A stretch of DNA of 62,696 nt from Sandaracinobacteroides sayramensis (GTDB lineage Bacteria; Pseudomonadota; Alphaproteobacteria; Sphingomonadales; Sphingomonadaceae), in the NCBI RefSeq assembly GCF_022014495.1, contig NZ_JAKLSQ010000008.1, positions 1 to 62,696 of the forward strand, written 5' to 3'. Shown here piece by piece: positions 1 through 62,696 of the stretch. The notes below the pieces were generated by a model. That model searched no databases, was not told the DNA's origin, and worked only from the letters and a program-made list of their open reading frames with translations. The translations under genes were made by a program, and so were the position numbers. Every line of letters starts with the position of its first letter. Position 1 is the stretch's first letter.

Positions 1-551
1 ATGTCGACATCTTCTCGCTGAACTCGATCCTGCTGGGGCAGAGCCGGGTGTTCACCACCTTCGGCGGCGATCTGTTCATGTGGTCGGTGAAGGGCGACAT
101 CAACGCCGGCCGGGGTTCGAAGAGCACGGCGGTCTATCAGCCGCCGCGGCGGGTGTATGACGAATATGGCAATGTGACGCTGTCGCCGCCGACGCAGAAC
201 ACCGGGGCGGGGATCGCGACGCTGGCGCCGATCCCGGAGATTCCGCCGGGGGATGTGGACCTGATCGCGCCCTTGGGCACGATCGACGCCGGCGAGGCTG
301 GCATCCGGGTGTCGGGCGACGTGAACCTTGCGGCGTTGCAGGTTCTGAACGCGGCGAACATCGAGGTGAAGGGCGATGCGACGGGCATCCCACAGGCAGC
401 CGTGGTCGACACCGGGGCCTTGACGGCGGCCTCGTCGGCGGCGAGTGCCGTCATCGCCCAGGCCGCAGCCCTCGCAGAACGCACTAGACCCCAAATGGTC
501 CGGGAAATCCCGGCCATCGTGACGGTGCGCTTCCTCGGCTTCGGCGAATAA
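1..551 (+). CDS. Filamentous haemagglutinin family protein, C-terminal end (5' truncated by window)
   Basis: The reading frame is open from base 3 with no start codon, so only the last ~183 residues of a larger protein are present. The visible part resembles the C-terminal region of sphingomonad filamentous-haemagglutinin family proteins (DUF3739-like). It has a segment about a quantity of haemagglutinin-like DNA-template motifs: SRVFTTFGGDLFMWSVKGDI, then INAGRGSK, then a proline-rich stretch and a short beta-rich part on cyclic valine/glycine patterns (IRVSGDVNL). Such proteins are large secreted or surface adhesins. The genes that follow on the same strand encode envelope proteins, which fits an export or adhesion locus. 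The family assignment rests on recalled motifs. The N-terminal secretion domain lies outside the window. Confidence 0.7.
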   Translation, partial: VDIFSLNSILLGQSRVFTTFGGDLFMWSVKGDINAGRGSKSTAVYQPPRRVYDEYGNVTLSPPTQNTGAGIATLAPIPEIPPGDVDLIAPLGTIDAGEAGIRVSGDVNLAALQVLNAANIEVKGDATGIPQAAVVDTGALTAASSAASAVIAQAAALAERTRPQMVREIPAIVTVRFLGFGE

Positions 552-561
552 CCACCCCACC

Positions 562-589
562 GGCCGGGCGGTCCCCATGCCGCCCGGCC
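562..589 (+). terminator. 10-bp GC-rich hairpin between adhesin and sapC-like gene
   Basis: GGCCGGGCGG (562-571) and CCGCCCGGCC (580-589) form a perfect 10-bp stem with an 8-nt loop just after the adhesin stop codon. No T-run follows, so it may be a weak terminator or an mRNA 3'-end stabiliser. An ATG at 577 lies in the loop, which argues against using it as the start of the next gene. Confidence 0.5.
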
Positions 590-612
590 ATACAGCTTCC
601 CTGGAGTATCCG

Positions 613-1392
613 ATGGCAACCCAACCCCCCGCCGACACGGCCGGCGAAGCCCGGCCGCAGCTTCCGCTCTTCTATCGCTCGCCCGAGCCGCTCAGTTCCG
701 CGCGGCATGGCGACTGGCGGCTGAAGCAGGGCGATCTCGCCTTCGCCGCCGAAACCGCCTTCGTGCCCATCGTGGTGGGCGAGCTGGCCGCCGCCGCCCG
801 CAACTACCCCATCGTCTTCGCCGCCGACAACAGCCAGCCGATCGCCGTGCTGGGGCTGGAAGCCCGCAACCTGTTCGTCACCGAGGGGCGCTGGGCGGAG
901 GACGGCTATCTGCCGGCCTATGTCCGGCGCTACCCCTTCGCCTTCATCGCCACCACCAACCCGGACGGCTTCGCGCTGGCGATCGACACCGCCTCCGACC
1001 GGGTGGCGCAAGGTGGCACGGAAGGTGAGCCGCTGTTCGCCGACGGCCAGCCGACCGAGCTGACGAAGCAGGCGCTCGGCTTCTGCGACGCCTTTCAGGG
1101 CGAAGCGACCGCCACGCGCGCGTTCGCCGAGGCGCTCGCCTCGAACGAGCTGCTGGTGGACCGGCGCGCCGACGCCACGCTGCCGGACGGCCGCAGGCTG
1201 GGGCTGGACGGCTTCCGCGTCGTCGATGCCGAGAAGTTCGCGCAACTCCCCGACGAGCTGGTGGTCGAATGGCACCGCAAGGGCTGGCTGGCCCTGGTGC
1301 ATTTCCACCTGCTGTCGCTCGAACGCTTTTCCGCCCTGCTCAACCGCCAGAGCGCGCTGCAGCCCGCCAAAGCCCAGGAAGAAGTCGCCTGA
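613..1392 (+). CDS. SapC family protein
   Basis: The 259-residue protein matches the SapC family (PF07277), seen in conserved segments such as HGDWRLK near the N-terminus, FVPIVVGEL, and the YVRRYPF/FIA block around residues 105-115. The exact function of SapC proteins is not established; they are named after a Campylobacter S-layer gene. The ATG at 613 is preferred over one at 577 because GGAG sits 6 bases before it, while the 577 codon lies inside a hairpin loop. The stop codon overlaps the start of the next gene (TGATG), so the two are probably translationally coupled. The position after a haemagglutinin-like gene suggests a surface-protein context. Confidence 0.8.
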   Translation: MATQPPADTAGEARPQLPLFYRSPEPLSSARHGDWRLKQGDLAFAAETAFVPIVVGELAAAARNYPIVFAADNSQPIAVLGLEARNLFVTEGRWAEDGYLPAYVRRYPFAFIATTNPDGFALAIDTASDRVAQGGTEGEPLFADGQPTELTKQALGFCDAFQGEATATRAFAEALASNELLVDRRADATLPDGRRLGLDGFRVVDAEKFAQLPDELVVEWHRKGWLALVHFHLLSLERFSALLNRQSALQPAKAQEEVA

Positions 1393-1982
1393 TGCCGATC
1401 CGTTCCCTCCTCCTTTCCGCAAGCCTCCTACTGGCCGCGCCGGCGCTGGGGCAGGCGCCCGCCTCCCAGCCGCCCGCCTCTCAACCACTGGGCGGGCCGC
1501 TGGTGCCGGGCGTCTGCCTGCTCTCGCGGGAGGCGGTTTTCACCAACGCCGTCGTCGGCAAGGCCGCCAACACCCGCCTCCAGGAACTGGCGCGCGCTGC
1601 CCAGGCCGAGATCGACGCCGGCCGCACGCCGCTGGAAGCCGAAGCCAAGGCGCTGGAAGCGGTGGCCGACAGCGCCCAGACCCGGCAAAGGCGCGAGGCG
1701 CTGGCCACCCGTTGGCAGGCACTGCAAGCCAAGGCCGCCCACAACGGCCGCGAGATCGAGGCGACCCGCGCCAAGGCGCTGGAGCGCATCGCCAACGAAG
1801 CGCAACCGGTGATCGCCCAGACTTATGCCGGGCGGAAATGCGGCCTGCTGCTCGATCGCAGCATGGCGCTGGGCGGCAACTTCGCGAACGACATCACCGC
1901 CGATGTGGTGAAGGGCCTGGACGCGCGGCTGCAATCCATCCCGGTCGAGCGCGAGCGCCTGCCGGAAGCGGCCGCGCGCTGA
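1392..1982 (+). CDS. OmpH/Skp-like periplasmic protein
   Basis: The 196-residue protein begins with a clear Sec signal peptide (hydrophobic core LLLSASLLLAAPAL, then GQA). The mature part is Ala/Glu/Arg-rich and predicted helical, with long heptad-like stretches at about residues 60-145, as in the OmpH/Skp chaperone family. Skp proteins hold unfolded outer-membrane proteins in the periplasm. Two cysteines (in GVCLLSRE and RKCGLLL) could form a disulfide. The ATG overlaps the stop of the SapC gene by one base. A dedicated chaperone for the upstream adhesin is possible but inferred only from position. Confidence 0.7.
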   Translation: MPIRSLLLSASLLLAAPALGQAPASQPPASQPLGGPLVPGVCLLSREAVFTNAVVGKAANTRLQELARAAQAEIDAGRTPLEAEAKALEAVADSAQTRQRREALATRWQALQAKAAHNGREIEATRAKALERIANEAQPVIAQTYAGRKCGLLLDRSMALGGNFANDITADVVKGLDARLQSIPVERERLPEAAAR

Positions 1983-1995
1983 CCGCTGAAGAGCC

Positions 1996-2265
1996 ATGGC
2001 CGCGCTCTCGACCGGGGACTGCACGGCCGCAGAGGCCGGGGAGGCGGGCGGCAACGCCCGCCTCGAGCCTGTCCGGAAAGCCGGGCTGCGCGCCTGGGCG
2101 GCCGAGGTGCGCGCCAGCCATGGTCTTTACCAGCGGCAATCGGAGCTTCGGCGGAGCCGTAAGCGGTCGCTGCCGGTAACACGCCTGCAATTCTGGTCGT
2201 TTAGTTTCAGTCTCGGCCTCCTGACCCTCATGTGGTGGAGCGCATTCGCAGCAGGAGCAGGTTGA
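1996..2265 (+). CDS. Possible small single-pass membrane protein
   Basis: This open frame could encode up to 89 residues. It ends with a basic stretch (RRSRKRS) followed by a hydrophobic helix of about 20 residues (FWSFSFSLGLLTLMWWSAF). The stop codon overlaps the start of the next gene as TGATG, an arrangement seen repeatedly in this window between genuine genes. No convincing ribosome-binding site marks the start, so the true N-terminus may be further in. I do not recognise a family. It could instead be a chance frame in a 280-base gap. Confidence 0.35.
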   Translation: MAALSTGDCTAAEAGEAGGNARLEPVRKAGLRAWAAEVRASHGLYQRQSELRRSRKRSLPVTRLQFWSFSFSLGLLTLMWWSAFAAGAG

Positions 2266-2720
2266 TGGCGTACAATAATGTCTTTTCGCGCGTGGGGCAC
2301 AGGCTGGCGGCCATGCTGGGCCTTGGCCTTGCGGCCGCCGCGCCGGCAACAGCTTCCGGGCCGATGGCGCCCTCCGCCGCCCCCGCCGAATGGGTGCGCT
2401 ACGCCGAAGGCACCACTTCCACCATCAAGGACTGGCTGCAGGCGGACGACGAGAATGCGCTGCGCCTGCGCGCCTATCTCCACGCCAGCAATTCGGCCGG
2501 CGCCGGCAAGCCCTTGATGCTGAAGATCTGGGTCGCGCCGGATGGCACCGTTTCGCGCGTCGGCTTCCAGCCCTTCGCGCATGAGGAGGCGAATGCCGGC
2601 CTGCGCACGCTGGTCGAGGGGCGCAAGCTGCCCGCGCCGCCGGCGAAGATGCTGCTGCCGATCAATATCGCGGTCGAGCTGGAACCGGCTCCGTCCACCG
2701 GCGGCACGGTTCGCATGTGA
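2265..2720 (+). CDS. Secreted protein with TonB C-terminal-like fold
   Basis: The 151-residue protein has an N-terminal signal sequence (LAAMLGLGLAAAAPATASG). The segment at about residues 88-145 (LKIWVAPDGTVSRVGF, then LRTLVEGRKLPAPP, then a hydrophobic strand) resembles the TonB C-terminal domain pattern with its PDG turn. There is no N-terminal transmembrane anchor plus proline-rich spacer of full TonB, so it is a TonB_C-like secreted protein rather than a TonB. AGGAG lies 8 bases before the ATG and the start overlaps an upstream stop (TGATG). It closes the envelope-protein operon that follows the adhesin. Confidence 0.6.
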   Translation: MAYNNVFSRVGHRLAAMLGLGLAAAAPATASGPMAPSAAPAEWVRYAEGTTSTIKDWLQADDENALRLRAYLHASNSAGAGKPLMLKIWVAPDGTVSRVGFQPFAHEEANAGLRTLVEGRKLPAPPAKMLLPINIAVELEPAPSTGGTVRM

Positions 2721-2731
2721 AACGGGTTCGG

Positions 2732-2747
2732 CGGGGCTGCGGCCCCG
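2732..2747. terminator. Hairpin between convergent genes
   Basis: CGGGGC (2732-2737) and GCCCCG (2742-2747) form a 6-bp stem with a TGCG loop, exactly between the stop codons of the convergent TonB_C-like gene and surE. It may act in both directions, but no clear T-run follows on either strand. Confidence 0.4.
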
Positions 2748-3506
2748 TCAGCCTTCCAGCTTCGCCGACAGCGCCGCCATGGTCTGGCGGTGCGTCAGGT
2801 CCAGGTGCAGCGGCGTCACCGACACATAGCCCTCGCGCACCGCTTCCAGATCGCTGCGGTGCGCCGGCGTCTCCACTTCGCGGCCATAGCCGAACCAGTA
2901 ATAGGGGAAGCCGCGCGGGTCGATTCGGGCGTCGATGCGGATATGGCCGTAATCGCGGAAGCCCTGCTCGGTCACCCGCACGCCCACGGGCTTCGCCACC
3001 GGCGGGAAGTTGATGTTCACCAGCACGCCGCCGCCCCAGTCGGCCTCCACCACCTTGCGGATGACGTCGGCCCCGCTCGCCTCGGCTGCGGCGAAGCTTT
3101 CCTTGCCCAAGCTGTAGTCCGCCATCGCCTGCGAAAGGGCGATGGAGCGGATTCCGGCCAGCGTGCCTTCCATCGCCGCCGAGACGGTGCCGGAATAGGT
3201 GAGGTCCTCCGCCATGTTCGGGCCACGGTTGACGCCGGAAAGGATGAGGTCGGGGCGGATCCCGTCCATCAGATGCCCCAGCGCCATCATCACGCTGTCG
3301 GTCGGCGTGCCGGCCACCGCATAGCGGCGCGGGCCCAGTTCCCGCACCCGGATCGGCCGGGTCAGCGTCAGCGAATGCCCCGCGCCCGACTGTTCCTCGG
3401 CCGGGGCCACATACCAGAGGTCGTCGGAAAGCTGGCGGGCGATGCGCTCCAGCGCGGCGAAGCCGGGGGCGTGGATACCGTCGTCGTTGGTCAGCAGAAT
3501 GCGCAT
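2748..3506 (-). CDS. surE: 5'/3'-nucleotidase SurE
   Basis: SurE hydrolyses nucleoside monophosphates in a metal-dependent way and is linked to stationary-phase survival. The 252-residue protein starts with the family signature [10 protein letters not shown] (metal-binding Asp pair) and carries PAEEQSGAGHS, VAGTPTDSV and LSGVNRGPN, all characteristic. Two adjacent ATG codons exist (3509 and 3506). The 3509 codon overlaps the serS stop as ATGA, while 3506 gives the canonical N-terminus and better spacing to GGAG. It forms a two-gene unit with serS, a common neighbour arrangement in this group. Confidence 0.95.
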   Translation of the reverse strand: MRILLTNDDGIHAPGFAALERIARQLSDDLWYVAPAEEQSGAGHSLTLTRPIRVRELGPRRYAVAGTPTDSVMMALGHLMDGIRPDLILSGVNRGPNMAEDLTYSGTVSAAMEGTLAGIRSIALSQAMADYSLGKESFAAAEASGADVIRKVVEADWGGGVLVNINFPPVAKPVGVRVTEQGFRDYGHIRIDARIDPRGFPYYWFGYGREVETPAHRSDLEAVREGYVSVTPLHLDLTHRQTMAALSAKLEG

Positions 3507-4774
3507 CATGGCTCCGGCGTCAGGGTTTCGAGGCCGCCCATATAGGGGCGAAGTGCGTCGGGAAGGCGCACGCCGCCGTCGGGCAGCTGGTGGTTTTCCA
3601 GCACGGCCACCAGCGTCCGCCCCACCGCCAGGCCGGAGCCATTGAGTGTGTGCAGATGCGTGGTGCCCTTCTCCCCGCGCGTCTTGAAGCGCGCCTCCAT
3701 CCGCCGCGCCTGGAAGGCGCCGCAGTTGGAAACCGAGGAAATCTCCCGATAGGCCCCGGCGCCCGGCAGCCACACTTCCAGATCGTAGGTCCTGGTCGCG
3801 GAAAAGCCCATGTCGCCGGCGCACAGCAGCATGCGGCGATAGGGCAGCTCCAACGCTTCCAGCACCGCTTCCGCTGCCAGCAGCATCCGCTCATGCTCGG
3901 CTTCCGACTGCTCGGGCGCGCAGATGGTCACCAGCTCCACCTTCTCGAACTGGTGCTGGCGGATCAGGCCGCGCGTGTCCTTGCCGGCGGCGCCCGCCTC
4001 GCTGCGGAAGCAGGGCGTCAGCGCCGTCAGCCTCAGCGGCAGCTCTTCGGAGTCCAGAATCTGCCCGTTCACCAGATTGGTCAGGCTGACCTCGGCAGTG
4101 GGGATCAGCCAGCGGCCGTCCGTCGTGCGGAACAGATCCTCGGCGAATTTCGGAAGCTGGCCGGTGCCGAACACCGCCTCGTCGCGCACCAGCAGCGGCA
4201 CCACGGTTTCGCGCCAGCCGGCCGCCACCTGCCGGTCCAGCATGAACTGCCCCAGCGCCCGGTGCAGCCGCGCCAGCTGCCCTTCCAGCACCATGAAGCG
4301 GCTGCCCGAAAGCCGCGCCGCGCCTTCCGGGTTCCAGCCCAGCTTCTCCGCCAGCGCGTCATGCTCGGCGCCGCCGTTTCTCGGCGTGCCCCAGCGCTTC
4401 CGCTCCACATTGCCATGCTCGTCGGCGCCGTCCGGCACGTCCGGCGCGGGCAGGTTCGGCAGGGCAGCGGCCAGCGCCTCCACCTGGGCAGCCCGTTCGC
4501 GCTCCTCGGCCTCGGCCTCGGCGATCTCCGCCTTCAGCGCCGTGACTTCCGCCATCAGCGCCTCGGCGGTCGCGTCGTCCTTATTCGCCTTGGCCGCGCC
4601 GATCGCCTTCGAAGCCTCGTTGCGCCGCGCCAGCGCCCCCTGCAAAGCCGTCTGCACCGAACGCAGCGCGGCATCCGCTTCCAGAATGGCGGCCGAGGCG
4701 TTGGCCACACCCCGGCGGGCAAGCGCCGCATCGAACGCGGCAGGATCGGCGCGAAGAGCTTTCAGGTCGTGCAT
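3506..4774 (-). CDS. serS: Seryl-tRNA synthetase
   Basis: This cytoplasmic class II synthetase charges tRNA-Ser. The 422-residue length is typical. The N-terminal ~110 residues form the tRNA-binding coiled coil (alternating Ala/Glu/Lys, for example [16 protein letters not shown]). The catalytic domain shows motif 2 ([20 protein letters not shown], then HQFEKVE) and motif 3 ([16 protein letters not shown]). The start at 4774 gives [11 protein letters not shown], the usual N-terminus of the family. It is followed by surE with overlapping stop and start codons. Confidence 0.97.
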
Positions 4775-4829
4775 GGCCGCGCCTATGGCCCGGCTGGCGG
4801 GCGGGGGCAAGGCTTTGCCGGGGTGTTGT

Positions 4830-4899
4830 CTGCCTCCGGCGGCCAGGGCTTTGCCCTGGACCCAGCAGGGGCGTGACGCCCCTGCACCCCCGATCCTCG
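4830..4899. repeat. Dispersed repeat family A, copy 1
   Basis: A ~68-bp sequence is repeated at 10105-10172 with only about two mismatches. It contains two perfect palindromes: CCAGGGC-TTT-GCCCTGG and CAGGGGCGT-G-ACGCCCCTG. The 440-base gap 4775-5214 holds no gene; it is filled by four repeat families in the order A, B, C, D. Confidence 0.85.
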
Positions 4900-4934
4900 G
4901 GATATGCGGCGAGATCGGGCTTGTGGGGAGTTTT

Positions 4935-4974
4935 ATTGCCTGCGGCGCGAGCTTGTTCAGGCGCCGCAGGCAAT
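4935..4974. repeat. Dispersed repeat family B (14-bp inverted pair), copy 1
   Basis: ATTGCCTGCGGCGC (4935-4948) and its exact reverse complement (4961-4974) flank a 12-base spacer. The same 14-mer, whole or slightly trimmed, recurs near 10211, 10392 and 24785, always next to the other repeat families. Confidence 0.75.
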
Positions 4975-5022
4975 CAGAACGGGCCGCGCATGGGGAGTGG
5001 CGCTGACGTCGCATAACTCTCC

Positions 5023-5110
5023 GTCACCCCGGGCTTGACCCGGGGTCCAGCTATTCTGTTGGCGAAGCGTGGAAGAAAAAAGCTGGACCCCGGGTCAAGC
5101 CCGGGGTGAC
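5023..5110. repeat. Dispersed repeat family C, paired copy
   Basis: A 30-base arm at 5023-5052 and its perfect reverse complement at 5081-5110 flank a 28-base spacer. Each arm itself contains the palindrome CCCCGGGCTTGACCCGGGG. Similar arms occur at 10267, 14544, 24816, 34072, 43591 and 52170. This looks like a repetitive extragenic palindrome (REP-like) family; similar CCCGGGCTTGACCCGGG elements are widespread in Alphaproteobacteria. Confidence 0.9.
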
Positions 5111-5150
5111 GGGTGTATGGGTTGGCCGGCCTGGCGCCGCGTCGAGGATC

Positions 5151-5206
5151 GGGGGTGCAGGGGAATCATTCCCCTGCCGGGGTGAAGGGGCAGAGCCCCT
5201 TCGGAC
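5151..5206. repeat. Dispersed repeat family D, copy 1
   Basis: About 53 bases recur almost exactly at 10456-10508. Each copy contains CAGGGGAAT-C-ATTCCCCTG and GAAGGGGC-AGA-GCCCCTTC. The right edge abuts the stop codon of the NfeD-like gene, so the two hairpins may end that transcript from either side. Confidence 0.85.
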
Positions 5207-5214
5207 TTCCCCCC

Positions 5215-5676
5215 TCAGCCAACCTGGCCGACGGGCTCCACCTTCAGCACCGCCCCATCCGCCCCCACCACGCGCACGGTTGAGCCTTCGGCGGCGTCCG
5301 GGCCTTCGGCCAGCCATTCGCTGTCGCCCAGCCGCACGCGGCCCCGCCCGCCTTGGATGGCTTGCGAAACGATGGCACTGCTGCCGGCCAGCCGTTCGGC
5401 GCGGCGGTTCAGCAGCGGGTCGTCGGAGGGGCGCAGGCGGTTGGGGTTGTATTTGCGCGACAGCAGCAGCGAGAAGACGATCCACAGCGCGAAGGCACCA
5501 AGCTGGCCGTCCAGAGTCAGGTTGAAGAGAGCGGCGGTGGCGGCGGTTCCAAGTGCCGCCAGCGCCACCCAGATCAGATAGGCGCCGGGCAGCAGTATCT
5601 CCAGCCCGGCGGCGACGGCCGCCAGAGACAGCCATCCCCACGGGGAGAAGATCAGGCCCAGAAGGCCGTCCTTCAC
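5215..5676 (-). CDS. NfeD-family membrane protein
   Basis: The 153-residue protein has three or four hydrophobic helices in its first half (for example FSPWGWLSLAAVAAGLEILL and ALGTAATAALFNLTL) followed by a soluble C-terminal beta-barrel-like part (GRGRVRLGDSEWLAEG and GSTVRVVGADGAVLKVEP), as in the NfeD OB-fold. NfeD proteins pair with SPFH proteins in the membrane and are thought to help organise membrane domains or quality control. The gene overlaps the upstream SPFH gene by four bases, the usual arrangement. Confidence 0.85.
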   Translation of the reverse strand: MKDGLLGLIFSPWGWLSLAAVAAGLEILLPGAYLIWVALAALGTAATAALFNLTLDGQLGAFALWIVFSLLLSRKYNPNRLRPSDDPLLNRRAERLAGSSAIVSQAIQGGRGRVRLGDSEWLAEGPDAAEGSTVRVVGADGAVLKVEPVGQVG

Positions 5677-6635
5677 CGCCCGTCGTCCCGCCGCTGTGGC
5701 AGGCCCGAGCTACCACGCGGGCGGCTTTCGTCGTTCACCGCCTTCACCAGTTCGGCGATGCCGCCCACCGACCCGATCACGCTGGAGGCGTCCAGCGGCA
5801 TGAAGATGGTCTTGGCGGAGGGGGCGTTGGCGAACTGCGCCAGCGCGTCCACATATTTCTGCGCCACGAAATAGTTCACCGCCTGCACATCGCCCTTGGC
5901 GATCGCCTCGGAGACCATCCGCGTCGCTTCGGCTTCGGCCTGCGCCTCGCGCTCTCGGGCTTCGGCGTCGCGGAAGGCGGCTTCGCGCCGGCCTTCGGCT
6001 TCCAGGATCTGCGCCTGCTTCTCGCCCTCGGCGCGCAGGATGGCGGCGGCGCGCTGGCCTTCGGCTTCCAGCGTGAAGGCGCGCTTGTCCCGCTCGGCCT
6101 TCATCTGCCGGGCCATGGCGTCCTGGATGTCGCGCGGCGGCTGGATGTCCTTCACTTCGCAGCGCGTCACCTTGATGCCCCAGGGGGCGGTGGCGTGGTC
6201 GATCACCGTCAGCAGCCGGGCGTTGATCTCGTCGCGCTTCGACAGGCTTTCGTCGAGGTCCAGGCTGCCCATCACCGTGCGCAGGTTGGTCTGTGTCAGC
6301 GCCGTCACGGCCGCCGTCAGGTTGGAGACTTCATAGGCCGCCTTCGCCGCGTCCAGCACCTGGAAGAACACCACGCCGTCGACGGCGACCACCGCATTGT
6401 CCCGGGTGATGATCTCCTGCGTGGGGATGGGCAGCACCTGCTCCATCATGTTCATCTTCAGCCCGATGCGGTCGACGAAGGGGATGATGAGGGAGAAGCC
6501 GGGGCGCAGCGTGGTGGTGTAGCGGCCCAGCCGCTCCAGCGTATATTCATAGCCCTGCTTCACGATCACCACCGAGCCGAACAGCGCCAGCACGGCGAGC
6601 AACACCAGAAACGCGGTAAAGATCAGAACGCCCAC
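5673..6635 (-). CDS. SPFH/stomatin-like membrane protein (QmcA type)
   Basis: The 320-residue protein has an N-terminal transmembrane helix (VLIFTAFLVLLAVLALFGSV), then the SPFH/Band 7 domain beginning KQGYEYTLERLGRY and including ITRDNAVVAVDGVVFFQV and IQPPRDIQDAM. A long Ala/Glu-rich coiled coil follows (AEGQRAAAILRAEGEKQAQI and onward to about residue 250). Family members oligomerise at the inner membrane and often regulate FtsH-type proteolysis. It overlaps the NfeD-like gene (ATGA), which supports a partnership. An ftsH gene lies about 8 kb away in a separate unit. Confidence 0.93.
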   Translation of the reverse strand: MGVLIFTAFLVLLAVLALFGSVVIVKQGYEYTLERLGRYTTTLRPGFSLIIPFVDRIGLKMNMMEQVLPIPTQEIITRDNAVVAVDGVVFFQVLDAAKAAYEVSNLTAAVTALTQTNLRTVMGSLDLDESLSKRDEINARLLTVIDHATAPWGIKVTRCEVKDIQPPRDIQDAMARQMKAERDKRAFTLEAEGQRAAAILRAEGEKQAQILEAEGRREAAFRDAEAREREAQAEAEATRMVSEAIAKGDVQAVNYFVAQKYVDALAQFANAPSAKTIFMPLDASSVIGSVGGIAELVKAVNDESRPRGSSGLPQRRDDGR

Positions 6636-6701
6636 GACAAATCCCTTCCCCTTCTCATGGCCCGCATCCGGTGGCGAAACGGGGAAGGCGCAACACCGCG
6701 C

Positions 6702-7487
6702 TTAGCCTTCCGCCGGCAACCAGGCCGGAACCAGCATTTGCGCGGCCGCACCATCCACCGTCAGCGGCTGCGCCAGATAATCCATGCGAAAGATCGCCAT
6801 CTGCAGGTCGCCGTGCCGCGTGCCGCGCAACTGCCCGGCTTCGCGCTCGCCCGCCATCACTTTGGCGTCCGGCGCGCTTTCGGCCGAGAGGCGCAGCGGC
6901 AGCAGGCGTTTGCGCAGCTTGTCGCGGTGGTGCATTCGCGCGGTGTTTTCCTGCCCGGTGTAGCAACCCTTGGCGAAGCTGACGCCGTGCAGTTCGCGGG
7001 CGTTGGTTTCCAGCCACAGAAGCTCGTCGCGGCCGATCTCGTCGGAATCCGGCAGGCCCAGCACCAGACGGTGCGCGTGCCACCCTTCCAGCGCCCCGGG
7101 GCCGCCCGAAGGCGCGGCAAGGTAGCGGCTGCCGGCAAGCGGCGTGCGCGGGTCCGCCGGGTGCGCGCTGCCCTCGCCCCAGCTCTGCCAGACGGCCAGG
7201 GCCGGCTCGGGCGCGATCGCCACCTGCTTGCGCAGCCGGAACATGCTCAGCCGCTTCGCCAACGCCTCCACATCTTCGGCCGCCGCGTCCAGCAGCACAT
7301 CCTCGCCGTCCGCGAACAGGAAAAGCTGGAACAGCGCCTTGCCCTGCGGCGAAAGCAGCCCGGCGTAAAGCGGCTGCTCGGGGGAAAGCGCGGCCACATC
7401 CTGCGTCAGCAGGCCTTGCAGGAACCCGCGCGTGTCCGGGCCTGAGAGGCGCAGCAGCGCGCGGTCGGAAAGCTCGGCTTGCGGCAT
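6702..7487 (-). CDS. ygfZ: Folate-binding protein YgfZ/GcvT-like
   Basis: YgfZ proteins are related to the glycine-cleavage T protein, bind folate and help maintain certain iron-sulfur enzymes. The 261-residue protein carries the diagnostic signature KGCYTGQE (about residues 172-179) with its conserved cysteine, and an N-terminal GcvT-like fold starting LLRLSGPDTRGFLQGLLTQDV. The start at 7487 gives MPQAELSDRALL. A SUF cluster-assembly operon occurs elsewhere in the window (36976-42426), but nothing links the two directly. Confidence 0.93.
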   Translation of the reverse strand: MPQAELSDRALLRLSGPDTRGFLQGLLTQDVAALSPEQPLYAGLLSPQGKALFQLFLFADGEDVLLDAAAEDVEALAKRLSMFRLRKQVAIAPEPALAVWQSWGEGSAHPADPRTPLAGSRYLAAPSGGPGALEGWHAHRLVLGLPDSDEIGRDELLWLETNARELHGVSFAKGCYTGQENTARMHHRDKLRKRLLPLRLSAESAPDAKVMAGEREAGQLRGTRHGDLQMAIFRMDYLAQPLTVDGAAAQMLVPAWLPAEG

Positions 7488-7625
7488 GTCCTTTCCTACA
7501 TAGGTCCATGGCCGGGGGCTGCAAGGCTGCGGCGGAAAATCCTCTGGAAGCGGGGGGGCTTGCCGTGCCAAGGATGCTGGCAGGAGTCGGGCCGGCAGGC
7601 CCCCCTGAAGCGAGGGAGTAGAGTG

Positions 7626-9134
7626 ATGACGGACGTGAGCTTTGCCGCCGAACAGGATCTTTCCGGCAGCGCGGCGCTGCTGGTCTTCGTGGGCGAGGGC
7701 GGGGAGCTCACCGCGGGCGCCAAGGCGGTGGAGAAGGCCAGCGACGGCCAGCTCGGCCGGGCGATGAAGGCGGCGGGCTTCACCGGCAAGAAGGGCAAGC
7801 TGCTGGAAATCCTGGCGCCCGCCGGTCTCGGCGCCGCGCGCCTGCTGGTCGCCGGCCTCGGCGAAGGCGCAAAGGCCGACGCCCGCCTGTTCGAGGACAT
7901 CGGCGGTGAAGTCGCGGCGAAGCTGCAGACGGTGGAAAAGCAGGTGGCGGCCGATTTCTCCGGCATCGCCGACCTCGCCGTCGCCACCGACGTGGCGGCA
8001 GCGCATTTCGCCCATGGGGTGGAGCTGCGCAACTGGCGGCTCGATACCTACCGGACGAAACTGAAGGACGAGCAGAAGCCGAAGCTCGCCAAGGTCACGC
8101 TGGTCGGCGTGGGGAAGAGCGCGAAGCCGCTGGTGGAACGGCTGCACAAGGTGGCCGAGGGCGTCGCCTTCGCCAAGGAACTCATCACCGAGCCGGGCAA
8201 CATCATCTACCCCGAAAGCTTCGTGGAGCGGGTGCGGGAGAAGGTGGAACCGCTCGGAATCAAGGTGACGGTGCTGGACGAGAAGAAGCTGAAGAAGCTC
8301 GGCGCCGGCTCGATGCTGGGGGTGGGGCAGGGCAGCGTCCGCCCGCCGCGCCTGCTGGCGCTGGAATGGAACGGCACCGGAGACGAGGATGCGACTCCGC
8401 TCGCCCTCGTCGGCAAGGGCGTCACGTTCGACACCGGCGGCATCTCGCTGAAGCCGGGGCCGGGCATGGAAGACATGAAGTGGGACATGGGCGGGGCCGG
8501 CGCCGTCGCCGGCACCATGGTGGCGCTGGCCGGCCGCAAGGCGAAGGCGCGGGTGATCGGCGTCTGCGGCCTCGTCGAGAACATGCCCGACGGCAACGCC
8601 CAGCGCCCGGGCGACATCGTCACTTCCATGTCGGGGCAGACGATCGAGGTGCTCAACACCGACGCCGAAGGGCGGCTGGTGCTGAACGACTGCCTCACCT
8701 GGACGCAGCGCACCTACAAGCCGAAGGTGATCCTGGATTTCGCCACGCTGACGGGCGCGATCATCATCAGCCTCGCCCACTATTATGCCGGGGTCTTCTC
8801 CAACTCCGACAGCCTGTGGAACAAGCTGGACGAAGCCGGGAAGTCGGTGAACGACCTCGTCTGGCGGCAGCCGCTCTCCGAACCCGGCGGCCACTACGAC
8901 CAGATGATCGACTCGACCATCGCCGACATGAAGAACATCGGCGGGCGCGAAGGCGGCTCGATCACCGCGGCGCAGTTCCTGCAGCGCTATGTCGACGAAG
9001 GCGTGGAGTGGGCGCATGTCGACATCGCCGGCGCCGTCTGGCGCCCGAAGGCCGCCCCGCTCTACGACAAGGGCGCGACCGGCTTCGGCGTGCGGCTGGT
9101 GGACGCGCTGGTCGCGAAGCATTTCGAAAGCTGA
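7626..9134 (+). CDS. pepA: Leucyl aminopeptidase (M17)
   Basis: This cytosolic metallo-exopeptidase removes N-terminal residues from peptides. The 502-residue protein has the M17 two-domain architecture: a variable N-terminal half to about residue 170, then the catalytic half with KGVTFDTGGISLKP (264-277), the metal-binding MKWDMGGA and the signature NTDAEGRL (344-351). A GAGGGAG-type ribosome-binding site lies before the ATG at 7626. The gene leads a three-gene unit with holC and a YbjN-like protein; pepA-holC adjacency is common in Proteobacteria. Confidence 0.96.
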   Translation: MTDVSFAAEQDLSGSAALLVFVGEGGELTAGAKAVEKASDGQLGRAMKAAGFTGKKGKLLEILAPAGLGAARLLVAGLGEGAKADARLFEDIGGEVAAKLQTVEKQVAADFSGIADLAVATDVAAAHFAHGVELRNWRLDTYRTKLKDEQKPKLAKVTLVGVGKSAKPLVERLHKVAEGVAFAKELITEPGNIIYPESFVERVREKVEPLGIKVTVLDEKKLKKLGAGSMLGVGQGSVRPPRLLALEWNGTGDEDATPLALVGKGVTFDTGGISLKPGPGMEDMKWDMGGAGAVAGTMVALAGRKAKARVIGVCGLVENMPDGNAQRPGDIVTSMSGQTIEVLNTDAEGRLVLNDCLTWTQRTYKPKVILDFATLTGAIIISLAHYYAGVFSNSDSLWNKLDEAGKSVNDLVWRQPLSEPGGHYDQMIDSTIADMKNIGGREGGSITAAQFLQRYVDEGVEWAHVDIAGAVWRPKAAPLYDKGATGFGVRLVDALVAKHFES

Positions 9135-9141
9135 TCCGGGC

Positions 9142-9600
9142 TTGGCCACCGACATCGGCTTCTACCACTGCACGCGGGCGCCGGCGCTGGATGTCGCCGC
9201 GCGCCTCGCGGCCAAGGCCTTCGGTTCCGGCCAGCGGCTGCTGCTGCTGGGCGCGCCCGGTCGGCTGGAAGAGCTCGACCGGCTGCTCTGGACCTTCGAC
9301 GAGGCCAGCTTCCTGCCCCACGCCATCACCGGCGCGCTGGAAGATGCCGAGCAGCCCATCCTGCTGGCGCCGGACATGGGCGAGGCGCCGCCGGCCAACG
9401 GCGCCCGCCTGCTGCTGCTGCTGGAAACCGGCCTCAGCCCCGGGTTCGAGAATTTCGACCGGGTGCTGAACCTGTTCGAGGACGGCGGCGCGGCCCATGA
9501 ACGCGCCCGCGCCGACTGGAAGGCGCTGCAGGCCCGCGACGGCCTGCAGCGCAGCTACTGGCAGCAGAAGGAAAGCGGCGGGTGGGACCGGCGCGCCTGA
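9142..9600 (+). CDS. holC: DNA polymerase III chi subunit
   Basis: Chi links the clamp-loader (through psi) to single-strand DNA-binding protein. The 152-residue protein has the family's opening DIGFYHCTR, then the LAAKAFGSGQRLLLLG segment and the WTFDEASFLPHA block that is typical of chi. No ATG fits; the most likely start is TTG at 9142, seven bases after the pepA stop. Its placement directly behind pepA is conserved in many proteobacteria and supports the call. Confidence 0.9.
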   Translation: MATDIGFYHCTRAPALDVAARLAAKAFGSGQRLLLLGAPGRLEELDRLLWTFDEASFLPHAITGALEDAEQPILLAPDMGEAPPANGARLLLLLETGLSPGFENFDRVLNLFEDGGAAHERARADWKALQARDGLQRSYWQQKESGGWDRRA

Positions 9601-10094
9601 TCGCCCCACCGCTGTTCGCCCTTGCCCTGCTGCTGGCCACCGCGCCGGCGGCAGCGGCTCCGGTCGCCGAAACCGAGCTGCTGACCGCCGCCGACCCCAG
9701 CCGCATCGCCGCCTGGCTGCAGCAGATCGGCTACCGCCCGGAACTGACCACCGACCAGACCGGCGATCCGCGCATCGTTGTCGGCTTCGCCGGCGTTCCC
9801 GCCAGCCTCTGGTTCAACGACTGCGACGAGGACGGCGGCGGCTGCGACAGCATCCGCCTGCAAGTCGGCCTGCTCACAGACCGCAAGCTCAGCCTCGCCG
9901 CCGTCAACGCCTTCAACAACCAGTGGCGCTTCGGCACCCTCTCGCTCGACGAGGAACAAGACCCGCTGCTCAACTACGACCTGTGGCTGAGCAAGCCCGG
10001 AATGCCCGCCGGGCTTCTGGCCCGGAACGTCCGCCAGTTCGAGGCGCTGGTGAGGGAATTGCGGGATATGGTGAACGCGCACGAGGGGCGGTGA
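9582..10094 (+). CDS. Secreted YbjN domain protein
   Basis: The 170-residue protein begins with GTG at 9582, overlapping holC by 19 bases, and has a signal peptide (LFALALLLATAPAAAAPVA). The remainder (LTAADPSRIAAWLQQIGYRPEL, then GFAGVPASLWFNDC, then VNAFNNQWRFGTLSLDEEQ) matches the pattern of bacterial sensory-transduction YbjN proteins. Their molecular role is unclear; the E. coli homologue affects motility and stress responses. Two cysteines (in FNDCDEDGGGCDS) may form a disulfide in the periplasm. Confidence 0.75.
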   Translation: MGPARLIAPPLFALALLLATAPAAAAPVAETELLTAADPSRIAAWLQQIGYRPELTTDQTGDPRIVVGFAGVPASLWFNDCDEDGGGCDSIRLQVGLLTDRKLSLAAVNAFNNQWRFGTLSLDEEQDPLLNYDLWLSKPGMPAGLLARNVRQFEALVRELRDMVNAHEGR

Positions 10095-10104
10095 AGTTGT
10101 TGCC

Positions 10105-10172
10105 TGCCTCCGGCGGCCAGGGCTTCGCCCTGGACCCAGCAGGGGCGTGACGCCCCTGCACCCCCGATTCTC
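10105..10172. repeat. Dispersed repeat family A, copy 2
   Basis: Near-identical to 4830-4899. The loop of the first hairpin differs (CCAGGGC-TTC-GCCCTGG against TTT), leaving both stems intact. The 420-base gap 10095-10514 holds no gene and is filled with repeats. Confidence 0.85.
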
Positions 10173-10210
10173 CGCAAGACCGTGAGCCTCGCGTCACAAG
10201 GAAATTGAAA

Positions 10211-10405
10211 GCCTGCGGCGCAAGAAAAAGCAGATGGTGAGCAAAGTGGAAAGCAATTCCCACTCCGTCACCCCGGGCTTGACCCGGGGTCCAGCTTTTC
10301 CTCCCGCGCTTCGCCAGCCAACAGCCGGACCCCGGGTCAAGCCCGGGATGACGAGAATGGGAAAACGGCCCAACACCAACTCACCGCGCAAGCGCCGCAG
10401 GCAAT
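10211..10405. repeat. Family B arms flanking a family C pair
   Basis: GCCTGCGGCGC (10211-10221) and its reverse complement (10392-10402, extended to GCAAT at 10405) flank a family C pair with arms at 10267-10296 and 10323-10352. At the other large locus (4935-5110) the B pair lies beside the C pair, so here the C unit appears inserted between the B arms. Confidence 0.75.
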
Positions 10406-10455
10406 CCAAACCCCCGCGCCTGCAACCTCCCCGTTTGCCCGCCACATGTAGAAAA

Positions 10456-10508
10456 GGGGGTGCAGGGGAATCATTCCCCTGCCGGGGTGAAGGGGCAGAG
10501 CCCCTTCG
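10456..10508. repeat. Dispersed repeat family D, copy 2
   Basis: Matches 5151-5206 nearly base for base, including both hairpins. Like copy 1 it ends within a few bases of a minus-strand stop codon (the thiolase gene). Confidence 0.85.
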
Positions 10509-10514
10509 AACGCC

Positions 10515-12029
10515 TCAAACCAGCCGCGCCAGATTCACCGCATCGCCCGCCCGCACCTCCACCGCCTGCCCGACCACCGGCACATCGACCAGCGCCCCGG
10601 GGTTGTCGTGGATCTGCGCCAGAAAGCGCGTCCCGCGGCCCTCCAGCCGGCCGATCAGCAGCGCGAAAGCGGGGTTCCCCTTGTCGTGGACGACGGTGAA
10701 AGTTTCGACCACCCCCCGGCCCGAGGGTTTCTCGGTGAAGGGCGGGCTTTCCATCGCGTCGATTTCCGCCTGATAGCCGGCGGGGTCGCGCCGTTCGAAG
10801 GGGCGCGGCGCGGTGCTCCAGACGCCGAAGCTGTGCTTGGTCAGATAGCCGCCGTTCGCGAACAGGAAGCCCGGCTGGCCGGGGATGGCGCGGCAGAGCG
10901 CCGCCACTTCGGCGATGCCGTGCATCGCGTAATTGTTGCCGGGGCCGCCGAAATAGGGGAGCCCGCCGGTCAGCGTCAGGCCGCGGCTGTCGTCGTGGCG
11001 CAGGCCGATGGCGTCGGCGGCGATCTCCACGGCGCTCGGGAAGCAGCTGTAGAGGTCCATATGGCCGATGGCGTCGGTGCCGATCCCGGCCTGCTTCAGC
11101 GCGGCGCGGGCGCCCACGGCGATGGCGGGGGAGGACCAGTAGTTGACCCGCTCGGACAGCAGGATTTTGTCCTGCGTGTCGGCCGAGCCATGCAGATAGA
11201 CGCGCTTCGCCTGCGGCACGCCCAGCCGGTCGGCGGCGGCGGTCGACATCAGCAGCAGGGCGGCGGCCTGGTCGACGAACATGTTGGCGTTCAGATATTT
11301 GGTGTAGGGATAGCCGATATAGCGATTGTCGCCTTCCGGGGTGATGATCTCCTCGGCCGTGCGGGCGACGGGCAGTTGCGCATAGGGGTTTTCCGCCGCC
11401 ACTTCCGTGAAACGCGCCATTAGCGCGCCGATCGCCCGGCGGTGCGCCAGCGGCGTGCGGCCATAATGCTGGCCCAGCGCATTTTCGAACAGCGGGTAGA
11501 TGTTCACCGGCAGCGCCAGCCCATGCCGCATCTCATGCTCGGAGGCATAGCGGGTTTTTTCCGGCCACTCTTCCGCCGGCTCGGGCGCCTCTTCCGCCCA
11601 GTCCAGCTTAAGTCCCGCCTTCAAGGCTCGCGCCTGCGAGCGGATCGGCTCGCAGCCGGCCAGCAGCACCACCTCCTGCTCGCCATGGCCGATCGCCTCG
11701 GCGAAGACATTCACCAGCATCTGCGGCGAGTTGCCGCCGACCGGGCCGTAGAGCATCCGCTTCGGGCTGGCGCCGATCCGCCGCGCCACGCTCCAGGGCA
11801 GATTGTCCTGCCGGCCAAAGGGGGCGCCGAAGCCGGAATCCTGGAACAACCGCACCACCGCCACGGCGTCGATCGCCGCTTCCACCTGCCGCCCGCCGCT
11901 GTCGGCGATCGCCGCGCGGGCGACGGCCGCCATCATTTCCTGCGGGGAAAGGCCCTGCCCCGGCGCCGAAACCCGGTCGACGCTCTGGGCAACGCCCACC
12001 AGAACCGGCGTGCGTGGATCCAGCTTCAT
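10515..12029 (-). CDS. Thiolase-family acetyl-CoA acetyltransferase (TLP1/SCP-x type)
   Basis: The 504-residue protein belongs to the thiolase superfamily: it opens with TPVLVGVAQSVDRVS and has a GGNSPQMLVNVFAEAIG nucleophile-region segment, but the canonical thiolase cysteine context is replaced by Ser-rich GGNSPQ. A LYSCFPSAVEIAADAIG block and a GGLPYFGGPGNNYAMHGIAE block match the type 1 thiolase-like group. Residues after about 400 form an extra C-terminal domain (RGVVETFTVVHDKGNPAFAL), like the TLP1 OB-fold-like extension. It probably acts on acyl-CoA in lipid or steroid breakdown; the exact substrate is unknown. The downstream end lies at a family D repeat. Confidence 0.8.
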   Translation of the reverse strand: MKLDPRTPVLVGVAQSVDRVSAPGQGLSPQEMMAAVARAAIADSGGRQVEAAIDAVAVVRLFQDSGFGAPFGRQDNLPWSVARRIGASPKRMLYGPVGGNSPQMLVNVFAEAIGHGEQEVVLLAGCEPIRSQARALKAGLKLDWAEEAPEPAEEWPEKTRYASEHEMRHGLALPVNIYPLFENALGQHYGRTPLAHRRAIGALMARFTEVAAENPYAQLPVARTAEEIITPEGDNRYIGYPYTKYLNANMFVDQAAALLLMSTAAADRLGVPQAKRVYLHGSADTQDKILLSERVNYWSSPAIAVGARAALKQAGIGTDAIGHMDLYSCFPSAVEIAADAIGLRHDDSRGLTLTGGLPYFGGPGNNYAMHGIAEVAALCRAIPGQPGFLFANGGYLTKHSFGVWSTAPRPFERRDPAGYQAEIDAMESPPFTEKPSGRGVVETFTVVHDKGNPAFALLIGRLEGRGTRFLAQIHDNPGALVDVPVVGQAVEVRAGDAVNLARLV

Positions 12030-12976
12030 GGAACGGGCTTCACCGAAGCCGCCCAGTGGGCGGCGCGGTCGAGCGTCTCGGTGGCGAGCGGCACCAGCCC
12101 GGCCATGGAGAAGAAGCCGTGGATGGTGCCCGGCACATGGTCGTGCGCGGCCAGCGCCCCGGCCTCGGCGAGCCGGCTGGCATAGGCCTTGCCTTCGTCG
12201 CGCAGCACATCATGGCTGGCGGTGATCACATAGGCCGGCGGCAGCCCCGCCATATTCTCCGCCCGCATCGGCGCCGAGCAGGGGTCCGGCCCCACATCCT
12301 CGGGCAGCCAATGCGCCCAGAACCACTCCATGGCGGGCCGGTCCAGCCCATAGTCGGCGTTCTCGGCATAGCTTTCATAGGCGTCGGCGGGGAAATCGGT
12401 GACGGGATAAACCAGCAACTGCCCGGCCAGCCGAAGGCCGCAGCCGCGCGCTTCCAGCGCGGCGAGCGCCGCCAGATTGCCGCCGGCGCTGTCGCCGCCC
12501 ACCAGCAGGCGTTTCGGGTCTCCGCCATGCGTGGCGGCATTGGCGGCGGCCCATTGGAGCGCGGCCATCGCGTCCGCCTGCTGCGCTGGCGCCTTGTGCT
12601 CGGGCGCCAGCCGGTAATCGACGCTCAGCACCAGCAGCGGCCCGCGGTCGGCCAGAAAGCGGCAAACATTGTCGTGCGTCTCGACAGAGCCCAGCACCCA
12701 GCCGCCGCCGTGCAGATAGACGAGTGTCGGCAGCGGCCCGTCCACACCCTCCGCGCGGTAGAGGCGAGCAGGCAGCGGCCCATCGGCGGAGGGGATGGAA
12801 ATATCCTCGCAGCGGATCGCCTGGGGCGCCAGCGGCCGCAGCAGTTCCACGCGGCTTTCCATGCCGGCCCGCGCCTCCGCTACCGGCAACCGATACACTT
12901 GCGGTCCAGCCTTCATCGCCTCCAGCAACTGGGCGACCATCGGATCGAGTTCCATCGCATCCCTCCCTTTTCGCAA
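12026..12976 (-). CDS. Alpha/beta hydrolase, HSL family
   Basis: The 316-residue protein shows the hormone-sensitive-lipase family hallmarks: oxyanion-hole motif LHGGGWVLGS near residue 90 and nucleophile elbow GDSAGGN near 165, with a probable acid/His pair in the C-terminal third (GTIHGFF contains the likely catalytic His). Such enzymes hydrolyse short to medium acyl esters. It overlaps the downstream thiolase-like gene (ATGA), so the two are probably co-transcribed and may act on related acyl compounds. Confidence 0.9.
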   Translation of the reverse strand: MRKGRDAMELDPMVAQLLEAMKAGPQVYRLPVAEARAGMESRVELLRPLAPQAIRCEDISIPSADGPLPARLYRAEGVDGPLPTLVYLHGGGWVLGSVETHDNVCRFLADRGPLLVLSVDYRLAPEHKAPAQQADAMAALQWAAANAATHGGDPKRLLVGGDSAGGNLAALAALEARGCGLRLAGQLLVYPVTDFPADAYESYAENADYGLDRPAMEWFWAHWLPEDVGPDPCSAPMRAENMAGLPPAYVITASHDVLRDEGKAYASRLAEAGALAAHDHVPGTIHGFFSMAGLVPLATETLDRAAHWAASVKPVP

Positions 12977-13035
12977 GCCTAGGGGAAGGGTGAGCTTCGC
13001 GCAGCTAGCGCTTTTCGAAAAACCGGTGGCCGCTG

Positions 13036-13434
13036 TCAGGAGGCCAGTGCCATTCTGGCCCGCGCCGCCTCCACTTCGCCGAAATGCGCCTCCGCCCAGT
13101 CGACGAGGGCGAGCAGCGGCCCGGCAAAGCTCTTGCCAAGCGGCGTCAGCGAATAGGTCACGCGCGGCGGAACGCTCGGCTCCACCTCGCGGTGCACCAG
13201 GCCGTCCGTCTCCAGCGTTCTCAGCGTCTGCGTCAGCATGCGCCGGGAAATGTCGGGCACGGCGCGGGCCAGCGCGCTGAAACGGCGTGGCGAACCGGCC
13301 AGCGCCGCCAGCAGCAGCATGGACCAGCGGTCGCCGATCCGGTCCAGCAGGTTGCGCACCGGGCAGCGGGCGGGGTCATCCCCCAGCATGGCCCATTGTT
13401 CGAAACGGGCGGCGAGCGCCAGATGCGCGTCCAT
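13036..13434 (-). CDS. HxlR-family transcriptional regulator
   Basis: The 132-residue protein has the HxlR winged-helix pattern: a cysteine just before the domain ([19 protein letters not shown]), [33 protein letters not shown] as recognition and wing, and [10 protein letters not shown]. HxlR regulators often sense redox or electrophiles through that cysteine. It is divergent from an NmrA-like oxidoreductase gene at 13541, a very common pairing, so that gene is its likely target. Confidence 0.93.
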
Positions 13435-13452
13435 CGCGGATACTCCAAAGTA

Positions 13453-13516
13453 ACCAGGTAACGGCGAGGTGCCGTCTTTTCAGCGTCGCCTATAGTCTCT
13501 ACCAGAGACCAGGTAA
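13453..13516. promoter_or_regulatory. Candidate HxlR operator region
   Basis: The 106-base divergent spacer contains a direct repeat ACCAGGTAA at 13453-13461 and 13508-13516, 55 bp apart, and a perfect inverted repeat GTCTCT-ACC-AGAGAC at 13495-13509. Either could bind the regulator. Assignment is by position. Confidence 0.5.
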
Positions 13517-13540
13517 ATATTCGAGACTGGAGAGACGAGA

Positions 13541-14407
13541 ATGGCCGATAGCCCCCGATATCTTGTGACCGGCGCCAGCGGACAATTGGGCCGGCTGGTG
13601 GTCGAAGCCCTCGCCGCGCGGGTCGGTGCCGCGAATGTCGCCGCCGTCGTGCGCGATCCCGCCAAGGCCGGGGCGTTGTTCCCGGCCGGCGTCAGCGTCC
13701 GCACCGCAGACTATGACCAGCCCGCGACGCTGGACTCCGCCTTCGCCGGGGCGGAACGCCTGTTGCTGATTTCCTCGAACGCCGTCGGCAGCCGCACCGC
13801 CCAGCACCGGAACGCCATCGAAGCCGCCGTTCGCGCCGGCGTGCGGCGAATCGCCTACACCAGCCTGCTGCACGCCGACCGCTCCAGCCTCGGCCTTGCC
13901 GAAGAGCATCGGCAGACGGAGTCGCTGCTGGCGGCCAGCGGGCTTCCCCACAGCCTGCTGCGCAACGGCTGGTACAATGAAAATTATGTCGCCGGAATCG
14001 CCGGCGCGCTGGCGCAGGGCAAATTCCATGGCGCCGCCGCTGCCGGACGGATTTCCGGCGCCAGCCGGCAGGATTATGCCGAAGCGGCCGTGGTTGCGCT
14101 GGTGGAAGACGAAGCCCCGCTCACAGTGCACGAACTGGCGGGCGACGAGGCCTTCACGCTGACGGAGTTCGCCGCCGAACTGTCGCGGCAAAGCGGGCGC
14201 GACATTCCCTATGTCGACCTTCCCGAAGCCGGCTATCGCCAGCTTCTGGAAGCGGCTGGCCTGCCAGCGCCGTTCGCGGCTCTGCTGGCGGATTCCGACG
14301 CGGGCGCGGCTGCCGGAGCCTTGTTCGACGAAGGCCGGGCACTTTCCAGGCTCATCGACCGCCCGACGACGCCCATCGCCGCCAGCATCGCCGCAGCGCT
14401 TGGCTGA
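13541..14407 (+). CDS. NmrA-like NAD(P)H-binding oxidoreductase (quinone-reductase QOR2 type)
   Basis: The 288-residue protein starts with the Rossmann motif VTGASGQLGRLVVEAL and continues LLISSNAVGSRTAQHRNAIEAA and IAYTSLLHAD, all like the QOR2/YtfG and NmrA-like atypical SDR group, which reduce quinones with NADPH. It lacks the classical YxxxK active site, as these atypical members do. Divergent HxlR regulator upstream suggests induction by quinones or other electrophiles. Confidence 0.85.
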   Translation: MADSPRYLVTGASGQLGRLVVEALAARVGAANVAAVVRDPAKAGALFPAGVSVRTADYDQPATLDSAFAGAERLLLISSNAVGSRTAQHRNAIEAAVRAGVRRIAYTSLLHADRSSLGLAEEHRQTESLLAASGLPHSLLRNGWYNENYVAGIAGALAQGKFHGAAAAGRISGASRQDYAEAAVVALVEDEAPLTVHELAGDEAFTLTEFAAELSRQSGRDIPYVDLPEAGYRQLLEAAGLPAPFAALLADSDAGAAAGALFDEGRALSRLIDRPTTPIAASIAAALG

Positions 14408-14453
14408 GGAGAAACGACGTAACCCAGGCCAAACGGGCTGCATCCCGGTTCGA

Positions 14454-14508
14454 ATGGTGGTGATGGGCGGCCAGGGGTGTGTGTGTTTGGTTCACACCAC
14501 CCCACCAT
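14454..14508. other. Imperfect hairpin after the oxidoreductase gene
   Basis: ATGGTGG (14454-14460) pairs with CCACCAT (14502-14508), and inside it GGTGTG (14476-14481) pairs with CACACC (14493-14498). No T-run follows. The 318-base gap 14408-14725 holds this hairpin and one family C repeat and no gene that I can see. Confidence 0.4.
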
Positions 14509-14543
14509 CGCATGGCCCCATCACTCGTTGACCCCAACTCCTC

Positions 14544-14655
14544 GTCACCCCGGGCTTGACCCGGGGTCCAGCTTCTTCGGGCGCCGGAGTTGGCGGATCA
14601 TCTTCGAGTGGCAGGCAAAATAGCCGGCCCCCCCCCGGGTCAAGCCCGGGGTGAC
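14544..14655. repeat. Dispersed repeat family C, paired copy with C-tract
   Basis: Left arm 14544-14573 is a standard family C arm. The right arm 14622-14655 is its inverted partner but is interrupted by a run of nine C residues (14628-14636) in place of GGACC, which breaks the stem. Confidence 0.8.
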
Positions 14656-14725
14656 GGAATATTCTGGCCAGCCCATGTTGCCGTGAGGCCTCGTCACCTC
14701 CGGCAACGCGCCAGCTACCCGGACT

Positions 14726-16675
<1,950 letters not shown>

Positions 16676-16804
16676 CAGGACCCTTTCGTGGACAGTCTAA
16701 TGTAAGGCGCCTGTTGCACGACTGCAATTCGGGAGAATCGCTAAGTCACATTTGCCACACCGATCACCGCCGGCTTGCATCCCGGCGGGCACCATTCTAC
16801 ATGA

Positions 16805-16819
16805 GAACATAGAAAGAAC
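16805..16819 (+). promoter_or_regulatory. LexA (SOS) box upstream of mmcB
   Basis: GAACATAGAAAGAAC is an exact GAAC-N7-GAAC, the alphaproteobacterial LexA-binding consensus (GTTC-N7-GTTC on the other strand). It ends 18 bases before the mmcB ATG. A tentative promoter, TTGCAT (16775-16780) and CTACAT (16797-16802) with a 16-bp spacer, would place the transcription start inside the box. Confidence 0.82.
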
Positions 16820-16837
16820 AAAGGCTAAAATCACCAC

Positions 16838-17323
16838 ATGCAGCCCCCTTCCGACCCTTTGACGGACGCGCCGCTCACCAGCGCCGATGTCGCGCGCGGC
16901 ACCTGCCGGCTGCTGTGGCTGCAAGGCTGGTCGCCGCTGACGGAGGTGACTCTGGCCGACGGCCACCGGGCGGATGTGATGGCGATCTCGCAGAAGGGCG
17001 AAATCCTGATCGTGGAGATCAAGGTGTCGGTCGCCGACCTGCGCGGCGACCGCAAATGGCACCATTATCGCGACTATGCCGACCGCTTCGCCTGGGCGGT
17101 GCCACCGCATCTCGCCGAGCATCTAGAGGAGGAGCGTTTCGCGCCCGACAGCTGCGGCCTGCTGGTGGCCGACCGGCACGAGGCGCTCTGGGTGCGCGAC
17201 GCCTGCGCCAGCCAGCTGGCGCCGGCCCGGCGCAAGGCGGTGACGCTGATGTTCGCCCGCACCGGCGCCGAGCGGGCGCTGAAAGTGGCGGATTCGGGCT
17301 TCGGCACCTATGGCTATCGCTGA
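16838..17323 (+). CDS. mmcB: MmcB-family DNA repair protein
   Basis: The 161-residue protein matches MmcB, which in Caulobacter crescentus is SOS-induced and needed for mitomycin C resistance. The core HRADVMAISQKGEILIVEIKVSVADLRGDRKW has the Asp...Glu-x-Lys pattern of a PD-(D/E)XK nuclease-like fold (D in RADV, E-I-K in IVEIKVS), followed by YRDYADRFAWAVP. The perfect LexA box immediately upstream independently supports a DNA-damage role. The gene is convergent with the RNA methyltransferase at 17330, only six bases away. Confidence 0.92.
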   Translation: MQPPSDPLTDAPLTSADVARGTCRLLWLQGWSPLTEVTLADGHRADVMAISQKGEILIVEIKVSVADLRGDRKWHHYRDYADRFAWAVPPHLAEHLEEERFAPDSCGLLVADRHEALWVRDACASQLAPARRKAVTLMFARTGAERALKVADSGFGTYGYR

Positions 17324-17329
17324 GGCCGT

Positions 17330-18127
17330 TCAGCCTTCCTGCTGGTAAAGCGCTTCATAGAGCAGCAGCGTGCCGGCCATGGCGACGTTCAGACTGTCGG
17401 CCTTGCCGCGCATCGGCATGATCACGAGCTGCTCGCAAGCCGCCATCAGTTCCTCCGGCAACCCCTGCGCCTCATTCCCCACCATCAGCAGCGCCGGCGC
17501 CGGATAGCGGGCGGCGCGGTAATCGACGGCGCGGCGGTCGAGCGCCGCGCCCGTCAGAATCGCCCCGTGCCGTGCCTTCCAGTCCAGAAATTCCGCCATG
17601 GTCGCGTTCACGCAGGGCACGGTGAAGAAGGCCCCCATGGAGGCGCGCACCGCTTCCACGCTGGTCGGGTCGGCGCTGTCGTCCAGCAGGATGAGCGCGC
17701 CGGTCCCGGTCGCGTCGCAGGCGCGCAGCAGCGTGCCGAGGTTGCCGGGGTCGCGCAGCCGCTCGGCCACCAGCGTGCGGGGGCCGGGCACCAGTTGGTC
17801 GAGCGACAGGGCGCGCGGTTCATAGGCGGCGGCGACCGCCTGCGGATTGTCCTTTCCCGTCACGCCGGACAGCAGGTCGGGCGTGGTTTCCACCACTGTG
17901 CCGCCGCCCGCCAGCACCGCCTGCACCAGCCGGCGCACCAGCGGATGCTCGCCCTTGCCTTCGGCGAACAGCAGCGCCTTCGGCACCCAGCCCGCCTCCA
18001 GCGCCTCGGTGCAGATGCGCAGCCCCTCGGCCAGGAACAGCCCCTCGGCGCGGCGATATTTCTTTTCCTTCAACGATCGCAGGCGCTTCAGCGTGGCGTT
18101 GGAGGCGGACGTGACATGGGTGATCAT
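17330..18127 (-). CDS. TrmH/SpoU-family RNA 2'-O-methyltransferase
   Basis: The 265-residue protein has the SpoU architecture: an N-terminal substrate-binding part (SASNATLKRLRSLKEKKYRRAEGLFLAEG) and a C-terminal knotted methyltransferase domain with motif 1 LVAERLRDPGNLGTLLRACDATG, motif 2 LLMVGNEAQGLPEEL and motif 3 IPMRG-like IMPMRGKADSLNVAMAG. It methylates ribose in rRNA or tRNA using SAM; the target base cannot be told from sequence. It overlaps the upstream AlkA-like gene (ATGA). Confidence 0.93.
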   Translation of the reverse strand: MITHVTSASNATLKRLRSLKEKKYRRAEGLFLAEGLRICTEALEAGWVPKALLFAEGKGEHPLVRRLVQAVLAGGGTVVETTPDLLSGVTGKDNPQAVAAAYEPRALSLDQLVPGPRTLVAERLRDPGNLGTLLRACDATGTGALILLDDSADPTSVEAVRASMGAFFTVPCVNATMAEFLDWKARHGAILTGAALDRRAVDYRAARYPAPALLMVGNEAQGLPEELMAACEQLVIMPMRGKADSLNVAMAGTLLLYEALYQQEG

Positions 18128-18741
18128 AGCGGTGGCGCGTTGTAGCAGTGCCAGAGGAACAGCGCAGCCACCCCGCGATGCGGGCGCCAGATTTCCGCCA
18201 TGTCCCGCAACCGCTTCTCGCTCGGGCGGCTGCCGTCGCCGAACATCCGCCCGGCCTGCACCTGCACGGCGAGGTCGCCGGCCGGGAACACGTCGGCCCG
18301 GCCTTCGGCGAACAGCAGGTAGATTTCCGCCGACCAGCGCCCCAGCCCGCGCACGGAAGAAAGCAGCCGGATCGCCTCCTCGTCGTCCTCGGGCAGGGCA
18401 TCCAGCGGCAGCGAGCCGTCCACCACATGACCGGCCAGGCTCTGGGCATAGCTCGCCTTCATCCGCGACAGCCCGGCGGCGCGCAACTCGTCTGGGGAAA
18501 CGGCGATCAGCCGCTCGGGCAGATGCAGATCCCCCACTTGCGTTTCCAGCTTGCGCCAGATGCTGGCGGCGGCGGCCGTCGACACCTGCTGGCTGACGAT
18601 CGCGCGCAACAGCGTCTCATAGCCGCGCGGGCGGATGCGCGGCTCGGGCGGGCCATGGCGCCGCGCCGCCTCGGCCATGCGCGGATCCGTCGCCGACAGC
18701 ATGGCCAGCGCCTCCGCGATCCTTTGCGAGTCGAGCCCCAA
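18124..18741 (-). CDS. DNA-3-methyladenine glycosylase II-like (HhH-GPD)
   Basis: The 205-residue protein has the HhH-GPD core: LLRAIVSQQVSTAAAASIWRKLE, the hairpin LLSSVRGLGRWSAEIYLL and the catalytic aspartate in FPAGDLAVQ. This is the AlkA-type base-excision enzyme that removes alkylated purines. It is short relative to E. coli AlkA because the N-terminal extra domain is absent, as is common in Alphaproteobacteria. Co-transcription with an RNA methyltransferase may be incidental, though mmcB next door is also a DNA-damage gene. Confidence 0.92.
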   Translation of the reverse strand: MGLDSQRIAEALAMLSATDPRMAEAARRHGPPEPRIRPRGYETLLRAIVSQQVSTAAAASIWRKLETQVGDLHLPERLIAVSPDELRAAGLSRMKASYAQSLAGHVVDGSLPLDALPEDDEEAIRLLSSVRGLGRWSAEIYLLFAEGRADVFPAGDLAVQVQAGRMFGDGSRPSEKRLRDMAEIWRPHRGVAALFLWHCYNAPPL

Positions 18742-18862
18742 GGGCCTCTCCTTTCCGGCCGAGTTTGCAGCCTGTTCCGCGCACGCTAATAGGCGTTGAG
18801 CCCGCGTTGGTCACGATGCCGTGGAATCCGGCCAGCGGAACGGGAAATGGAGGGAGTAGTTA

Positions 18863-19180
18863 ATGCCACAACTGATCGTCGTCGACCGCAAGGGGAATGA
18901 AAGGACCGTCTCGGGGGATTCCGGCCTCAGCGTGATGGAAGTGATCCGGGACAATGGCTTCGACGAGCTTCTGGCGCTGTGCGGCGGCTGCTGCTCCTGC
19001 GCCACCTGCCATGTGCATGTGGACGACGCCTGGGTGGCGAAGGTGGGCGGCCCGACCGAGGACGAGTCCGACCTGCTCGACAGTTCGGATTTCCGGCAGG
19101 ACAACAGCCGCCTCTCCTGCCAGATCGGCTTTTCGGACGAGCTGGACGGCCTGAAGGTGACGATCGCGCCGGAGGATTGA
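18863..19180 (+). CDS. 2Fe-2S ferredoxin, adrenodoxin type
   Basis: The 105-residue protein has the cysteine pattern of a vertebrate-type 2Fe-2S ferredoxin: CGGCCSCATC with a further Cys in LSCQIGFSDELDG; the ligands are the Cys at about 40, 46, 49 and 86 and one extra Cys lies in the loop. It probably donates electrons to a cytochrome P450 or another mono- or dioxygenase, or serves biosynthesis. A good ribosome-binding site GGAGGGAG precedes the ATG. It stands alone, so the partner is not in view. Confidence 0.95.
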   Translation: MPQLIVVDRKGNERTVSGDSGLSVMEVIRDNGFDELLALCGGCCSCATCHVHVDDAWVAKVGGPTEDESDLLDSSDFRQDNSRLSCQIGFSDELDGLKVTIAPED

Positions 19181-19190
19181 GGGGCCGGGC

Positions 19191-20480
19191 TCAGAAGCCC
19201 AGTTCCTCCGGCCGGATCGCCAGTTCGGCGAGCAGCGCCCGGTGGGCGGCGGCGCATTGCGCCTGCAGTTCGGGATCGGAGAGATCGGCGGGCGCGATGG
19301 CTTGCGGCCAATGCGCCTCCACCAGCCGCTCCAGCCGGTCGAGCCTGCGCTCGTCCAGCAGGAAGCGCGGGTCGACTGCCGCCAGCGCTTCCTCGCTCAG
19401 CGGCACGCGCAGGCGCAGGCAGGCCGGGCCGCCGCCATTCTTCATGCTCTCGCGCAGGTCCATCACATGCAGATGGTTGATCGGGTTTGAGCCGTCCTGC
19501 CGCACCCGCTGCAGCCAGCGCCAGACCGTCTCCGTCTCCTCCGCCTCCTTCGGCAGGATCAGCGCTATGCCGTCCTCCACCGTCAGCAAGGCGGCGTTGA
19601 ACAGATAGGCGGAGATGGCGTCGGCCAGCGGCACATCGGCGGAAGAGGCTTCCACCAGCTGGAAGCCCGGCACCCGCGCCTCGAGCGCCGCCAGTGTCGC
19701 CCCCCGGTCGGCGAACGCCTCTTCGTGCGCGAACAGCAGCGTGCCGTTGGAAACGGCGACCACATCGTTATGGAAGGCGCCCGCCTGAATGGCCGCATCC
19801 GCCTGCTCCACGAAAAGCGCCTTCTTCACCCCATGCGCGCGCGCGACCGCCTGCGAGGCGCGCGGATGCTGGCGCGCGGGGAACGCCCCGCCCCGGCCGA
19901 CGCCATAGACGAAAACCTCCACCCCTTCCGCCGCGGGCGAAGGGGCGAAGCGCATATGGTTGGCGGCGCCCTCGTCGCCGAAGCCCGGCGCCACCGGCCA
20001 GTGGACGGCGAAATGCCGGCTGTCGGCGAAGGCCAGCCGCAATTGCGCCAGCGTCTCCGGCCATTCCTGGCTGCGATGCGGCATCGAAACCAGATTGGCG
20101 ACGGTCAGGTGGGTCAATCCATCGGCGGTGTCGGCCGCCGGGCTGACGGTGGCGGCGTTCGCCGTCCACATGGCGCTCGCCGAACTGGCGGCGGCCAGCA
20201 GCTGCGGATCGTCCGCGGCGCAGGCTGCCAGCACCTCCGCGTCAGCCCCTTCGAACCCCAGCCCGCGCAGCCACAGCGTGTTCGGCCGCCGGTGCGGCAG
20301 CAGCAACCCCTGCGGCAGGCCCAGGGACAGCACCAGCCGCATCTTCGAAAGCCCCTGCAGCGCCGCCTTGCGCGGGGCGCTGGTGGCGCCGGCGTTCAAG
20401 GTGGCGGCGACATTGCCGAGGCTGAGCCCGGCGTAATTGTGGCTGGGGCCGACCAGCCCGTCCAACTGCAATTCGGGCAT
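19191..20480 (-). CDS. astB: N-succinylarginine dihydrolase
   Basis: AstB is the second enzyme of the arginine succinyltransferase pathway, converting N2-succinylarginine to N2-succinylornithine with release of ammonia and CO2. The 429-residue protein opens with QLDGLVGPSHNYAGLSLGN, the family signature, and carries the conserved SASAMWTANAATVSP, DEGAANHMRF and FHNDVVAVSNG blocks that surround the active-site Cys/His/Glu of the amidinotransferase fold; MKNGGGPACLRLRVPL contains the conserved C-terminal Cys. Its start overlaps the astD stop by one base (TGATG). Confidence 0.97.
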   Translation of the reverse strand: MPELQLDGLVGPSHNYAGLSLGNVAATLNAGATSAPRKAALQGLSKMRLVLSLGLPQGLLLPHRRPNTLWLRGLGFEGADAEVLAACAADDPQLLAAASSASAMWTANAATVSPAADTADGLTHLTVANLVSMPHRSQEWPETLAQLRLAFADSRHFAVHWPVAPGFGDEGAANHMRFAPSPAAEGVEVFVYGVGRGGAFPARQHPRASQAVARAHGVKKALFVEQADAAIQAGAFHNDVVAVSNGTLLFAHEEAFADRGATLAALEARVPGFQLVEASSADVPLADAISAYLFNAALLTVEDGIALILPKEAEETETVWRWLQRVRQDGSNPINHLHVMDLRESMKNGGGPACLRLRVPLSEEALAAVDPRFLLDERRLDRLERLVEAHWPQAIAPADLSDPELQAQCAAAHRALLAELAIRPEELGF

Positions 20481-21901
20481 CAGGCTATTCCCTGCGGGGT
20501 GGCGACGAAGGGCCTCTCCGCCTCGACGCTGGCGACCGGCCAGGCGCAATAATCGGCGGCGTAATAAGCGGACGGGCGATGGTTGCCGGAAAGGCCGACG
20601 CCGCCGAAGGGGGCGTTGGAAGCCGCGCCATTGGTCGGCCGGTTCCAGTTGACGACTCCCGCGCGGCTGCCGGCCCAGAAACGCTGGTAAAGCCCCCGGT
20701 CTCCGCCCAGCAGCGCCGCCGACAGCCCGAAGCGGGTGGCGTTCGCGGCGCGGATCGCCGCTTCGAAATCCCGCACCCGGATCAGTTGCAGGAACGGCCC
20801 GAACAACTCCTCGTCCGCCACCTCCAGCCCGGTCACGTCGGCGATCCCCGGTGTCAGGAAGGGCAGCCCCTCATGCTGGCGGATCAGCGGGCGGATGGTC
20901 TTGCCATGGATCGCCTGCGACCGCGCCAGCAGCCCGTCCGCCGCAGGGTTGGAAATCACGCAGCCCATGAACGGCTGCGGATCGGCGAAGGGCTGGCCGA
21001 TCCGCAGCCGGTCCGCCAGCGCCACCACCGCGTCGACCAGGGCATCGGCGGCCCCATCCTCCACGATCAGCCGCCGGGCGCAGGTGCAGCGCTGCCCGGC
21101 CGACAGGAAGGCGGACTGCACGACGACCAGCGCGGCCGCCTCCACATCGCCCGCTTCCAGCCCCCAGGCGACCAGCGGGTTGTTGCCGCCCATCTCCAGC
21201 GCCAGGATGCGGTGCGGGGTTTCGGCGAACTGCCGGGCCAGCGCCGCGCCGGTCTGCGCCGAGCCGGTGAACAGCAGCCCGTCCGTGTCGGCGGCGGCCA
21301 GCGCCCGGCCGGTCTCGCCGGCGCCCTGCACCAGTTCCAGCACGCCGTCCGGCAAGCCGGCCTTCGCCCACAGCCCCGCCATATGCGCCCCCACCGCCGG
21401 CGTCAGCTCGCTCGGCTTGAACAGCAGCGCATTGCCGGCGATCAGCGCCGGCACGATATGGCCGTTGGGCAGGTGCGCCGGGAAATTATAAGGCCCCAGC
21501 ACCGCCAGCACCCCATGCGGCTTGTGCCGCAAGGCCTGCGAGGCGCCGGCCGGATCGGCCTTGAACGGCGCTTCGCGGCTGCCCGTGCGCTCGGCATGAG
21601 CGGCGATCGAAATCTCCACCTTGCCGGCGACGCTCGCCACTTCCGTCTTCGCTTCCCAGAAGGGCTTTCCCGTCTCCTCGGCGATCAGCCGGGCGAAGCC
21701 ATCGGCATCCGCTTCCACCGCCGCCTTGAAAGCCCGCGCCACCTCGACCCGCTTTTCCAGCCCGGCGGCGAACCAGCCCGGCTGCGCCGCGCGGGCGCGG
21801 GCGGCGGCGGCCACCACTTGCGCCGCGCTGGCGGCGGCGCCTTCCCACAACAGGCTGCCGTCATGGGGGCGGTGGCTTCGCAGCCGGTCAGAAGGGGGCA
21901 T
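20480..21901 (-). CDS. astD: Succinylglutamate-semialdehyde dehydrogenase
   Basis: AstD oxidises N-succinylglutamate semialdehyde with NAD+ in arginine catabolism. The 473-residue protein has the aldehyde dehydrogenase landmarks: PYNFPAHLPNGHIVPALIAGN (cofactor binding), FTGSAQTGAALARQF, the general-base Glu in LALEMGGNNPLVAWG and the catalytic Cys in SAGQRCTCARRL. The start at 21901 is followed by a usual family N-terminus. It overlaps astA by 14 bases and astB by one, so the three form a tight operon. Confidence 0.95.
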   Translation of the reverse strand: MPPSDRLRSHRPHDGSLLWEGAAASAAQVVAAAARARAAQPGWFAAGLEKRVEVARAFKAAVEADADGFARLIAEETGKPFWEAKTEVASVAGKVEISIAAHAERTGSREAPFKADPAGASQALRHKPHGVLAVLGPYNFPAHLPNGHIVPALIAGNALLFKPSELTPAVGAHMAGLWAKAGLPDGVLELVQGAGETGRALAAADTDGLLFTGSAQTGAALARQFAETPHRILALEMGGNNPLVAWGLEAGDVEAAALVVVQSAFLSAGQRCTCARRLIVEDGAADALVDAVVALADRLRIGQPFADPQPFMGCVISNPAADGLLARSQAIHGKTIRPLIRQHEGLPFLTPGIADVTGLEVADEELFGPFLQLIRVRDFEAAIRAANATRFGLSAALLGGDRGLYQRFWAGSRAGVVNWNRPTNGAASNAPFGGVGLSGNHRPSAYYAADYCAWPVASVEAERPFVATPQGIA

Positions 21902-22910
21902 GCAGCACCTCGTCGCCAATGGAAAAAGGGCCTTCGCCCAGAAGCAGGCCGCCGGCACCGGCGGCAAGCGGCAGCGCCGCGGCGCGAAAATCCCGAAGCC
22001 GCCCGCCCGCCACCAGCCGCAAGTCGCCGCCGCCTGTCCAGCCGCTCACCCGCCCATGCTCGGCCTCGCGCACGGTGCGGATGTCGCCCATCCGCGTGTC
22101 CATGGTCGGGCCGCCGTCGAAGATGTCGACATAGCCGTGGAAGGCGAAGCCCTCCGCCTCCAGCAGCCGCTTCGCCGCCGCCCCGGCTTCGTGCGGCTGG
22201 CCGATGCAGGCCTGCGCCTCCTCGGGCAGCAGCGCCACATAGACGGGGTATTTCGGCATCAGGTCGGCGATGAACTGGTTGCCATGGGTGGCGTTGAAGG
22301 TGTCCGCCTCCTGAAAGCCCATGCCGAAGAATTTGCCGGCCAGCCCGTCCCAGAAGGGCGCGCTGCCGTCGGCGCGCATCCGCCCGCGCAGTTCCGCCAG
22401 CACCCGGTCGCCGAAGCGCTCGCGGTGCAGCGCCAGGAACAGATAGCGGCTGCGCGCCAGCAATCGCCCCAGCCCGCCGGTGCGCAACTCGGGGTGCAGG
22501 AACAGCCCGCCCACCTCGCTGGCGCCGTCGAAGTCGTTCACCAGATGCAGCACGCCGGTGCGGAAGGTGCGGCCAAGCTCCTGGCTCGCCATGCTCATCG
22601 TCGTCAGCTTGTAGGAATAGAAGGGCCAGCGCACGCCCACGCGGGAAAACAGGCTGGCGGTGCCGCCGATTCGTCCGCTGGGCCCATGCTCCAGCATCAA
22701 CATATATTTCTCGTCCTCCGGCTCGGAAAGCCGGGCGGCGAAGCTGCGCCGGGACCAGTCCAGCCGCTCCGCCAGCGCCTCTCGGTCGTTCGGCAGGTTG
22801 GTGAAGCCGCCCCCCGTCATCTCCGCCAGCGCCTTCAGCCCGTCCAGATCGTCGGGGCGAGCGGGGCGCACCCGCCATTCGGAAAGCTGCACGCTCGGGG
22901 TTTCCGTCAT
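21888..22910 (-). CDS. astA: Arginine N-succinyltransferase
   Basis: AstA transfers succinyl from succinyl-CoA to arginine, the first step of the AST pathway. The 340-residue protein carries characteristic blocks: RPARPDDLDGLKALAEMTG (N-terminal GNAT-like part), GLFLHPELRTGGLGRLLARSRYLF (the acyl-CoA-binding region) and the AEGFAFHGYVDIFDGGPTMD segment conserved in the family. An upstream in-frame ATG at 22925 would add five residues (MQDWR); neither start has a strong ribosome-binding site. It heads the astA-astD-astB unit. astC and astE are not in this window. Confidence 0.96.
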   Translation of the reverse strand: MTETPSVQLSEWRVRPARPDDLDGLKALAEMTGGGFTNLPNDREALAERLDWSRRSFAARLSEPEDEKYMLMLEHGPSGRIGGTASLFSRVGVRWPFYSYKLTTMSMASQELGRTFRTGVLHLVNDFDGASEVGGLFLHPELRTGGLGRLLARSRYLFLALHRERFGDRVLAELRGRMRADGSAPFWDGLAGKFFGMGFQEADTFNATHGNQFIADLMPKYPVYVALLPEEAQACIGQPHEAGAAAKRLLEAEGFAFHGYVDIFDGGPTMDTRMGDIRTVREAEHGRVSGWTGGGDLRLVAGGRLRDFRAAALPLAAGAGGLLLGEGPFSIGDEVLHAPF

Positions 22911-22991
22911 GCGCCAGTCTTGCATGGGAAAGGGCAATGGGGGTAACGAAAGTCTGCGGAAAAAACCGCAGGATATGCGGTGGGGAGGGAT

Positions 22992-23453
22992 ATGGACAGC
23001 ATCGATCGCATAGATCGCAAGATTCTGGCGGTGTTGCAGCGCGACGGCCGAATCACCAACGCCGCGCTGGCGGAAGAGGTGGCGCTTTCCCCCAGCGCCT
23101 GCCTCGCCCGCGTCCGCCGTCTGGAGACGCTGGGCATCATCACCGGCTACCGGGCCGAGATCGCCATCGAGAAGTTGCGCTCGGCGCTCCTCATCTATGG
23201 CGAAGTCACGCTGAAGCGCCACCTGCCCGAGGATTTCCGCGCCATAGAAGCGATGTTCGCGCAGGATTCCCGCGTGCTGGAAGCCGCCGAGATTTCCGGC
23301 AAGAGCGACTATATGGTGAAGGTGATGGTCGGCGACATGGCCGAATGGCGTGACCTCACCGCCGAATGGACGGCCGGCCCCTGGCAGATCGAGCGGGTGT
23401 CCAGCTCGGTCGCCATGCACCGCACCAAAGGCTTCGCCGGCTATCCGCTGTAG
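22992..23453 (+). CDS. Lrp/AsnC-family transcriptional regulator
   Basis: The 153-residue protein starts with the Lrp HTH (DRIDRKILAVLQRDGRITNAALAEEVALSPSACLARVRRLETLGIITGYRA) followed by the ligand-binding RAM domain (about 70-150; VLEAAEISGKSDYMVKVMVGDMAEW). Such regulators sense amino acids. It is divergent from astA, 81 bases apart, so an arginine-responsive regulator of the ast operon is likely. GGGGAGGGA precedes the ATG at 22992. Confidence 0.95.
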   Translation: MDSIDRIDRKILAVLQRDGRITNAALAEEVALSPSACLARVRRLETLGIITGYRAEIAIEKLRSALLIYGEVTLKRHLPEDFRAIEAMFAQDSRVLEAAEISGKSDYMVKVMVGDMAEWRDLTAEWTAGPWQIERVSSSVAMHRTKGFAGYPL

Positions 23454-23585
23454 CCGGCATGCCCTGTCTCATTTGCGTGACAGCCTGCCCGCGCCCGCCG
23501 TTCCGGCAAGGCGGCGATTGCGCCTGTCACCTTCACCCGCCATGCTGCACCTGCTAACAAGCCAAGGCTCGCGGAAGGAGCATCC

Positions 23586-24671
23586 ATGGCCGAGACGGCA
23601 AGTCGTCCACTCAATCTGGCGCTGCAGGGCGGTGGCGCGCACGGGGCTTTCACCTGGGGGGTGCTGGACCGCCTCCTGCAAGAGCCGGACCTGAAATTCA
23701 CCGCCATTTCCGGCACTTCGGCCGGCGCCATGAACGCCGTGGTGATGGCCGAGGGGCTGCTGGAAGGCGGGCACGAGCAGGCGCGCGAACGCCTGGAGCA
23801 GTTCTGGATGGGCGTCTCCGAAGCCGCCAGCCTGATGTCCCCCTTCCGCCGCACCCCCCTCCAGCGCATCACCGACAGCTGGGGCCTCTCCAGCAGCGTC
23901 CTCTACGAGGCGTCGCTGGCCTTCACCCGCGTCTTCAGCCCCTATGAATTCAACCCCTTCGGCTACAATCCGCTGAAGCAGGCGCTGGAAAAGCTGGTCG
24001 ATTTCGAGAAGGTCCGCCGCCAGCGCCGCATCAAGCTGTTCATCAACACCACCCATGTCCGCACCGGCGCGCTGCGCTGCTGGCGCGAGGACGAGCTGAC
24101 GGTCGACATGGTGCTGGCCTCCGCCTGCCTGCCCTGGCTGTTCCAGACCCCGGTGATCGACGGCGAAGGCTATTGGGACGGCGGCTACGTCGCCAACCCC
24201 GCCATCGAGCCGCTGATCCGCCACACCCGCACCGACGATGTGCTGATCGTGCAGCTGAACCCGATCGTCCGCAACGTGCTGCCCCGCAGCTCCTTCGACA
24301 TTCAGGACCGGCTGAACGAAATCACCTTCAATTCCAGCCTGCTGACGGAACTGCGCTTCATCGCCGAGCGCAACCGGCTGATCGAGGGCGGGGACCTCAC
24401 CTCCAACCAGTATCGCCGCATCCACCTGCACATGATCCACGGCGACCAGGAACTGGGCGCCTTCCCGCCCTCCACGAAGCTGCTGGCGGAATCGCACTTC
24501 CTCATCAAGCTGCGCGACCTCGGCCGGGAAGCCGCCGCCCAATGGCTGGAAAGCGACGGCCACAAGCTGGGCCGGCGTTCCAGCTTCGACTACCGCCGGA
24601 TCGTCGCGCAGATGAGCGAGGAGGCCGAAGGAGCGGCCGATGCCCCCGCGGCGGCGGGGGAGGCTGGATAG
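23586..24671 (+). CDS. Patatin-like phospholipase
   Basis: The 361-residue protein has the patatin features in order: oxyanion-hole GGGAHG (about residues 15-20), nucleophile elbow GTSAG with the catalytic Ser (about 44), and the catalytic Asp in DGGYVANPAI (about 197). These Ser-Asp dyad enzymes release fatty acids from lipids. There is no signal peptide, so the product is probably cytoplasmic or membrane-associated. The C-terminus is Ala/Glu-rich and low in complexity. It ends at a repeat-filled gap. Confidence 0.95.
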   Translation: MAETASRPLNLALQGGGAHGAFTWGVLDRLLQEPDLKFTAISGTSAGAMNAVVMAEGLLEGGHEQARERLEQFWMGVSEAASLMSPFRRTPLQRITDSWGLSSSVLYEASLAFTRVFSPYEFNPFGYNPLKQALEKLVDFEKVRRQRRIKLFINTTHVRTGALRCWREDELTVDMVLASACLPWLFQTPVIDGEGYWDGGYVANPAIEPLIRHTRTDDVLIVQLNPIVRNVLPRSSFDIQDRLNEITFNSSLLTELRFIAERNRLIEGGDLTSNQYRRIHLHMIHGDQELGAFPPSTKLLAESHFLIKLRDLGREAAAQWLESDGHKLGRRSSFDYRRIVAQMSEEAEGAADAPAAAGEAG

Positions 24672-24692
24672 GGGGCTGGAACGGCAGGCTTT

Positions 24693-24845
24693 TTTGCCTC
24701 CGGCGGGCAGGGAAATGATTTCCCTGCACCCTCTTTCCTTCATGTCGGCTGCCTACTCGCGAGGCTGCGCGCATGAAAGGGTTGATTGCCTGCGGCGCCA
24801 ACACCTTGCTCATTCGTCACCCCGGGCTTGACCCGGGGTCCAGCT
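24693..24845. repeat. Mixed copies of repeat families A/D, B and C (half)
   Basis: After the patatin stop codon the same order of families recurs: a GCCTCCGGCGGGCAGGG start as in family A, the palindrome CAGGGAAAT-G-ATTTCCCTG (24708-24726; related to family D), one family B arm (24785-24797) and a single family C arm (24816-24845) that ends five bases before the MFS stop. The palindrome differs from family D by a G-to-A change in one arm and the matching C-to-T in the other, so pairing is kept. Confidence 0.75.
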
Positions 24846-24850
24846 TTCCG

Positions 24851-26053
24851 TCACCCGCCCGCCTGCGCCACCGGCAGGGGCTCCGGCCGCCGCCACAGCA
24901 GGAAGACCAGCAGCGTGCCCACCGACACGACGGCCAGCATCGCCGCATAGCCCTGCGATCCGGCGCCGGTGTCGAAGATGCGGCCGGCCAGCCAACTGGA
25001 AAGCGCCTGCGCCGGCGCGGTCGCCAGCGCCATGTACATCATCTGCGCGGTGGGGGTGCGGTCGTCGCCCCACAGATGCTGGATTCCGCGCATCGCCCCC
25101 AGGAAGGTGCAGGCGAAGCTGACGGCGTGCAGCGCCTGCAGCGACGCCAGCAGCGGCAGCCCCGGCGAAGTCGCCATCAGCCCCCAGCGCAGGATCGCCC
25201 CCAGCCCGCCCAGCAGCATCAGCGTCGCCGGGCGCACATGCTCGATCCGCGGCGCCACGAACATCAGGAAGGCCGCCTCGCAAACCACGCCGAAGGCGAA
25301 CAGCCAGCCGGCCAGCGTCGCGGAAATGCCCAACTCGTCGATCCACAGCTTGGTGCCGAAGATGTAATAGAATTGGTGGCCGGCCTGGATCAGCCCGCAG
25401 CCGAAGATCAGCAGCGCGAACTCCGGCCGCTTCGCCATGGAAAGCCCCTGCTTCAACCGCTCGCCGAAAGGCGCGTCCGCCACCCGCTCCACGGGCTCGG
25501 CCGTCATGCTGTAGGCGCAGGCGAGAAGGCCGACGGTCGTCAGCATCAGCCACCACCAGATGCCGTCGTTGCCGATCGCGTCCACCAGCATTCCGGTCGC
25601 CACATTCCCCACCACGAAGGCGAGCGAGGCCAGCCCGCGCGCCAGCCCATAGTTCGGCACCCGGTGCGGGCGGCACAGGCGCAGCAGCGCCGCTTCCAGA
25701 AAGGCGATCAGCGCCCAGAAGGTCACTTCCGCCACGAAGGCCAGCGCGAAGCTGATCCCGAACGCCTGGGAGAACCACATCGCCCCCAGCGCCAGCAGGC
25801 TGATCGCCGCCAGCAGCTTGATGGGCGCCCGCCGGTCGCGCTGGCCGTCGGCCCAGGCGCTGGTCATCGGCCCGGCGACGATCCGGCCGAGGCCCGCCAG
25901 CGAGATCACCAGCCCCAGCTGCTCGCCGCTGAAGCCCCGCTCCTCGATCAGCCAGATGGGGAACCATTGGATCAGCCCGCCGAAGCTCGCGTAGAAAAGG
26001 CAGGCCGCCAGCATGGCACGGGCGGCTGGAGCGTTCAGGCGGGATTGGGTCAT
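24851..26053 (-). CDS. MFS transporter (phenylpropionate/nucleoside-permease-like)
   Basis: The 400-residue protein has about twelve hydrophobic helices across the sequence. It begins with FYASFGGLIQWFPIWLIEERGFSGEQLGLVISLAGLGRIVAGPMTSAWADG, a pattern shared with HcaT- and NupG-like permeases, with a cytoplasmic ADGQRDRRAP loop like the MFS motif between helices 2 and 3. The substrate is not evident. The ATG at 26053 is chosen because AGGAGAGG precedes it; another in-frame ATG at 26071 lies upstream. It is divergent from an SDR gene. Confidence 0.9.
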   Translation of the reverse strand: MTQSRLNAPAARAMLAACLFYASFGGLIQWFPIWLIEERGFSGEQLGLVISLAGLGRIVAGPMTSAWADGQRDRRAPIKLLAAISLLALGAMWFSQAFGISFALAFVAEVTFWALIAFLEAALLRLCRPHRVPNYGLARGLASLAFVVGNVATGMLVDAIGNDGIWWWLMLTTVGLLACAYSMTAEPVERVADAPFGERLKQGLSMAKRPEFALLIFGCGLIQAGHQFYYIFGTKLWIDELGISATLAGWLFAFGVVCEAAFLMFVAPRIEHVRPATLMLLGGLGAILRWGLMATSPGLPLLASLQALHAVSFACTFLGAMRGIQHLWGDDRTPTAQMMYMALATAPAQALSSWLAGRIFDTGAGSQGYAAMLAVVSVGTLLVFLLWRRPEPLPVAQAGG

Positions 26054-26073
26054 CGACCTCTCCTGAAGCATGG

Positions 26074-26090
26074 TTGTGCGGGCCGCACAA
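26074..26090. promoter_or_regulatory. Perfect 17-bp palindrome in a divergent promoter
   Basis: TTGTGCGG-G-CCGCACAA has 8-bp arms around one base. It sits in the 72-base space between the divergent MFS and SDR genes, so it is a candidate operator controlling one or both. Confidence 0.55.
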
Positions 26091-26125
26091 GCGGGCCATC
26101 AACGGGCGGCAGAGAGGGAGAGGCA

Positions 26126-26896
26126 ATGGGCAGTTTGTTCGACCTGGGCGGCCAGGTGGCCGTGGTGACCGGATCGTCGCGCGGAATCGGCAAGGCGATC
26201 GCCTGGCACATGGCGCAGCACGGCGCCGAGGTGGTGATTTCCAGCCGCCGGCAAGAGGCGTGCGAGGAGGCGGCGGCCGAAATCAACACCGCGACCGGCC
26301 GCAAGGCGGCGGTGGCGAAGGCCGCCAACATCAGTTCGAAAGCGGAATTGCAGGCGCTCGCCGATTTCGCCCTCGCCACTTTCGGCAAGGTGACGGCGCT
26401 CGTCTGCAACGCCGCCACCAACCCCTATTTCGGGCCGATGTCGGGCCTGGCGGACGAGCAGTTCGTGAAGATCCTGATGAACAATGTCGTCTCCAACCAC
26501 TGGCTGATCCAGATGCTGGCGCCGCAGATGCTGGAGCGGGGCGAAGGCTCGGTCACCATCATCAGCTCGATCGGCGGGCTGAAGGGCTCGGACGTGATCG
26601 GCGCCTACAATGTCTCCAAGGCCGCGGACCTGCAGTTGGCGCGCAACCTGTCGGTGGAATATGGGCCGCGCGGCGTCCGGGTGAACTGCATCTGCCCGGG
26701 GCTGGTGCGCACCGATTTCGCCCGCGCCCTCTGGGAGAATCCGGATATCCTGAAGGCCGCCACCGCCGGCAGCAGCCTGAAGCGCATCGGCGAGCCCGAC
26801 GAGATCGCCGGCATGGCGGTGTTCCTCGCCAGCCGCGCCGGGGCCTTCACCACCGGCCAGGGCATGGTGATCGACGGCGGCGCGACGATCGCCTGA
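26126..26896 (+). CDS. SDR-family oxidoreductase
   Basis: The 256-residue protein is a classical short-chain dehydrogenase: cofactor motif TGSSRGIG (about 16-23), NNVVSNHWL-region Asn, catalytic Ser in IISSIGG, catalytic YNVSK (about 157-161) and the CICPGLVRTDFA motif. The final LASRAGAFTTGQGMVIDGG is typical of ketoacyl reductase-like enzymes. GAGAGGGAGAGG precedes the ATG. The substrate is unknown. Its divergent MFS neighbour may bring in the substrate. Confidence 0.93.
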   Translation: MGSLFDLGGQVAVVTGSSRGIGKAIAWHMAQHGAEVVISSRRQEACEEAAAEINTATGRKAAVAKAANISSKAELQALADFALATFGKVTALVCNAATNPYFGPMSGLADEQFVKILMNNVVSNHWLIQMLAPQMLERGEGSVTIISSIGGLKGSDVIGAYNVSKAADLQLARNLSVEYGPRGVRVNCICPGLVRTDFARALWENPDILKAATAGSSLKRIGEPDEIAGMAVFLASRAGAFTTGQGMVIDGGATIA

Positions 26897-26903
26897 GTTC
26901 GGC

Positions 26904-27599
26904 TCAGACGATGGTGCCGCGCGCGGCGCCCCGCCGCAGGGAGAAGCCGACGAAGCCGAAGCCCGCCACCATCAGCGCCCAGCTTTGCGGTTCGGGCAGC
27001 GGCACCTCGGCGGCGACGCCCCGGGAAATGCCGGAGGCGTTCTGGATGGCCACGTCGTTCGCCCGCACCTGCCGCCAGCGCACGAAGGAGTCGTGGAGCG
27101 TCAGGCTGGCCAGCGGCCCGACTAAGACGAGGGAAAAGCTGCCGGTTCCGGGCGCCGATCCAATGGCGAGGCCGGCGCCAGCGCTGGAAGCACACGCCCC
27201 GCCGCCCATCAGGAAGCAGAGGTCGGTGAAGCCGAAGCCCGGCACCTGCCCGCTGGCCGTCTGGGCGAAGCTGCCGTCCGACGTCGCGGAGGCGAGCGTG
27301 CCGTCCACGTCGAAACCGAAGCTCAGCAGCCGGGCTGTGGCGATGGAGGCACCAGTCAGATTCTCGATGCGGTAGCCGAAGGTGAAGCTGTCCGCCGTGC
27401 GGCCGGTCAGCTCCAGCGTCAGCCGGGCGCGCACATCGTCACGGCCGGGCAGGCCGCTCAGGCCTTCGAAGTCGAACCGGCCCTTATCGCCTACCGATGC
27501 GAAATCCAGCATCGTCGCGGCGCTTGCCGGTCCGGCGAAAGGCGGGGCTGCCAGGAAAACAGGCATGAAAAGGGCGGGAATCAGGAAACGGGTGAGCAT
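26904..27599 (-). CDS. PEPxxWA-CTERM sorting domain protein
   Basis: The 231-residue protein has an N-terminal signal peptide (FLIPALFMPVFLAAPPFAGPASA) and ends with the sorting motif PEPQSWA, followed by a hydrophobic helix (LMVAGFGFVGFSL) and a positive tail (RRGAARG). PEPxxWA is the variant typical of sphingomonads and related Alphaproteobacteria and is processed by exosortase/archaeosortase-like systems (exosortase not in view). The middle part is a beta-rich exported domain (RFDFEGLSGL, FTFGYRIENLTG) of unknown role, with one Cys pair (LCFLMGGGACAS). AGAGAAG precedes the ATG at 27599. Confidence 0.92.
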   Translation of the reverse strand: MLTRFLIPALFMPVFLAAPPFAGPASAATMLDFASVGDKGRFDFEGLSGLPGRDDVRARLTLELTGRTADSFTFGYRIENLTGASIATARLLSFGFDVDGTLASATSDGSFAQTASGQVPGFGFTDLCFLMGGGACASSAGAGLAIGSAPGTGSFSLVLVGPLASLTLHDSFVRWRQVRANDVAIQNASGISRGVAAEVPLPEPQSWALMVAGFGFVGFSLRRGAARGTIV

Positions 27600-27748
27600 G
27601 ATGCTTCTCTTTTTGCGACCGTGATTCTTGTTCCGGCCGCCCCCATGGATTCCGGATGTGCGGCCGTTTGTTGAACAACTGTTAATCCTGATTCGCAAAA
27701 GAGTAAAGCGAAGAAGCTGTTACGGCCTTTTGCTCCCTCCCTTTCTCG

Positions 27749-28714
27749 TCAGCGACGGTCGAAATAGAGGCGCGCCATCCGCCCGAACAGCGCCAGCGCG
27801 TCGGGCGCGGTTTCCGACCCGCTCCAGTGCCGCCAGGCGGTGTCGACGTTGACGGCGATGCGCTCGGCGTCGCGCCAGCCGGCGTAGCGCGCCATCCCGC
27901 CCGAGGCGGCAAGGTCCAGCGCCGCCTCCTCGGCGCCCATGCCCGCCTCGAAGCGGGCCACGGATTCGGCTTCGACGTGGCGCAGATAATCGGCCACCTC
28001 GCGCACGCCGGAAAGGTCGGTCATCGGCCCATGGCCCGGCACGATATGGGCCGGGTCCAGATGCTCGATCAGTTCGCAGGCGGCGACCCAGTTGGAAAGC
28101 GGCCCGGCCCAGACGATGGGCGTGCCCTGGATGAACAATATGTCGCCGGTGAAGACCGTGGACGCATCCGGCACATGCACCAGCACGTCGCCGGCGGTGT
28201 GCGCCGGCCCCACTTCCAGCAGTTCCACGCGCAGATCGCCCACGTCCAGCGCGGCGGCGCCGCTGAAGGTGCGGGTCGGCGGGCGGTGGCGAACCCCGGC
28301 GAAGTCGAAGGGGGCGAAGATCTCCGCGAAGTAGCGCCCCGCCTCGCCCAGCGCCCCGGCGCTTCCGGCCGCCTTCAGTTGCGCCAGAGTCGCCGGGGTG
28401 AAGGCCTCCATCTCCCGCGCGCTGGCTTCGCTGGCAACGATTTCGGCATGCTCCAGCAGCGCGTTGCCATGGGTGTGGTCGCCATTGGCGTGGGTGTTGA
28501 CGACGGTGTCGATCCCCTGCCGGCGGATGCCGCAACTGGCCTCCATGGCGCGAAGCATAGTGTCGGTCAGTTGCTCGTCGAACAGCGTGTCGACCAGCGC
28601 GGCTTCACCGCCGGCGGTGATCAGCCCGGCGTTGGACCAGCCCCAGCTTCCGTCGCCCTGGATCCAGGCCCAGAGGCCGTTGCCCAGATCCTTCAGTTCG
28701 GTCTCCACCGCCAT
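27749..28714 (-). CDS. MBL-fold metallo-hydrolase
   Basis: The 321-residue protein is a metallo-beta-lactamase-fold hydrolase. The expected metal-binding positions are THANGDHTHGN (an altered HXHXDH with Asn in place of the first His), GPAHTAGDVLVH, FTGDILF and IVPGHGP near residue 230. The changed first motif (HANGDHTHG) is seen in several MBL subfamilies. There is no signal peptide. The natural substrate is unknown. GGGAGAGCGGG precedes the ATG. It follows ruvA on the same strand after 56 bases. Confidence 0.9.
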   Translation of the reverse strand: MAVETELKDLGNGLWAWIQGDGSWGWSNAGLITAGGEAALVDTLFDEQLTDTMLRAMEASCGIRRQGIDTVVNTHANGDHTHGNALLEHAEIVASEASAREMEAFTPATLAQLKAAGSAGALGEAGRYFAEIFAPFDFAGVRHRPPTRTFSGAAALDVGDLRVELLEVGPAHTAGDVLVHVPDASTVFTGDILFIQGTPIVWAGPLSNWVAACELIEHLDPAHIVPGHGPMTDLSGVREVADYLRHVEAESVARFEAGMGAEEAALDLAASGGMARYAGWRDAERIAVNVDTAWRHWSGSETAPDALALFGRMARLYFDRR

Positions 28715-28770
28715 CCCGCTCTCCCTCGCCACCCATTCAGCCCGGACGCTCGGAGCGGGGCAAGTGGAAT

Positions 28771-29370
28771 CTAGCGGCTGGCCCGCTTCAGCGCCTCGCG
28801 GATAAGGGCGGGGGTGGGCAGTTCGCCCAGATCGCGCTCGGCTTCGGCCACGGCGCGCGCCGCTTCCGCCGGGCGGAAGCCCAGATTCTCCAGCGCCGAC
28901 ACCGCGTCCACCGCGGCGCTGGAAGCCGCCAGCGCCCGCAGGTCGGCGGCCGGCACGGAGCCGCCGCCGAAGGCCGGGGCCTTGCCCTTCAGTTCGGTGG
29001 CGATCCGCGCCGCCAGACGCGGCCCTACGCCCGGCGCGCGGGCGATCATCGCCTTGTCCTCCAGCGTCACCGCGCGGGCGATCTCGTCCGGGGCCAGCGT
29101 CCCCAATATGGCAAGCGCCAGCCGCCCGCCCACGCCCTGCACCCCGGTCAGCAGCCGGAACCAGTCCCGCTCGGCGGCCGACGCGAAGCCGAACAGGGTG
29201 ATCGCCTCCTCGCGCACCTGCGTTTCCACCAGCAGGAAGGTGGCGGCCCCCGGCTCCAGCCCGGAAAGCGCCCGCGACGAAGCCTGCACCAGATAGCCGA
29301 CGCCGCCCACCTCGATCACCGCATGGTCCGGGCCGATCGCCTGCACCAGCCCCTTCAGCGAAGCGATCAT
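28771..29370 (-). CDS. ruvA: Holliday junction branch migration protein RuvA
   Basis: RuvA binds Holliday junctions as a tetramer and loads the RuvB motor. The 199-residue protein has the N-terminal OB-like domain I ([28 protein letters not shown]), helix-hairpin-helix domain II (LLTGVQGVGGRLALAILG and RAPGVGPRLAARIATEL) and a C-terminal RuvB-binding domain III (AVSALENLGFRPAEAARAV). It overlaps ruvC (ATGA). ruvB does not follow; an MBL-fold gene does. Confidence 0.97.
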   Translation of the reverse strand: MIASLKGLVQAIGPDHAVIEVGGVGYLVQASSRALSGLEPGAATFLLVETQVREEAITLFGFASAAERDWFRLLTGVQGVGGRLALAILGTLAPDEIARAVTLEDKAMIARAPGVGPRLAARIATELKGKAPAFGGGSVPAADLRALAASSAAVDAVSALENLGFRPAEAARAVAEAERDLGELPTPALIREALKRASR

Positions 29371-29855
29371 GCCGCGTGCACCCGCTGCGGCGCGGACCGC
29401 AGATGCGCATGGGCGATGGCGACGGCGAGCGCGTCCGCCTCGTCCTCGCCCATCGCCCCGCAGCCGGGCAGCAGCCGCGCGACCATGGCGGCGACCTGCG
29501 CCTTTTCCGCCGCGCCTGTTCCCACAAGCGCTTTCTTCACCAGCCGCGTCGCATGTTCGGCGACGGGGATATGCCCCACCGCCAGCAGCACCACGCCGCG
29601 CGCCTGCCCCAGCTTCAGCGTCGATTGCGCGTTGCGGTTCACGAACACTTCCTCGACCGCGGCTTCATGCGGGGCGTGCGCGACCAGCAGGGCGCACAGC
29701 CCATCGTGCAGCGCCCGCAGTCGTGCAGGCAGGGGATCGCCGGACCGGGTGGCGATGGCGCCATGCGCCACATGCGCCAGCCGGTTGCCCTCGGCCTCGA
29801 TGAGGCCCCAGCCCGTGCGCGACAGGCTCGGGTCCAGGCCGAGGATGCGGATCAC
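29367..29855 (-). CDS. ruvC: Holliday junction endonuclease RuvC
   Basis: RuvC resolves Holliday junctions. The 162-residue protein opens with [14 protein letters not shown] (catalytic Asp near residue 7) and has the second acidic site in [23 protein letters not shown] (Glu-Glu), with the final acidic pair in [13 protein letters not shown]. The start is GTG at 29855, which overlaps the yebC stop as GTGA and gives the expected N-terminus; a longer frame to 29981 lacks support. It is part of the yebC-ruvC-ruvA unit. Confidence 0.96.
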
Positions 29856-30592
29856 AGCCCGGCCATCACCTCGTCCGGCACGTCGTAATTGCCATAGACA
29901 TTCTGCACATCGTCCAGGTCTTCCAGCGCGTCGATCATCTTCAGAAGCTGCTGCACCGTGTCGGCGCCCACTTCCGTCCATTCGCGCGGCCGCCAGGCGA
30001 GCCTGGCGCCGGTGGATTCGCCCAGCGTCGCTTCCAATGCCTTGGCGACTTCGTGGAGGGCGTCGGACGCCGTCCAGATCTCATGCTCTTCCTCGCCCGA
30101 TTCCACATCGTCGGCGCCGGCTTCCAGCGCCGCTTCGAAAACCTTGTCCGGGTCGCCGACGGAAGCCGGGTAGGTGATGAGCCCCAGCTTGTCGAAGCCG
30201 TGCGAGACCGAGCCGGACGAGCCGACATTGCCGCCGTTCTTCGCAAAAGCGGTGCGCACATCGGTGGCGGTGCGGTTGCGGTTGTCGGTCAGCGCCTCGA
30301 CGATGATGGAAACCCCGCCCGGGCCGAAGCCTTCGTAGCGGATTTCCTCGTAATTCTCGGCGTCGCCGCCTTCGGCCTTCTTCAGCGCCCGGTCGATATT
30401 GTCCTTGGGCATGGAATTGGCCTTGGCGGTGGCGATCACCGCGCGCAGGCGCGGGTTGAAGTTCGGGTCGGTGTTGCCGCCCTTCGCCGCCGTGGTGATC
30501 TCGCGCGCCAGCTTGGAAAACAGCTTGGAGCGCTTCGCATCCTGCGCACCCTTGCGGTGCATGATGTTCTTGAACTTGGAATGACCTGCCAT
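29852..30592 (-). CDS. yebC: YebC/PmpR (TACO1) family protein
   Basis: The 246-residue protein begins with the family signature [27 protein letters not shown] split here into MAGHSKFKN and [19 protein letters not shown], followed by [27 protein letters not shown] and [19 protein letters not shown]. YebC proteins bind DNA, and recent work in several bacteria shows roles in translation of proline-rich stretches. Gene order yebC-ruvC-ruvA is widespread. The length is normal. Confidence 0.96.
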
Positions 30593-30649
30593 GACGTAGC
30601 GCCTTAAGCCGCCCGGCGCAGCTTGAAAAGACGGGCCTGCCTGAAAAGA

Positions 30650-30979
30650 TCAGACCGTCACGGCGGTGCCGGTCGCCGTCACCATCAGCATGGAGCCGGT
30701 CTGGCCGACCGCTTCGTAGCTCAAGTCGACGCCGACGACGGCATTGGCGCCCATGTCCTGGGCGCGGTCCGCCATTTCCGCCAGCGCCTCGCGCCGGGCG
30801 CGGCCCAGCACTTCCTCATATGCGCCGGCGCGGCCGCCGATCACATCGGTGATGGAGGCGAAGAAATCGCGCACGACATTGGCGCCGACGATGGTCTCGC
30901 CGGCGACGATTCCATGATAGGCGCGGATCGGCCGCCCTTCCAGCGTCGGCGTGGTGCTGACGATCATGTCGTTCGCCAT
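30650..30979 (-). CDS. YbjQ-family (UPF0145) protein
   Basis: The 109-residue protein matches the YbjQ/UPF0145 family in its order of blocks: [49 protein letters not shown], and [25 protein letters not shown], ending TATGTAVTV. It is a small cytoplasmic protein; the family forms pentamers of unknown function, sometimes called heavy-metal-binding. It follows a DUF333 lipoprotein gene by one base. Confidence 0.93.
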
Positions 30980-30980
30980 C

Positions 30981-31256
30981 CTATTTCCCCCTGGATTCGC
31001 GGAACAGCGCCCATTCCTCCACCACGCGGCCGTCCGGCAGGTGGCAATAGCCGACCTGTCCCCCGGTCTCGCTGCGGATCTCCAGCTTCCCGCCGAGCTT
31101 CACGCAATGTTCGGACGCCGGATTGGCGATGCCGATGGCCTCGGGCGCCGGCGCGGCCGGCGTAGGGGCGGCCGGGGCGGGGGCGCTTTCCGGCGCCTTC
31201 TGGGCGGAACAACCGGCCAGCGCCAGCAAAAGCGCAGGGGTCAGCAGGGGCTTCAT
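30981..31256 (-). CDS. DUF333 lipoprotein
   Basis: The 91-residue protein has a lipoprotein signal ([13 protein letters not shown]; lipobox LAGC) and a proline/alanine-rich linker. It then has a DUF333 domain: [40 protein letters not shown]. The two cysteines inside the domain could form a disulfide. Members are annotated as putative haemolysins without clear evidence. The product should sit in the outer or inner membrane facing the periplasm. Confidence 0.93.
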
Positions 31257-31297
31257 GCGTCTTTCTCCTTCGTCCGCCGGGCCGGGCTCGCGCCGCT

Positions 31298-31543
31298 TCA
31301 GATTTCCAGGCCCAGCGCCGCTTTATAGGTTTCCAGCAGCGCTTCCATCTCCTGCCGCGCATTATTGTCCATCCGGCGCAGGCGGACGATGGCCCGCATC
31401 GTCTTCACGTCGAAGCCGTTCGCCTTGGCTTCGGCATAGGTGTCCTTGATGTCGTCGGCGACGCCGCGCTTTTCCTCTTCCAGCCGCTCGATTCGCTCGA
31501 TGAACAGCTTCAGTTGCTCGGCGGAGACATTCTCGCTCGACAT
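31298..31543 (-). CDS. gapR: GapR-family nucleoid-associated protein (DUF2312)
   Basis: The 81-residue protein matches DUF2312, the GapR family of Alphaproteobacteria. In Caulobacter, GapR binds AT-rich, overtwisted DNA ahead of replication and transcription and helps topoisomerases. The sequence shows the coiled coil (LKLFIERIERLEEEKRGVADDIKDTYAEAKANGFD) followed by VKTMRAIVRLRRMDNNARQEMEALLETYKAALG, the tetramerisation and DNA-binding part. GAAGGATC precedes the ATG. Divergent from a MATE transporter gene. Confidence 0.95.
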   Translation of the reverse strand: MSSENVSAEQLKLFIERIERLEEEKRGVADDIKDTYAEAKANGFDVKTMRAIVRLRRMDNNARQEMEALLETYKAALGLEI

Positions 31544-31650
31544 ATCGATCCTTCGTCAGGGCTTGCACGCTAGGCCGCCCTGCTAGGCGCGGGGGCGGCA
31601 ATGCGCAACAGCCGCTTTGCGCGAGGCGGCAAGATGGCTATGGCGCGCCG

Positions 31651-33018
31651 ATGGACGCGATTGCCAGCCAGAAGACGGGCGCCCCGGAAGGCTCCTACGG
31701 GGAACTGCTGCGGCTGGCGGGGCCGAACGTGCTGTCGCGCCTCGGCATCATGGCCATGGGCCTGACGGACGCCATCGTCGTCGGCCATTATTCCGCCGTG
31801 GAGCTCGGCTACCACTCGCTCGGCTGGGCGCCGACGGTGACAGTGCTGGTCGCCGGAATCGGCCTGCTGCAAGGCGTGCAGGTGCTGACCGCCCGGCACA
31901 TGGGCGCCGGCAATCCGGAAAAGACCGGGGCCGTGCTCCGCCGGGGCATTTCCTACGCGCTGACGATCGGGATCGTCTCCACGCTGGCGCTGGTGCTGCT
32001 GGGGCCGCTGGTGATGCGCAGCATCGGGCTGGAGCCGGCGCTGGCGGCGGGCGCCTCGGCGGCGCTCGTCGTCTTCTCGCTCAGCCTGACGCCCTATCTG
32101 GTGGCCGACGCGCAATGGTTCTGGCTGGAAGCGCAGGGCAAGCCGCAGGTGCCGATGGTGGCGATGTGGATCGCCAATATCGTGAACCTGGTGCTGGCGC
32201 TCTGGATCGTGCCCGGCCATTCGCCCTTCCCGGTGACCGGGGCGGTGGCGGCCGGCTGGGTGACGCTGGTGGCGCGCGTCTCGCTGATGCTGATGCTGGG
32301 CATCTGGATCTGGCGCTGGGCGGAAGCGCATCGGGTCGGCGTCTTCCGCCGCTCGCCGCCGGACCGCGCCGAATCGCGCGAGCAGCGGCGGATCGGCTAT
32401 GCCTCCGGCCTCTCCTACGCCATCGAGGCGGGGGCGTTTTCGGGCATGAACTTCGTCGCGGCGCAACTGGGCGTGCTGGTGGTCGCGGCCTGGGCGGTCG
32501 TCATCAACGTGGCGGCGGTCGTCTTCATGCTGCCCATGGGCATCGCGGCGGCGACGGCCGTCCTCGTCTCGCGCTCGGTGGGGGCGGGCAGCATCGCCGG
32601 CGTGCGCCGCGCCTGGCGCATGGGGATGACTCTGGCGCTCGCCGGGCTGGGGCTGCTCTCGGTGCTGATCTTCCTCGACACCGATCTCGTCACCCGCGCC
32701 TACACCGACGACGCGGCGCTGCTGGCGATGACGGGCAGCGCGCTGCTTCTCGCCTCGCTGTTCTTCATGGCCGACGGGGCGCAGGTCGTCTCCTCCAACG
32801 CCTTGCGCGCCCGTGGCGACATCTGGTGGCCGACGGGCATGCACTTCATCTCCTATATCGTCGTCATGCTGCCGCTCGGCTGGTGGCTGGCCGTGCACAA
32901 GGGCGGGGGGCTCGACGGAATCGTCTGGGCCGTCATCGTCGCCAGCCTGATTTCCGGCGCGGCGCTGACCTGGCGCTTCATCGCGCTTGGAAACCGCATG
33001 AAGCAGGGGGACGCATGA
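31651..33018 (+). CDS. MATE-family efflux transporter (NorM type)
   Basis: The 455-residue protein has about twelve transmembrane helices. It opens LLRLAGPNVLSRLGIMAMGLTDAIVVGHYSAVELGYHSLG and has the internal symmetry of MATE transporters, with the second half restarting at YASGLSYAIEAGAFSGMNFVAAQLG and RSVGAGSIAGVRRAWRMG. MATE pumps export cationic compounds with Na+ or H+. The stop overlaps the next gene as ATGA. The drug or metabolite is unknown. Confidence 0.95.
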   Translation: MDAIASQKTGAPEGSYGELLRLAGPNVLSRLGIMAMGLTDAIVVGHYSAVELGYHSLGWAPTVTVLVAGIGLLQGVQVLTARHMGAGNPEKTGAVLRRGISYALTIGIVSTLALVLLGPLVMRSIGLEPALAAGASAALVVFSLSLTPYLVADAQWFWLEAQGKPQVPMVAMWIANIVNLVLALWIVPGHSPFPVTGAVAAGWVTLVARVSLMLMLGIWIWRWAEAHRVGVFRRSPPDRAESREQRRIGYASGLSYAIEAGAFSGMNFVAAQLGVLVVAAWAVVINVAAVVFMLPMGIAAATAVLVSRSVGAGSIAGVRRAWRMGMTLALAGLGLLSVLIFLDTDLVTRAYTDDAALLAMTGSALLLASLFFMADGAQVVSSNALRARGDIWWPTGMHFISYIVVMLPLGWWLAVHKGGGLDGIVWAVIVASLISGAALTWRFIALGNRMKQGDA

Positions 33019-33683
33019 CCAGCCCATCCGCGCCGGAAAGCCCCGCCGGGCAGACGCTCATCCCCCGCTCCCTCCAGACCTATGCCGTCTTCTACGGCGG
33101 GCTGCTGGTGGTGGCGGGCGTGCTGGGCTTCAAGCTGATCAGGCTGCCGCTGCCGGGGCTGGAGACGCTGGCGGTGCCCGGCGGCGTCTTCGGCTTCCTG
33201 CTGGCGATCGTCACGGTGAACGCCACCGCCGAACTGCACGGCCGGCCGGTCGCGCAGCGGATGGTGTTCATGGGCTTCGTGCCGCTCATCGTCTCGCTGG
33301 GGCTGATGCAATTGGTGCTGGCGCTCCCCCCGGCCCAGGGCTGGGAGGGGCAGGCGACGGCGCAGGCGGTGTTCGGCTCCTCCATAAGGCTGATGCTGGC
33401 CGGAATGGTCGCCTATGGCGTGTCGCAGACGCTGGACGTCACCATCTTCACCTGGATGCGCGGCCGGCCGGGCGGCCATATGCTGTGGCTGCGCGCCAGC
33501 GTCGCGGCGCTGGTGGCGCAGACGGTGGACACGCTGATCTTCGTGACCATCGCCTTCCTCGGCGTCTTTCCGCTGCTGCCGGTGATCGGCGGGCAACTGG
33601 TGGCGAAGGCCTTCGTCTGGTTCCTGGCGATCCCGCTTCTCTATTTGGTGGTCTGGGCAGGGCGGCGGCTGGACCGGCGCTGA
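33015..33683 (+). CDS. VUT-family queuosine precursor transporter (YhhQ-like)
   Basis: The 222-residue protein has five or six hydrophobic helices and matches the VUT/ECF (YhhQ, COG1738) family: VTVNATAELHGRPVAQRMVFMG contains the conserved N-x-x-x-E region, and MLWLRASVAALVAQTVDTLIFVTIAFLG contains the conserved Arg, Gln and Asp. The E. coli homologue imports the queuosine precursor preQ0. Overlap with the MATE gene shows a two-gene operon. It precedes a 494-base intergenic region. Confidence 0.88.
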   Translation: MTSPSAPESPAGQTLIPRSLQTYAVFYGGLLVVAGVLGFKLIRLPLPGLETLAVPGGVFGFLLAIVTVNATAELHGRPVAQRMVFMGFVPLIVSLGLMQLVLALPPAQGWEGQATAQAVFGSSIRLMLAGMVAYGVSQTLDVTIFTWMRGRPGGHMLWLRASVAALVAQTVDTLIFVTIAFLGVFPLLPVIGGQLVAKAFVWFLAIPLLYLVVWAGRRLDRR

Positions 33684-33824
33684 CCGCCAGAAACCGGCGC
33701 AAACCGGCAAAAAATGCCGATTCGGCCAATTCGAGTCGGAATAGTTTACAATTTCACTGCAAGTGCGAAGGGGCGCCGGGGTTAAAACAGGCCCTTTTCA
33801 GATGGTTAATGAATGTGGACGGCT

Positions 33825-33840
33825 TGGCACTGTTTTTGCT
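33825..33840 (+). promoter_or_regulatory. Candidate sigma-54 promoter
   Basis: TGGCACTGTTTTTGCT matches the consensus TGGCACG-N4-TTGCW at 15 of 16 positions counting the wobble positions, including the essential GG and GC with correct spacing (GG at 33826-33827, GC at 33838-33839). A start of transcription is expected near 33851. No enhancer-binding site was identified. It is an AT-richer patch inside an otherwise GC-rich gap. Confidence 0.6.
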
Positions 33841-33850
33841 GCCATCCACC

Positions 33851-33916
33851 TTGAACCAGAGCTCTTCCCCAGGGTTGGAAGAGGCCCCGGGGCCGCCACC
33901 ACGGCCCCGGGGTTTT
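33851..33916 (+). ncRNA. Candidate small RNA with two hairpins and terminator
   Basis: A transcript from the sigma-54 element would carry hairpin 1 (CTCTTCC 33862-33868 with GGAAGAG 33877-33883; loop CCAGGGTT) and hairpin 2 (an 11-bp GC stem, 33885-33895 with 33902-33912; loop 33896-33901) followed by TTTT (33913-33916), a classic intrinsic terminator. Predicted length is about 66 nt. Alternatively hairpin 2 ends the MATE-VUT transcript. The rest of the 33684-34177 gap holds one repeat and no gene I can see. A second CCCAGGGTTGG lies at 33941-33951. Confidence 0.5.
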
Positions 33917-34071
33917 ACCCTGCCACATGCCGAAGCGATCCCCAGGGTTGGGGCAGTGGCGGGGCGGTGATTCGGCCTTTTCCATGATTCGCGCGCGCCG
34001 TCGAGTGGGCCGATCCGAATGGCTGTCCCCCACACGTCTGGCCGTCCTCCACTCGTCTGTCCCCCTCCCCC

Positions 34072-34158
34072 GTCTCCCCGGGCTTGACCCGGGGACCAGC
34101 TTTCCTCTCCCACCACCTTGCCGGGAAAAAGCCGCACCCCGGGTCAAGCCCGGGGAGG
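34072..34158. repeat. Dispersed repeat family C, paired copy
   Basis: Arms 34072-34101 and 34130-34158 are an inverted family C pair separated by 28 bases, as in the copy at 5023. Here the sequence reads GTCTCC and GGGGACC in place of GTCACC and GGGGTCC, and the opposite arm carries GGAGGC, so part of the change is matched. Confidence 0.8.
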
Positions 34159-34177
34159 CGGGGAAAGGGCGCCGCCG

Positions 34178-35827
34178 TCACCCCTTCGCCGTGGCTTCGG
34201 CCATCGCCAGCGCCTCGGCATAATCGGCGGCGAAGCTCAACTCCCCCGGTCGCGCCAGCAGCCCGGCGCGCGCCAGTGTCTCGCGCGGCTGCGGCCTGAC
34301 GCCGGAGAGGATCAGGTGGCAGCCCATGGCCTTCGCCCGATGCACCATCTCCTCCAGCGCCGAGGCGCCACTCGCGTCCAGATAGGGCACCAGCCGCATC
34401 CGCAGGATGATGGCGCGCGGCGGCTGGCCGATCCGGCGCATGGACTCCAGCAATTCCCCCGCCACGCCGAAGAAGAGCGGCCCGGAAATGCGGAACACCT
34501 CGACCCCGGCCGGCAGGCCCTCGCGCTGCGCCGGGTCTTCCCGGTCGGCGTCGGCGGCATCCGCTTCCACCTCCACCGCCTCGCTCATCCGCGCCATGAA
34601 CAGGAAGGAGGCCAGCGTCACGCCGATGGCGATCGCCGCCGTCAGGTCCACGAACACCGTCAGGAAGAAGGTGATCAGCAGCAGCGCCCGGTCGCCGATC
34701 GGCATCCGCAGCAGCGCCACGAAGCGGTCGATCTCGCTCATCCCCCAGGCGACGACGAACAGGATGGCGGCCAGCGCCGCCATCGGGATGAAGCCCAGCA
34801 GGTCTTTCGCCGCCACCGCCGCCAGCGCCACGAACAGCGCGTGCACGATCCCGGCGACGGGGGTGCGCCCGCCGGCCTTCACATTGGTGGCGGTGCGGGC
34901 GATGGCGCCGGTCGCCGGCAGCCCGCCGAACAGCGCGCTCACGCTGTTGGCGACGCCCTGGCCCAGAAGCTCCTGGTTGGGGCGGTGGCGAAAGCCGGTC
35001 ATGCCGTCCGCCACCACGGCGGAAAGCAGCGCTTCGATCCCGGCGAGGAAGGCGATGGTGAAGGCCGCCGGCAGCAGCGCCTGCACCCGCGCCACGGAAA
35101 GCTCGGGCAGGGCGGGAGCCGGGAAGCTAAGCGTCATCCCCGGAAAGCGGCTGCCCACCGTGTCCACTGGCAGGCCGACAAGCGCGACGATAAGGGCGGA
35201 AGCCGCCACCGCCACCAGATAGCCCGGCACCTTCGGCGCCACCCGCCGCAGGATCAGGATCAGCGCCAGCGAGCCGAAGCCGATCGCCGTCGTCGCCCAG
35301 TCCAGCGTGTCGAAGGCGGCGAAATAGGCTTGCCACTTCGGCAGAAACTCGGCCGGCGCCTCGGCGAGGTCCAGCCCGAGGAAGTCCTGCACCTGCGAGG
35401 AGGCGATGATGACGGCGATCCCCGCCGTGAAGCCGGTGACGACCGGGTGCGGAATATAGCGGATCACCTGCCCCAGCTTCACCAGCCCGGCGACGATCAG
35501 GATCAGCCCGCCCAGGAAAGTGGCGATCAGCAGCCCGTCATAGCCATGCTGGGTGATGATCCCATGCACCACCACCACGAAGGCGCCGGTCGGCCCGCCG
35601 ATCTGCACGCGCGAGCCGCCCAGCGCCGAAATCAGGAAACCGGCGATCACCGCCGTCAGCAGTCCTTTTTCCGGCGAGGCGCCGCTGGCGATCGCCAGCG
35701 CCATGGCCAGCGGCAGGGCGACGATCCCGACCGTCAGCCCGGCAATCGAATCGGCGCGAAGCTGCGCCAGCGAATAGCCCTCGCGCAGCACGGTCAGCAG
35801 CTTGGGCTCCAGCTTCGCGCGGTTCAT
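34178..35827 (-). CDS. SulP-family inorganic anion transporter with STAS domain
   Basis: The 549-residue protein is a SulP/SLC26 transporter: about ten to twelve helices from LRADSIAGLTVGIVALPLAMALAIASG, with the QIGGPTGAFVVVVHGII block and GGLPATGAIARTATNVKAGGRTPVAGIVHALFV block that define the family, then a C-terminal STAS domain (about 430-545; VFRISGPLFFGVAGELLESM, IILRMRLVPYLDASGASALEEM). Substrates range from sulfate to bicarbonate; sequence alone does not decide. It overlaps an upstream XRE regulator gene (ATGA). Confidence 0.95.
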   Translation of the reverse strand: MNRAKLEPKLLTVLREGYSLAQLRADSIAGLTVGIVALPLAMALAIASGASPEKGLLTAVIAGFLISALGGSRVQIGGPTGAFVVVVHGIITQHGYDGLLIATFLGGLILIVAGLVKLGQVIRYIPHPVVTGFTAGIAVIIASSQVQDFLGLDLAEAPAEFLPKWQAYFAAFDTLDWATTAIGFGSLALILILRRVAPKVPGYLVAVAASALIVALVGLPVDTVGSRFPGMTLSFPAPALPELSVARVQALLPAAFTIAFLAGIEALLSAVVADGMTGFRHRPNQELLGQGVANSVSALFGGLPATGAIARTATNVKAGGRTPVAGIVHALFVALAAVAAKDLLGFIPMAALAAILFVVAWGMSEIDRFVALLRMPIGDRALLLITFFLTVFVDLTAAIAIGVTLASFLFMARMSEAVEVEADAADADREDPAQREGLPAGVEVFRISGPLFFGVAGELLESMRRIGQPPRAIILRMRLVPYLDASGASALEEMVHRAKAMGCHLILSGVRPQPRETLARAGLLARPGELSFAADYAEALAMAEATAKG

Positions 35828-36072
35828 GAGCTCTTCAGCCGCACCCCGCGCCCGCCGTCCGGGCTGGGCGCGCCTTCGCCGATCAGCTCCACGCCCTGTG
35901 CTTCCAGCGCCGCCACCACCTTCACCAGCGTGTCGACGACACCGCGTACCTGCCCGCCGGAGGCCTCCATGCGCTGGATGGTGGGAAGCGAAACGCCCGC
36001 CAGCTCGGCCAGTTGCTTCTGGTCGAGGCCGATCAGCGCGCGGGCAGCGCGCATCTGGGCGCTGGTGATCAT
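35824..36072 (-). CDS. XRE-family helix-turn-helix regulator
   Basis: The 82-residue protein is a single HTH_3 domain: MRAARALIGLDQKQLAELAGVSLPTIQRMEASGGQVRGVVDTLVKVVAALEAQGVELI. It resembles small XRE regulators and antitoxins. It overlaps the SulP gene and likely controls that transporter, its own promoter, or both. An inverted repeat just upstream supports self-regulation. No toxin gene is adjacent, so an antitoxin role is not favoured. Confidence 0.9.
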   Translation of the reverse strand: MITSAQMRAARALIGLDQKQLAELAGVSLPTIQRMEASGGQVRGVVDTLVKVVAALEAQGVELIGEGAPSPDGGRGVRLKSS

Positions 36073-36075
36073 GGG

Positions 36076-36099
36076 TGAGACGATAATATTGATGTCTCA
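36076..36099. promoter_or_regulatory. Candidate XRE operator
   Basis: TGAGAC (36076-36081) and GTCTCA (36094-36099) form an inverted repeat over an AT-rich 12-base spacer, directly before the XRE start codon. A neighbouring GATGTC is repeated at 36091-36096 and 36101-36106. Confidence 0.5.
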
Positions 36100-36124
36100 G
36101 ATGTCAATTCTATATGGCTGAACC

Positions 36125-36934
36125 CTATTCGGCGGCCAGCGAGAATCCTGCGGAAAGCCCCATCCCGGGCAAGGCCGCCAGCAGCGCCGCCAGCACCCGG
36201 GCGATGCGTTCGCCAAGCGGCCCGAAACCGGCATGCGGCTTCAGCGAGACCGGCTCCATGTAGAGCGCCCGGTCGAACTCCAGTTGCACGGCGTGCAGCC
36301 CATCGGCGGGCCGGCCGTGCCGCTCGGTGGTGTGGCCGCCGGCATAGGGCTGGTTGCGCGCCACCCTGAGCCCCTCAGTCCGGAAAGCCTGCTCCAGCCA
36401 GTCGACGATAGCCGCCGCCGCGCTCCGCCCCCGCCGGTCGCCCAGCACCAGATCGGCGGCGTCCGCGCCCGCCAGGCTGGGCATGGAGTGCATGTCCAGC
36501 AGCAGCGCATAGCCATGCCGCCGCCGCGCCGCCTCCATCCCGTCCGCCAGCGTCCGGTGCCACGGCCGGTGCAGCGCGGCGATCCGCGCTTCGGCGATCT
36601 CAGCGGCTATCCGCCCGTCGTGAATCGCCTGCCCGGCGCCTGCGAGCCGCGGGAACAGCCCATGCCCGCGGCGCACCCGTTCGCTGATGATGGGGAAGTC
36701 CGGCAGCCGCCCGGCGATCAGCGCCGGGTCATATTCGGCCTCCGCCCGATTGAGGTCGATCACGGCGCGGCCATGCGTCGCCTCCATCAGCGGCAGGCCC
36801 AGCGCCACGCTGTCCGCCAGCAGCGCCCCCACATGCGCATCCTCCAGCCGCCGCAGCGCCGGCACCGGCAGGCGGGAAGCGGCGAGGAATTCGGGCGGGA
36901 AATACCGCCCGCTGTGCGGCGAGGCCAGAACCAC
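36125..36934 (-). CDS. N-formylglutamate amidohydrolase
   Basis: The 269-residue protein matches the FGase (HutG-type) family: ASPHSGRYFP at the N-terminus with the conserved His, HGRAVIDLNRAEAEYDP, LLLDMHSMPS with the His-metal region and VQLEFDRALYMEP. It hydrolyses N-formylglutamate to glutamate and formate, the last step of one histidine-degradation route. The GTG at 36934 is the only usable start I find, and the real protein may begin slightly upstream. It lies 41 bases from sufA. No other hut gene is present. Confidence 0.9.
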   Translation of the reverse strand: MVLASPHSGRYFPPEFLAASRLPVPALRRLEDAHVGALLADSVALGLPLMEATHGRAVIDLNRAEAEYDPALIAGRLPDFPIISERVRRGHGLFPRLAGAGQAIHDGRIAAEIAEARIAALHRPWHRTLADGMEAARRRHGYALLLDMHSMPSLAGADAADLVLGDRRGRSAAAAIVDWLEQAFRTEGLRVARNQPYAGGHTTERHGRPADGLHAVQLEFDRALYMEPVSLKPHAGFGPLGERIARVLAALLAALPGMGLSAGFSLAAE

Positions 36935-36975
36935 GGGCCAGCCGCCGTCCAGCGCGCCGGACAGGCGATAGGGTC

Positions 36976-37344
36976 TCAGACGGTGAAGCTTTCGCCGCAG
37001 CCGCAGCTGCCCTTGGCGTTCGGATTCTCGAACACGAAGCCGGCGGTGAAATCATCCTCCCGCCAGTCCATTACCGAGCCGATCAGGTAGAGCAGCGAGC
37101 CGCCGTCCACGAACAGCGTGCCCGAAGGCGTCTCGATCGCCTCGTCGCCGGGCTTCGCCGTTTCCACATAGTCGATGGAATAGGCGAGGCCGGAACAGCC
37201 GCGCTTCGGGGTGGAAAGCCGCACGCCGGCCACCGGGCCGGGGGCCTTGGCGATCAAATCGGCGATCCGCCGCTCGGCGCCGGGGGTCAGCGTGATCGGC
37301 GCCGGGCGCGGGCGGGCAGGGCGGGCAAGCGTGTCGGTGGTCAT
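36976..37344 (-). CDS. sufA: Iron-sulfur assembly scaffold/carrier SufA (IscA/ErpA family)
   Basis: This A-type carrier accepts and delivers Fe-S clusters. The 122-residue protein has the HesB fold core LTPGAERRIADLI, GVRLSTPKRGCSGLAYSIDYV with the first conserved Cys, and the C-terminal CGCGESF with the other two. The alanine- and proline-rich N-terminus (about 15 residues) is an extra. It overlaps sufT by four bases and is the last gene of the SUF operon. Confidence 0.93.
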   Translation of the reverse strand: MTTDTLARPARPRPAPITLTPGAERRIADLIAKAPGPVAGVRLSTPKRGCSGLAYSIDYVETAKPGDEAIETPSGTLFVDGGSLLYLIGSVMDWREDDFTAGFVFENPNAKGSCGCGESFTV

Positions 37345-37814
37345 AGCATTCCAAGCTCCAGCCGGGCCTCGTCCGACATGGCGGCGGGATTCCACGGCGG
37401 ATCCCAGACGAGGTTCACGTCCGCCGTGGCGATCCCCGGCACGGACATCACCCGCAACTCCACCTCGCCCGGCATCGATTCCGCCACCGGGCAGTGCGGC
37501 GTCGTCAGCGTCATGGTGATGGTCGCATGGCCGTCGACGATCTCCACCCCATAGATCAGGCCGAGGTCGTAGATGTTCACGGGAATCTCGGGGTCGAAAA
37601 TGTCGCGCAGCGCCGCGATCACCGAGTCCTTCAGATCGTCGCCTTCCATCGGCTCGGCCGGAGCGCCCTGCGCCAGGAAGCCGTCCAGATAGTCGCGCTC
37701 GCGGCGCGGCTCGGGCGCGCCCACGGGCCCGGCGCGCTTCGGCTGCGGCGCTTCCTCCACCAGTTCCACGTCGAAGCGGCGCACGGGCGGCTGCTTTTCC
37801 GGGGCGTCGGTCAT
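37341..37814 (-). CDS. sufT: SUF-system DUF59 protein SufT
   Basis: The 157-residue protein carries a DUF59/MIP18 domain in its second half (about 60-155): VIAALRDIFDPEIPVNIYDLGLIYGVEI, LTTPHCPVAESMPGEVE with the conserved Cys, and VNLVWDPPWNPAAMSDEARLELG, the family ending. These proteins help late Fe-S delivery. The first 60 residues are a variable extension. It overlaps sufS and sufA. Confidence 0.95.
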   Translation of the reverse strand: MTDAPEKQPPVRRFDVELVEEAPQPKRAGPVGAPEPRRERDYLDGFLAQGAPAEPMEGDDLKDSVIAALRDIFDPEIPVNIYDLGLIYGVEIVDGHATITMTLTTPHCPVAESMPGEVELRVMSVPGIATADVNLVWDPPWNPAAMSDEARLELGML

Positions 37815-39037
37815 GCGAAAATCCTCGTCGTTCGTTCGATACCCTGCACCAGCTTCGCCACATCGGCCTCGCTCGAATGGGCGGAGAAGCTGGCGCGGGC
37901 GGTGGCCGGCACCCCCAGCCAGCGCATCAGCGGCTGCGCGCAATGATGGCCGGCGCGGATGGCGACCCCGCCTTCGTCCAATATGGTGGCGATATCGTGC
38001 GGGTGAATATCCCCCACCGCGAAAGAGAGGATTCCAGCCGAATCCTCCGGCCCGAACAGCCGCACATCGTTCATCCGCGAAAGCTCGGCCCTTGCCAGCC
38101 CCAGCAACGCGCGTTCGTGCAGGTCGATGGCCTCGATCCCCACTTCCTCCACCCAGCGGATGGCGGCATGAAGGCCGATGGCGCCGACGATATGCGGCGT
38201 GCCCGCCTCGAACCGCTGCGGCGGCTTCGCATAGGTCACGCGCTCGAAGCGCACCTCGTCGATCATCGCCCCGCCGCCCTGCCAGGGCGGCATCGCGTCC
38301 AGAATGTCGGCCTTCGCCCAGAGCACGCCGATCCCGGTCGGGCCATAGAGCTTGTGCGCGGAAAAGGCGTAGAAATCCGCCTCCAGCGCCGCCACATCCA
38401 CCTTCAGCCGGGGCGCCGCCTGGCAGCCGTCCACCAGCAGCTTCGCGCCCGCCGCATGCGCGGCGCGGGCGATGCGGGCGATGTCGGCGACCGCCCCCAG
38501 CACGTTGGACACATGCGCCACTGCCACCAGCTTCGTGCGCGGGCCGATCAGCGCCACCAGCGCCGCCTCGTCGATGCCGCCTTCGGCGGTCAAGGGCGCC
38601 ACGTCGATCTCCGCCCCTGTCCGGTCGGCCAGCAGGCGCCAGGGCACGATGTTGGAATGGTGCTCCAGCGTCGACAGCAGGATGCGGTCGCCCCCGCCGA
38701 TGTTCGCGTCGCCCCAGCTTTGCGCCACCAGATTGATCGCCTCGGTCGCGCCGCGCACGAAGACGCACTCCTCCGGCGCGCCGCCGATGAAGCGCGCCAC
38801 GCGCTCGCGCGCGGCCTCATAAGCCTCGGTCATCTTCGCCGAGCGGGCGTAAACCCCGCGATGCACGGTGGCATAATCCTGCGCATAGGCCCGGGTGATC
38901 GCCTCGATCACCGCGCGCGGCTTCTGCGAGGTGGCGGCGGCGTCCAGATAGGCCCAGTCGGCCGGCACGCCGGGAAACTCCCCGCGCAGGTCCAGCAATT
39001 GCGGCGGGCGCACATGATGGGCGGCAAGCGGCCTCAT
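37811..39037 (-). CDS. sufS: Cysteine desulfurase SufS
   Basis: The 408-residue PLP enzyme supplies sulfur from cysteine for Fe-S assembly. Its pattern follows NifS/SufS group II: LDAAATSQKPRAVIEAI, HRGVYARSA, the PLP-lysine in AFSAHKLYGPTGIGVLW, and the catalytic Cys in GHHCAQPLMRWLGVP. It overlaps the sufD stop and the sufT start. There is no separate SufE gene in the operon. Confidence 0.97.
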   Translation of the reverse strand: MRPLAAHHVRPPQLLDLRGEFPGVPADWAYLDAAATSQKPRAVIEAITRAYAQDYATVHRGVYARSAKMTEAYEAARERVARFIGGAPEECVFVRGATEAINLVAQSWGDANIGGGDRILLSTLEHHSNIVPWRLLADRTGAEIDVAPLTAEGGIDEAALVALIGPRTKLVAVAHVSNVLGAVADIARIARAAHAAGAKLLVDGCQAAPRLKVDVAALEADFYAFSAHKLYGPTGIGVLWAKADILDAMPPWQGGGAMIDEVRFERVTYAKPPQRFEAGTPHIVGAIGLHAAIRWVEEVGIEAIDLHERALLGLARAELSRMNDVRLFGPEDSAGILSFAVGDIHPHDIATILDEGGVAIRAGHHCAQPLMRWLGVPATARASFSAHSSEADVAKLVQGIERTTRIFA

Positions 39038-39768
39038 GCCCGCGCCTCCAGCCATCGGGCCGTTTCCGCCTCCAGCGCCTCGCGTGCGGCGGCGTCTTCC
39101 AGCCCGGCGAAGGCATCGGCGACGAAGGCGCGGGTCAGCAGCGCCTCGGCTTCCGGCCGGGGCACCCCGCGCGATTGCAGGTAGAACAGCCCCGCCTTGT
39201 CCAGTTCGCCGACGGTGCAGCCATGGGCGCATTTCACATCGTCGGCGTAGATTTCCAGTTCCGGCTTCAGGTTCGCGGTCGCCGTGCGCTTCAGCACCAG
39301 CGCCCGCGCCGACTGCGCGGCATCGGTCCGCTGCGCGTCGCGCGCGACCGCGATGCGTCCAAGATAGGTGCCCACCGCCCGCTCGTCGATCACCACACGC
39401 ACGCGCTGCCGGCTTTCCGCGTCCGGCTCGTCGTGGCGGATGTCGGTCACGATCTCCTGCACCACGGCGCCGGCCCCCAGCAGCACGCCGCCGAAATCCA
39501 GCGACGCCCCGGCCTTGAGATGCGCTACCAGCGCCACCCGCGCATAGCTGGCCGACTGCACCAGCAGCGCCAGATTCAGCCGCGCGCCTGCGCCCAGCTC
39601 CACCCGCAGGTCGTGGATTCCGCCTTCCGTCACCCGCAGCACATCCGCGCGCGCTTCACCCGCCGGCACGGAGATCAGCCGCGCCGGCTGCGGCGGCCAC
39701 AGCGCGGCGACGGCGGCCATGTCGCTGTAGCGCCACGCCTCGTCCTTGCGGGTGGGAAGCGCGCTCAC
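39034..39768 (-). CDS. sufD: SufBCD complex subunit SufD
   Basis: SufD partners SufB in the Fe-S scaffold complex. The 244-residue protein shows SALPTRKDEAWRYSDMA (the N-terminal W-R-Y motif of SufD), VLKRTATANLKPELEIYADDVKCAHGCTVGELDKAGLFYLQSRGV (the conserved C-terminal core) and ends ALEAETARWLEARA. It is shorter than E. coli SufD (423 residues) because the N-terminal helical domain is missing, as in other sphingomonads. GTG start at 39768 overlaps the sufC stop (GTGA). Confidence 0.95.
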   Translation of the reverse strand: MSALPTRKDEAWRYSDMAAVAALWPPQPARLISVPAGEARADVLRVTEGGIHDLRVELGAGARLNLALLVQSASYARVALVAHLKAGASLDFGGVLLGAGAVVQEIVTDIRHDEPDAESRQRVRVVIDERAVGTYLGRIAVARDAQRTDAAQSARALVLKRTATANLKPELEIYADDVKCAHGCTVGELDKAGLFYLQSRGVPRPEAEALLTRAFVADAFAGLEDAAAREALEAETARWLEARA

Positions 39769-40505
39769 GCGGCCAGGCCCTCATAGCCCTGCGCTTCCAG
39801 CCGCAGCGCCAGTTCCGGCCCGCCGCTCTCGACGATTCGACCTTTCGCCAGCACATGCACCACGTCCGGGCGCACATGGTCCAGCAGCCGCTGGTAATGG
39901 GTGATCAGCAGCACGGCGCGCTCCGCCGAGCGGAAGCGGTTGATGCCTTCGGAAACGATCCGCAGCGCGTCGATGTCCAGCCCGGAATCGGTCTCGTCCA
40001 GCAGCGCGAATTTCGGTTCCAGCATGCCCAGCTGGAAGGCCTCGTTGCGCTTCTTCTCCCCGCCGGAGAATCCCACGTTCACGCCCCGCTTCAGCATGTC
40101 CATGTCGAGGCCGAGCGTCGCCGACTCCGCCTTCACCTTCTTCATGAACTCGGCGCCGGAGATTTCGGCTTCGCCGCGCAGCTTGCGCTGCGCGTTCATC
40201 GCGGTGCGCAGGAACAGCAGGTTGGAAACGCCGGGGATTTCCACCGGATACTGGAAGCCCAGGAACAGCCCGGCGGCGGCGCGCTCGTGCGGTTCCATGT
40301 CCAGCAGGTCGCGCCCTTCGAAATGGGCGGAGCCTTTCGTCACCTCATAGCCTTCGCGCCCGGCCAGCACATGCGCCAGCGTGGACTTGCCGGCGCCGTT
40401 CGGCCCCATGATGGCGTGCACTTCGCCGGCCTTCACCGAAAGGGTCAGCCCCTTCAGGATCTCGCGCTCGCCGACGGTCGCGTGGAGGTTCGTGATTTCA
40501 AGCAT
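39765..40505 (-). CDS. sufC: Fe-S assembly ATPase SufC
   Basis: SufC is the ABC-type ATPase of the SufBCD scaffold. The 246-residue protein has Walker A GPNGAGKST, the SufC-type signature FSGGEKKRNEAFQ and Walker B FALLDETDSGLDIDAL. It starts by overlapping the sufB stop (TAATG) and overlaps the sufD start. ATP hydrolysis changes SufBD and allows cluster assembly. Confidence 0.98.
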   Translation of the reverse strand: MLEITNLHATVGEREILKGLTLSVKAGEVHAIMGPNGAGKSTLAHVLAGREGYEVTKGSAHFEGRDLLDMEPHERAAAGLFLGFQYPVEIPGVSNLLFLRTAMNAQRKLRGEAEISGAEFMKKVKAESATLGLDMDMLKRGVNVGFSGGEKKRNEAFQLGMLEPKFALLDETDSGLDIDALRIVSEGINRFRSAERAVLLITHYQRLLDHVRPDVVHVLAKGRIVESGGPELALRLEAQGYEGLAA

Positions 40506-41989
40506 TATCCAACTGATCCTTCGAGCGAGATGCCCAGCAGCTTCTGCGCCTCCACGGCGAATTCCATCGGCAGTTGCTGCAAAACCTCGCGGCAGAAGCC
40601 GTTCACGATCAGCGCCACCGCTTCTTCGCCGGAAAGCCCCCGGCTCATCGCGTAGAATTTCTGGTCCTCGCTGATCTTGCTGGTGGTCGCCTCATGCTCG
40701 ATCTGCGCGCTGGGGTTCTTCACCTCGATATAGGGGATGGTGTGCGCGCCGCACCTGTCGCCGATCAGCAGGCTGTCGCACTGGGTGAAGTTGCGCGCGC
40801 CTTCCGCCGAAGGCCCCACCCGCACCAGCCCGCGATAGGTGCTGTCGGAACGCCCGGCCGAAATCCCCTTGGCGACGATGGTGGAGCGGCTGCCCTTGCC
40901 CATATGGATCATCTTCGTGCCGGTGTCGGCCTGCTGATGGTTGTTGGTGACGGCGACCGAGTAGAACTCGCCCACCGAATCCTCGCCCATCAGCACGCAG
41001 CTCGGATATTTCCAGGTGATGGCGCTGCCGGTCTCCACCTGCGTCCAGCTCACTTTGCTCCGCGCGCCACGGCACAAGGCCCGCTTGGTCACGAAATTGT
41101 AGATGCCGCCCTTGCCGTCCTTGTCGCCGGGATACCAGTTCTGGACGGTGGAATATTTGATCTCCGCATCCGCCTCGGCCACCAGTTCCACGACGGCGGC
41201 GTGCAGTTGGTTCTCGTCCCGCTGCGGCGCGGTGCAGCCCTCCAGATAGCTGACATAGGCGCCTTCCTCGGCGACGATCAGCGTCCGCTCGAACTGGCCG
41301 GTGTTTTCCGCGTTGATGCGGAAATAGGTGGAAAGCTCCATCGGGCAGCGCACGCCCTTGGGCACCAGCACGAACGTCCCGTCCGAGAAGACCGCCGCGT
41401 TGAGGCAGGCGAAATAATTGTCGCGCACCGGCACCACCGAACCCAGATGCCGGCGCACCAGATCGGGGTATTCGCGGATCGCCTCGCTGATCGACAGGAA
41501 GATCACCCCCGCCCGCTTCAGTTCCTCGCGGAAGGTGGTGGCGACCGAGACGCTGTCGAACACCGCGTCCACCGCCACCTTGCGCGCGCCTTCCACCCCG
41601 GCGAGCACCTTCTGCTCCTCGATGGGGATTCCCAGCTTCTCGTAGGTGCGGCGGATCTCCGGATCGAGTTCATCGAGGCTGGCGAGCGTCGGCTTCGCCT
41701 TGGGCGCGGCGTAATAATAGGCGTCCTGATAGTCGATCGGCGGGATCTTCAGCTTCGCCCAGTCGGGCGCGTCCATCTTCAGCCACAGCCGATAGGCCTT
41801 CAGCCGCCACTCCAGCATCCACTCCGGCTCGCCCTTCTTGGCCGAGATGAAGCGCACCGTGTCCTCGGAAAGCCCCTTGGGGGCGAAATCCTGCTCGATC
41901 TCGGTCGCGAAGCCCCATTTATAGCTGGAAAGCTCCTCGACGGCGGCGGCGGCTTCCGCGTTGCGCGTTTCGGGAAGGGTCGCGGTCAT
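40505..41989 (-). CDS. sufB: Fe-S cluster scaffold SufB
   Basis: SufB is the core scaffold. The 494-residue protein includes the SufB-typical [58 protein letters not shown] and the C-terminal [31 protein letters not shown], which carries a conserved Cys and His/Glu ligand candidates. Start at 41989 with [10 protein letters not shown]. It overlaps the Rrf2-regulator stop by four bases. Confidence 0.98.
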
Positions 41990-42426
41990 GCCGGCACCTT
42001 GAGCGTTTCGGGCAGGCTTTCCTGCGCCAGCACCGCCAGCGACACGCCGGAAAGCGCGTCGCGCACGGCGCGGTTCACCGGCGCCCAGTGCGGCTTCACC
42101 TGGCAGGAGGTGGAAAGCCCGCAGCAGTCGGCGCCCGGCTGGCCGCAATGCGTCAGCGAGATCGGCCCGTCGATCGACTCCACGATATCGGCAAGGCTGA
42201 TCTCGGCCGGCGCCCGCGCCAGCGTGAAACCGCCCGCCACCCCGCGCTGGGACGACAGCAGCCCGGCCCGCCCCAGCTGGCCCATCAGCTTGGCGACCGT
42301 CGGCGCCGGGATTCCGGTCAGCAAGGCGACCTGCGCGGCGGACGTCAGCCGCCCTTCCGCCGCGGAGCGAGCGGCGGCGGTCATCACCACGACGCCATAA
42401 TCGGCAAGGTTTGAAAGGCGCAGCAT
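41986..42426 (-). CDS. Rrf2-family SUF regulator (IscR-like)
   Basis: The 146-residue protein has the Rrf2 winged helix ([66 protein letters not shown]) and three cysteines ([17 protein letters not shown]) that would ligate an Fe-S cluster. It leads the SUF operon and probably senses cell Fe-S status, repressing the operon when clusters are sufficient. The palindrome at 42447-42461 is a good candidate for autoregulation. Confidence 0.95.
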
Positions 42427-42446
42427 CGACTCCGTTCCGGCAATTC

Positions 42447-42461
42447 GGACTTACTTGGTCC
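42447..42461. promoter_or_regulatory. Candidate Rrf2/IscR operator before the SUF operon
   Basis: GGACTTACTTGGTCC has GGAC and GTCC arms over a 7-base spacer and sits 20 bases before the regulator's start codon. IscR type 1 sites likewise have GAC and GTC cores seven bases apart. Beside it an AT-rich stretch may hold the -10 element. Beyond it, the gap 42462-42669 is featureless. Confidence 0.55.
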
Positions 42462-42669
42462 TATTTAGAATGCGCGAACCGCCGGTCAAGCCCCGTGGCG
42501 CATGGCCCGCATGGCCGCCACCCCCCCCGGCATTCGGCAGGCGTGGCCCCATGGCGCAGACGGGGCTTCATGTCCATGGGGCCCCTCGCGCAAACGGAAA
42601 TCGGCGGCGACGGCCGTTATCTGGCCGTCCGCCGCCGACATTTCCGCGAGGCGGTCTTCAGGTAAGGCG

Positions 42670-43374
42670 TCAGTCGCGCTCGGCCAGCAGCGCCCGCCAG
42701 GCGAAGCCGGCGATGAGGGCGCCGACGATCGGGAAGACCCAGAAGAACCACAGTTGCGACAGCGCCAGCCCGCCTTCGAACAGCGCCGGGCCGGTGCTGC
42801 GCGCCGGGTTCACCGAGGTGTTGGTGACCGGGATGGAGATGAGGTGGATCAGCGTCAGCGCCAGGCCGATGGCGATCGGCGCGAAGCCGGGCGCGGCGCG
42901 GCGGGCGGTGGCGCCCAGGATCACGATCAGGAAGCCGGCCGTCAGCAGCACTTCGGTGACCGCGCCGGACAGGAAGTTGAACTTGCCCGGCGAATGCTCG
43001 CCGAAGCCGTTGGAGGCGAGGCCCCCCAGTTGCAGCGCGAAGTCGGGCCGGCCCGAGACGATCAGGTAGAGCGCGGCGGAGGCGAGGATCCCCCCCACCA
43101 GCTGCGCGGCGATGTAGCCGCCGATCCCGGAGGCGGGGAATTTGCCGCCGGCCCAGAGGCCGAGCGTCACGGCCGGGTTGAAATGCCCGCCGGAGATCGG
43201 GCCGACCGCATAGGCCATGGTGAGGACGGTGAGGCCGAAGGCGAAGGAAACGCCGAGCAGGCCGATCCCCACATCGGGGAAGGCGGCGGCCAGCACGGCG
43301 CTGCCGGTGCCGCCGAAGACGAGCCAGAAGGTGCCGATCAGCTCGGCGATGAGTTTCTGCGAGGTTGTGGGCAT
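42670..43374 (-). CDS. aqpZ: Aquaporin Z
   Basis: The 234-residue protein is a six-helix aquaporin with both NPA boxes: [11 protein letters not shown] (about 63-65) and [16 protein letters not shown] (about 189-191); the Arg of the second box is present and the HWVFP-like FWVFPIVGA follows. The selectivity-filter residues (F in SFAFGL, H in LIHLIS) fit a water channel. The start at 43374 gives [12 protein letters not shown], in agreement with AqpZ proteins. It stands alone. Confidence 0.95.
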
Positions 43375-43590
43375 GCGTGCGTCCCCCAAGGTTGCGGCCC
43401 GCCCCACCCCTGGGGCGGCCTGTGGCGCCAAGCATAGCCCGAGGGGGCCGCCGGTGCCAATCCGCTTTCCGAAAGCAAAAAAGCCGGGAAACGACATTCG
43501 GAAACTACCGGTAAACCCCGCCAAACCCCCATCACCCCTGCCTTGAAGCCGCTATCACCCCCGTCTTGAAACCTCCGTCTTGAAACCTCC

Positions 43591-43678
43591 GTCACCCCGG
43601 GCTTGACCCGGGGTCCAGCTTCTCCCTGCCACGGCGCCGCAGAGAAAAAGCCGGACCCCGGGTCAAGCCCGGGGTGAC
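43591..43678. repeat. Dispersed repeat family C, paired copy
   Basis: Arms 43591-43620 and 43649-43678 are an inverted family C pair with a 28-base spacer, the same geometry as the copies at 5023 and 34072. It sits in the 632-base gap 43375-44006. Between 43375 and 43590 I see no gene, only the CTTGAA-rich short direct repeats ACCTCCGTCTTGAA near 43555-43588. Confidence 0.85.
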
Positions 43679-43761
43679 GGGCCTGTGGCGATCCGACCCG
43701 TTCAAACGGAACCGTTGTCAATTTTCGGTTGAACTTCAGCGCCCGCACACCCCATATTCAA

Positions 43762-44006
43762 GGGTGGAGCCGGAACGCACGGTTCCCGGGGCGTAGCAAC
43801 CCCGAACGTAGACGGTTGGGCTGCCCGATGCGGCTCGCACATCCTTGACCCTATGGTCGGGGAGCCTGCGGCGTATGTCCAGGGCTTCCCAGCCTAAAGG
43901 TCGTAGGGACCGATCTACGTCGGTTTGCTAACTCCCCGATCACCAGGGATCATGGTGTGAAGCCTTACGCGGGGGCGTACCGCCAAAGGCTTCATCGGGG
44001 ATATCG
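43762..44006 (+). ncRNA. Structured leader RNA upstream of a methyltransferase (riboswitch-like candidate)
   Basis: This 245-base stretch has no credible gene but folds extensively. Helices: GGAGCCG 43766-43772 with CGGTTCC 43780-43786; GGGG 43788-43791 with CCCC 43934-43937; TAGCAA 43794-43799 with TTGCTA 43925-43930; ACGTAGA 43806-43812 with TCTACGT 43914-43920; GGTTGGG 43814-43820 with CCCAGCC 43888-43894; terminal hairpin 43843-43862; GGTC/GACC 43899-43911. Alternatively CCCCGA 43934-43939 pairs with TCGGGG 43995-44000 just before the start codon, enclosing CACCA/TGGTG and TGAAGCCTT/AAGGCTTCA hairpins. The two uses of CCCC exclude each other. A tentative promoter is TTGAAC 43729-43734 with CATATT 43753-43758. 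I cannot match it to a known Rfam class. Confidence 0.6.
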
Positions 44007-44801
44007 ATGACCGATGCTTATGTGCACGACAGCTATGCAGCCTATCGTCCGGGGTCGGAACGATCCGCGGCCATCGTCGCGGATTTGATCCTGCCGCTCC
44101 TTCGGCCGGAATCCGTGCTGGACGTGGGTTGCGGAACCGGCGGCTGGCTGGAGGCGTTTCGGGCGCGCGGTGTCCGGCAGGTTCATGGGATAGATGGTCC
44201 ATGGGCGCCGGCTGCGCAGGTGCTACGCCCCGGTGAGTTTACCGAGATAGACTTCCAGAAGGCAAGCGCCGACCCGGCGCCAACATTGCCGCTTGGGAAA
44301 TATGATCTGGTAACATCGCTGGAGTTTCTGGAACATGTGACTGCTGACCGCGCCGACATGCTGGCCCGCTTTCTGGCCCGGCAGGGCGATGTGCTGCTGG
44401 TGTCCGCCGCCATTCCGCTACAGGGCGGCCAGCATCATGTGAACGAACGCTGGCCGGAATATTGGGTTGGCCGTTTTGCGGCGCTCGGTTTCGAAGCCTT
44501 TGATGGAATCCGCTTCGCGCTCTGGAACGAAGCGGATGTGGAAAGCTGGTATCGCCAGAATATGATACTTTATTTTCGAGGAGGCGTGCCGGATAGCGTC
44601 CGCAAATGGGGCGAGGCGCTTGCATTGAATGCGCTCGAAAGTCCTCGGGCGGTGGTGCACCCGGAATTTTACGCCAAGCGTCTGGGCCGCCTGCACATGG
44701 CCGTGACGCGCCCGCTGCGTTTCGCCCATATGCTCCTCACCGAAAACAGGGCGCAGGCACGCAGCGCGCCACCTTTCGGCAACCTTGGGCGCGAGCCTTA
44801 G
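44007..44801 (+). CDS. SAM-dependent class I methyltransferase
   Basis: The 264-residue protein has the SAM-binding motif VLDVGCGTGGWLEAF (about 37-51), then IDGPWAPA and DLVTSLEFLEHV (motif post I to motif III). The C-terminal half (HVNERWPEYWVGRFAALGFEAFDGIRFALWNEADVESWYRQNMILYFR) is seen in methyltransferases of surface polysaccharide or small-molecule pathways; the substrate is unknown. Codon use is less GC-rich than that of its neighbours, which suggests transfer. It follows a long structured leader that can pair with the ribosome-binding GGGG at 43997-44000. Confidence 0.85.
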   Translation: MTDAYVHDSYAAYRPGSERSAAIVADLILPLLRPESVLDVGCGTGGWLEAFRARGVRQVHGIDGPWAPAAQVLRPGEFTEIDFQKASADPAPTLPLGKYDLVTSLEFLEHVTADRADMLARFLARQGDVLLVSAAIPLQGGQHHVNERWPEYWVGRFAALGFEAFDGIRFALWNEADVESWYRQNMILYFRGGVPDSVRKWGEALALNALESPRAVVHPEFYAKRLGRLHMAVTRPLRFAHMLLTENRAQARSAPPFGNLGREP

Positions 44802-44851
44802 CTTTTTCGCGTTCAAGCGCTGACGAGGCTGGAGATATCCTTCGCACGTCG

Positions 44852-44947
44852 TCCCCCTCCCCGACCCTCCCCCGCAAGCGGGGCGAGGGAGACAGGAAAC
44901 CGCCCCTGCTCCCTCCCCCCGCAGGGGGGAGGGTTGGGGAGGGGGGA
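44852..44947. repeat. Palindromic G/C-tract repeat family E, copy 1
   Basis: Two hairpins lie here: CCCCCGC-AAGC-type at 44869-44884 and the strong CCCTCCCCCC (44911-44920) with GGGGGGAGGG (44924-44933). The right half, from CTCCCTCCCCCC to AGCAAC, recurs at 52082-52125. It fills part of the 194-base gap between the methyltransferase and the convergent ettA. Confidence 0.8.
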
Positions 44948-44995
44948 AGCAACCTGCGACGAACAGCGCGCCCGACGCAGCAGCGCAACCCCCCG

Positions 44996-46675
44996 CTACC
45001 GCGTCAGCCGCTTATACTGCAACCGGTGCGGCCGTTCCGCCGCCGGCCCCAGCCGCCGCAGCTTGTCCGCCTCATACATTTCGAAATTGCCTTCGAACCA
45101 TTCCACATGGCTGTCGCCTTCGAACGCCAGGATATGGGTGGCGAGGCGGTCGAGGAAGAAGCGGTCGTGGCTGATCACCACGGCGCAGCCGGCGAAATTC
45201 TCCAGCGCCTCCTCCAATGCGCGCAGCGTTTCCACGTCGAGGTCGTTGGTCGGTTCGTCGAGCAGCAGGACGTTGCCGCCCTCCTTCAGCATCTTGGCCA
45301 TGTGCACGCGGTTGCGCTCACCGCCCGAAAGCTGCCCCACCTTCTTCTGCTGGTCGGTGCCCTTGAAGCCGAAGGCGCCGACATAGGCCCGGGTCGAGAC
45401 TTCCTGCTTGCCGAAGGTGAACCGCTCGTTCCCGCCCGAGACTTCCTCCCAGACATTCTTGTTCGGATCGAGCGCGTCGCGGCTCTGGTCCACATAGCCC
45501 AGATGCACCGTCTCGCCGATCTTGATAGTGCCTTCGTCGGGCTGCTCCTGCCCGGTCAGCATGCGGAAAAGAGTGGTCTTCCCCGCGCCGTTCGGCCCGA
45601 TCACGCCGACGATGCCGCCCGGCGGCAAAGTGAAGGTCAGGTCCTCGAACAGCAGCTTGTCGCCATAGGCCTTGGTCAGCCCGGTCGCCTCGATCACCGT
45701 CGAGCCCAGACGCTCCGGGTTGCGGATGAGGATCTGCCGGTCGGACGAGCGCTGCGCGTCCTGCTTCGCCACCAGCTCGTCGAACGCCTTGATCCGCGCC
45801 TTGGACTTGGTCTGCCGCGCCTTCGGGCTGGAGCGGATCCACTCCAGCTCCTGGTTGATGGCCTTGGTGCGGCTTTCGCTTTCCCGCTCCTCCTGCGCCA
45901 TGCGCTTGGCCTTCGCCTCCAGCCAGGCGGAGTAATTGCCTTCGAAGGGGATGCCCTGGCCGTAATAAAGCTCCAGCACCCAGTTCACGACATTGTCGAG
46001 GAAGTAGCGGTCGTGGGTGACGAGGATGACGTTGCCCTTGTAATCCTTCAGATGCTGCTCCAGCCAGCTCACCGATTCCGCGTCCAGATGGTTGGTCGGT
46101 TCGTCCAGCAGCAGGATTTCCGGCTTCTCCAGCAGCAGGCGGCAAAGCGCGATCCGCCGCTTTTCCCCGCCCGACAGGCTGGTGACGGGCCAGTCGCCCG
46201 GCGGGCAGCGGAGCGCGTCCATGGCGATCTCCAGCTGGTTGTCCAGCGTCCAGCCGTCCACCGCGTCGATCTTCTCCTGAAGCTCGCCCATTTCCGCCAT
46301 CAGCGCGTCGAAATCGGTGTCGTCGGTCGGCTCGCCCATTTCCGCCGAGATGGCGTTGAAACGGTCGATCATGTCGGCGACCGGGCGCACCCCGTCCTTC
46401 ACATTCTCCAGCACCGTCTTGTCGGGATCGAGCTGCGGCTCCTGCGCCAGATAGCCGACGCGCACGCCTTCGGCGGCCCAGGCCTCGCCGGCGAAATCCT
46501 TGTCCATCCCCGCCATGATCTTCATCAGCGTGGACTTGCCGGCGCCGTTGATGCCGATGATGGCGATCTTCGCGTCCGGCAGGAACTGCAGGTGGATGTT
46601 GTTCAGGATCGGCTTGGGGGCGCCGGGGAAGGTCTTGGTGAGACCCTTCATGACATAAGAATATTGGTAGGCCAC
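44996..46675 (-). CDS. ettA: Energy-dependent translational throttle protein EttA (ABC-F)
   Basis: EttA binds the ribosomal E site and couples translation to energy state. The 559-residue protein has two ABC ATPase domains: Walker A GINGAGKST near residue 40 and GPNGAGKTT near 356, signatures LSGGEKRR and LSGGERNR, and Walker B ILLLDEPTNHLD and LLLDEPTNDLD. The linker carries the arm typical of EttA (MDKDFAGEAW, then DADSVSWLEQHL-type) and the RSSPKARQTKSKARIKAFDEL segment. Normal length. It is the single gene at this site. Confidence 0.96.
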   Translation of the reverse strand: MAYQYSYVMKGLTKTFPGAPKPILNNIHLQFLPDAKIAIIGINGAGKSTLMKIMAGMDKDFAGEAWAAEGVRVGYLAQEPQLDPDKTVLENVKDGVRPVADMIDRFNAISAEMGEPTDDTDFDALMAEMGELQEKIDAVDGWTLDNQLEIAMDALRCPPGDWPVTSLSGGEKRRIALCRLLLEKPEILLLDEPTNHLDAESVSWLEQHLKDYKGNVILVTHDRYFLDNVVNWVLELYYGQGIPFEGNYSAWLEAKAKRMAQEERESESRTKAINQELEWIRSSPKARQTKSKARIKAFDELVAKQDAQRSSDRQILIRNPERLGSTVIEATGLTKAYGDKLLFEDLTFTLPPGGIVGVIGPNGAGKTTLFRMLTGQEQPDEGTIKIGETVHLGYVDQSRDALDPNKNVWEEVSGGNERFTFGKQEVSTRAYVGAFGFKGTDQQKKVGQLSGGERNRVHMAKMLKEGGNVLLLDEPTNDLDVETLRALEEALENFAGCAVVISHDRFFLDRLATHILAFEGDSHVEWFEGNFEMYEADKLRRLGPAAERPHRLQYKRLTR

Positions 46676-46869
46676 GTCGGTCCTTCGGGGCTGGCGTAAA
46701 CGGGAAGTCGGGCCGGGCCTTAGCGCATCGGCGCGCCGCGTTCAAACGCTCGCGCCTCTTGCGCATGGCCCTTCGAATGGGCATCTGGGAATGGTCGAAG
46801 GCAGGAGCAAGGATCGAATGGATTTCAATCGCTGAACCCCGAACGTCTCTCCTGGGAAAGCGATCATCC

Positions 46870-48456
46870 ATGCCTGCCTCCATCACCCTGTCCGATCTCG
46901 GCTGGTCCACGCCGGACGGCCGACCCATATTCCGGCAACTGAATCTCGCCTTCGGTCCCGGGCCGACTGGTCTCGTCGGTCGCAACGGTTCCGGCAAATC
47001 GACGCTCCTGAAGCTGATCTCCGGCGAATGCGCGCCTTCGGCCGGCGCCGTCTCGGTGGCGGGCAGCGTCGCCACGCTCCGCCAGCAGGTGGAGCCGACG
47101 CCCGGCGCCAGCATCGCCGGGCTGATCGGCGTGGCCGACGGACTGGCGCTGATCCGGCTGGCGGAAAGCGGCGAAGCCAGTGCGGAGCAGCTCGAGGCCT
47201 GCGACTGGCTGCTGGAATCGCGGCTGCAAGCCCTGCTCGCCGGCGTCGGCCTGTCGATGCCGCCGGAAACCCCGCTCGACCGGTTGTCGGGCGGCCAGCG
47301 CACCCGCGCGGCCATCGCCGCCCTGCTTTTCGCCGAGCCGGACATATTGCTGCTGGACGAGCCCACCAACCATCTGGACGCCGATGGTCGCGCGGCGATC
47401 GCGCAGCTTCTGGCCGATTGGCGCGGCGTGGCGGTCGTCGCCAGCCACGACCGGGCGCTCCTGGAAGCCATGCACCGGATCGTCGAACTGGGCCATGACG
47501 GCGCCCGAACCTATGGCGGCGGCTGGAGCGCCTATCGCGCGCGGAAGGCCGAGGCGCAGGCGGCCGCCGAACAGCGCCTGGCCGACGCGGAAAAAGCGCT
47601 GGCGGATGCGAAGCGCAGCGCAACCCGCAACGCCGAGAAGCAGGCAAGGCGCGACGCGGCGGGGCAGCGCAAGGCAATGAAGGGCGACGAGCCCGCCATC
47701 GACCTGGGGCTGCGCAAGGACCGCGCCGAAAAGACCGGAGGCGGCCATGGCCGGATCGCCGAAAGCCGGATCGCCGCCGCCCGCGAGGCGCATGAAAGCG
47801 CGCGCGGGCGGATCGAAGTGGTGAACCCGCTGGCGGTCGCCATGCCCTCCACCGGGCTTTCGCCGAGCCGCCGCGTCGTCGAGCTGGAGAAGGTCGGCAC
47901 CGGCCATGTGGAAGGCGAATATGTCCTCGGCGATCTCGATCTCGCCCTGATTGGGCCGGAGCGTCTGGCGGTGACCGGGGCGAACGGCGCCGGCAAATCC
48001 ACCCTGCTGGCGCTGTTGGCCGGCCGCCTGCGGCCTTTCTCCGGGCGGATGGCGGTGCATGTCCCGCTGGCGTTTCTCGACCAGGAGGTGTCGCTTCTGA
48101 ACCCGGCGCTTTCCATCCGCGACAATTTCCGCGCCCTCAATCCGGGCGCGACGGAGAACGATGTCCGCGCCGCCCTCGCCCGCTTCATGTTCCGCGCCGG
48201 CGCGGCGCTCCAGCGTGTCGGCACGCTTTCCGGCGGAGAACGGCTGCGCGCCGGGCTGGCCTCTGTTCTGGGGCTTCGCCCGCCGCCGCTCCTGCTGCTG
48301 GACGAGCCGAGCAACCATCTCGACATCGACGCGCTGGAAGCCGTGGAACAGGGCCTCGCCGCCTATGACGGCGCGCTGGTCGCCGTCAGCCACGACGAGG
48401 CGTTTCTGAAGGCCATCGGCATCGGCCGCCGCCTGCACCTGGGAGCCGGAAGCTAG
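46870..48456 (+). CDS. ABC-F family ATPase (Uup/YbiT-like)
   Basis: The 528-residue protein has two ABC domains: GRNGSGKST and GANGAGKST Walker A motifs, LSGGQRTR and LSGGERLR signatures, and LLLDEPTNHLD and LLLDEPSNHLD Walker B motifs. Between them is a long Ala/Arg-rich linker (about 220-310) with coiled-coil character. ABC-F proteins act on the ribosome; this one differs from EttA in having the charged linker and no EttA arm. ATG at 46870 has GGAAAG upstream; earlier in-frame codons lack support. It is divergent from ettA by 194 bases. Confidence 0.9.
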   Translation: MPASITLSDLGWSTPDGRPIFRQLNLAFGPGPTGLVGRNGSGKSTLLKLISGECAPSAGAVSVAGSVATLRQQVEPTPGASIAGLIGVADGLALIRLAESGEASAEQLEACDWLLESRLQALLAGVGLSMPPETPLDRLSGGQRTRAAIAALLFAEPDILLLDEPTNHLDADGRAAIAQLLADWRGVAVVASHDRALLEAMHRIVELGHDGARTYGGGWSAYRARKAEAQAAAEQRLADAEKALADAKRSATRNAEKQARRDAAGQRKAMKGDEPAIDLGLRKDRAEKTGGGHGRIAESRIAAAREAHESARGRIEVVNPLAVAMPSTGLSPSRRVVELEKVGTGHVEGEYVLGDLDLALIGPERLAVTGANGAGKSTLLALLAGRLRPFSGRMAVHVPLAFLDQEVSLLNPALSIRDNFRALNPGATENDVRAALARFMFRAGAALQRVGTLSGGERLRAGLASVLGLRPPPLLLLDEPSNHLDIDALEAVEQGLAAYDGALVAVSHDEAFLKAIGIGRRLHLGAGS

Positions 48457-48488
48457 GCAGAACCGGCCCAAGCCTTTAGACGGGCCGG

Positions 48489-49175
48489 GTGACCGCCTCC
48501 GATCCGCTTTCCATCCGCCGCCTCTACGGCCGCGCCCAGGGCCATCCGCTGCGCTCGAACGCCCAGCGGCTGGTGGACGAGCTGCTGCCCGCCCTCGCCG
48601 TGCCCGGCGAAGGCACCCTAAGCGCCGAACGCCTGTTCGGCGACGGCCGCTCGCTCGCCTTCGAAGTCGGCTTCGGCAAGGGCGAGCATCTGGGCTTCCA
48701 GGCCGGGCGCGCGCCCGGCACCGGCTTCATCGGCGCCGAACCCTATCTGAACGGAGTCGCCGGCCTGCTGGCCGAGGTGGAGGCGCGCGGGCTGCAAAAT
48801 GTCCGCATCCACCGCGGCGACGCGCTCGACGTGCTGGAGCGCCTGCCAGACGCCAGCCTCGACACGCTCTACCTGCTCCACCCGGACCCCTGGCCCAAGG
48901 CCCGCCACGCCAAGCGGCGCTTCGTGAACCCCGGCCCGCTGTCGGTGGTGGCGGCGAAGCTGAAGCCCGGCGGCGAATTCAGGGTGGCGACAGATCATGT
49001 CGGCTACATGCGCCACACATTGGCGGTGATGCAGTCCGATCGCCGCTTCGAATGGACGGCGGAAACGCCGGACGACTGGGAACGGGTGCCGGCAGACTGG
49101 CCGGACACGCGCTTCGCGCAAAAGGCCCGCAGGCTGGGCCATGATGTGTGGCGCTTGATTTATCGGCGGCTCTGA
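48489..49175 (+). CDS. trmB: tRNA (guanine-N7-)-methyltransferase
   Basis: TrmB makes m7G46 in tRNA with SAM. The 228-residue protein shows FEVGFGKGEHL (SAM-binding), FIGAEPYLNGVAGLL, NVRIHRGDALDVLERLPDASLDTLYLLHPDPWPKARHAKRRFV with the family signature HPDPWPKxRHxKRR, and ATDHVGYMRHTL. It begins with GTG at 48489. Neighbouring accA starts 15 bases after its stop. Confidence 0.96.
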   Translation: MTASDPLSIRRLYGRAQGHPLRSNAQRLVDELLPALAVPGEGTLSAERLFGDGRSLAFEVGFGKGEHLGFQAGRAPGTGFIGAEPYLNGVAGLLAEVEARGLQNVRIHRGDALDVLERLPDASLDTLYLLHPDPWPKARHAKRRFVNPGPLSVVAAKLKPGGEFRVATDHVGYMRHTLAVMQSDRRFEWTAETPDDWERVPADWPDTRFAQKARRLGHDVWRLIYRRL

Positions 49176-49190
49176 CCAACTGGAGGGTGC

Positions 49191-50126
49191 ATGGCGCAGA
49201 TACTGGAATTCGAAAAACCCGTCGCGGCCCTCGACGCCGAAATCGCAAGCCTCGCGGCCGACACCGCGCGCGCCGCCGAGCGTGAGGCGATCGAGGCGAG
49301 GCGCAACCGGCTGCTGGCCGAAATCTACGGCAAGCTGACCCCCTGGCAGAAGACGCTGGTGGCGCGGCATCCCAACCGCCCGCGCTTCCTCGTCATCGTC
49401 GAGCAGCTGTTCGAGGACTGGGTGCCGCTCGCGGGCGACCGCGCCTTCGGCGACGATTCGGCGATCCTGGGCGGGCTGGCGCATTTCCGCGGCCGCCCGG
49501 TCATGCTGATCGGCCATGAAAAGGGCCATGACACCGAAAGCCGGGTGAAGCGCAACTTCGGCATGGCGAAGCCCGAAGGCTATCGCAAGGCCGCGCGGCT
49601 GATGCGCATGGCCAGCCGCTTCGGCCTGCCCATCGTCACGCTGGTGGACACGCCCGGCGCCTATCCGGGGATCGACGCGGAAGAGCGCGGCCAGGCCGAG
49701 GCCATCGCCCGCGCCACCGAAGCCTGCCTCGAAGCCGAAGTGCCGATGGTCTCCGTCATCATCGGCGAGGGCGGCTCGGGCGGCGCGGTGGCGCTGGCGG
49801 CGGCCAACAGGGTGCTGATGCTGGAACATTCCGTCTATGCGGTGATCTCGCCCGAAGGCTGCGCCTCCATCCTCTGGCGCGACGCGGCGAAGGCGGCGGA
49901 CGCGGCGGTCGCCATGCGCATCTCGGCGCAGGATCTCGCCGAGCTGGGGGTGATAGACGGAGTCGTGCGCGAGCCGGTGGGCGGCGCCCACCGCGCCCCC
50001 GAAGACGCCATCGCCCTTCTGGGCGACGCGATCGACGCCGCGCTCGACGGGCTGGAAGCCCTGCCGGCAGACAGTCTGAAGGCCGCGCGGCGCGCCCGTT
50101 TCCTGGCCTTCGCGCAGGCGGCCTGA
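49191..50126 (+). CDS. accA: Acetyl-CoA carboxylase carboxyltransferase subunit alpha
   Basis: AccA and AccD transfer the carboxyl group from biotin to acetyl-CoA, the first step in fatty acid synthesis. The 311-residue protein carries the alpha-subunit blocks [96 protein letters not shown] and [43 protein letters not shown]. Normal length. GGAGGG precedes the ATG. Confidence 0.98.
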
Positions 50127-50143
50127 GAGGGAGGGGCGAGAGG

Positions 50144-51640
50144 ATGCTGCAAGCCCTGAAACACGCCGGAGGCGCGCTGAAACACGCCGGAGGCGCCTTG
50201 GCGATCGCCGCCGCGCTCGCCGTGGCGACGGTTCCGGCCGCCGCCCCCGCGCAGGCGCAGCAGCAGGCCCAGCAGCAGGCCCGTGCCCTGACCGGCCTGT
50301 CGCCCAGGGACCGGCAGATCGGCGCGGAGGGCTACAAGCAGATCGTGCAGCAGTTCGGCGGCGCCGTCGACGGGCCGCTGGCCGATTATGTCCGGCGCGT
50401 CGGCGTGATGGTGGCGATGGCCTCCGTCCCCGGCTCGCGCGCGGAGGACTGGAAGGTCACCGTCCTCAACTCCCCCGTCCCCAACGCCATGGCGACGCCC
50501 GGCGGCTATCTCTACATCACCCGCGGCCTGCTGGCGATGATCAACAACGAGGCGGAGCTGGCCTCCGTCCTCGGCCATGAAGCCGGCCATGTCGCCGCCC
50601 GCCATTCCGACAAGCGCAACAGCCGCGCCACCATCGGCGCCCTCGGCTCGCTGGCGGCCTCGGTGCTCCTCGGCGGGGACGCCGCCAACCTCGTCAACAC
50701 CGGCGCCGGCGCCTGGGTCGCCGGCTTCTCCCGCTCGCAGGAGAATGAGGCGGACACGCTGGGCATGCGCTACGCCATTTCCGCCGGCTACGACCCGCGC
50801 GCGGCCGCCTCGATGCTGGCCGCGCTCGACCGGGTCGCCGCCGTCGAGGGGCGGGAGAGCTTCCAGCGCCAGGGCCTCAACTCCATCTTTTCCACCCACC
50901 CGGTCACGGCGGAGCGGGTGCAGCGCGTCGGCCGGCAGGCGGCGCAGACGGGAGTCGGCGGCGCCACCAACCGCGACGCCTATCTGTCGGCGATCGACGG
51001 CATGACCTATGGCGACGCCCCGGATCAGGGGATCATCAGCGGCCCCAGCTTCCGCCACGCCTCGCTTCGCCTCGCCTTCGACGCGCCCCCCGGATTCCAG
51101 CTCCAGAACAGCCCGCAGGCGGTGGCGGGCCAGGGCCGCGACGGCGCGCAGTTCATGTTCACCGGCGTGCAGGCCGGGCCGAACGTGCCGCTGCAGGATG
51201 TCGTGCGCAAGGTGTGGCAGGAAACCGCCGGCTCCATGCCGCAGGCCAGCTACGCCGAGCGGCAGGTGAACAGCTTCGACGCCGGCCTGTCGCAGGCCCG
51301 GCTCAGCAACCGGCAGGGGCAGCAGCTCGACGTGTCGGTGAACGCCTTCCGGGGGACGGGCAATCAGGTCTATGTGCTGCGCACCATCGCGCCGGCCGGC
51401 CGTGGCGCCCAGTTCGACGGCATGGTCACCTCCTTCCGCAAGCTGACGGCGGCCGAGGCGGAAGCCGCCGGCCGGGGGCGCCGCATCAAGCTCGTCACCG
51501 TGAAGGCGGGCGACACGCCGGAGCGTCTGGCGGCGCAGATGTCCGCCCCCTACAACCGGGTGCAGAGCTTCCTGGCGCTGAACGGCATCGCCAACCGGGC
51601 GCTGCAACCCGGCGAGCGGCTGAAGCTCATTGTCGGCTGA
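50144..51640 (+). CDS. M48-family metallopeptidase with LysM domain
   Basis: The 498-residue protein has a signal peptide (about residues 1-40, with GGALAIAAALAVATVPAAAPAQA) and a zinc peptidase domain with HEAGHVAARHSDK (about 144-156) and the downstream EADTLG ligand. The C-terminus (about 450-498) is a LysM-like domain: VTVKAGDTPERLAAQMSAPYNRVQSFLALNGI. It should act in the periplasm on proteins and bind peptidoglycan, like the BepA/YcaL group. The first residues contain a perfect tandem repeat, KHAGGAL twice. Confidence 0.92.
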   Translation: MLQALKHAGGALKHAGGALAIAAALAVATVPAAAPAQAQQQAQQQARALTGLSPRDRQIGAEGYKQIVQQFGGAVDGPLADYVRRVGVMVAMASVPGSRAEDWKVTVLNSPVPNAMATPGGYLYITRGLLAMINNEAELASVLGHEAGHVAARHSDKRNSRATIGALGSLAASVLLGGDAANLVNTGAGAWVAGFSRSQENEADTLGMRYAISAGYDPRAAASMLAALDRVAAVEGRESFQRQGLNSIFSTHPVTAERVQRVGRQAAQTGVGGATNRDAYLSAIDGMTYGDAPDQGIISGPSFRHASLRLAFDAPPGFQLQNSPQAVAGQGRDGAQFMFTGVQAGPNVPLQDVVRKVWQETAGSMPQASYAERQVNSFDAGLSQARLSNRQGQQLDVSVNAFRGTGNQVYVLRTIAPAGRGAQFDGMVTSFRKLTAAEAEAAGRGRRIKLVTVKAGDTPERLAAQMSAPYNRVQSFLALNGIANRALQPGERLKLIVG

Positions 51641-52076
51641 CACACTGGACTGCCCCGGCGGCAGCCCCTCCCGCGCGCTCCCCCTGCTGACGGTCGCCTG
51701 CGCCGTGCTGGTGGACGCCGACGGCCGCATCCTGGTGACGGACCGCCCGCCCGGCAAGGACATGGCCGGCCTCTGGGAATTCCCCGGCGGCAAGGTCGAG
51801 CCGCTGGAAAGCCCGGAAGCCGCGCTGGTGCGCGAGTTGCACGAGGAACTGGGCCTCGAAACCGTAACAAGCTGCCTCGCGCCCTGCGGCTTCGCTTCCC
51901 ATGCCTATGAAAAGGTGAATCTGCTGCTGCTGGCCTACGCCATCCGCAAATGGCGGGGCACCCCCACCGCGCGCGAGGGCCAGCGGATGCAATGGGTGCG
52001 GGTGAACGACCTGTTCCACCTGCCGATGCCCCCGGCCGACAAGCCGCTGATAGGCCAGATAGCCGCCATCCTCTGA
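51630..52076 (+). CDS. mutT: 8-oxo-dGTP diphosphatase (Nudix, MutT)
   Basis: MutT removes oxidised guanine nucleotides from the pool. The 148-residue protein has the full Nudix box from GGKVEPLESPEAALVRELHEELGL (G-x5-E-x7-R-E-x2-E-E-x-G pattern) and the N-terminal VDADGRILVTDRPPGKDMAGLWEFPGGK typical of MutT. The start is TTG at 51630, overlapping the M48 gene by 11 bases. The tail after REGQRMQWVRVNDLFHLPMPPADKPLI is also standard. Ends at a family E repeat. Confidence 0.95.
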   Translation: MSADTLDCPGGSPSRALPLLTVACAVLVDADGRILVTDRPPGKDMAGLWEFPGGKVEPLESPEAALVRELHEELGLETVTSCLAPCGFASHAYEKVNLLLLAYAIRKWRGTPTAREGQRMQWVRVNDLFHLPMPPADKPLIGQIAAIL

Positions 52077-52081
52077 AAAAA

Positions 52082-52119
52082 CTCCCTCCCCCCACCGGGG
52101 GGAGGGTTGGGGAGGGGGG
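52082..52119. repeat. Palindromic G/C-tract repeat family E, copy 2
   Basis: CCCTCCCCCC (52084-52093) and GGGGGGAGGG (52097-52106) form a 10-bp stem with a 3-base loop, six bases after the mutT stop. The same core, followed by GTTGGGGAGGGGGGA-type sequence and AGCAAC, is at 44908-44952. Confidence 0.75.
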
Positions 52120-52169
52120 AGCAACCGCGCCACCCAAAAACCGCCGCCGGTTTCCCCTCCGCTTTCCAC

Positions 52170-52252
52170 GTCACCCCGGGCTAGACCCGGGGTCCAGCTT
52201 CTTTCCCCACCACCGTAGCCGCAAAAAAAACCGCACCCCGGATCAAGCCCGG
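52170..52252. repeat. Dispersed repeat family C, degraded copy
   Basis: Left arm 52170-52199 has CTAGAC where other copies have CTTGAC. The right arm (52231-52252) is truncated and reads GATCAAGCC in place of GGTCAAGCC, so the pairing is weaker. This copy appears to be decaying. Confidence 0.7.
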
Positions 52253-52282
52253 CGCGCCGAAACTAGGTCGCCCAACCCAATA

Positions 52283-52540
52283 TCAGGGCTTGTTGATCAG
52301 CATCCGCCAAAGCCCCAGCACGATCAGCGCGCCGATCACCGCCCCGAAGAATCCGGCGGACTCCCCTTGCGCATACATCCCCGTCACCTGCCCGATCCAG
52401 GAGAACAGCACGGCGCCGAGGATGCCGAGGAAGGTGGTCAGCAGGCAGCCTTGCGGGTTGCGCGGGTCGCTGGAGATCAGCCGGGCCAGAAGCCCCGCGA
52501 AGAAACCGATCAGGATCACGCCAAGCCAGGTCGATGCCAT
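52283..52540 (-). CDS. GlsB/YeaQ/YmgE-family membrane protein
   Basis: The 85-residue protein has three hydrophobic helices (LGVILIGFFAGLLARLI, LTTFLGILGAVLFSWIG, AGFFGAVIGALIVLGLWRML) with the intervening DPRNPQGC motif; it matches the GlsB/YeaQ transglycosylase-associated small protein family, often induced by stress. No enzymatic motif is present. GGGGGA precedes the ATG. Confidence 0.93.
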   Translation of the reverse strand: MASTWLGVILIGFFAGLLARLISSDPRNPQGCLLTTFLGILGAVLFSWIGQVTGMYAQGESAGFFGAVIGALIVLGLWRMLINKP

Positions 52541-52573
52541 GAATATTCCCCCGTGATGATTCCGCGAAAAAGC

Positions 52574-53311
52574 CTAGCTGCGCGCCAGCCTGTCGGCAAC
52601 AAGGCGGATCGCCTGCGGATTCCAGCCGAGCCCGCTGTGCGTGCCCTCCACATGCAGATTTTCCACGAGCGGCCCCGGCCGCGCCTGCGCCGCCTCCGGA
52701 TGGACGATGCCGTCGCCCCTCGCCGCGATCGCGGTGAAGGGCACCGGCGGCAGCGCGCCCGGCTTCCAGTCCACCGGCGCGTCGGCGATGGGATGGCCTG
52801 CCACCCGCTCGTAAAGCTTCCAGGCGTTGTTGGCCTGCAGGAAGCCCGAAACCGGTGAGCCCATGGTGATCACCTGCCGCACCGCTTCCGGGTAGCGGCG
52901 GGCCAGTTCCACGGCGTAAAGCCCGCCGAGGCTCCAGCCGACGAGCGCGATGGGCTCCCCCGCCTTGCCGGCGAAGGTCAGGAAGCGGCCTTCCAGTTCC
53001 TCGAAGCGGCCGGGGCGAAGCCCCATGTTCCGCCCCAGTTCCCAGCCTTCCACCTTGTGGCCGATGGCCGACAGCACGGAGCGCAGCGGAAAGGTCGCCC
53101 AGTCGCCGGAGAGGAAGCCGGGCAGCACCAGCACATGCCGGCTGGGCCAGTGCGGAAGTTCGCGGATCAGCGCGATGCGCTGCTTGCGAAAGGCCGAAAG
53201 CTCCCTGAGCGAGCGCAGCTCCGCCGCATAGGCGATGCGCCCCGGAGGGCCGGGGCAGGGGCGTTCGGCCGCCTCTTCGCTGGCTTCATGCGCGGACATG
53301 GCGGCGCACAT
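52574..53311 (-). CDS. Alpha/beta hydrolase (triacylglycerol lipase-like)
   Basis: The 245-residue protein has the alpha/beta hydrolase nucleophile elbow GWSLGG (about 122-127), the early LVLPGFLSGDW (oxyanion region), a likely catalytic Asp in AARGDGIV (GDGI) and a His in VEGTHSGLGW near the C-terminus. Two possible starts exist, 53311 and 53299. The substrate is unknown; a lipase or esterase is likely. It stands between a stress membrane protein gene and rne on the same strand. Confidence 0.87.
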   Translation of the reverse strand: MCAAMSAHEASEEAAERPCPGPPGRIAYAAELRSLRELSAFRKQRIALIRELPHWPSRHVLVLPGFLSGDWATFPLRSVLSAIGHKVEGWELGRNMGLRPGRFEELEGRFLTFAGKAGEPIALVGWSLGGLYAVELARRYPEAVRQVITMGSPVSGFLQANNAWKLYERVAGHPIADAPVDWKPGALPPVPFTAIAARGDGIVHPEAAQARPGPLVENLHVEGTHSGLGWNPQAIRLVADRLARS

Positions 53312-53369
53312 AGCGACGGGGCGGCGGAATTTCCATTCCGCCGCGCGCGTTTTTTATCTGTTCCGGCGC

Positions 53370-56135
53370 TTAATTGCCGAAGGTGCGCTGCCACCAGCCG
53401 CGCCGGGGCGGGCCATCCGGCTCGGCGTCCGGTTCCGTGACCGGGGCATCGGCAGCGGAGGCATCGGCGACAGGCGCATCCGCCACTGGCGCTTCCACCA
53501 AAGGCGTTTCCACCGGGGCGGCTTCCGCAACCGGCTCGGCTTCGGTCGCCACCGGCGCCTTGGCCTTCGCCCTGGAAGCGGCCGGCTTGCGCGCGCGCTT
53601 GGGCTTCGGCGCCGGCTCCACCGCTTCGGCCTCACTTTCCGGCGCTGCCTCGGCGGGCGTATCGGCGGTCTCGGCCACGGCGGCTTCTTCGGCCTTCGGC
53701 GCCTTCGCCCGCGTCGCGCGCTTGCGCGGCTTCGGCGCGGGCTTCCCCTCTGCCGCCGGCTCCGCCTCGACGGCGACCTCCGCCGGAGCTTCCGCCGCCG
53801 TTTCCACCGAGCCTTCCACTGGGCCTTCCACCGCCACAGCCGCCTCGGCTTCCGCCTTCGGCGCCTTCTTCGCCCGGCTCACGCGCTTCCTGGGCTTTTC
53901 CGGGGCGGCTTCCGCTTCGGCAAGCGGTTCCGCCGGGGTTTCCACCACCTCGGCCGCGCTCTCGACCGCTTCCACAACCGCTTCCGGCGCCTCGTCGCCT
54001 TCCCCGGCTCCGGTTTCTGCGCCTTCATCGCCTTCGGCCAGCGCTTCGCCCTGCACGGCCTCGCCATTCTCCCGGCGCCCACCCCGGCGCCGGCGCCGGC
54101 GCTTGCGGCGCGGCTCGCGATCCCCAGCTTCCGCCGCCTCGCCGCCTTCGGCAAGCTCCGCGGGCTCGCCCGCTTCGGCCACGCCTTCAGTCACGCCTTC
54201 GGCTTCCTCGCCGGCTTCGCGCGCTTCGGTGGGCTCACGCCCCTCCCGGTCGCGCCCGCCCCGGCGGCGACGACGGCGGCGGCGATCGCGCCCGCCCCGC
54301 TCCTCGCGGCCATCGGCGCGCTCTTCGGCTTCGTCCTCTTCTTCCTCGATATCCTCTTCCGGCTCGTCGGCGTCCAGCTCATCGGCTTCCAGCGCCACCG
54401 GGGAGGCGAGCGCCACCAGCTTGGGCGCCTGCGCCGGCGGCGGGCCGCTGGAATCGATCACCACCCGGCCGCCGATCAGGCTTTCGTCGGGCACCACCTC
54501 GATGATCACGCCGTAGCGGCCTTCCAGCTCCGCCAGTTCGGCGCGCTTGCGGTTCAGCATGTAAACGGCGACCGAGCTGTCGGCGCGCAGCCGGAAGTGG
54601 CTGGCGCGGCCCTTCACCGCTTCTTCCTCCAGCATCCGCAGCGCCGCCAGCGCCGCCGAGCCGTCGGTGCGGACGAGGCCGGAGCCGTCGCACATCGGGC
54701 AGACCTGCGTCGAGGCTTCCAGCACGCCGGTGCGCAGCCGCTGCCGGCTCATCTCCAGCAGCCCGAAGGACGAGATGCGGCCCACCTGGATCCGCGCCCG
54801 GTCCTGCTTCAGCGCGTCCTTCAGCGCCCGCTCCACCTTGCGGTTGTTGCCGTTCGATTCCATGTCGATGAAGTCGACGACGACGAGGCCGGCAAGGTCG
54901 CGCAGGCGAAGCTGCCGCGCCACTTCCTCGGCTGCCTCGATGTTCGTCTTCAGCGCGGTTTCCTCGATGTTGTACTCGCGCGTGGAGCGGCCCGAGTTCA
55001 CGTCGATGGCGACCAGCGCCTCGGTCGGGTTCATGACGATGTAGCCGCCCGAGCGCAGCGTCACCACCGGGTTCAGAAGCTGCGCCAGCTGCGTTTCGAC
55101 GCCGGCGCGGTGGAACAGCGGCACGGGGTCGTTGTAAAGCTGCACCTTCTTCGCGTGGCTGGGCATCAGCAGCTTCATGAAATTCTTGGCGTGGGCATAG
55201 CCCTCCGCCCCGTCCACCAGCACCTGGTCGATCTCGCGGCTGTAGATGTCGCGGATGGCCCGCTTCACCAGATCGGAATCCTCGTAGATCAGCGCCGGGG
55301 CGCTGGAGGTGAGGGTCTTGTCGCGGATCTCGTCCCACAGCCGGGTCAGATAATCGAAGTCGCGCTTGATCTCGGTCTTGGTGCGCTCCAGCCCGGCGGT
55401 GCGGACGATGGCGCCCATGGTGGAGGGCAGGTTCAGCTCGGCCATGATGGTCTTCAGCCGCTTGCGGTCGGCGGCGTTGGCGATCTTGCGGCTGATGCCG
55501 CCGCCCTGCGCGGTGTTCGGCATCAGCACCGAATAGCGGCCGGCGAGCGAGATATAGGTGGTCAGCGCCGCGCCCTTGTTGCCGCGCTCTTCCTTCACCA
55601 CCTGCACCAGCATCACCTGCCGGCGGCGGATGACTTCCTGAATCTTGTAGCGGCGGCGCAGCGCCATGCGGCGGCGGCGCAGGGCTTCGGCGCCGGCTTC
55701 CTCGCTGTTGCCATGCTCCTCGGGGCGGGGGCGACCTTCGCCTTCCTCGCCGGTTTCGCCATGCGAGTCGGCGTGCGCGTCGCCGCCGGATTCGAAGCCG
55801 TCTTCGCCGTCCTCATATTCCTCGTCGGCGGCGCCATGCTCCTCCACCAGCCGCTGCTCCTCGCGCAGCAGCGCTTCCCGGTCCTCCTTCGGGATCTGGT
55901 AGTAATCCGGGTGGATTTCGGAAAAGGCGAGGAAGCCGTGGCGGTTGCCGCCATAGTCGATGAAGGCGGCCTGCAGCGACGGCTCCACGCGCGTCACCTT
56001 GGCCAGATAGATATTGCCCTTGATCTGCTTGCGGGCGGCGGCCTCGAAGTCAAATTCCTCGATACGGCTGCCCTTCACGACCGCGACCCGGGTTTCCTCC
56101 TGGTGGCGGGCGTCGATCAGCATTCTGGTAGTCAT
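53370..56135 (-). CDS. rne: Ribonuclease E/G
   Basis: RNase E cuts single-stranded RNA and organises the degradosome. The 921-residue protein starts MLIDARHQEETRVAVVKGSRIEEFDFE. The S1 domain is interrupted by an acidic insertion at about 85-150 (EEYEDGEDGFESGGD onward). The catalytic part shows RKIANAADRKRLKTIM and the magnesium-binding Asp residues in VAIDVNSGRSTRE and VVDFIDMES. CPMCDGSGLV is the zinc link. After about residue 560 the chain is Ala/Glu/Pro/Lys-rich with degenerate repeats and an R-rich cluster, as in alphaproteobacterial degradosome scaffolds; the last residues are RRGWWQRTFGN. Start at 56135. Confidence 0.97.
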   Translation of the reverse strand: MTTRMLIDARHQEETRVAVVKGSRIEEFDFEAAARKQIKGNIYLAKVTRVEPSLQAAFIDYGGNRHGFLAFSEIHPDYYQIPKEDREALLREEQRLVEEHGAADEEYEDGEDGFESGGDAHADSHGETGEEGEGRPRPEEHGNSEEAGAEALRRRRMALRRRYKIQEVIRRRQVMLVQVVKEERGNKGAALTTYISLAGRYSVLMPNTAQGGGISRKIANAADRKRLKTIMAELNLPSTMGAIVRTAGLERTKTEIKRDFDYLTRLWDEIRDKTLTSSAPALIYEDSDLVKRAIRDIYSREIDQVLVDGAEGYAHAKNFMKLLMPSHAKKVQLYNDPVPLFHRAGVETQLAQLLNPVVTLRSGGYIVMNPTEALVAIDVNSGRSTREYNIEETALKTNIEAAEEVARQLRLRDLAGLVVVDFIDMESNGNNRKVERALKDALKQDRARIQVGRISSFGLLEMSRQRLRTGVLEASTQVCPMCDGSGLVRTDGSAALAALRMLEEEAVKGRASHFRLRADSSVAVYMLNRKRAELAELEGRYGVIIEVVPDESLIGGRVVIDSSGPPPAQAPKLVALASPVALEADELDADEPEEDIEEEEDEAEERADGREERGGRDRRRRRRRRGGRDREGREPTEAREAGEEAEGVTEGVAEAGEPAELAEGGEAAEAGDREPRRKRRRRRRGGRRENGEAVQGEALAEGDEGAETGAGEGDEAPEAVVEAVESAAEVVETPAEPLAEAEAAPEKPRKRVSRAKKAPKAEAEAAVAVEGPVEGSVETAAEAPAEVAVEAEPAAEGKPAPKPRKRATRAKAPKAEEAAVAETADTPAEAAPESEAEAVEPAPKPKRARKPAASRAKAKAPVATEAEPVAEAAPVETPLVEAPVADAPVADASAADAPVTEPDAEPDGPPRRGWWQRTFGN

Positions 56136-56148
56136 TGTGGATTCTCCC

Positions 56149-56235
56149 GGCGCCGGAGGCGCCAAACAAGGCGGCGCCGGAGGCGCCGAACAAAAGGGCG
56201 CCGGCGGCGCTCGATAAGGAGGCGCCGGTGGCGCC
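56149..56235 (-). repeat. Four 24-nt tandem hairpins in the rne leader
   Basis: The unit is GGCGCC-NNN-GGCGCC, beginning at 56149, 56173, 56197 and 56221, exactly 24 nt apart, with 9-nt linkers rich in AAC/AAG on the plus strand (U-rich linkers in the rne mRNA). Arms are perfect in copies 1, 2 and 4. Copy 3 has GGCGCT in one arm (G-U pair in RNA). The block ends 14 nt before the rne start codon. It could expose U-rich linkers for RNase E autoregulation, or act as serial pause sites. Confidence 0.7.
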
Positions 56236-56683
56236 GGACAAAGCTGCGCGCGGGGCGCAAACGCGGGCCGCGCGCCGCCCGGAAAGGGGCAGGGCGCGGC
56301 GTGAAGGAGGCGCGGCGGCCCGGGATGGCGTCCGCGCGGAAAGGGAAGGGGGGCGGGGAAGCGGGCGCGACGCGGCGGCCGCTTGCGGCCTCCGCTTCAG
56401 ATCCGATGATGTTCCTGTGATCGCGCGCATCTAACCCCGACAATAAGGCCGGCGCCCACGCCGCTTCCTGCGGCGTTTATGACCCGGCGGGCACCAAGCC
56501 GGAAACCTTGTCGACGGTCTGCGATCCCACGCGGTCCCGTCCGGCTCCTGCGGCCAACATGCCTTGCCCTTGCGCTAGCAGGCCGAAGCCGAGGCCGCAA
56601 GTGTCGGCGCCGCCATGCAAAAGCGCGCCCTCTCCACATGGCTCGCTAAAGCCTGCGGCCCTGCGGCCGTATCCCCTTTCGCC
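56236..56683. other. Intergenic region between rne and fliD
   Basis: 448 bases with no gene I can support. 56236-56440 continues the GC-rich rne leader. ACGCCGC 56458-56464 with GCGGCGT 56470-56476 forms a 7-bp hairpin followed by TTAT, a weak terminator on the plus strand. I see no sigma-54 or other strong promoter before fliD. Confidence 0.5.
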
Positions 56684-58120
56684 ATGGTCAACATCCTCAC
56701 ATCCCTGAGCGCCGGTTCCGGCATAGACGTGAAAGCCCTCACCGAGCAGTTGGTCGCGGCCGAAAAGGAACCACGCCAGAAGCTCCTCACCCAGCGCTCC
56801 GAACGGGTGGAGGCGCGGATCTCCGCCATGGGCCAGTTCCGCACCGCGATCGACGCGCTGGTTTCCGCGCTGGACACAAGGCTGGCCTCGGGAGCGCTGT
56901 CAGGCATACCCGCCGTCACCGACCCTTCCGTCGTCACCTTCACCGTCGATCCGGGAGTCACCGTTCCCCGGCAGAATCTGGAAGTGCGGCAACTGGCGCG
57001 CGGCCAGACTCTCGCCTCCGCCCCCGTCGCCGATGCCGGCGCCGCCGTTGGGCAGGGCACGCTCACCATCCGCTTCGGCAGCGTCGCGGGAACGGCGGAA
57101 GCGGGCGCCCTCACCCCCTCTGCCCTCGACGCCCTCACCGTGGAAATCGGCCCGGGCGACGACTCCCTCATCGGCCTGCGCAACGCCATCAACGACGCGG
57201 CGGCGGTGGCCGGCGCCCCCATCCAGGCGCAGATCGTGTCCGACGCCGCCGGCGCCCGGCTGATGCTGCGCGGCAGCCTCGGCGATGCCTCTGGATTCGT
57301 CGTCGAAACCTCGGGCGACGCGGCGCTCGAAGCCTTCCGCTTCGGCGAAGGCGTTGGCGGCGGCCTGCAGCGCACCCAGTCGGCGACCGACGCGATCGTC
57401 GCCATCGAAGGCGTCGAACTCCGCCGTCCGGCCAATTCCATCACCGACCTCATCCCCGGCGTCCGCTTCTCGCTCGCCAAGGCGGCGCCCGGCCAGATAC
57501 TCACGCTGGAGGCCGTGCGCGACCCGTCGCTCCTCAGCCAGTCCGTCCGCGACGTGACGGCGGCGCTCAACGAACTGGCGGGGCTGGGGCGGGAATTGTC
57601 CAACGGCAAGTCCGGCTCCATCGGCGCGCTGGTGGCGGACAGCGCCACCCGCCGCGCCCTGCAACAGCTTTCCGGGCTGACCACCCAATCGCTGGTCCCG
57701 GCCGCCGGCAACGCCCCCACCCGCCTTTCCGATATCGGCATCTCGCTCGACCGCTATGGCAATTTCCTCGTCGACGAAGCCCGCCTCAGCCGCGCCGTCA
57801 CCGAGCATCCGGCCTCGGTCGAGCAACTGATCACCGCCCTCAACCGCAAGGCGGAGTTCGGGCAGGAGGGCGGGCAGCTCCGGCAACTGGCCGAAGGTTT
57901 CCGCCTCGCCGCCGAAGGCGGCGCCGGCCAGCCGACCGCCCTCCAGCGCGAGAAGGAGTCGATCGCCCAGGACCAGGCCGCGCTCGACGCGCGGATCGAG
58001 GCGGCGCGTCTCAAATACACCCAGCAGTTCGCCGCGCTCGACCTTGCGGTCGGCCGCAGCAAGTCCACCCAGAGCTATCTGCAACAGCAGATCGATCTCT
58101 GGACCAGGAGCCGCAACTGA
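56684..58120 (+). CDS. fliD: Flagellar filament-capping protein FliD
   Basis: FliD is the hook-associated protein 2 that caps the growing flagellar filament. The 478-residue protein has the N-terminal coiled coil (KALTEQLVAAEKEPRQKLLTQRSERVEARISAMGQFRTAIDALVSAL) and the C-terminal coiled coil (QAALDARIEAARLKYTQQFAALDLAVGRSKSTQSYLQQQIDLW), with the beta-rich centre between. The start MVNILTSLSAGSGIDVK is the family N-terminus. No good ribosome-binding site precedes it. fliS follows after 44 bases. No flagellin gene is in view. Confidence 0.93.
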   Translation: MVNILTSLSAGSGIDVKALTEQLVAAEKEPRQKLLTQRSERVEARISAMGQFRTAIDALVSALDTRLASGALSGIPAVTDPSVVTFTVDPGVTVPRQNLEVRQLARGQTLASAPVADAGAAVGQGTLTIRFGSVAGTAEAGALTPSALDALTVEIGPGDDSLIGLRNAINDAAAVAGAPIQAQIVSDAAGARLMLRGSLGDASGFVVETSGDAALEAFRFGEGVGGGLQRTQSATDAIVAIEGVELRRPANSITDLIPGVRFSLAKAAPGQILTLEAVRDPSLLSQSVRDVTAALNELAGLGRELSNGKSGSIGALVADSATRRALQQLSGLTTQSLVPAAGNAPTRLSDIGISLDRYGNFLVDEARLSRAVTEHPASVEQLITALNRKAEFGQEGGQLRQLAEGFRLAAEGGAGQPTALQREKESIAQDQAALDARIEAARLKYTQQFAALDLAVGRSKSTQSYLQQQIDLWTRSRN

Positions 58121-58135
58121 TCCGCCCCCCATTAT

Positions 58136-58146
58136 CCCCCCCCCCC
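58136..58146. other. 11-base C tract before fliS
   Basis: A run of 11 C residues, shortly after a run of six (58125-58130), lies in the 44-base space between fliD and fliS, 18 bases before the fliS ATG. Such tracts can vary in length by slippage; here it could alter the spacing or folding near the ribosome-binding site, without frameshifting a gene. Confidence 0.6.
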
Positions 58147-58164
58147 AATCGAACAGGGAAGACG

Positions 58165-58572
58165 ATGCTCCAGACGCTGCAAGCCGCCCGCCCGACTCCG
58201 CTCCAGCGTCAGGCGCTGGCCGGCTACGGCACCGTCTCCCTCGACGCGAAGGTGGCGACCGCCAGCCCGCACGAGCTGGTGCGGATGCTCTACCGCCGGC
58301 TGACGGCGCTGCTGCGCGAAGCCCGCGACGCGGCCGAAGCCGGCGACACCGCCCGCCGGCTGAAGGCCACCGAACGCGCGCTCGCCATCGTCGAGGGGCT
58401 GGACGCGACGCTGGACATGGAGCGCGGCGGCAGCGTCGCCGAAAGCCTGCACAGGGTCTATGAACTGCTCCTCGCCCGGCTGCTGGCCGGAGACGCGGCC
58501 AGCCTCGACGAAGCCCTCACCTCCACGCAAGCCATCGCCGACGCCTGGGCCGGAATCGCCCCGGCCCGCTGA
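58165..58572 (+). CDS. fliS: Flagellin export chaperone FliS
   Basis: FliS binds flagellin C-termini in the cytoplasm and prevents early polymerisation. The 135-residue protein fits the family: AKVATASPHELVRMLYRRLTALLREARDAAEAGD, then KATERALAIVEGLDATLDMERGGSVAESLHRVYELLLARLLAG. CAGGGAAG precedes the ATG. It follows fliD, the usual order. Confidence 0.92.
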   Translation: MLQTLQAARPTPLQRQALAGYGTVSLDAKVATASPHELVRMLYRRLTALLREARDAAEAGDTARRLKATERALAIVEGLDATLDMERGGSVAESLHRVYELLLARLLAGDAASLDEALTSTQAIADAWAGIAPAR

Positions 58573-58596
58573 CGCCCCCATATCGACGTCCCCATA

Positions 58597-60087
58597 TCAG
58601 CGGCGGTGGCGCTCCAGCTCGTCGCCCACCAGCCGCACCACATGCAGCACATTGGTGGAGCCGGGCACGCCGAAGGGCACGCCCGCCATCACCACCAGCC
58701 GGTCGCCGGCCTCGGCCACATGGTGGCGGATCGCCATCCGCTTCGATTTCGCCACCATCCCTTCGAAATCGGTGATGTCGCGGGTGTGAACGGCGTGCAC
58801 CCCCCAGGTCAGCCCCAGCCGCCGGGCGGTGGCGAGCTTCGGGGTCATCACCAGCAGCCCGGCCGGAATCCGCTCGCGGGCGATCCGCCGCGCCGTCGAG
58901 CCGGAGGTGGTGAAGCAGACGACCGCCACCGCATCCACCGTCTTCTGGATGCCGCGCGCCGCGGCGCACAGCGCGTCCGCCGTGGTCGGCTCGGGAATGG
59001 TCTCCACGAAGCCGATCTGCCCCTCATAGGCGGAATCGCGCTCCACCTCGCGGGCGATGGCGTCCATCATCGCAACCGCCTGCACCGGCCATTGCCCGGC
59101 GGCGCTTTCCGCCGACAGCATCACCGCATCCACCCCGTCGTAGATGGCGTTCGCCACGTCCGAGACTTCGGCGCGGGTGGGGCTGGGGGAAAGGATCATC
59201 GATTCCAGCATCTGCGTCGCCACCACCACCGGCTTCCCCGCCCGCCGCGCCGCCGCGACCATCCGCTTCTGCGCGCCCGGCACCTCCTGCGGCGGCAGCT
59301 CCACGCCCAGGTCGCCGCGCGCCACCATGATGGCGTCGGCCAGTTCGACGATCGCCTCCAGATCGTCCATCGCCGCCGGCTTCTCGATCTTCGCCATCAG
59401 CAGCGCCCGGCCGCCGATCAGCTTCTTTGCCTCGGCCACATCGTCGGCGCGCTGCACGAACGACAGCGCCACCCAGTCGACTCCCGCCTCCAGCGCCAGC
59501 GAAAGATCGTGCCGGTCCTTGGCCGTCAGCGCCGGCAGCGGCACCACCGCGTCGGGCACGTTCAGCCCCTTGTTGTTGGAAAGCGCGCCCGGCACCTGCA
59601 CTTCGGTTTCCACCCAGCCCTCGCCGGCGGCGGTCACCTTCAGCACCAGCCTGCCGTCGTCCAGCAGCAGGCGGTGGCCGGGGGAAAGCACGGCGAGGAT
59701 CTCCGGGTGCGGCAGGCGCACGCGCTCCGCGTCGCCGGGCGTCTCGTCCGAATCCAGCCGGAAGCGCTGCCCGGCTCTCAGCTCCACCCGGTCTTCGGCG
59801 AAGCGCCCCACGCGCAGCTTCGGCCCCTGCAGGTCGGCCAGGATCGTCATCGGCCGCCCCAGCTCGCTCTCCAGCCCGCGCACCGTCTCGATCAGCTTCA
59901 GCCTGGAGGCGTCGTCGCCATGGCTCATGTTCACGCGGAAGGCGTCGGCGCCGGCTTCGTAGAGGGCGCGAATCCGCTCCACGCTGTTCGAAGCGGGGCC
60001 AAGGGTGGCGAGCACGCGCACATGGCGGGCACGGGGAGGGCGGTTGCTGGTCAGGACGCTTTTCCTCTCACGCTTTAGGGTATGCAA
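58597..60087 (-). CDS. pyk: Pyruvate kinase
   Basis: Pyruvate kinase makes ATP and pyruvate from phosphoenolpyruvate. The 496-residue protein has ATLGPASNSVERIRALYEAGADAFRVNMSHGD at the N-terminus, TKDRHDLSLALEAGVDWVALSFV, LMAKIEKPAAMDDLEAIVELADAIMVARGDLGVELP with the active-site Lys and metal ligands, and VATQMLESMILSPSPTRAEVSDVANAIYDGVDAVMLSAESAAG. The start codon is unclear: TTG at 60087 is the only usable one in frame before RVLATLGPAS, and GAGAGGAAAAGC lies shortly after it, so translation may begin at a non-standard codon. Confidence 0.95.
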   Translation of the reverse strand: MHTLKRERKSVLTSNRPPRARHVRVLATLGPASNSVERIRALYEAGADAFRVNMSHGDDASRLKLIETVRGLESELGRPMTILADLQGPKLRVGRFAEDRVELRAGQRFRLDSDETPGDAERVRLPHPEILAVLSPGHRLLLDDGRLVLKVTAAGEGWVETEVQVPGALSNNKGLNVPDAVVPLPALTAKDRHDLSLALEAGVDWVALSFVQRADDVAEAKKLIGGRALLMAKIEKPAAMDDLEAIVELADAIMVARGDLGVELPPQEVPGAQKRMVAAARRAGKPVVVATQMLESMILSPSPTRAEVSDVANAIYDGVDAVMLSAESAAGQWPVQAVAMMDAIAREVERDSAYEGQIGFVETIPEPTTADALCAAARGIQKTVDAVAVVCFTTSGSTARRIARERIPAGLLVMTPKLATARRLGLTWGVHAVHTRDITDFEGMVAKSKRMAIRHHVAEAGDRLVVMAGVPFGVPGSTNVLHVVRLVGDELERHRR

Positions 60088-60170
60088 AATCTTCTTTGCC
60101 TTCCCATATAGCCGCCATCATGAGACGACCAGATTGCAGCCGGCACTCTGGAACCAGAGGGGACGAATTC

Positions 60171-60569
60171 ATGGACGCCAATACCCATCCGCAAATCGAG
60201 GCGCTGGAGGCCGCGGCCTTCCGCCGGCTGCTGGAGCATCTGCGCCTGCGCCAGGACGTGTCCAACGCCGAGATGATGGCCAGCACCGGCTACTGCCGCA
60301 ACTGCCTCGCCGACTGGCTGGCCGAGGCGTCGATCGCCACGCCGCAGCCGCTGACGCGCGAGGAAGCGCGCAACCATGTCTATGGCGAGCCCTATGCCGA
60401 GTTCAAGGCGCGCCAGCTCGACGAAAGCGCCGACCAGCTCGCCCGGGTGGAAAAGAGCCAGGCCGAAAACGACCGGGTGCGCAAGCTGGCCCGCAGCCGC
60501 GAGCTGGACGAGGAGCTGGACGACAGCTTCCCCGCCAGCGACCCGCCGGCCATCACCCGCCCCCGCTGA
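60171..60569 (+). CDS. DUF1244 domain protein with acidic C-terminal tail
   Basis: The 132-residue protein has a DUF1244 domain in residues 15-95: AAFRRLLEHLRLRQDVSNAEMMASTGYCRNCLADWLAEAS, then EEARNHVYGEPYAEFKARQ, with its conserved Cys pair in YCRNCL. The tail (SRELDEELDDSFPASDPPAITRP) is a motif found in other small alphaproteobacterial proteins. DUF1244 is of unknown function. AGAGGGGA precedes the ATG. It is divergent from pyk and 33 bases before the flavin oxidoreductase gene. Confidence 0.9.
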   Translation: MDANTHPQIEALEAAAFRRLLEHLRLRQDVSNAEMMASTGYCRNCLADWLAEASIATPQPLTREEARNHVYGEPYAEFKARQLDESADQLARVEKSQAENDRVRKLARSRELDEELDDSFPASDPPAITRPR

Positions 60570-60602
60570 ACCGCAACCGCCTGCCGCACCGTCGGAGACA
60601 TC

Positions 60603-61685
60603 ATGAGCCAGATCGAATCGCTGTTCCGCCCCTTCCATTCGGAGAAGCTGGATCTCCCCAACCGCATCGTCATGGCCCCCATGACCCGCAGCTTCTCGCC
60701 CGGCGGCGTCCCCGGCGGGAATGTCGCGCGCTATTACGAGCGGCGGGCGGCGGCGCAGGTCGGCCTCATCATCACCGAAGGCACGGTGGTGAACCGTCCC
60801 GGCGCCGCGAACGACCCCAATGTGCCGCACTTCCATGGCGAGGCGGCGCTGGAAGGCTGGGCGCGCGTGGTGGAGGCGGTGCACGCGAAGGGCGGCAAGA
60901 TCGCGCCGCAGCTCTGGCATGTCGGCTCGGCGATCAACCCGCGCAACAACGACGAGACCGGCGCCGAAAGCCCGTCCGGCCTTTACAGCGCCGATCGGGC
61001 CTGGGGCCACGCCATGTCGGTGGCGGACATCGAGGCGACGATCGCCGCCTTCGCGCAATCCGCCGCCAGCGCGAAGCGCCTCGGCTTCGACGCGGTCGAG
61101 CTGCACGGCGCGCACGGCTATCTGATCGACCAGTTCCAGTGGCAGGGCACCAACCACCGCGACGACGTCTGGGGCGCCGACCGCAGCCGATTCGCCCGCG
61201 AGGTGGTGACGGCGGTGCGCGCGGCCGTCGGCCCAGATTTCCCGCTGATCCTGCGCCTCTCGCAATGGAAGCAGCAGGATTATGCGACGAAGCTCGCCGC
61301 CAGCCCGCAGGCGCTGGCCGACTGGCTGAACCCGCTTTCGGACGCCGGGGTGGACATCTTCCACTGCTCGCAGCGCCGCTTCTGGGAGCCGGAGTTCGAA
61401 GGCTCCGAGCTGAACTTCGCCGGCTGGGCGAAGAAGCTGACCGGCAAGCCCTCGATCACCGTCGGCTCGGTCGGCCTTTCGGGCGAATTCCTCGCCGGCT
61501 TCAAGGGCGAGGAATCGCAGCCGACCCCGATCGACGGGCTGGTCGGCCGGCTGGAAGCGGGCGAGTTCGATCTGGTGGCGGTCGGCCGCGCGCTGATCGT
61601 CGATCCCGACTGGGCGGTGAAGGTGCGCGAGGGGCGGCAGGATTTCACCCCGTTCGACCGTTCGGTGCTGGCAACGCTCGCCTGA
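60603..61685 (+). CDS. Old yellow enzyme-family NADH:flavin oxidoreductase
   Basis: The 360-residue FMN enzyme reduces activated C=C bonds and some nitro compounds. It has the N-terminal LPNRIVMAPMTRSFSPGGVPGG, the LHGAHGYLIDQFQWQGTNHRDDVWG block (conserved HGAHGYLIDQF with substrate-binding residues) and the phosphate-binding LIVDPDWAVKVREG near the end. GGAGA precedes the ATG. Its natural substrate is unknown. Confidence 0.95.
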   Translation: MSQIESLFRPFHSEKLDLPNRIVMAPMTRSFSPGGVPGGNVARYYERRAAAQVGLIITEGTVVNRPGAANDPNVPHFHGEAALEGWARVVEAVHAKGGKIAPQLWHVGSAINPRNNDETGAESPSGLYSADRAWGHAMSVADIEATIAAFAQSAASAKRLGFDAVELHGAHGYLIDQFQWQGTNHRDDVWGADRSRFAREVVTAVRAAVGPDFPLILRLSQWKQQDYATKLAASPQALADWLNPLSDAGVDIFHCSQRRFWEPEFEGSELNFAGWAKKLTGKPSITVGSVGLSGEFLAGFKGEESQPTPIDGLVGRLEAGEFDLVAVGRALIVDPDWAVKVREGRQDFTPFDRSVLATLA

Positions 61686-61741
61686 GGCTAAACCCGCACG
61701 GCCATGGCCGTAATCCTGCCTGACACAGGCAGGAGACGGGT

Positions 61742-62107
61742 GTGAACATGGAAACGACGGGCCGCGCCGCCGAACGCCGGGCGGCGCAGATGCGGCAGGC
61801 GCGCCTCGCCGGGCGCGTGCGCCGGCGGGCCATCGCCGACGGCGCGCTTTTGCTCCTGCTGGTGGCCGCCGCCGCCTTCTTCGCCCGGGACTCCGGTTCG
61901 GGGTCCGGGCAGGCGGTCCTGAACGCGCTCGTCGTGGTGTCGGCCGGAATCGGCCTTTTCCTCTATCGCCGGGGCCGGGATCTCTCCGCGCTGGCCCGGG
62001 CGGACCGCTGGCGGGCGGAGGCCGTGGAGGGGCGCGGCCTCAGCCTTTCCGCCTGGAACGCTGGCGGCGAGCTTTCCGGCTGGGAGGAGCGCCGCGACAG
62101 GCCCTGA
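61742..62107 (+). CDS. Small two-helix membrane protein of unknown function
   Basis: The 121-residue protein has a basic N-terminus (RRAAQMRQARLAGRVRRR), two hydrophobic helices (about 33-47 and 58-73: GALLLLLVAAAAFF and VLNALVVVSAGIGLFLY) and a hydrophilic, low-complexity tail. I do not recognise a family. GTG at 61742 has good spacing to GGAGA; an ATG at 61748 is an alternative. Nothing in the context suggests a role. Confidence 0.6.
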   Translation: MNMETTGRAAERRAAQMRQARLAGRVRRRAIADGALLLLLVAAAAFFARDSGSGSGQAVLNALVVVSAGIGLFLYRRGRDLSALARADRWRAEAVEGRGLSLSAWNAGGELSGWEERRDRP

Positions 62108-62456
62108 AACGCCGCTTCCCCTGCCCGGCGCGGGCCGGATTCGGGCGCTTGAGATTCCGACTCGCGGATGGCTTCGCAATAAGCTATGTTAATGCTGGCG
62201 CAATGCTGTTTGCCATGTGGTTTTGCCGGATTGCGCCATCCTGTCGTGCCGTCTTGAAGTCGAGTGTCTGCCCAAGAATGTCCTATTCGAAAGTGACGCT
62301 AGTCGATGAAAGGTCCGGCCCCGATGGGGGAGAATGGGGCCTCGCCGCCGGATGGTCCGGCGCGGGAGGTCAGGCGGCGGTGGAAGTCCGGCTATTGGTG
62401 CCAGACCGGGGCCAGTTATTGGGCGGTACACGACTTTTGAAAGACGGTTATTCCAG
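62108..62456 (+). other. Long leader region before the glycine-rich gene
   Basis: 349 bases with no supported gene. The part 62160-62320 is visibly less GC-rich than the rest. An open frame beginning at TTG 62149 would overlap the next start as ATGA but has no recognisable family or ribosome-binding site. Long leaders are common before cold-shock genes. Confidence 0.5.

Positions 62457-62696
<240 letters not shown>

Follow-up and report, generated by a model that had tools for sequence, protein, structure and literature searches.

The stretch of DNA analyzed here, referred to as the window, comprises 62,696 nucleotides of the 3.82-Mb genome of Sandaracinobacteroides sayramensis. On its plus strand, positions 44007 to 44801 encode a class I SAM-dependent methyltransferase of 264 amino acids (Pfam Methyltransf_23, 56.6 bits against a cut-off of 27), flanked on both sides by opposite-strand ORFs that we take to encode an aquaporin-like and an ABC protein. 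On the strand of the methyltransferase, more than 245 bases 5' of the gene are free of any ORF of 80 residues. A probable promoter is recognizable from sequence at 43729 to 43758 on the same strand, with TTGAAC at 43729 to 43734, an 18-base gap, and CATATT at 43753 to 43758, although on its own it is weak, because an automatic promoter and terminator scan of the window called none. Among homologues, TA[TA] starts 19 to 22 bases 5' of the ACG loop of the first hairpin of the RNA, H1, in 72 of 118, compared with 3 to 11 of 118 in six other, neighboring four-base windows, a placement that fits a promoter immediately 5' of a leader RNA.

The unit of RNA and methyltransferase is bracketed by two other elements. 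A 93-base palindromic repeat just 5' of the leader (43590 to 43682) has about 40 occurrences genome-wide (80 matches counting both strands, with 40 of 243 candidates scored). A GC-rich palindrome lies 3' of the methyltransferase (44851 to 44960), with weaker partial copies elsewhere, one of them at 52082 to 52126 on the window's contig. MicroRNA matches sit on GC-rich palindromes outside the leader RNA and were disregarded.

An earlier note on this DNA had proposed a structured RNA at 43762 to 44006, and folding bears this out. Positions 43762 to 44010 fold at -123.3 kcal/mol; 200 dinucleotide shuffles average -101.8 ± 5.4 (z of -4.0), and not one of them folds as well. The unconstrained MFE fold of 43762 to 44030 (-129.5) is a form with a long-range GGGG/CCCC helix; a form with the ribosome-binding site (RBS) paired lies 1.9 kcal/mol above it, and the fold derived by comparison of homologues comes to -122.1, with its pseudoknot left out of the score. 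These alternatives are therefore close in energy, the three of them spanning at most 7.5 kcal/mol with the pseudoknot left out.

Read 5' to 3' on the plus strand, the comparative fold begins with hairpin H1 (43766 to 43786; GGAGCCG/CGGTTCC with loop GAACGCA, the ACGC of which matches the loop of a later hairpin, H5). Hairpin H2 (43788 to 43803; GGGG-cgUAGCAA-CCCC) is the equivalent of a1 in phage P1 and seqA in phage P4, and its loop holds the 5' strand of a pseudoknot, UAGCAA (43794 to 43799), whose 3' strand, UUGCUA (43925 to 43930), is the equivalent of a' or seqB. Hairpin H3 (43818 to 43836) comes next, followed by a C4-like core. Stem P1 of the core begins GGU with its 5' strand GGUCGGGGAG (43855 to 43864) and ends with its 3' strand CUCCCCGAUC (43932 to 43941), then ACCA. 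It encloses P2 with hairpin P2a, together at 43865 to 43907 (P2 strands at 43865 to 43872 and 43900 to 43907, P2a at 43882 to 43895), and hairpin P3 (43909 to 43924). The internal loop of P2, GUAUGUCCAGG/CUAAAG, is conserved among members.

Two small hairpins overlap these elements. GACC-CUAU-GGUC (43847 to 43858), at the outer end of stem P1, is 94.2% paired with no double changes and is a possible alternative element. CACCA/UGGUG (43941 to 43957), within the RBS-paired form, was recognized from the window's sequence and, judged by eye, is retained in only some relatives. Hairpin H5 (43959 to 43993, with an inner stem-loop GCGG-GGGCGUA-CCGC at 43969 to 43983) stands at the place of phage a2 or seqC and has several different stem sequences among members, as read by a parser that took only fully paired stems and left 10 of 131 rows without one. 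The RBS, CAUCGGGGA (43993 to 44001), is the complement of UCCCCGAU, to which duplex energy ties it.

Covariation in homologues, on which the earlier note had made its proposal depend, is present. The alignment of 69 non-redundant members (69 of 123 loci kept, redundant ones dropped by a k-mer rule, with L012, L015, L016, L073, L080, and L123 removed by hand) has 90.8% of its structure cells paired and a covariation score of 0.306, compared with 0.155 ± 0.005 when shuffled and no more than 0.091 when slid. A further alignment of 80 rows (A4, which like A3 was model-fitted) scores 0.668 over the whole structure against 0.205 shuffled; 9 of its 80 members, those above 125 bits, stand near the window's group, the remainder being divergent. 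G-U cells number 368 against 46 for A-C, and therefore the plus strand is the folded strand, a count that settles the strand rather than the choice between RNA and single-stranded DNA.

The support is spread across the structure. The pseudoknot is paired in 98.7% of cells among the 69 sequences, with changes on both sides at five of its six pairs, and reaches at least 6 bp in 68 of the 80 members compared with 15% of swapped partners. Stem P1 is 98.9% paired with double changes at all 10 pairs among the 80 members, in that model-fitted alignment; its 5' strand is nearly invariant in the window-group set, A2, whose members were mostly collected by an exact 22-base pattern over the 5' strands of stem P1 and P2. 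Double changes occur in P2 at 8 of 8 pairs among the 80 members (2 of 8 among the 69), in P3 at 5 of 5 pairs in both alignments, and in H3 at 7 of 7 pairs, with 83.0% of H3 cells paired among the 69 and 81.6% among the 80. H2 is paired in 99.3% of cells, with double changes at two of four pairs in the 69 sequences and at all four in the 80. H1 is the weakest helix of the 69-sequence MAFFT alignment, which is partly misaligned there (63.9% paired); it reaches 87.5% in the model-fitted alignment, with double changes in both.

The loops of H1 and H5 appear to vary together. Their letters, ACG[C/U] in H1 and [G/A]CG in H5, agree in 117 of 117 rows (99 C/G, 18 U/A, none mixed), these being the rows with a readable ACG[C/U] and [GA]CG, with other letters dropped rather than scored as mismatches. 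An intermediate parsing of 129 rows misread 17, in which an ACG of the stem was taken, and left 11 unreadable; a looser parsing gave 25 rows with both loops read yet outside the two combinations, ascribed to misreading. Each letter changed at least eight times on the tree, and the four independent contrasts on supported branches (eight on the best tree) all run in the same direction, too few for significance in a sign test (p of 0.125). A contact between the H1 and H5 loops is suggested by this pattern. Comparative analysis thus supports H2, H3, P1, P2, P3, the pseudoknot of the H2 loop with a', and a placement ahead of the start codons of genes that are unrelated; its support for H1 and for the coordinated letters of the H1 and H5 loops is less firm.

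The 3' strand of stem P1 has alternative pairing partners. CCCC at 43934 to 43937 had been assigned two mutually exclusive partners, GGGG at 43788 to 43791 and, as CCCCGA, TCGGGG at 43995 to 44000 over the RBS. All of these motifs lie where they had been placed and both pairings exist, but a third partner had gone unlisted, the 5' strand of stem P1, which covaries at 10 of 10 pairs; positions 43932 to 43941 can therefore pair with that strand, with the GGGG of H2, or with the RBS, as the equivalent of b'. The long-range GGGG/CCCC helix stands in part: it belongs to the MFE form and is 98.6% paired, but it shows no double changes in the 69 sequences. Since it has none, and since its GGGG has a covarying local partner in H2, we rejected it as a separately supported element.

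Pairing over the RBS is present in the window as claimed, where the match of CCCCGA to UCGGGG is in fact one of 8 bp, ATCGGGGA/TCCCCGAT, and the pair of putative switching strand and RBS reads UCCCCGAU/AUCGGGGA. The duplex of the b' strand CUCCCCGAU with the RBS comes to -14.5 kcal/mol against a mean of -5.8 for 100 letter shuffles (p of 0.01). Complementarity to the RBS is above chance, at p ≤ 0.05, in 42 of 107 homologues, as judged against letter shuffles only. Of the 80 members, which are mostly divergent, 29 have a terminator-like GGYGG..TTTT no more than about 50 bases 3' of the match. Several genomes of the class that are low in GC (L197 to L231) contain multiple copies standing before repeated genes (pilin-like, glycosyltransferase, or others), and in these copies a terminator-like hairpin often follows stem P1 immediately.

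Evidence of a large family is apparent from several kinds of search. By BLASTN, a second copy, 78% identical, lies on contig 16 of the same genome, and copies occur in three other genomes, so that 4 of the 59 genomes searched matched overall. Similar DNA was found in 252 plasmid records with the window copy as query and in 213 with the contig-16 copy, mostly from Agrobacterium, Rhizobium, and Bradyrhizobium, and in two records of a phage collection. The exact 22-base pattern occurs in at least 119 stretches of GTDB genomes, at least one of which, L080, is suspected to be a chance match; among the matches listed are 107 from Alphaproteobacteria, 6 from Acidobacteriota, 1 from Gammaproteobacteria, 4 from Pseudomonadota without a class, and 1 unplaced. 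The same pattern is found in eight IMG/VR contigs.

Covariance model R1, whose E values are rough, matches five places in the organism's own genome. Within the phylum, 25 of the 398 genomes searched have a match at E ≤ 0.01. At E ≤ 1e-6, the model matches 51 of 385 genomes in the window's class and 72 of 296 in its order, and a matching genome often has several copies. These copy numbers are lower bounds, because just six or eight candidates were scored per genome in the wide searches. Many of the matches are to whole genomes, some of them single contigs.

Most matching plasmids are typed as conjugative (169 of 213 and 210 of 252), which could suggest that the conserved object is a single-stranded DNA fold used in conjugation, as a promoter or origin, rather than an RNA. 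We regard this as very improbable, as the element is also present in IMG/VR contigs and in many whole genomes and keeps a spacing to start codons that is not expected of a role in single-stranded DNA. Among 107 of the 119 window-group members to which an ORF start was assigned, start codons sought 5 to 60 bases 3' of H5 only lie at a median of +150 from stem P1 (quartiles 148 to 153), with 77 of the 107 at +145 to +154. Of five annotated plasmids, three have an annotated CDS that starts 9 to 17 bases 3' of the match, a fourth lists its next gene 182 bases off, and the pTiS4 copy, in an incomplete gene table, has no gene listed nearby. The leader position claimed for the window is upheld by a structure that runs to the start codon, by the joint variation of the H1 and H5 loops, and by the clustered start codons of homologues.

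The same spacing bears on whether the RNA is a free trans-acting small RNA, 6S or other, that merely happens to lie upstream of a gene. Free forms have been described, with sRNA-Xcc1 mapped as an 88-base RNA (PMC2996969) and 21 C4-like sRNAs reported in Acinetobacter baumannii (PMC5320573). We nevertheless find this unlikely for the window, where start codons of homologues cluster near one distance, no terminator was found, and the structure extends to the RBS. A processed short form may exist alongside the leader. As for 6S RNA, which had been raised as a rival for the 5' part, no Rfam 6S match was found.

What follows the RNA is varied. From 208 places, 191 downstream ORFs were called mechanically (sought at +132 to +186 or up to 115 bases from the match; some may be spurious), and they fall into 84 blastp clusters. 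Named genes among them include XRE and AraC regulators, DUF5818, BamE, a glycosyltransferase, DNA methylases, DUF2285 with an excisionase-like HTH gene next to it, and a Rha-like gene that misses the Pfam cut-off; members outside the count of 191 precede Bro-N and ECF sigma genes. The nearest leader found, from Sphingomonas (L111), is almost identical to that of the window and carries a compensated change in the pseudoknot, from UAGCAA/UUGCUA to UAGUAA/UUACUA. The ORF downstream of it belongs to a cluster that holds a DUF5818 protein, not a methyltransferase.

Several downstream contexts deserve mention in their own right. The contig-16 copy (L005, 998 to 2866) precedes a small PF10074 gene of DUF2285 type, presumably QseM-like, whose block also contains an excisionase-like HTH gene and DUF6499/DUF2285 frames that overlap, a set described for conjugative elements. 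A divergent subgroup of the window's order (L155 and L163) lies before ECF sigma factor genes in both cases examined. In one genome, two copies (L252 and L253) have near-identical XRE-type downstream genes and different pseudoknot codes (UCGUAA and UGGAAA). We considered whether pseudoknot codes are orthogonal within a genome, as those of the window copy and its contig-16 paralogue differ, yet codes are repeated in several genomes, and the idea was rejected as unsupported.

The earlier note had named SAM or a related metabolite as a natural though untested ligand, the downstream gene being SAM dependent, and had proposed a search with homologous leaders before similar methyltransferase genes. 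R1 found no match in the fetched stretch of any of 11 methyltransferase homologues, and the methyltransferase on a Methylocystis plasmid is not a clear relative of that of the window; a linkage of methyltransferase and RNA was rejected. In a family in which 191 downstream ORFs fall into 84 clusters and L111 lacks a methyltransferase, SAM is not a natural ligand. An Rfam search, which the note had proposed, matched no family at the gathering cut-off in the window and 11 relatives, with no SAM or SAH family appearing up to an E value of 10. A SAM or SAH riboswitch for the methyltransferase is thus scarcely credible; the layout of a translation-controlling riboswitch or leader survives as a leader RNA and finds no support as a SAM riboswitch. 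Given L111, the 11 homologues, and the 84 clusters, the RNA is a module rather than a methyltransferase-specific sensor, and the leader has the look of a gene switch open to reuse before different genes.

Rfam was equally silent on these RNAs at 20 further loci, where it matched tRNA and hammerhead elsewhere only. One of these matches is a type II hammerhead ribozyme of 66.4 bits in the same stretch as a C4-like RNA (L154, 2890 to 2954). No description of the alphaproteobacterial group was found in the literature searched, which left supplements and most subscription papers outside its scope, and the group may be in print elsewhere. It was not found in the accessible parts of the structured-RNA surveys PMC11109978 and PMC8632094, and the accessible part of the DUF2285 paper PMC10359603 holds no mention of a leader or noncoding RNA that we could find.

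That no known class matches, as the earlier note had it, is true of riboswitches; the layout is that of the phage C4 and P4 CI immunity RNAs, with which phages P1 and P4 keep genes of their own silent and which had not been considered. In phage P1, a' is complementary to an upstream a1. The window shares with C4 a long stem enclosing two hairpins, of which P1, P2, and P3 covary, and a complementarity of a' to an upstream a1, here the pseudoknot helix. Like the C4 RNAs of P1 and P7, it has a three-stem core, a b' able to cover the RBS, and GGU at the 5' end of stem P1, which makes GGU at 43855 a candidate RNase P site by analogy. The complementarity of b' to the RBS is present in the window and not in most homologues. 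Unlike the phage RNAs, the window has no a2 and no antirepressor gene: an a2 6-mer stands before the gene in 1 of 107 members of its group, compared with 40 of 1,653 by chance for other codes. By eye, a2 is present in several distant members, such as L004, L161, and L166, and the C4 order of a1, a', a2, and b2 is seen in several distant relatives, of which two precede Bro-N genes. Some distant members precede Rha-like genes that fall below the Pfam cut-off.

Phage P4 offers the closest parallel in order of parts. The P4 CI region, like the window, has 5' hairpins, a seqA hairpin (CGGGCGUGAGAACCCG, which resembles the window's CGGGGCGUAGCAACCCCG), a C4-type core with a seqB complementing seqA, and an RBS. 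The seqA loop GUGAGAA complements UUCUCAC of the C4 core, and a second copy, seqC, lies before the gene. P4 differs from the window in a U-tailed hairpin within isrK, 107 bases between isrK and C4, and seqC before the gene; the window differs from P4 in a longer P2 with its conserved loop and in the joint variation of its H5 and H1 loops. The window therefore holds the seqA-like hairpin and the core, and its group lacks seqC. Rfam places isrK (RF01394) and then C4 (RF01695) on one strand of P4. At 8420 to 8692 of the phage (L284), the two families match neighboring, mutually complementary parts of that strand; Rfam keeps them apart, as only C4 carries a clan in the search output.

Model scores stay below membership. 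The C4 model exceeds its cut-off in all three of phages P1, P4, and P7 and gives 20.7 bits on the window against a cut-off of 45, and R1 matches none of the three phages. sRNA-Xcc1 (RF02221), with a similar core fold and a model of 87 positions that covers the core only, gives 20.8 bits on the window and 37.6 bits (E of 0.0019) on a relative, L002, below the cut-off of 53; isrK has no match on 43380 to 44100 up to an E value of 10. Common descent with phage C4 therefore rests on layout and intermediate members. The leader group appears to work like the C4 and P4 CI RNAs, but it scores below the Rfam membership cut-off and lacks the a2 feature.

Published work indicates what such RNAs do. Phage P1's system is summarized in PMC8198154, and the c4 and c4-a1b1 motifs are listed by Weinberg in 2010 (PMC2864571). 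In C4, b' occludes the RBS, a' gives specificity, and RNase P cuts at GGW (PMC5320573); P4 CI RNA pairs with seqA and seqC, resulting in transcription termination (PMC4825925). IsrK of Salmonella Gifsy-1 has a two-hairpin 5' part like that of the window and is a leader that silences an RBS by alternative folds, its long transcript being translationally silent and its short RNA activating in trans (PMC4825925); IsrK has its own terminator, and the terminator scan found none in the window. sRNA-Xcc1 lies upstream of symE in Xanthomonas integron cassettes (PMC12444791). Group 1 of the C4-like RNAs of A. baumannii resembles our family in having many copies per chromosome and a variable a', but these are described as sRNAs of a gammaproteobacterium, and a common leader position is not mentioned in the accessible part of PMC5320573.

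We favor, at a probability of roughly 60%, the reading that this RNA is the 5' leader of the methyltransferase mRNA and belongs to a large pseudoknotted family centered on Alphaproteobacteria, with the architecture of the P4 CI and P1 C4 immunity RNAs and an inferred RNA-RNA switch. Its elements run in the order probable promoter, H1, H2 (a1/seqA), the C4-like core (a'/seqB and b'), H5 at the place of a2/seqC, and RBS, with the 3' strand of stem P1, CUCCCCGAU, as the putative switching strand. A compact form, made of stem P1, the pseudoknot, and a contact of the first and last loops, would hold this strand and leave the RBS free. Once released, the strand would cover the RBS and turn the gene off or, in relatives, would allow a terminator-like hairpin with the same outcome. 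The trigger is probably RNA-RNA pairing, as in C4 and IsrK. A core that has been terminated or processed, perhaps through an RNase P cut at GGU, is a candidate, and it could come from the same copy or from another with a matching code. On the best reading, the leader is predicted to control translation of whatever gene follows.

A metabolite or other ligand, or a protein, at the conserved P2 loop is an alternative trigger. The RNA could be a metabolite riboswitch of a new class, not specific for SAM, with the C4-like core as aptamer, the P2 internal loop as binding site, and P1 with RBS or terminator as platform. The conserved GUAUGUCCA/CUAAAG loop, the leader position, and the terminator-like elements after stem P1 in some members with RBS pairing in others are what such a device would offer, but the 84 downstream clusters share no common pathway, the pseudoknot sequence is variable like the specificity loops of C4, and the phage P4 and P1 RNAs that share this layout have RNA as their described target. 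We see this as a minor possibility. A general RNA-binding protein or ribosomal factor might instead bind the leader with no specific RNA or metabolite trigger, as the conserved loops and many unrelated genes would allow; as the five annotated plasmid loci, a small sample, share no partner gene, we give this a slight chance.

A more tentative extension of the RNA-RNA switch, one we hold as speculative, is that a phage immunity module has become a common leader in Alphaproteobacteria, each copy with a short pseudoknot code, whose processed cores would act in trans on leaders with the same code. Unrelated genes, whether on ICEs, plasmids, prophages, or chromosomes, would thereby be joined in code-specific RNA networks or incompatibility groups. 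If the favored reading is right, a leader like C4 and P4 CI, not reached by Rfam cut-offs, precedes many unrelated genes. This would extend a mechanism of phage lysogeny to chromosomal genes and to conjugative elements, in which the leader stands ahead of DUF2285 genes of QseM-like type, and it would provide a common control element for many genes without an assigned function.
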